From: Actinomycetes bacterium
Lineage (GTDB): Bacteria; Actinomycetota; Acidimicrobiia; Acidimicrobiales; Palsa-688
Direction of reading: 5' to 3'
Length of the DNA: 12,675 nt
Assembly (NCBI GenBank): GCA_021827225.1
Contig: JAKAXG010000052.1
Span: forward strand, 1-12,675
The notes beneath the pieces are model-generated. The model was given only the letters and a program-made list of their open reading frames with translations. It had not been told where the DNA came from and made no database searches. Below, one piece after another: positions 1-12,675 of this stretch. Positions within the stretch are counted from its first letter, which is position 1, and the number at the start of each line of letters is the position of its first letter. Position numbers and translations under genes: made by a program.

Positions 1-438
1 GATCCCGGCCGGCTGGCCAACCCCATGACCTGGGCCATCCTCGCCACCTCGCCCCGGGCGCTGAGCGGGCCGGGCGACCCGGCGGTACACACCGACCCGG
101 ACGCGGTACGGGCCTGGTTCCGGGCGCAGATGCCCGACATCGCCCGCCGGACCGGCGGGCTGCTGTGGCGCCGGGGCCTCACCCGGCTGGTGCTGCAGGC
201 CACCCGCTGCGCCCACGGGGCCCTGACGGGTCAGGTCCTGTCACTGCACGACGCCGGCGAGCAGGCCCTCCCGGAGGCGTCCCACACCGCCCACCGGGTG
301 ATCACCGACGCCCTCGGATACCGGGAGGGAGCCAACACCTCCATGTACTGGGGGCCGTTCGAGCGCAAGGCCAACGCCGTGGGCCTGGCCCGCCACTTGC
401 TGGAGAGAACCGGCCAGTCCGGGGTGACCGCCCCCTGA
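1..438 (+). CDS. C-terminal part of an unrecognised protein
   Basis: The reading frame is open from base 1 to a TGA at 436-438, so the gene starts outside the window. An in-frame ATG at 25 has neither a Shine-Dalgarno sequence nor a -10 element before it and is unlikely to be the true start. The visible 145 residues are soluble-looking, rich in Arg, Ala and His. They include a segment around residues 60-75 with several Arg and Trp residues, and an aromatic stretch (NTSMYWGPFERK) near the C-terminus. No transmembrane segment or familiar catalytic motif is visible. I do not recognise the family. GC-rich third positions and the lack of stops support real coding. The gene converges on the OhrR-type regulator with about 100 bp between the stops. 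Confidence 0.6.
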   Translation, partial: DPGRLANPMTWAILATSPRALSGPGDPAVHTDPDAVRAWFRAQMPDIARRTGGLLWRRGLTRLVLQATRCAHGALTGQVLSLHDAGEQALPEASHTAHRVITDALGYREGANTSMYWGPFERKANAVGLARHLLERTGQSGVTAP

Positions 439-439
439 G

Positions 440-458
440 CCGCCGGCCCGACCGGCGG
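440..458. terminator. Hairpin between convergent genes
   Basis: CCGCCGG and CCGGCGG form a 7-bp GC stem with a 5-nt loop directly after the stop codon of the upstream gene. No T-run follows, so intrinsic termination is only possible. The rest of 459-538 shows nothing clear. Confidence 0.3.
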
Positions 459-538
459 TGACGTCGAGACGCACCGGGTCGGGCCCAGCAGCCGGACCGG
501 GGGGTCGGCACCGACGAGCGGAGAGACCCGGGTCGACC

Positions 539-1105
539 TCAGCCGGGCGGGGAAGGGGCGTCGGGCGGTAACGGATCGGCCCCGGCCCGCCGGGCGGCGC
601 CGATGAGCTCGGTCAGGGCGGCGTGCAGCTCCTCCAGCCGGCCCAGATCCATCCCGAGCCGCTCGATGATCTGCGGCGGCACCCGGGTCGCCTGCTGGCG
701 CAGGGCCCGGCCGGCCGCGGTCAGGTCGACGTCGAGCACCCGCTCGTCGTCGGACCGCCGGGACCTCGTGATCAGCCCGGCCACCTCGAGACGCTTCAGG
801 AGGGGCGAAAGGGTCGGCGAGTCCAGCTGGAGCAGGCCGCCCAGCTCCTTGACCGACAGCGGGGACTGACCCCAGAGGGCCAACATGACCAGGTACTGCG
901 GGTGGGTCAGGCCCAGGGGCTCCAGGACGGGACGGTAGACGGCCAGCACGCTGCGGGTGGCTATCGCCAGGGCGAAACACACCTGCCGCTCCAGCGCCAG
1001 CATGTCCCCGTCGGAGGGGGCGCCGGGGCGGTCACCAGCCGCCGCAGCGTCGGAGCCGGGGCGGCCCGGTAACCCGGAGGTGGCTGCGGGATCGGCGGTT
1101 TCCAT
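539..1105 (-). CDS. OhrR-type MarR-family redox-sensing regulator
   Basis: This is a winged-helix repressor of the MarR family, closest to OhrR, which senses organic hydroperoxides through one N-terminal cysteine. The frame encodes 188 aa. The first ~34 residues are a Gly/Pro/Ala-rich extension not usual in OhrR. The family core follows: ERQVCFALA with Cys43 at the position of the peroxidatic Cys15 of Bacillus OhrR. Tyr57 matches Tyr29; the Tyr40 position is His68. The recognition helix region is LDSPTLSPLLKRLE (about 95-108), then the wing DDERVLDVDLT. I chose ATG 1105 because TACGAT lies exactly 7 nt upstream (leaderless). GTG 1126, ATG 1114 and an internal ATG at 1003 are alternatives. No ohr gene is visible; the divergent neighbour is nudC. 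OhrR subtype is inferred from the Cys and core motifs. Confidence 0.9.
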   Translation of the reverse strand: METADPAATSGLPGRPGSDAAAAGDRPGAPSDGDMLALERQVCFALAIATRSVLAVYRPVLEPLGLTHPQYLVMLALWGQSPLSVKELGGLLQLDSPTLSPLLKRLEVAGLITRSRRSDDERVLDVDLTAAGRALRQQATRVPPQIIERLGMDLGRLEELHAALTELIGAARRAGADPLPPDAPSPPG

Positions 1106-1112
1106 ACCCCCC

Positions 1113-1129
1113 ATCGTATAGTCCACGAT
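1113..1129. promoter_or_regulatory. Putative OhrR-type operator and divergent promoter
   Basis: ATCGT and ACGAT form an inverted repeat with a 7-bp spacer. A third ACGAT half-site lies at 1140-1144, and the palindrome CGATCG at 1141-1146. The repeat covers the minus-strand -10 TACGAT (1118-1113), which sits 7 nt before the regulator ATG, and a plus-strand TATAGT (1117-1122) that could serve nudC. Its position suggests autoregulation and control of the divergent gene. This is inferred from position; the motif is not one I know. Confidence 0.45.
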
Positions 1130-1182
1130 CTAGTCGCCCACGATCGAGGAGGGCCCGGACCGGGCGCCGCCCGCACATCGGC

Positions 1183-1188
1183 CAGACT
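1183..1188 (+). promoter_or_regulatory. -10-like element for leaderless nudC
   Basis: CAGACT is followed by exactly 7 nt and then ATG 1196. The same hexamer and spacing recur before the gene starting at 8967, and CACACT with the same spacing before 9031. It deviates from TANNNT at the first base. No -35 is evident. Confidence 0.35.
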
Positions 1189-1195
1189 GCCCGTG

Positions 1196-1969
1196 ATGCT
1201 GATCCCCGCCTCCAGCCCCCCCGCCCCGACCGAGGGTCCCCTGCTCGTCGTGTGGGTCTCGGGCAGCAAGGTGTCCGTCGACGCGCTGGACCGACCGGCG
1301 CCGCTGCCGTCGTCGGCGCTGTTCGTGGGAACGGTCGGGGACAGGCAGTGCTGGGCTGTCGAGACCGACGAAGGGGCCGACGGGCGCCGGTTCGTGGACC
1401 TCATGAGCCTCTACCCCCAGGTGGACGAGCCGACCTGGGGTGCCGCCGGGCGGGCGGTGCAGCTGGTGGCGTGGGCCCGCAACCACCGCTTCTGCGGCCA
1501 CTGCGGCACGCCCACCGAGCAGTCGGAGCACGAGCGGGCCCGCCGCTGCCCGGCGTGCGGCCTGCTGGCGTTCCCCCGCCTGGCCCCGGCGGTCATCACC
1601 CTGGTGGAGAGGGAGGACGGCCGGGTCCTCCTGGCCCGCAACGCCGGCTGGCCGTCGAACATGTACTCCTGCCTGGCCGGTTTCGTGGAACCGGGCGAGA
1701 CCGTCGAGGACGCGCTGCGCCGGGAGGTGTACGAGGAGGTGGGGGTGCAGGTCGGCGCCCTGAGGTATTTCGCCAGCCAGCCCTGGCCGTTCCCCCACTC
1801 GCTGATGCTGGGGTTCCACGCCGAGTACGCCGGCGGGGAGATCGTCTGCGACGGGGAGGAGATCGCAGACGCAGCGTGGTTCGGTCGCGACGAGCTGCCG
1901 GCCATCCCCGGGCCGATCAGCATCGCCCGGAAGCTGATAGACGACTGGGCCGCCCGCCCGCCCCGCTGA
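1196..1969 (+). CDS. nudC: NAD(+) diphosphatase, NudC-type Nudix hydrolase
   Basis: NudC hydrolyses NAD(H) to NMN(H) and AMP and, in some bacteria, removes NAD caps from RNA. The 257-aa protein has the family layout: a variable N-terminal domain (about 1-95), then a zinc ribbon with Cys100, Cys103, Cys118 and Cys121 (CGHCG and CPACG). The Nudix domain follows. The Nudix box spans about 162-184 and fits GX5EX7REUXEEXGU (GFVEPGE, then REVYEEVGV). Downstream, SQPWPFPHS is the SQPWPFPxS signature that separates NudC from other Nudix enzymes. ATG 1196 is preferred over GTG 1193 because a -10-like CAGACT lies 7 nt before it. No Shine-Dalgarno is visible. It is divergent from an OhrR-type regulator and converges on a crotonase gene, 41 bp away. 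Confidence 0.95.
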   Translation: MLIPASSPPAPTEGPLLVVWVSGSKVSVDALDRPAPLPSSALFVGTVGDRQCWAVETDEGADGRRFVDLMSLYPQVDEPTWGAAGRAVQLVAWARNHRFCGHCGTPTEQSEHERARRCPACGLLAFPRLAPAVITLVEREDGRVLLARNAGWPSNMYSCLAGFVEPGETVEDALRREVYEEVGVQVGALRYFASQPWPFPHSLMLGFHAEYAGGEIVCDGEEIADAAWFGRDELPAIPGPISIARKLIDDWAARPPR

Positions 1970-2010
1970 GCCCCACCCGCCCGGCATCCGGCGGTGGGCC
2001 GCCGCGGTGG

Positions 2011-2706
2011 CTACAGCTCCAGCCGGGCCGTTGAGCCGTCCGGGCCCTCCCCGGCCAGGACCACCCGGGCCCGGCGGATGACCCGGGCCTTCATCCGCAG
2101 CAGCACCGGGCGGGGAGCCCGGCACACCTCAGCGGCCACCTGGCGCGCCGCCTCCAGCAGCTCCCCGGGCGCCACCACCGCCGACACCAGGCCGATGGAC
2201 CGGGCCTCGTCCGCATCGACCGACCGCCCGGTGAAGCACAGATCGCGGGCCAGCCCGCCACCGACGATGTCGTGCAGCGGTCCGTAGACGACGTCGCTCC
2301 AGGCGTGCTCGGGGTGGGCGAAGCGGGCCGTGTCGTCCGCGACCCTCATGTCGCACATGACCGCCAGGTCGAACCCGCCGGCGACCGCCGGACCGTTGAC
2401 GGCGGCGATGAGGGGCAGCGGGAACGACAGGCAGGCCAGGTGGAACCGCTCGCTGGACTCCCAGAACCGCTCCTGGTCCCCGGGCCCGTGGAGATCGAAC
2501 TCGCCGATGTCGAACCCGGCGCAGAACACCGGGCCGGCCCCGGTGAGAATCACCGTCTTGACCGCCTCGTCGGCGGCCAGCCGGCCCAGCTCCCCGGTGA
2601 TCTCATCGCGGAGGGCGATCGACAGGGCGTTGCGCTTCTCCGGCCGGTTGAGGGTCACGGTGACAACACCGTCCTCGGGCCCGGAGATCAAGAGGTGCTC
2701 GGCCAT
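2011..2706 (-). CDS. Enoyl-CoA hydratase/isomerase family protein (crotonase)
   Basis: This 231-aa protein is a crotonase-fold enzyme, likely acting on an acyl-CoA thioester in fatty-acid or related degradation. Family features in order: LNRPEKRNALS (19-29); the first oxyanion-hole segment FCAGFDIGEF (61-70); AAVNGPAVAGGFDLA (101-115) with the second oxyanion-hole glycines; and HPEHAW with Glu133 at the position of the second catalytic glutamate of enoyl-CoA hydratase. The first catalytic glutamate position is Asp113, so ordinary hydration is uncertain. The protein is shorter than the usual ~255 residues, mainly at the C-terminus. The start ATG has CAGGAT 8 nt upstream and a G-run adjacent, so it may be leaderless. 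It lies 61 bp downstream of the transporter gene, with a hairpin between them. Confidence 0.9.
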   Translation of the reverse strand: MAEHLLISGPEDGVVTVTLNRPEKRNALSIALRDEITGELGRLAADEAVKTVILTGAGPVFCAGFDIGEFDLHGPGDQERFWESSERFHLACLSFPLPLIAAVNGPAVAGGFDLAVMCDMRVADDTARFAHPEHAWSDVVYGPLHDIVGGGLARDLCFTGRSVDADEARSIGLVSAVVAPGELLEAARQVAAEVCRAPRPVLLRMKARVIRRARVVLAGEGPDGSTARLEL

Positions 2707-2746
2707 ACCCCCAGATCCTGGCCCATGGCCGGCACCCCCGTCTGCC

Positions 2747-2766
2747 CGGCGGCAGCCGGGCCGCCG
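2747..2766. terminator. Hairpin after the transporter gene
   Basis: CGGCGGC and GCCGCCG form a 7-bp stem with a 6-nt loop just past the transporter stop on the minus strand. No T-run is present. It may end or attenuate transcription before the crotonase gene. Confidence 0.3.
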
Positions 2767-2767
2767 A

Positions 2768-3745
2768 TCAGGCCGCCGGCTCGAGCACCTCCATACCGAC
2801 CACCGGGGCAGCAGGGGCCGGTTCCCCGGCCCGGACCACGGCGATGCCGGCCAGCACCAGCAGGCCGCCCAGCACCTGCACCGGCGCCAGCCGCTCGCCG
2901 AGCAGCACCCGGGCGTAGATCGCCGCGCACAGCACCTCGGCCAGCCCCACGAACGACGCCAGCCGGGCCCCCAGCACCCGGGCCGCGATGATGCCGGTGG
3001 CGTAGGCCAGGGCCGCGGCCACCACGCCGATGGCCAGCACCGGGACCAGCCAGCTGACCCGGGAGTGGGCCAGGGTTACGTCGACCAGAGGGGCCCGCCA
3101 CCGGAGCACCCCGACCGCCGCGGCCAGGACGATCGCGGCCGCGCCCACCGTCAGCCCGCCCCACGCCACCGCCAGAGGCGGCAGCGGTTCGTCGGCGTCG
3201 GCCGACACGATGAAGTAGGCGGCCAGGCCGACCGCCGCCCCGAGCCCCCACAGGATCCCGGCCACATCCAGGTGATGGTCGCCGGTCAGGTCGAGCACCA
3301 GGACCAGCCCGGCCATGGCCAGGACCGCTCCCATGGCCGTGACCCGGGAGGGGACCTGGTGGTGGCGGGCCCACATCCAAACGACCACGAGGAGGGTGCC
3401 GGAGTACTCCAGGAGAAGGGCCACGGCCACCGACAGGTGCTGGATGGCCTGGAAGTAGCACAGCTGGGCCCCGGCCACCGCCAGCAGCCCGTAGGCGGCC
3501 ACCGTCGGGGCGCTGCCCCGCAGGCCCGACCAGCGACCCCGCATGGAACGCCAGGCCGGCACGGCCAGGGCCACCACCGCCACCACCAGGCGGGCCGCGA
3601 CGGCGGCGCCGGGGGTCCAGCCGGAGCGCAGCAGGGAGGTCGCCAGGGTGCCCGCCACCCCGAACGCCGCAGCCGACAGGAAGGCCACCGCCAGACCTCC
3701 CGGCACCGCCCTCCGGCGTAATGGGCGTATAGGCACTATGCTCAT
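2768..3745 (-). CDS. EamA-type DMT-family transporter
   Basis: This is an inner-membrane transporter of the drug/metabolite superfamily with two EamA repeats and about ten predicted membrane helices; such proteins often export amino acids or metabolites. The 325-aa protein starts MSIVPIRPL, followed by a positive RRR stretch and then hydrophobic helices throughout. The second repeat ends with the typical GERLAPVQVLGGLLVLAG segment (about 285-302). The substrate cannot be read from sequence. The start is ATG 3745, not TTG 3781: a near-consensus promoter, TTGACT-17 bp-TACAGT, lies on the minus strand with its -10 exactly 7 nt before this ATG, so TTG 3781 is part of the -35. It is divergent from a CGNR zinc-finger regulator, a common regulator/exporter arrangement. 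Confidence 0.92.
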   Translation of the reverse strand: MSIVPIRPLRRRAVPGGLAVAFLSAAAFGVAGTLATSLLRSGWTPGAAVAARLVVAVVALAVPAWRSMRGRWSGLRGSAPTVAAYGLLAVAGAQLCYFQAIQHLSVAVALLLEYSGTLLVVVWMWARHHQVPSRVTAMGAVLAMAGLVLVLDLTGDHHLDVAGILWGLGAAVGLAAYFIVSADADEPLPPLAVAWGGLTVGAAAIVLAAAVGVLRWRAPLVDVTLAHSRVSWLVPVLAIGVVAAALAYATGIIAARVLGARLASFVGLAEVLCAAIYARVLLGERLAPVQVLGGLLVLAGIAVVRAGEPAPAAPVVGMEVLEPAA

Positions 3746-3752
3746 GACGGCC

Positions 3753-3781
3753 ACTGTACGGGCCCCCGTGTCAGTAGTCAA
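3753..3781 (-). promoter_or_regulatory. Promoter of the transporter gene with embedded inverted repeat
   Basis: The -35 TTGACT (3781-3776) and -10 TACAGT (3758-3753) are 17 bp apart, and 7 nt separate the -10 from ATG 3745. This is the best promoter in the window and predicts a leaderless mRNA. An imperfect inverted repeat at 3753-3775 (ACTG, ACGGG / CCCGT, CAGT, one arm 1 nt longer) fills the -10 and spacer, the usual place for a repressor site. Confidence 0.7.
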
Positions 3782-3795
3782 AGCGCCTTTAGCCC

Positions 3796-4341
3796 ATGAC
3801 GCACATTTTCGCCCACGACACCGAATCGGCCCTGCTGGCTGCGGCCGCGCTCGTCAACACCGACGGCCGCGACGGCGACACGCTCGTCGACGGGGCCGCC
3901 CTGGACGCATTCGTGGCGGAATGGCGCTGGACCGGGAGCCGCCGCAGCGACGCCCCGGAACTGGATTCGGTACGGGCCCTGCGGCCGGTCCTGCGCCAGC
4001 TGTGGGAGCTCGACGACGAGCAGGTGGCGGCGCTGACCAACCGGCTCCTGCGGGACCACGCGGCCCTGCCGCAGCTGGTCCGCCACGACGGCTGGCCCTG
4101 GCACCTCCACGCCACCGATCCGGGGGCGCCCCTGGCCGACCGGATGGCGGTGGAGGCGGCCATGGCCATGGTGGACGTGGTCCGCCAGGGGGAGCGGGGC
4201 CGCATGCGCGTCTGCGCGGCCGAGGACTGCGAGTCGGTGCTGGTGGACCTGTCGCGCAACTCCTCGAAGCGCTACTGCTCGACCACCTGCGCCAACCGGG
4301 TCAACGTGGCGGCCTTCCGGTCCCGGCGGTCGGCCCGCTAG
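3796..4341 (+). CDS. CGNR zinc-finger domain protein, putative regulator
   Basis: The 181-aa protein has the layout of the ABATE/CGNR family, which are putative transcription regulators of actinobacteria and others. An N-terminal domain carries the family's LVNT motif (residues 19-22) and is followed by a helical middle part. A C-terminal CGNR zinc finger has Cys140, Cys145, Cys161 and Cys165. The finger contains the typical DLSRNSSKRYCS stretch; the signature CGNR reads CANR here (165-168). A basic tail follows (RSRRSAR). ATG 3796 is the first start after an in-frame TAG at 3790. It has no clear Shine-Dalgarno and no -10 at 7 nt, unlike many neighbours. The gene is divergent from the EamA transporter and is a plausible regulator of it, by inference from position. 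Confidence 0.9.
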   Translation: MTHIFAHDTESALLAAAALVNTDGRDGDTLVDGAALDAFVAEWRWTGSRRSDAPELDSVRALRPVLRQLWELDDEQVAALTNRLLRDHAALPQLVRHDGWPWHLHATDPGAPLADRMAVEAAMAMVDVVRQGERGRMRVCAAEDCESVLVDLSRNSSKRYCSTTCANRVNVAAFRSRRSAR

Positions 4342-4348
4342 GACCGCC

Positions 4349-4457
4349 CCGGTCGGGGGCCGCTACCCGGTCGGGGGCCGCTACCCCGTCGGGGGCCTGC
4401 TACCCGGTCGGGAGCCGCTACCCGGCCGGGAGCCGCTACCCGGCCGGGAGCTGCTAA
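4349..4457. repeat. Six tandem 18-bp repeats between convergent genes
   Basis: The unit is CCGGTCGGGGGCCGCTAC. Six copies start at 4349, 4367, 4385, 4404, 4422 and 4440. The third has one inserted T (19 bp), and the later ones drift to CCGGCCGGGAGCCGCTAC. A degenerate seventh follows. Unit junctions read GCTACCCGGCCGGGAGC, a hairpin with a bulged A, so the array is a row of possible hairpins. It begins 8 bp after the CGNR stop and its last unit contains the stop of the opposing gene. It may act as a bidirectional terminator and could vary in copy number. Confidence 0.8.
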
Positions 4458-4771
4458 CCGGCCGCCGGCCGGCGGGAGCCCAGCTCGGAGGCGGCGACCA
4501 CGACGGCGGTGACGGCGGCGACCGCCGGCCAGGCGCCGATCCGCTTGGCCAGCGGATGGGACCCGCCCATGGCCCCCACGTAGAGGGCGGTCAGCCCCAG
4601 GGCCGGTCCGGGCCCGAGGGTCTCGAACCACTTGCGGGCGCTCCAGGCCCCGGCCGCGGCGAACACCGCGCCACCGGCCTGGCGGCGACCGGATCGTCGG
4701 GCCACCGCGAAGCCGGCGACCAGGCCACCGGCCGACACCAGAGACGGACGCAGGAGGGCAGATCCAGGCAC
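4454..4771 (-). CDS. Small conserved-looking membrane protein
   Basis: The 105-aa protein has about three or four hydrophobic segments (roughly 11-25, 32-44, 54-70 and 79-95) linked by short basic stretches such as RRSGRRQ. It contains GSHPLAKRIGAWP (70-82), a motif I recall from small uncharacterised actinobacterial membrane proteins. No function can be assigned. The start is GTG 4771, with TAGGGT 6 nt upstream, consistent with a leaderless mRNA. The stop lies inside the last copy of the 18-bp repeat array. It is divergent from the isomerase-like crotonase and its leader ORF, with 45 bp between them. Confidence 0.7.
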   Translation of the reverse strand: MPGSALLRPSLVSAGGLVAGFAVARRSGRRQAGGAVFAAAGAWSARKWFETLGPGPALGLTALYVGAMGGSHPLAKRIGAWPAVAAVTAVVVAASELGSRRPAAG

Positions 4772-4777
4772 GTCCGA

Positions 4778-4783
4778 ACCCTA
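4778..4783 (-). promoter_or_regulatory. -10-like element for the small membrane protein
   Basis: TAGGGT on the minus strand is followed by 6 nt and GTG 4771. No convincing -35 is present. Confidence 0.4.
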
Positions 4784-4803
4784 CCGGGCCAGGCGCCGCC
4801 ACG

Positions 4804-4809
4804 TATCCT
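4804..4809 (+). promoter_or_regulatory. -10 element for leaderless mini-ORF and crotonase
   Basis: TATCCT is followed by exactly 7 nt and ATG 4817. Transcription would start at or next to the A of this ATG. No clear -35 is seen. Confidence 0.55.
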
Positions 4810-4816
4810 GTCGCCC

Positions 4817-4855
4817 ATGCAAAAGGGGGCATACCGGCCTGGGAGCGCGGGGTGA
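4817..4855 (+). CDS. Leaderless 12-codon mini-ORF coupled to the crotonase
   Basis: The ORF encodes [12 protein letters not shown]. Its ATG lies 7 nt after TATCCT, the leaderless geometry. Its TGA overlaps the crotonase GTG (bases GTGA at 4852-4855), which favours translational coupling. A GGGAG inside the mini-ORF at 4841-4845 can serve as Shine-Dalgarno for GTG 4852. The peptide shows no motif and may only act as a translated leader. Two more mini-ORFs with the same design lie at 7447 and 11541. Confidence 0.5.
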   Translation: MQKGAYRPGSAG

Positions 4856-5613
4856 CCGGCCAGGACGGCGCAGCCGGTCGAGAGCCGGGCGGCGAGGCGG
4901 AGCTGCTCGAGACCGACCACGGCCCGGTCCGGGTGCTGACGCTCAACCGGCCGGACCAGCGAAACGCCTTCACCGTCGGTCTGTACCAGGCCCTGGCCGG
5001 CGCCCTGCGGCGCGCCGATGCCGACGAGAGCGTCAGGGCCGCAGTCGTCACCGGGGCCGGCGCGGCGTTCACCGGCGGCACCGACCTGGGGGAGCTGGCG
5101 GCCATAGCCGCCGGGCAGGCCCCGCCCGGAGCCGACCAGGCCTTCCCCCGGCTGCTCGACGCCCTGGCGGAGATCGACCTGCCCCTGGTCGCCGCGGTCA
5201 ATGGTCCCGGCGTGGGCCTGGGCGCCACCATGTTGACCTTTTTCGATCTGGTCTACATCTCGGACACGGCCCGGTTGAAGACACCGTTCGCGGCCATGGG
5301 GGTGCCGCCCGAGGCGGCCAGCAGCTACCTGTTCCCGGCCCGCATGGGCTGGCAGCCGGCGGCCCGGATGCTGCTGACCGGCGAGTGGCTGACCGCCGGG
5401 GAAGCCGTCGCCACCGGGCTGGCCACCGCGGCGTGCCCGGCCGGATCGGTGCTGTCCGATGCGCTGGCCGCCGCCCAGCGCGTCGCCGCGCACGACCGTT
5501 CCGCCACCCGCACCATCAAATCGCTGATGCGCGCCGGGGAGCGCCCCGCCGCAGCCGAGGCCCGCCGACGGGAGAACCAGGCCTACGCCGCCCTGTTCGG
5601 CCGCTCCAGCTAG
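4852..5613 (+). CDS. Enoyl-CoA delta-isomerase-like crotonase
   Basis: This 253-aa crotonase-fold enzyme probably shifts double bonds in enoyl-CoA (delta3 to delta2), feeding unsaturated acyl chains into beta-oxidation. Family segments in order: [10 protein letters not shown] (31-40), the first oxyanion-hole segment [10 protein letters not shown] (73-82), [15 protein letters not shown] (114-128), and [19 protein letters not shown] (144-162). Glu154 in the last matches the catalytic glutamate of PECI-type isomerases (SPEGCSSY). Both catalytic Glu positions of hydratases are not filled together, which favours isomerase. GTG 4852 is supported by GGGAG 6 nt upstream and by the overlap with the mini-ORF stop. 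The first ~20 residues are a low-complexity extension. A small hairpin follows the stop. Confidence 0.9.
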
Positions 5614-5615
5614 AA

Positions 5616-5632
5616 GGCCACTCAAGGTGGCC
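5616..5632 (+). terminator. Hairpin after the isomerase-like gene
   Basis: GGCCAC, a 5-nt loop, and GTGGCC form a stem-loop 2 nt past the stop codon. More GC-rich palindromic sequence follows. No T-run is present. Confidence 0.4.
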
Positions 5633-5701
5633 GGCCCGGCCTGCCGATCTCTACACCGGGCCGCCCGGCGGAGGTGGCCACCCGAACGGAGAGCATCCCC
5701 C

Positions 5702-7150
5702 ATGCCCACGTACCGAAGCATTCCCACCACAACCCGGCGCCGGGCGTCCCTCCGGGCGGCGCTGGCCGTCGGCGCCGGGGTGCTGGCGGCCGGGAGCCCG
5801 GCCGTCGTCTCCAGCGCCTGGGCCACCACCGGCTCGCCGACGACGCCGACGACGTCGACGACCAACCCGACTGGCCCGTCGGGCTCGTCGGGCTCGTCGG
5901 GCTCGTCGGGCTCGTCGCTGGCCTACAGCCTGCTCACATCCGCGGGGTCCCTGGTCGGATACGGCGGGGCGTTCTCGGCCACGGTCAGCGCCCCGGCGTC
6001 CCCGGTGGTGGGGGTGGCCTCGACACCGGACGGTCACGGTGCCTACGCCGCCGAGGCCGACGGGGCGGTGGTGGCGCTGGGGGACGCCGTCTCCCACGGC
6101 TCCATGGCCGGGACCAGGCTGGACAAACCCATCGTCGGCATCGCCGCCGACGCAGCCACCGGCGGCTACTGGCTGGTGGCGTCCGACGGGGGCATCTTCT
6201 CGTTCGGGGGTGCCCCCTTCTACGGCTCCACCGGGGGCACCCGGCTCGACCAGCCGGTGGTCGGCATGGCCGCCACCCCCGACGGGCACGGCTACTGGCT
6301 GGTGGCCGCCGACGGGGGGGTCTTCTCCTACGGCGACGCCCGGTTCTACGGCTCCACCGGAGGTATCCGGCTCAACCAGCCGGTGGTCGGCATGGCCGCC
6401 ACCCCCGACGGGCACGGCTACTGGATGGTCGCATCCGACGGCGGCATCTTCTCCTACGGTGACGCCCGCTTCTACGGGTCCACCGGGAGCGTGCACCTGG
6501 CGCAGCCCATAATCGCCATGAGCCCGACCGCCGACGGGGCCGGCTACTGGATGGTGGCGGCCGACGGCGGGATCTTCAACTACGGCGACGCCCCGTTCTA
6601 CGGGTCGGGCACCGACCTTCACGCCCGCGTGGTGGGCATGGCCACCGGGGTCGCCAGCGGCTACGCCAACCCGCTGCGGGCGGTCACCGGTCTGCGGTCC
6701 GAGCGGGTCGACGAGGGGGTGGACTACGGGGGGTCCGGGCCGATCTACGCCATCGGCGACGGCGTGGTCACCTCCACGGCAGGCAACTGGCCGGCCGGGA
6801 CCTTCATCTCGTACCGCCTCACCGACGGGCCGGCCGTCGGCAAGATGGTCTACGTCGCCGAGAACGTCACGCCGGCGGTCACGGTCGGGCAGGCGGTGAC
6901 CATGGACACGGTCCTCGGGACGCTCCACGACGCCTATCCCGACATGGAGATCGGCTGGGCCGCCGACAGCTACGGCGACACCATGGCGGCCAAGGCCGGG
7001 CAGTGGAGCTCCTCGGCCGATGCCTCCTCCACCCCGACCGCCTACGGGATCAACTTCAATGACCTGCTGACGTCCCTGGGGGCTCCGTCGGGGGTGGTGG
7101 GAAGCTCCTCCACCTCCGGCGTGGTGGCCGCCGGCTGGCCCAGCTGGTAG
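5702..7150 (+). CDS. Secreted repeat protein with degenerate M23-like domain
   Basis: The 482-aa protein is predicted to be exported. ATG 5702 follows GGAGAG by 8 nt and opens a signal peptide: a basic TTTRRR region, a hydrophobic core and SAWA before the cleavage site near residue 40. A Thr/Pro linker comes next, then four GSS units encoded by the 9-bp repeat GGCTCGTCG (5882-5917). Residues about 99-308 are five 42-residue repeats ([14 protein letters not shown]..., [15 protein letters not shown]), a family common in actinobacterial surface proteins. The C-terminus resembles an M23 (LytM) peptidase, but the usual metal-binding His in HxGxD is Asp (VDEGVDY, about 336-342) and the HxH region reads VYVAENV (about 383-389). 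It may bind rather than cut peptidoglycan. An upstream GTG at 5627 would place the signal peptide internally and is unlikely. Confidence 0.85.
5996..6625 (+). repeat. Five 126-bp tandem coding repeats
   Basis: Units begin at 5996, 6122, 6248, 6374 and 6500, exactly 126 bp (42 codons) apart. Units three and four share an identical 50-bp stretch (6249-6298 and 6375-6424). The first unit is the most diverged. Such identity could allow gain or loss of units by recombination. Confidence 0.85.
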
Positions 7151-7187
7151 TCAGCGGCGTCCCAGCGGGCGGCGTCATCTCGCGCGC

Positions 7188-7356
7188 ACTGTTCAACGGA
7201 TCCGACCCGAGCGATGCGGTGAACAGTTGGGTGCCGTATGTGACGGTCAACTGTTCACCGGAGCGTGCAGCCCGAGCCACTGTGAACAGTTGACCCCTCG
7301 TTACAGGGGGTCAACTGTTCACAGTGCCCGAGGGGGCCTAGCTCTGTGAACAGTTC
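7188..7356. repeat. Array of six alternating 13-bp near-palindromes
   Basis: The motif GTSAACWGTTSAC occurs six times: 7188-7195 (partial, ACTGTTCA), 7219-7229 (GTGAACAGTTG), 7246-7258, 7282-7294, 7310-7322 (three full copies) and 7346-7356 (GTGAACAGTTC). Orientation alternates strictly. Centres lie near 7190, 7225, 7252, 7288, 7316 and 7352, so spacing alternates 35/27/36/28/36 and same-strand copies are 62-64 bp apart. CCCGAG recurs between copies 1-2, 3-4 and 5-6. The array fills most of the 296-bp gap between the secreted protein stop and the mini-ORF at 7447; no convincing gene lies in that gap. Confidence 0.9.
7278..7326. other. Perfect 20-bp inverted repeat inside the array
   Basis: Arms 7278-7297 and 7307-7326 are exact reverse complements with a 9-nt loop (TCGTTACAG). 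No T-run follows on either side, so it is not a typical intrinsic terminator, although it could help end the secreted protein transcript. Confidence 0.85.
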
Positions 7357-7433
7357 GCGGGCGTCGTCCGACCACGATCACCCGGCCGAGCCCGATCGGC
7401 GACAGGAGCGCAGCCAGCGGCGGGGTCGCCATG

Positions 7434-7439
7434 TAGCCT
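7434..7439 (+). promoter_or_regulatory. -10 element for leaderless mini-ORF and DapB-like gene
   Basis: TAGCCT is followed by exactly 7 nt and ATG 7447. The end of the six-motif array lies 78 bp upstream, within reach of activator or repressor action. No clear -35 is seen. Confidence 0.5.
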
Positions 7440-7446
7440 CTGGCCA

Positions 7447-7512
7447 ATGAGCTCCCAGGGGGACGGGGTGCACGACCGGCGCCGGGGTCACCCTGCGGGC
7501 GGGCGACGATGA
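7447..7512 (+). CDS. Leaderless 21-codon mini-ORF coupled to the DapB-like gene
   Basis: The ORF begins MSSQGDGVHDRR and is Arg/Gly-rich. ATG 7447 lies 7 nt after TAGCCT. Its TGA overlaps the next ATG (ATGA, 7509-7512), the classic translational coupling junction. The downstream gene has only a weak GGGCGGG before its ATG, so coupling may supply most initiation. The peptide has no recognisable motif. Confidence 0.5.
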   Translation: MSSQGDGVHDRRRGHPAGGRR

Positions 7513-8570
7513 CCTACCGGGTGGTGCAGTGGGCGACCGGCGGGGTCGGCCGGGCCGCCATCGAAGGGGTGCTGCGCCATCCGGAGCTGGAGCTGGTGGG
7601 GTGCTGGGTGCACAGCGCCGCCAAGTCCGGCCGTGACATCGGGGAGATCGCCGGCACCGGACCGGTCGGGGTGACCGCCACCGACTCGGTGGAAGAGGCG
7701 CTCTCCATCCCGGCCGACTGCGTCATCTACGCCCCGCTCGTCCCCGACGAGGCGCTCGTCGCCCGGATCCTGCGCTCCGGGCGCAACGTCGTCACCCCGG
7801 TCGGCTGGGTCTACCCCGATCCCGGGCGGGCGGAACCGCTGCTCGAGGCGTGCCGGGCCGGGCGGTCCACCCTCCACGGTACGGGCATCCACCCGGGCGG
7901 CATAACCGAACGGTTCCCCCTGATGGTCTCGGCGCTGTCCAATGCCGTGACCTACGTGCGGGCCGAGGAGTTCTCCGACATCCGCACCTACAACGCCCCC
8001 GACGTGGTCCGCCACATCATGGGCTTCGGCGCCACGCCCGAGGAGGCCCTGTCCAGTCCCATGGCCGGGCTGCTAGGCGGCGGCTTCCGCCAGTCGGTGC
8101 GCATGGTGGTGAAGGAGATGGGCTTCCGGGCCGGGGCGGAGATCCGCACGGTGCAGGAGGTGGCGGTGGCCACCGCCCCGATCGACTCTCCGATCGGGGT
8201 CATCGAGGCGGGCCTGGTCGCAGGCCGGCGCTTCCGCTGGGAGGCGGTGATCGACGGCCGGGTGGTGGTGGCGGCCATCGTCAACTGGCTGATGGGCGAA
8301 GCGGACCTGGACCCGGCGTGGGAGTTCGGGCCGGCCGGCGAGCGGTTCGAGATCGAGGTGGTCGGGGACCCGCCGGTGCAGGTGGTGTTCAAGGGGCTTC
8401 AGCCGCCCTCGGTCGAGGAGGGCCTGATCCGCAATCCCGGTGTGGTGGCCACCGCCATGCACTGCGTCAACGCCGTCCCCTACGTGTGCCGGGCCGATCC
8501 GGGGATCAGGACCTATCTCGATCTGCCTCTCGTGGCCGGGCGGGCCGCGCCGGACCTGGCCGGCGCCTAG
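7509..8570 (+). CDS. DapB-like NAD(P)-dependent oxidoreductase
   Basis: The 353-aa protein resembles actinobacterial proteins annotated as dihydrodipicolinate reductase-like or 2,4-diaminopentanoate dehydrogenase-like, not the shorter (~250 aa) true lysine-pathway DapB. An N-terminal Rossmann motif, WATGGVGR (8-15), follows a beta strand, and CVIYAPL (about 71-77) is typical of the next strands. THE GTGIHPGG segment (about 124-131) fits the family's substrate domain. The true substrate is unknown. ATG 7509 overlaps the mini-ORF stop. The gene ends 16 bp from the convergent limonene-epoxide-hydrolase-like gene. The six-motif array upstream is the obvious candidate for its control. Confidence 0.85.
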   Translation: MTYRVVQWATGGVGRAAIEGVLRHPELELVGCWVHSAAKSGRDIGEIAGTGPVGVTATDSVEEALSIPADCVIYAPLVPDEALVARILRSGRNVVTPVGWVYPDPGRAEPLLEACRAGRSTLHGTGIHPGGITERFPLMVSALSNAVTYVRAEEFSDIRTYNAPDVVRHIMGFGATPEEALSSPMAGLLGGGFRQSVRMVVKEMGFRAGAEIRTVQEVAVATAPIDSPIGVIEAGLVAGRRFRWEAVIDGRVVVAAIVNWLMGEADLDPAWEFGPAGERFEIEVVGDPPVQVVFKGLQPPSVEEGLIRNPGVVATAMHCVNAVPYVCRADPGIRTYLDLPLVAGRAAPDLAGA

Positions 8571-8586
8571 CTCCACCGCCGCGGCT

Positions 8587-8967
8587 TCAGCTACCGGACG
8601 TACCCAGGAACATCTGCATGTCGAAGTAGTCCCTCCAGGCCCGGATCTTCCCGGCTTCGAGCTCGAACACCCCTGTGACCGGCAGTTCCACCTCGCGCCC
8701 CCCGAAGGTCATGCGGTCGACCCGCTCGGTGAAGACGACCGGGCCGTTCGCGGCCAGGCTGCGGATCTCGAACTCGATCTCGGGGGAGCCGGGGACGAAC
8801 GCGTTCAGACTGGCGCGTATGGCGTCCGAGCCGACGGCGGCCGGCAGGGGGATGTTGTGGTAGACCGCGTCGGGGGCGAAGAAGCCGATCAGCTCGTCCA
8901 CGTCGCGCCGGGCGAAGGCGGCGCAGAACCGGCGGACGATCTCCTCGTTGGTCACCTCGGAGCCCAT
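8587..8967 (-). CDS. Limonene-1,2-epoxide hydrolase family protein
   Basis: The 126-aa protein has the small SnoaL/LEH fold. Limonene-1,2-epoxide hydrolases open epoxides with a water activated by an Asp-Arg-Asp triad plus Tyr and Asn. All five positions are visible: Tyr36 and Asn38 (AVYHNIP), Arg82 and Asp84 (ERVDR), and Asp113 (WRDYFD). The Tyr-to-Arg spacing of 46 equals that of the Rhodococcus enzyme as I recall it (Tyr53 to Arg99). This supports an active epoxide hydrolase; the substrate is unknown and may be a lipid or sterol epoxide. ATG 8967 has CAGACT 7 nt upstream. The gene is divergent from the SRPBCC gene, with 63 bp between starts. Confidence 0.9.
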   Translation of the reverse strand: MGSEVTNEEIVRRFCAAFARRDVDELIGFFAPDAVYHNIPLPAAVGSDAIRASLNAFVPGSPEIEFEIRSLAANGPVVFTERVDRMTFGGREVELPVTGVFELEAGKIRAWRDYFDMQMFLGTSGS

Positions 8968-8974
8968 GGGCCGG

Positions 8975-8980
8975 AGTCTG
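8975..8980 (-). promoter_or_regulatory. -10-like element for the epoxide hydrolase-like gene
   Basis: CAGACT on the minus strand is followed by 7 nt and ATG 8967, identical in hexamer and spacing to the element before nudC. Confidence 0.35.
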
Positions 8981-9017
8981 CCACAGCCGGTCTGCGCGGC
9001 CCCCGACCGGGCGTTGG

Positions 9018-9023
9018 CACACT
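9018..9023 (+). promoter_or_regulatory. -10-like element for the SRPBCC gene
   Basis: CACACT is followed by 7 nt and ATG 9031. It differs from the CAGACT elements at one base. Confidence 0.35.
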
Positions 9024-9030
9024 GGTGCCC

Positions 9031-9546
9031 ATGACCGAACTCGAGCGCTCGGAATCCCTGGTCATCGACCGGCCCGCCGAGGATCTCTACGACATGGTCT
9101 CCGACGTCACCAGGATGGGCGAGTGGAGCCCGGTGTGCCGGTCCTGCTGGTGGGACGAGGGCGCCGGGCCGGCGACCGGCTCGTGGTTCACCGGCCGCAA
9201 CGAGTTGCCGGACCGGACGTGGGAGACCCGCTCCCTGGTGGTGGCGGCCGAGCGGGGCCGGGAGTTCGCCTTCGTGGTCGGCGGCTCACTGGTCCGCTGG
9301 GGCTACACCTTCGCCCCCCGGGACGGCGCGACCCTCGTCACCGAGACGTGGAAGTTCCTGCCGGACGGCATCGCCCTGTTCGAACAGCGCTACGGCGACG
9401 CCGCTCCGGCCGAGATCGACAAGCGCAGCGAGGCGGCCCGCACCGGCATGCCGGCCACCCTGCGGGCCATCAAGCAGGCGGCCGAGGGGGGCGGCGCCTC
9501 CCGGGGCACCACCTCCGGTCCGGAAGATCCAGGAGGCTCCGGCTAG
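9031..9546 (+). CDS. SRPBCC (START-like) family protein
   Basis: The 171-aa protein has the pattern of the polyketide cyclase/START-like SRPBCC fold, which encloses a hydrophobic pocket for lipids or small ligands. It starts ERSESLVIDRPAEDLYDMVS, the usual first strand and helix, followed by RMGEWSPVCRSCWW (28-41), where MGEWSP is typical of actinobacterial members. The middle is strand-rich (TGSWFTGRN, REFAFVVGG), and a long C-terminal helix carries the TLRAIKQAAE segment before a disordered Gly-rich tail. Enzyme activity cannot be read from sequence. ATG 9031 fits a leaderless start. Its stop shares the bases CTAG with the stop of the convergent VOC gene. Confidence 0.85.
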   Translation: MTELERSESLVIDRPAEDLYDMVSDVTRMGEWSPVCRSCWWDEGAGPATGSWFTGRNELPDRTWETRSLVVAAERGREFAFVVGGSLVRWGYTFAPRDGATLVTETWKFLPDGIALFEQRYGDAAPAEIDKRSEAARTGMPATLRAIKQAAEGGGASRGTTSGPEDPGGSG

Positions 9547-10079
9547 GCCTGGGTCCCCGCCCCGGGCGCCGAGCCCGTCGTTGCCGCCAACGGGTCGGCG
9601 GTGCCCACCCCGGACCAGCGGTCGAGCTCCGCCTCCAGGTCCAGGTGCTCGACGGGAGCGGAGGACTCGTAGCGGCCCCACGCGGCCCGGGGCAGCATCC
9701 ACATCACCTCGAACTCGTTGCCGTCGGGGTCGACGCCGTAGATGCTCTTGGTCGCACCGTGACTGGACTGGCCGGTGATGGCCCGGGCCGAGATCAGCGC
9801 CTGGCGCGCCGCAGCCAGCTCGTCGATGGTGTCGACCTGCCAGGCCAGGTGGTACAGCCCGACGCCGCCCGGCCGGCGGGGGCCGGCGCCGGGACCGACC
9901 CCGAACAGGCCGAGGTCGTGGTGGTTGCCAGAGCGGGGCAGCCGCAGGAACGCGGCGTCGGCCCGGGGCTCGCGGGCGACGACCGCCATGGCGAACACCT
10001 CGGTGTAGAAGCGGACAGCTCGCTCCAGGTCGGCCACGAAGAGCACGGCGTGGTTGAGACGGACGGGCGAGAACGCCAT
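9543..10079 (-). CDS. VOC-family protein (glyoxalase/extradiol dioxygenase-like)
   Basis: The 178-aa protein has the vicinal oxygen chelate fold, a metal-dependent family that includes glyoxalases, extradiol dioxygenases and resistance proteins. The first module starts RLNHAVLFVADLERAVRFYT, with His10 as the expected first metal ligand. The second contains GLYHLAWQV, with His77, and DPDGNEFEVMW, with Glu124. These three ligands and this spacing fit a single-domain dioxygenase-like member. The C-terminal ~45 residues are an unstructured-looking tail. ATG 10079 has a good Shine-Dalgarno (GAGGAGG) 7 nt upstream. It is downstream of the YceI gene on the same strand but separated by a strong terminator, so it may be transcribed by read-through or its own promoter. 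Confidence 0.87.
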   Translation of the reverse strand: MAFSPVRLNHAVLFVADLERAVRFYTEVFAMAVVAREPRADAAFLRLPRSGNHHDLGLFGVGPGAGPRRPGGVGLYHLAWQVDTIDELAAARQALISARAITGQSSHGATKSIYGVDPDGNEFEVMWMLPRAAWGRYESSAPVEHLDLEAELDRWSGVGTADPLAATTGSAPGAGTQA

Positions 10080-10115
10080 TGGGGGCCTCCTCAGGCGACG
10101 AAAACGATCAAGGGG

Positions 10116-10156
10116 AAAAAGGGGGGGCCCGGGCGGCCTGACCGCCCGGGCCCCCC
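10116..10156 (-). terminator. Intrinsic terminator of the YceI gene
   Basis: On the minus strand a 15-bp GC stem (10156-10142 with 10136-10122), a 5-nt loop and then a T-run of five (10120-10116) form a textbook Rho-independent terminator 8 nt past the YceI stop. It is the only hairpin in the window with a clear T-tract. Confidence 0.9.
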
Positions 10157-10164
10157 TGGGGCGC

Positions 10165-10731
10165 TCAGGCGGCTTCGGTCGAGCGGACCGCGGACACCTC
10201 GAACTCGAGGGTCACCTTCTCGCTGACCAGGACGCCGCCGGCCTCCAGGGCGGCGTTCCAGTTGACCCCCCAGTCCTTGCGGTTGACCGTGGTGGAGCCC
10301 TCGAAGCCGATCCTCTCGTTGCCGAAGGGGTCCTTGGCGGCGCCCGTGTACTCGAACTCCACCGTCACCGGCTTGGTGACGCCCTTGATGGTCAGGTCGC
10401 CGGTCACGTTGAAGCGGTCCGCCCCGGTCTGCTCCACCGAGGTGGAGGCGAAGGTGATCTCCGGATAGGTCTCCATGTCGAAGAAGTCGTTGCCGCGCAG
10501 GTGCCCGTCGCGATCGGCGTTGCGGGTGTCGATGCTGGCGGCCTTGATGGTCAGGCTCAGCTTGGAGTTGGCCGGGTTCTCGGCGTCGAAGAAGCCGGTG
10601 CCCTCGAACTCGTTGAACGAACCGCGCACCTTGGTGACCATGGCGTGGCGGGCCACGAACCCGATCCGCGAGTGGGTGGGGTCGATGCTGTAGGTGCCGG
10701 TAGCGGTGGTGGGGACGGCGGTGGTGCTCAT
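10165..10731 (-). CDS. YceI-family lipid-binding protein
   Basis: The 188-aa protein is a YceI-like lipocalin-fold protein; the family binds polyisoprenoids or other long lipids. Family hallmarks in order: GTYSIDPTHSRIGFVARH (12-29), VRGSFNEFEGTG (35-46), AASIDTRNADRDGHLRGNDFF (about 64-84), and DLTIKGVTKPV (about 112-122). There is no signal peptide, so it is probably cytoplasmic, as in many actinobacterial members. ATG 10731 has a GAGGAG Shine-Dalgarno about 8 nt upstream. A possible -10 (TATGTT, minus strand, 10770-10765) lies in the region shared with the divergent MarR gene. A strong terminator follows the gene. Confidence 0.95.
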   Translation of the reverse strand: MSTTAVPTTATGTYSIDPTHSRIGFVARHAMVTKVRGSFNEFEGTGFFDAENPANSKLSLTIKAASIDTRNADRDGHLRGNDFFDMETYPEITFASTSVEQTGADRFNVTGDLTIKGVTKPVTVEFEYTGAAKDPFGNERIGFEGSTTVNRKDWGVNWNAALEAGGVLVSEKVTLEFEVSAVRSTEAA

Positions 10732-10748
10732 GTCGAACTCCTCGGTCT

Positions 10749-10785
10749 AGTTGACGTTTCATCCAACATACATGACTCATCAACT
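10749..10785. promoter_or_regulatory. Putative MarR operator between YceI and MarR genes
   Basis: AGTTGA (10749-10754) and TCAACT (10780-10785) form the outer arms of an inverted repeat. Inside lie the 9-bp palindrome ATGACTCAT (10772-10780) and direct repeats TCATCCAAC (10759-10767) and TCATCAAC (10777-10784). The segment is AT-rich compared with its surroundings and covers the possible YceI -10. Confidence 0.45.
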
Positions 10786-10792
10786 ATTCCGG

Positions 10793-10798
10793 TAGCGT
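10793..10798 (+). promoter_or_regulatory. -10 element for the second MarR gene
   Basis: TAGCGT is followed by exactly 7 nt and ATG 10806, predicting a leaderless mRNA. This argues against the GTG codons at 10797, 10800 and 10803. Confidence 0.5.
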
Positions 10799-10805
10799 GG
10801 TGGTG

Positions 10806-11267
10806 ATGACCGGGGTCAACTGGCTGAGCGAGAGGGAGCTGCGGGCGTGGCGTTCACTGCAGCTGATGCAGATGCGCCTCACCGCCGAGCTGGCCCGCCA
10901 GGTCGCCGAGGACTCGTCCCTGTCCTACGCCGACTACGTGGTGCTGGTGGCCCTGACCGCCGAGGAGGAGGGAAGGATGCGGGCGTTGGAGCTGGCCCGG
11001 TCCCTGGGCTGGGAGCAGAGCCGCCTGTCGCATCACGCGGCCCGGATGGTCGAGCGGGGACTCGTCAAGAAGGAGAAGTGCGACTCCGACCGCCGGGGGG
11101 CCTACGTGGTGGTGACCGCGGAGGGCCGAAGGCAGCTGGCGGAGGCCGCGCCCGGCCACGTCGAGGCGGTCCGGCGCCTCTTCATCGACCGTACGACCGG
11201 CGATGAGCTGGAGGTACTGGCCCGGATATCGGAGAGGGTCCTGGGCGGGCTCGACGAGCTCGGGTGA
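10806..11267 (+). CDS. MarR-family transcriptional regulator
   Basis: The 153-aa protein is a winged-helix MarR regulator. The N-terminal dimerisation helix (LSERELRAWRSLQLMQMRL, 7-25) is followed by LSYADYVVLVAL (39-50), LELARSLGWEQSRLSHHAARMVERGLV (about 61-87) as the helix-turn-helix, and the wing SDRRGAYVVVTAEG (94-107). One cysteine (Cys92) lies just before the wing. The ligand is unknown. It is divergent from the YceI gene, and the operator-like palindrome between them suggests it controls that gene and itself; this is inferred from position. Confidence 0.93.
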   Translation: MTGVNWLSERELRAWRSLQLMQMRLTAELARQVAEDSSLSYADYVVLVALTAEEEGRMRALELARSLGWEQSRLSHHAARMVERGLVKKEKCDSDRRGAYVVVTAEGRRQLAEAAPGHVEAVRRLFIDRTTGDELEVLARISERVLGGLDELG

Positions 11268-11288
11268 CCCTGCGGCGCCGAGCCCCGG

Positions 11289-11432
11289 TCAGGAGCCCTG
11301 CTCGCCCGCTGTGACCGGCTGCGGCTCGGTCTCGTCGACCGGGAAGCGGTGCCCGCAGCGGGGGCATGTGGTGGTGCCGTTGTCACTCGGCGGGGGCTTG
11401 GGGTCATCGGCCTGGCAGTTCGGGCATCTCAT
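11289..11432 (-). CDS. Small zinc-ribbon protein
   Basis: The 47-aa ORF starts MRCPNCQADD, continues to TTTCPRCGHRFPV (about 21-33) and ends in an acidic/polar tail. The four cysteines, CPNC and CPRCG about 17 residues apart, form a zinc-ribbon knuckle pair, strong evidence that so short an ORF is real. A purine-rich GAAGAAGG lies about 9 nt before ATG 11432. Function is unknown; such proteins can bind nucleic acid or partner proteins. It converges on the MarR gene (21 bp apart) and is divergent from the DedA unit. Confidence 0.75.
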   Translation of the reverse strand: MRCPNCQADDPKPPPSDNGTTTCPRCGHRFPVDETEPQPVTAGEQGS

Positions 11433-11459
11433 CTCGCCGCACCTTCTTCAGCGCTACTC

Positions 11460-11473
11460 GATCAGTACCGATC
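11460..11473. promoter_or_regulatory. Near-palindrome in the zinc-ribbon/DedA divergent region
   Basis: GATCAGTACCGATC reads as GATCnGTACnGATC, a 14-bp palindrome broken only at the two n positions. It lies 27 bp before the zinc-ribbon ATG and 55 bp before the plus-strand -10 TAGGTT. It may be an operator. The rest of 11433-11540 shows nothing else clear. Confidence 0.35.
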
Positions 11474-11527
11474 ATCGCCGGGCGCCCACCGGCGACAACA
11501 GAGACGATGGTCCCGCCCGCCGGCCGG

Positions 11528-11533
11528 TAGGTT
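11528..11533 (+). promoter_or_regulatory. -10 element for leaderless mini-ORF and DedA gene
   Basis: TAGGTT is followed by exactly 7 nt and ATG 11541. No clear -35. Confidence 0.5.
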
Positions 11534-11540
11534 GAGCTCG

Positions 11541-11615
11541 ATGGCGGCGACCGCGCTGGTTCGCACCCGGTCCCGTCCGCAGCGGCCGGGGCACCGGAGA
11601 GGCGTAGGGCTTTGA
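11541..11615 (+). CDS. Leaderless 24-codon mini-ORF coupled to the DedA gene
   Basis: The ORF begins MAATALVRTRSR and is Arg-rich. ATG 11541 lies 7 nt after TAGGTT. Its TGA overlaps the DedA TTG start (bases TTGA, 11612-11615). GGAGAGG at 11596-11602, inside the mini-ORF, is the Shine-Dalgarno for the TTG. The peptide shows no motif. Confidence 0.5.
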   Translation: MAATALVRTRSRPQRPGHRRGVGL

Positions 11616-12223
11616 GCGTCTACCACCTCCAGGCCGCTTCGCCGCTGTCGTATCTGATCGCCTTCATCCTTCCGGCCCTCGACGCCATACTGCCGGTGGT
11701 CCCGAGCGAAACCGCGGTTGTGGCGCTCGGTGTGACCACATCGGGCAGCTGGGATCCTCTGATCCCGCTGCTCGTGGCCACCGCCGCAGGCGGCGCGTTC
11801 GTCGGGGACAACGTGTCCTACCTGATCGGCCGCCGCTTCTCCGGGTGGGCCCAGCGCCGGTTCTTCGCCGGACCCCGGGGGGCCGAGCGGCAGGCCTGGG
11901 CGGTCCGGACCCTCAACCACTACGGAGCCCGGCTGATCGTGGTGTGCCGGTTCATCCCCGCCGGGCGGACCGCCGTGACCCTGACGTGCGGGATCACCGG
12001 CTACCCCCACCGCCGCTTCGCCATGGCCACGGCGGTGGCTTCGGTCATATGGGCCACCTACGCCTTCATGATCGGCCGGCTGGGCGGCAAGGCCTTCGAG
12101 GACCGGCCGTGGGCCGGTCTGCTCCTGGCCCTGGCCATCACCGTGGCGGCCAGCGCGCTGATCGAGGCCGGCCGCCGGCTGGCCGGCTGGTTGGGGTCCC
12201 GCCACCGCCAGGAGCAGGGCTAG
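11612..12223 (+). CDS. DedA-family membrane protein (VTT domain)
   Basis: The 203-aa protein is a polytopic inner-membrane protein of the DedA/VTT family; members include undecaprenyl-phosphate or phospholipid flippases and transport-coupled proteins. Hallmarks: PVVPSETAV with acidic Glu33 (28-36), FVGDNVSYLIGRR (63-75) with Asp66, and RFIPAGRT with Arg113 and Arg119 (113-120), the essential Arg pair of the family. GITGYPHRRF follows, then two C-terminal hydrophobic segments. TTG 11612 is chosen because GGAGAGG lies 9 nt upstream and because of the TTGA overlap with the mini-ORF; no closer ATG gives a full first helix. It converges on the SHOCT gene. Confidence 0.9.
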   Translation: MSVYHLQAASPLSYLIAFILPALDAILPVVPSETAVVALGVTTSGSWDPLIPLLVATAAGGAFVGDNVSYLIGRRFSGWAQRRFFAGPRGAERQAWAVRTLNHYGARLIVVCRFIPAGRTAVTLTCGITGYPHRRFAMATAVASVIWATYAFMIGRLGGKAFEDRPWAGLLLALAITVAASALIEAGRRLAGWLGSRHRQEQG

Positions 12224-12239
12224 CGTTACGGGGCGCCGG

Positions 12240-12527
12240 TCAGGTAGCGGCCAGGATCTTGGCCTTCTGGGCCGCGAACTCCTCGTCGGTGAGCACCCCC
12301 TGGGCGTGCAGCTCGCCGAGCTCCTTCAGCTGGGCCAGCGGATCGGGCTGAGCTCGAGGGGCCGGGGCCGGCTGGTACTGCGTCTCGGGCGGCGGCTGGT
12401 CAGCGGCGGCCTGCTGCTCCTGCTGGGCCCACCGGTTTCCCTGCCGGCGGGCCACCCGGCCCGATACCGCGGTGGCGGTGCCCGCCACCACAGCCGTCCT
12501 GGCCACCCCTCTGATAAGTCGTGGCAT
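12240..12527 (-). CDS. SHOCT-domain protein
   Basis: The 95-aa protein has a basic, Ala/Val-rich N-terminus with a short hydrophobic stretch (VARTAVVAGTATAVSG, 8-23), a Gln/Pro-rich linker (about 34-62), and a C-terminal SHOCT motif, DPLAQLKELGELHAQGVLTD followed by EEFAAQKAKIL (about 62-93). SHOCT is a short oligomerisation-type domain found at the ends of many membrane proteins. ATG 12527 has a near-perfect Shine-Dalgarno (AAGGAGGTG). It lies 20 bp after the upstream gene's stop, so the two probably form an operon. Confidence 0.9.
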   Translation of the reverse strand: MPRLIRGVARTAVVAGTATAVSGRVARRQGNRWAQQEQQAAADQPPPETQYQPAPAPRAQPDPLAQLKELGELHAQGVLTDEEFAAQKAKILAAT

Positions 12528-12547
12528 GGAAGATCCACCTCCTTGGG

Positions 12548-12675
12548 TCAGACGCCGGATTTCTCCGCCGCGTCGAGCGAGGCCACCAGCGTGTCGAGGG
12601 GAATGAACCCGGCGGCCACCAGTTGCGCCCCGCCCCGGCGCAGGGCGTGGGCCAGCTGGGCGGCCCAGCGGTTCT
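12548..12675 (-). CDS. C-terminal part of a DUF6325-like protein
   Basis: The last 42 codons of a minus-strand gene run in from beyond the window and end with TGA at 12548-12550. The visible segment (NRWAAQLAHALRRGGAQLV, then AGFIPLDTLVASLDAA) resembles the C-terminus of DUF6325 proteins as I recall them: a Trp, an A-R-x-x-G-G pattern, and an I-P motif before the last helix. DUF6325 genes are often followed by SHOCT genes in actinobacteria, which fits here. Assignment rests on a short fragment. Confidence 0.55.
   Translation of the reverse strand, partial: NRWAAQLAHALRRGGAQLVAAGFIPLDTLVASLDAAEKSGV

Follow-up and report, generated by a model that had tools for sequence, protein, structure and literature searches.

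A cluster of six alternating octamer sites in an intergenic gap of an Acidimicrobiales-like contig and its possible role as a multi-site operator

Features typical of REP sequences include GTAG or a RAYT gene, and the copy number of BIME or REP elements per genome is usually above 100. Among other widely known bacterial elements we considered the DnaA box, LexA, BldD, matS, the PhoP box and CRP; none of them seems to match the array described here. A literature search with the exact motif words, including GTGAACAGTT and GGTGAACAGT, gave no regulator or array of this kind, as judged by the titles among the matches listed. BIMEs are described in PMC2817692 as palindromic units that are regularly spaced and alternate in orientation. 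For P4- and PICI-like islands, a passage in PMC6092414 places two sets of iterons on either side of an AT-rich region. We analysed an array with similarities to both kinds of element. It lies in a stretch of 12,675 bp, referred to here as the window, on an Acidimicrobiales-like contig.

The six sites and their genomic setting

The array is located in an intergenic gap of 358 bp (7151-7508) between two plus-strand genes (Table 1), in a G+C-rich setting among metabolic genes. Of the two genes the upstream one is closer: the first core follows 37 nt after its stop codon, and the DapB-like gene begins 150 bp beyond the array. The 8-bp core TGAACAGT occurs in six exact copies of strictly alternating orientation between 7188 and 7354, and zero copies were found in the rest of the 12.7-kb window. 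None of 200 order-3 Markov controls built from the window contained any 8-mer six times within 175 bp; the maximum was five copies of one 8-mer, reached in three of these controls. A preliminary description of this DNA had reported six copies of alternating orientation, and this was borne out for the region 7184-7358. We concluded that the array is real and too regular for chance. Its G+C content of 61% compares to 73% for the window.

The same description had taken the repeated unit to be a 13-bp near-palindrome, which is accurate for half of the sites. The 13-mer GTSAACWGTTSAC is exact in three of the six, but the others deviate by one to three mismatches and the unit common to all six sites is asymmetric. 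With up to three mismatches allowed, the whole window contains 7 matches to GTSAACWGTTSAC, an unexceptional number that was also reached in 18 of 200 shuffles. GTGAACAGTT is exact in five of the six sites. When the sites were aligned by orientation, a C at position -3 was present in all six besides the eight core letters, and G at -1, T at +8, C at +11, G at -7 and C at +21 were present in five. Since this amounts to 6 of 40 columns outside the core, compared to about 2 expected by chance, the extended motif is short. Three of the six sites show a near-dyad, matching in five of the six half-site positions, and the half-sites of sites 1, 2 and 6 are poorly symmetric. The best dyad over eight positions is centred elsewhere for sites 1 and 4, and site 5 ties.

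Table 1. Features of the array and the flanking genes (window coordinates).
Feature	Coordinates	Strand	Details
Upstream gene	5627..7150	+	507-aa ORF, internal repeats (126-bp DNA unit)
Entire array of six sites	7184..7358	.	G+C 61% vs 76% in flanks
Site 1	7184..7196	-	core 7188-7195; 13-mer with 3 mismatches
Site 2	7219..7231	+	core 7220-7227; 13-mer with 2 mismatches
Site 3	7246..7258	-	core 7250-7257; exact 13-mer
Site 4	7282..7294	+	core 7283-7290; exact 13-mer
Site 5	7310..7322	-	core 7314-7321; exact 13-mer
Site 6	7346..7358	+	core 7347-7354; 13-mer with 1 mismatch
Inverted pair, sites 2:3	7212..7265	.	possible hairpin, -29.0 kcal/mol folded alone
Inverted pair, sites 4:5	7278..7326	.	perfect 20-bp arms, 9 nt between; -38.6 kcal/mol folded alone
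Outer inverted pair, sites 1:6	7183..7359	.	13-nt arms, 92% complementary
Downstream gene	7509..8570	+	DapB_N and DAP_DH_C domains, 2,4-diaminopentanoate dehydrogenase-like

For the upstream ORF, searches of Pfam and NCBIfam gave no match at E 0.001. The downstream protein scored 93 bits against the 2,4-diaminopentanoate dehydrogenase equivalog, far below the cut-off of 400. Among the best 120 of its 5,803 matches, the nearest relatives (P0002-P0004) are 85-87% identical, and relatives from Acidimicrobiales metagenome bins are 82% and 80% identical. The DapB-like gene had been named as the likely target of the array; by its position it is a candidate. The proteins scanned with Pfam included no regulator encoded next to the array, and the regulators among them, a CGNR/ABATE protein and two MarR proteins, are encoded about 3-6 kb away. 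No phage or replication protein was present among the nine window proteins scanned with Pfam. The window contains no tRNA and no Rfam family at gathering score. A sigma-70-type promoter was not found in 7100-7560; shuffles yielded none either, so in this base composition the scan has little power. The preliminary description had called the downstream unit leaderless, and the scan speaks neither for nor against this. The number of rho-independent terminators (hairpin followed by a T-run) in 7100-7560 was zero. A separate repeat, at 4348-4461, comprises about 6.3 tandem copies of the partly palindromic 18-bp unit CCCGGTCGGGAGCCGCTA and sits just after the CGNR/ABATE regulator gene, which ends at 4341.

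Spacing, spacer similarity and base pairing

The dyad centres are 35, 27, 36, 28 and 36 bp apart. Two spacer lengths therefore alternate, and same-orientation sites follow each other at 62-64 bp (62 and 64 bp for the minus sites, 63 and 64 bp for the plus sites). The coordinates thus confirm the spacings given in the preliminary description. Its further statement that same-orientation sites lie on one face of the helix is correct in that they are near one face, but equally good phasing was found in 11% of random layouts that had the same arrangement with spacers drawn randomly from 20-45 bp. For phasing over all six sites this proportion was 41%. The helical argument is weak, as it counts one period of about six turns four times. 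The hexamer CCCGAG is present in all three longer spacers, with one copy in each, and these are three of its nine plus-strand copies in 12,675 bp. Its distances to the next core, measured from start to start, are 14, 12 and 20 bp; the recurrence had therefore been seen correctly, but not the matching places that had been ascribed to it.

Similarity among the long spacers gave p values of 0.024, 0.082 and 0.68 against mononucleotide shuffles. For the short spacers the values were 0.050 in direct comparison and 0.008 when each was compared to the other's reverse complement. By these values the spacers appear weakly related at best. The period of about 63 bp and the single CCCGAG in each longer spacer fit three old copies of one unit, and units 1 and 2 align along their length. 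The whole regularity could then simply reflect a 63-bp unit that was duplicated in tandem and has no present function, and the length of such a unit accounts for all four similar spacings at once. Neutral drift should, however, have decayed the cores in the same way as the spacers, yet all six cores are letter-perfect. This conservation of the sites over the spacers is seen within the array itself. The identity of the cores next to weakly related spacers points to selection on the cores, and we regard duplication without function as improbable.

The main rival explanation, still less likely than a protein site, is that the array is a cluster of extragenic palindromic repeats (of REP/BIME or REPIN type, or else the remains of a miniature element) or forms an RNA structure at the 3' end of the upstream gene. 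Its hairpins would stop transcription or protect the end of the mRNA. The regular spacing with alternating orientation is BIME-like, the position at a gene end would suit such an element, and so would the resemblance of the short spacers to each other's reverse complement. The plus strand of 7178-7370 was predicted to fold with -103.8 kcal/mol, compared to -73.2 +/- 4.3 kcal/mol for shuffles (z -7.1; none of 200 shuffles was as low), and in this fold pair 1:6 encloses pairs 2:3 and 4:5. Since any array of alternating near-palindromes must fold, the z-score carries little information. Folding of the whole 358-nt gap replaced the nested form by pairs 1:2, 3:6 and 4:5, so only pair 4:5 is stable to context. 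The missing T-run terminator, the missing Rfam match and the weak relationship of the spacers also speak against such an element, as do the single cluster in 12.7 kb and the failure to find the inner pair in any actinobacterial record of the species scan described below.

Agreement between the flanks of the sites bears on the choice between base pairing and protein recognition. Of the six ways in which the sites can form inverted pairs, the nested one (1:6, 2:3, 4:5) shows the closest agreement of flanks, with 17 contiguous letters and 32 identities compared to 14 and 28 for the runners-up. This lead comes mainly from the 20-bp arms of pair 4:5, which form 20 perfect pairs. Sites 4 and 5 have 12 contiguous flank letters alike, four of them beyond the motif extension. 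Contiguous flank agreement has a mean of 2.5 letters in the six same-orientation pairs and likewise of 2.5 letters in the eight inverted pairs other than 4:5. TGACC is common to sites 3, 4 and 5, and CTG to sites 4, 5 and 6, a pattern of sharing for which an extended recognition motif is a better fit than base pairing. Because flanks are shared equally once pair 4:5 is set aside, we prefer a DNA-binding protein to a hairpin or extragenic-palindrome element as the explanation of the array.

Relatives of the array in genomes, plasmids and viral contigs

The inner pair of sites, written as GTGAACAGTTG-N17-27-CAACTGTTCAC, was searched in 84,980 species genomes. Three stretches matched, from Herbinix, Vibrio and Mangrovibacter, and none was actinobacterial as judged by record title. 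Since the window would match this pattern and gave no match, its own contig is absent from that collection. In Herbinix the inner pair lies 24 bp ahead of a TetR gene, and in Vibrio 18 bp ahead of a fatty-acid desaturase gene. These two of the three matches are operator-like and count for an operator. The Mangrovibacter match (L009) resembles, by eye, the viral satellite contig L001 in its array and neighbouring ORFs, and no primase homologue was found within its 4.7-kb stretch. Beside the TGAACAGT array, L009 (431-2324 and 4535-4638) also carries a reverse transcriptase gene next to a 326-aa ORF, which may be satellite cargo of a retron-like or defence kind. The alternating triple of cores was found in neither the Mangrovibacter nor the Vibrio genome, and a sample of 398 genomes from the phylum to which the Vibrio match belongs did not contain it either.

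Viral contigs gave 7 stretches with the pair pattern, none with the outward pair, 6 with a looser form of the outward pair, and 87 with the alternating triple. Two scrambled cores used as control octamers gave 1 and 0. A homologue of one 604-aa D5_N/Pox_D5 primase was present in 86 of the 87 triple loci (L094 was negative), with a median distance of 97 bp between primase and array in the 80 triple loci that were measured. In these 80 loci the primases are about 80-100% identical, and being such close relatives, the 86 loci amount to about one case. Six of the pair loci (L001-L006) had a primase homologue and L007 did not; of the six looser outward-pair loci, five had one and L102 had a DUF5906 gene. 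By analogy with the islands of PMC6092414, we read the viral triple arrays as probable origin iterons of P4- and PICI-like satellites. In L102, a low-GC viral contig, repeats of TGTGAACAGTT and TGTGAACG are located at 4919-5110, right after the DUF5906-domain gene.

We also inspected 14 further primase loci, hand-picked from 83 plasmid and 315 phage records, six of them chosen as actinobacterial. One locus has 13 copies of TGAACA/TGTTCA, one has 3, and twelve have 0 or 1. The copies of the first lie in the kilobase after the primase gene of a Streptomyces virginiae plasmid with 72% G+C (NZ_CP108186). On this plasmid, CCTGAACA units form two opposed sets around an AT-richer stretch (L109:7177-7455), and the feature table of the plasmid has no entry at these units; judged from this layout, the cluster looks like an iteron origin. 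Arrays of other words follow the primase gene in further loci, namely GGCCCCGC, CCTGCAAC, AGTTACCG and ATAGTGGC (L108:6895-7306; L115 after 3514; L121 after 3601; L117 after 3898). In these 14 hand-picked loci, iterons just downstream of a primase thus seem frequent, with a word that varies. As TGAACA is rare among them, the shared core is a notable coincidence that counts for little as evidence.

The DapB-like protein and the gap were also compared with plasmid and viral sequences. The DapB-like protein had no match in the viral contigs. It matched 21 plasmid records, with at most 37% identity in the 20 listed, which is too distant for a comparison of upstream DNA. A blastn search with the gap retrieved 10 records from plasmids (best E 0.09) and 4 from phages (best E 0.008). 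Thirteen of these 14 records matched wholly outside the array, and one overlapped its last 8 bases.

The array could also consist of iterons like those found with P4/D5 primases, either as a remnant of a plasmid or satellite or in the service of one, with the initiator encoded elsewhere. The shared core in alternating triples beside D5-type primases, rarely matched by the control octamers, speaks for this, and so do the 11 CCTGAACA units right after the P4-family primase gene of the Streptomyces virginiae plasmid and the TGTGAACAGTT units after the DUF5906 gene. The viral evidence is, however, about one case, and only one of the 14 further loci has TGAACA-rich repeats downstream while others have different words. 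Of the features of an iteron origin, the window has the core in both orientations, but neither a primase nor an AT-rich stretch. A tblastn search for the primase in the window, which covers all but the last 3.5 kb of the 16,187-base contig, had a best E of 3.9, and the nine Pfam-scanned proteins include no primase. Over any 30 bp of the gap the G+C content is at least 53%, compared to minima of 10-13% in the surroundings of three satellite arrays. No viral contig matched the triple when it was searched with a 7-bp core at the spacing of the window. We consider this origin of the array quite improbable. It is very improbable that a chromosomal six-site array is built on the P4/D5 iteron word of other hosts and persisted in the absence of a primase, either to serve as a control region or as a decoy that titrates an initiator encoded by an actinobacterial plasmid or satellite. 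If the array is an orphaned part of an iteron system, it would testify on the chromosome to a type of satellite or plasmid in this lineage.

A possible multi-site operator and its comparison with known systems

Our preferred reading is a multi-site operator, in which the array would act in cis through six clustered putative sites for one sequence-specific, probably dimeric HTH protein. We give it a probability of about 0.45, so it is tentative. The preliminary description had favoured a cooperative multi-site operator or nucleoprotein scaffold; the identical cores next to weakly related spacers sustain this idea, but the helical argument adds little to it. The array probably arose when a unit of about 63 bp was duplicated long ago, the unit consisting of a minus site, a longer spacer with CCCGAG, a plus site and a shorter spacer. 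One CCCGAG per unit fits this history. After duplication the spacers would have drifted while the cores were retained. Dimers bound two per unit, possibly in a cooperative manner, would form a compact nucleoprotein patch that would control transcription through the 358-bp gap. The patch may repress the downstream DapB-like gene, or it may end or insulate transcription of the upstream gene.

Several results speak against an operator: no regulator gene adjoins the array, no promoter was recognised, symmetry is poor in sites 1, 2 and 6, the extended motif is short, and a second copy did not appear in the species-genome scan. The flanks of pair 4:5 and the rank of the nested pairing as the best of six belong on the same side. 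If the array is an operator, it points to a regulator in a little-studied lineage, and its six-site layout makes looping and cooperativity easy to test in vitro.

Compared to known systems, the array has alternating orientation, two alternating linker lengths and a gene-end position in common with BIME and REPIN clusters, and differs from them in its weakly related spacers. With origin iterons of the P4/PICI type it shares the core TGAACAGT and the presence of both orientations within one cluster. It differs from these in having no primase gene and no AT-rich stretch, in its other spacing and in lying among metabolic genes in G+C-rich DNA. From multi-site operators of dimeric HTH repressors, such as those of the TetR or phage repressor type, the array differs by its six sites, strict alternation and asymmetric core and by having no regulator gene next to it. 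Like these operators, it places several near-palindromes of about 13 bp between two genes, and inverted pairs of GTGAACAGTTG also precede a TetR gene and a desaturase gene.
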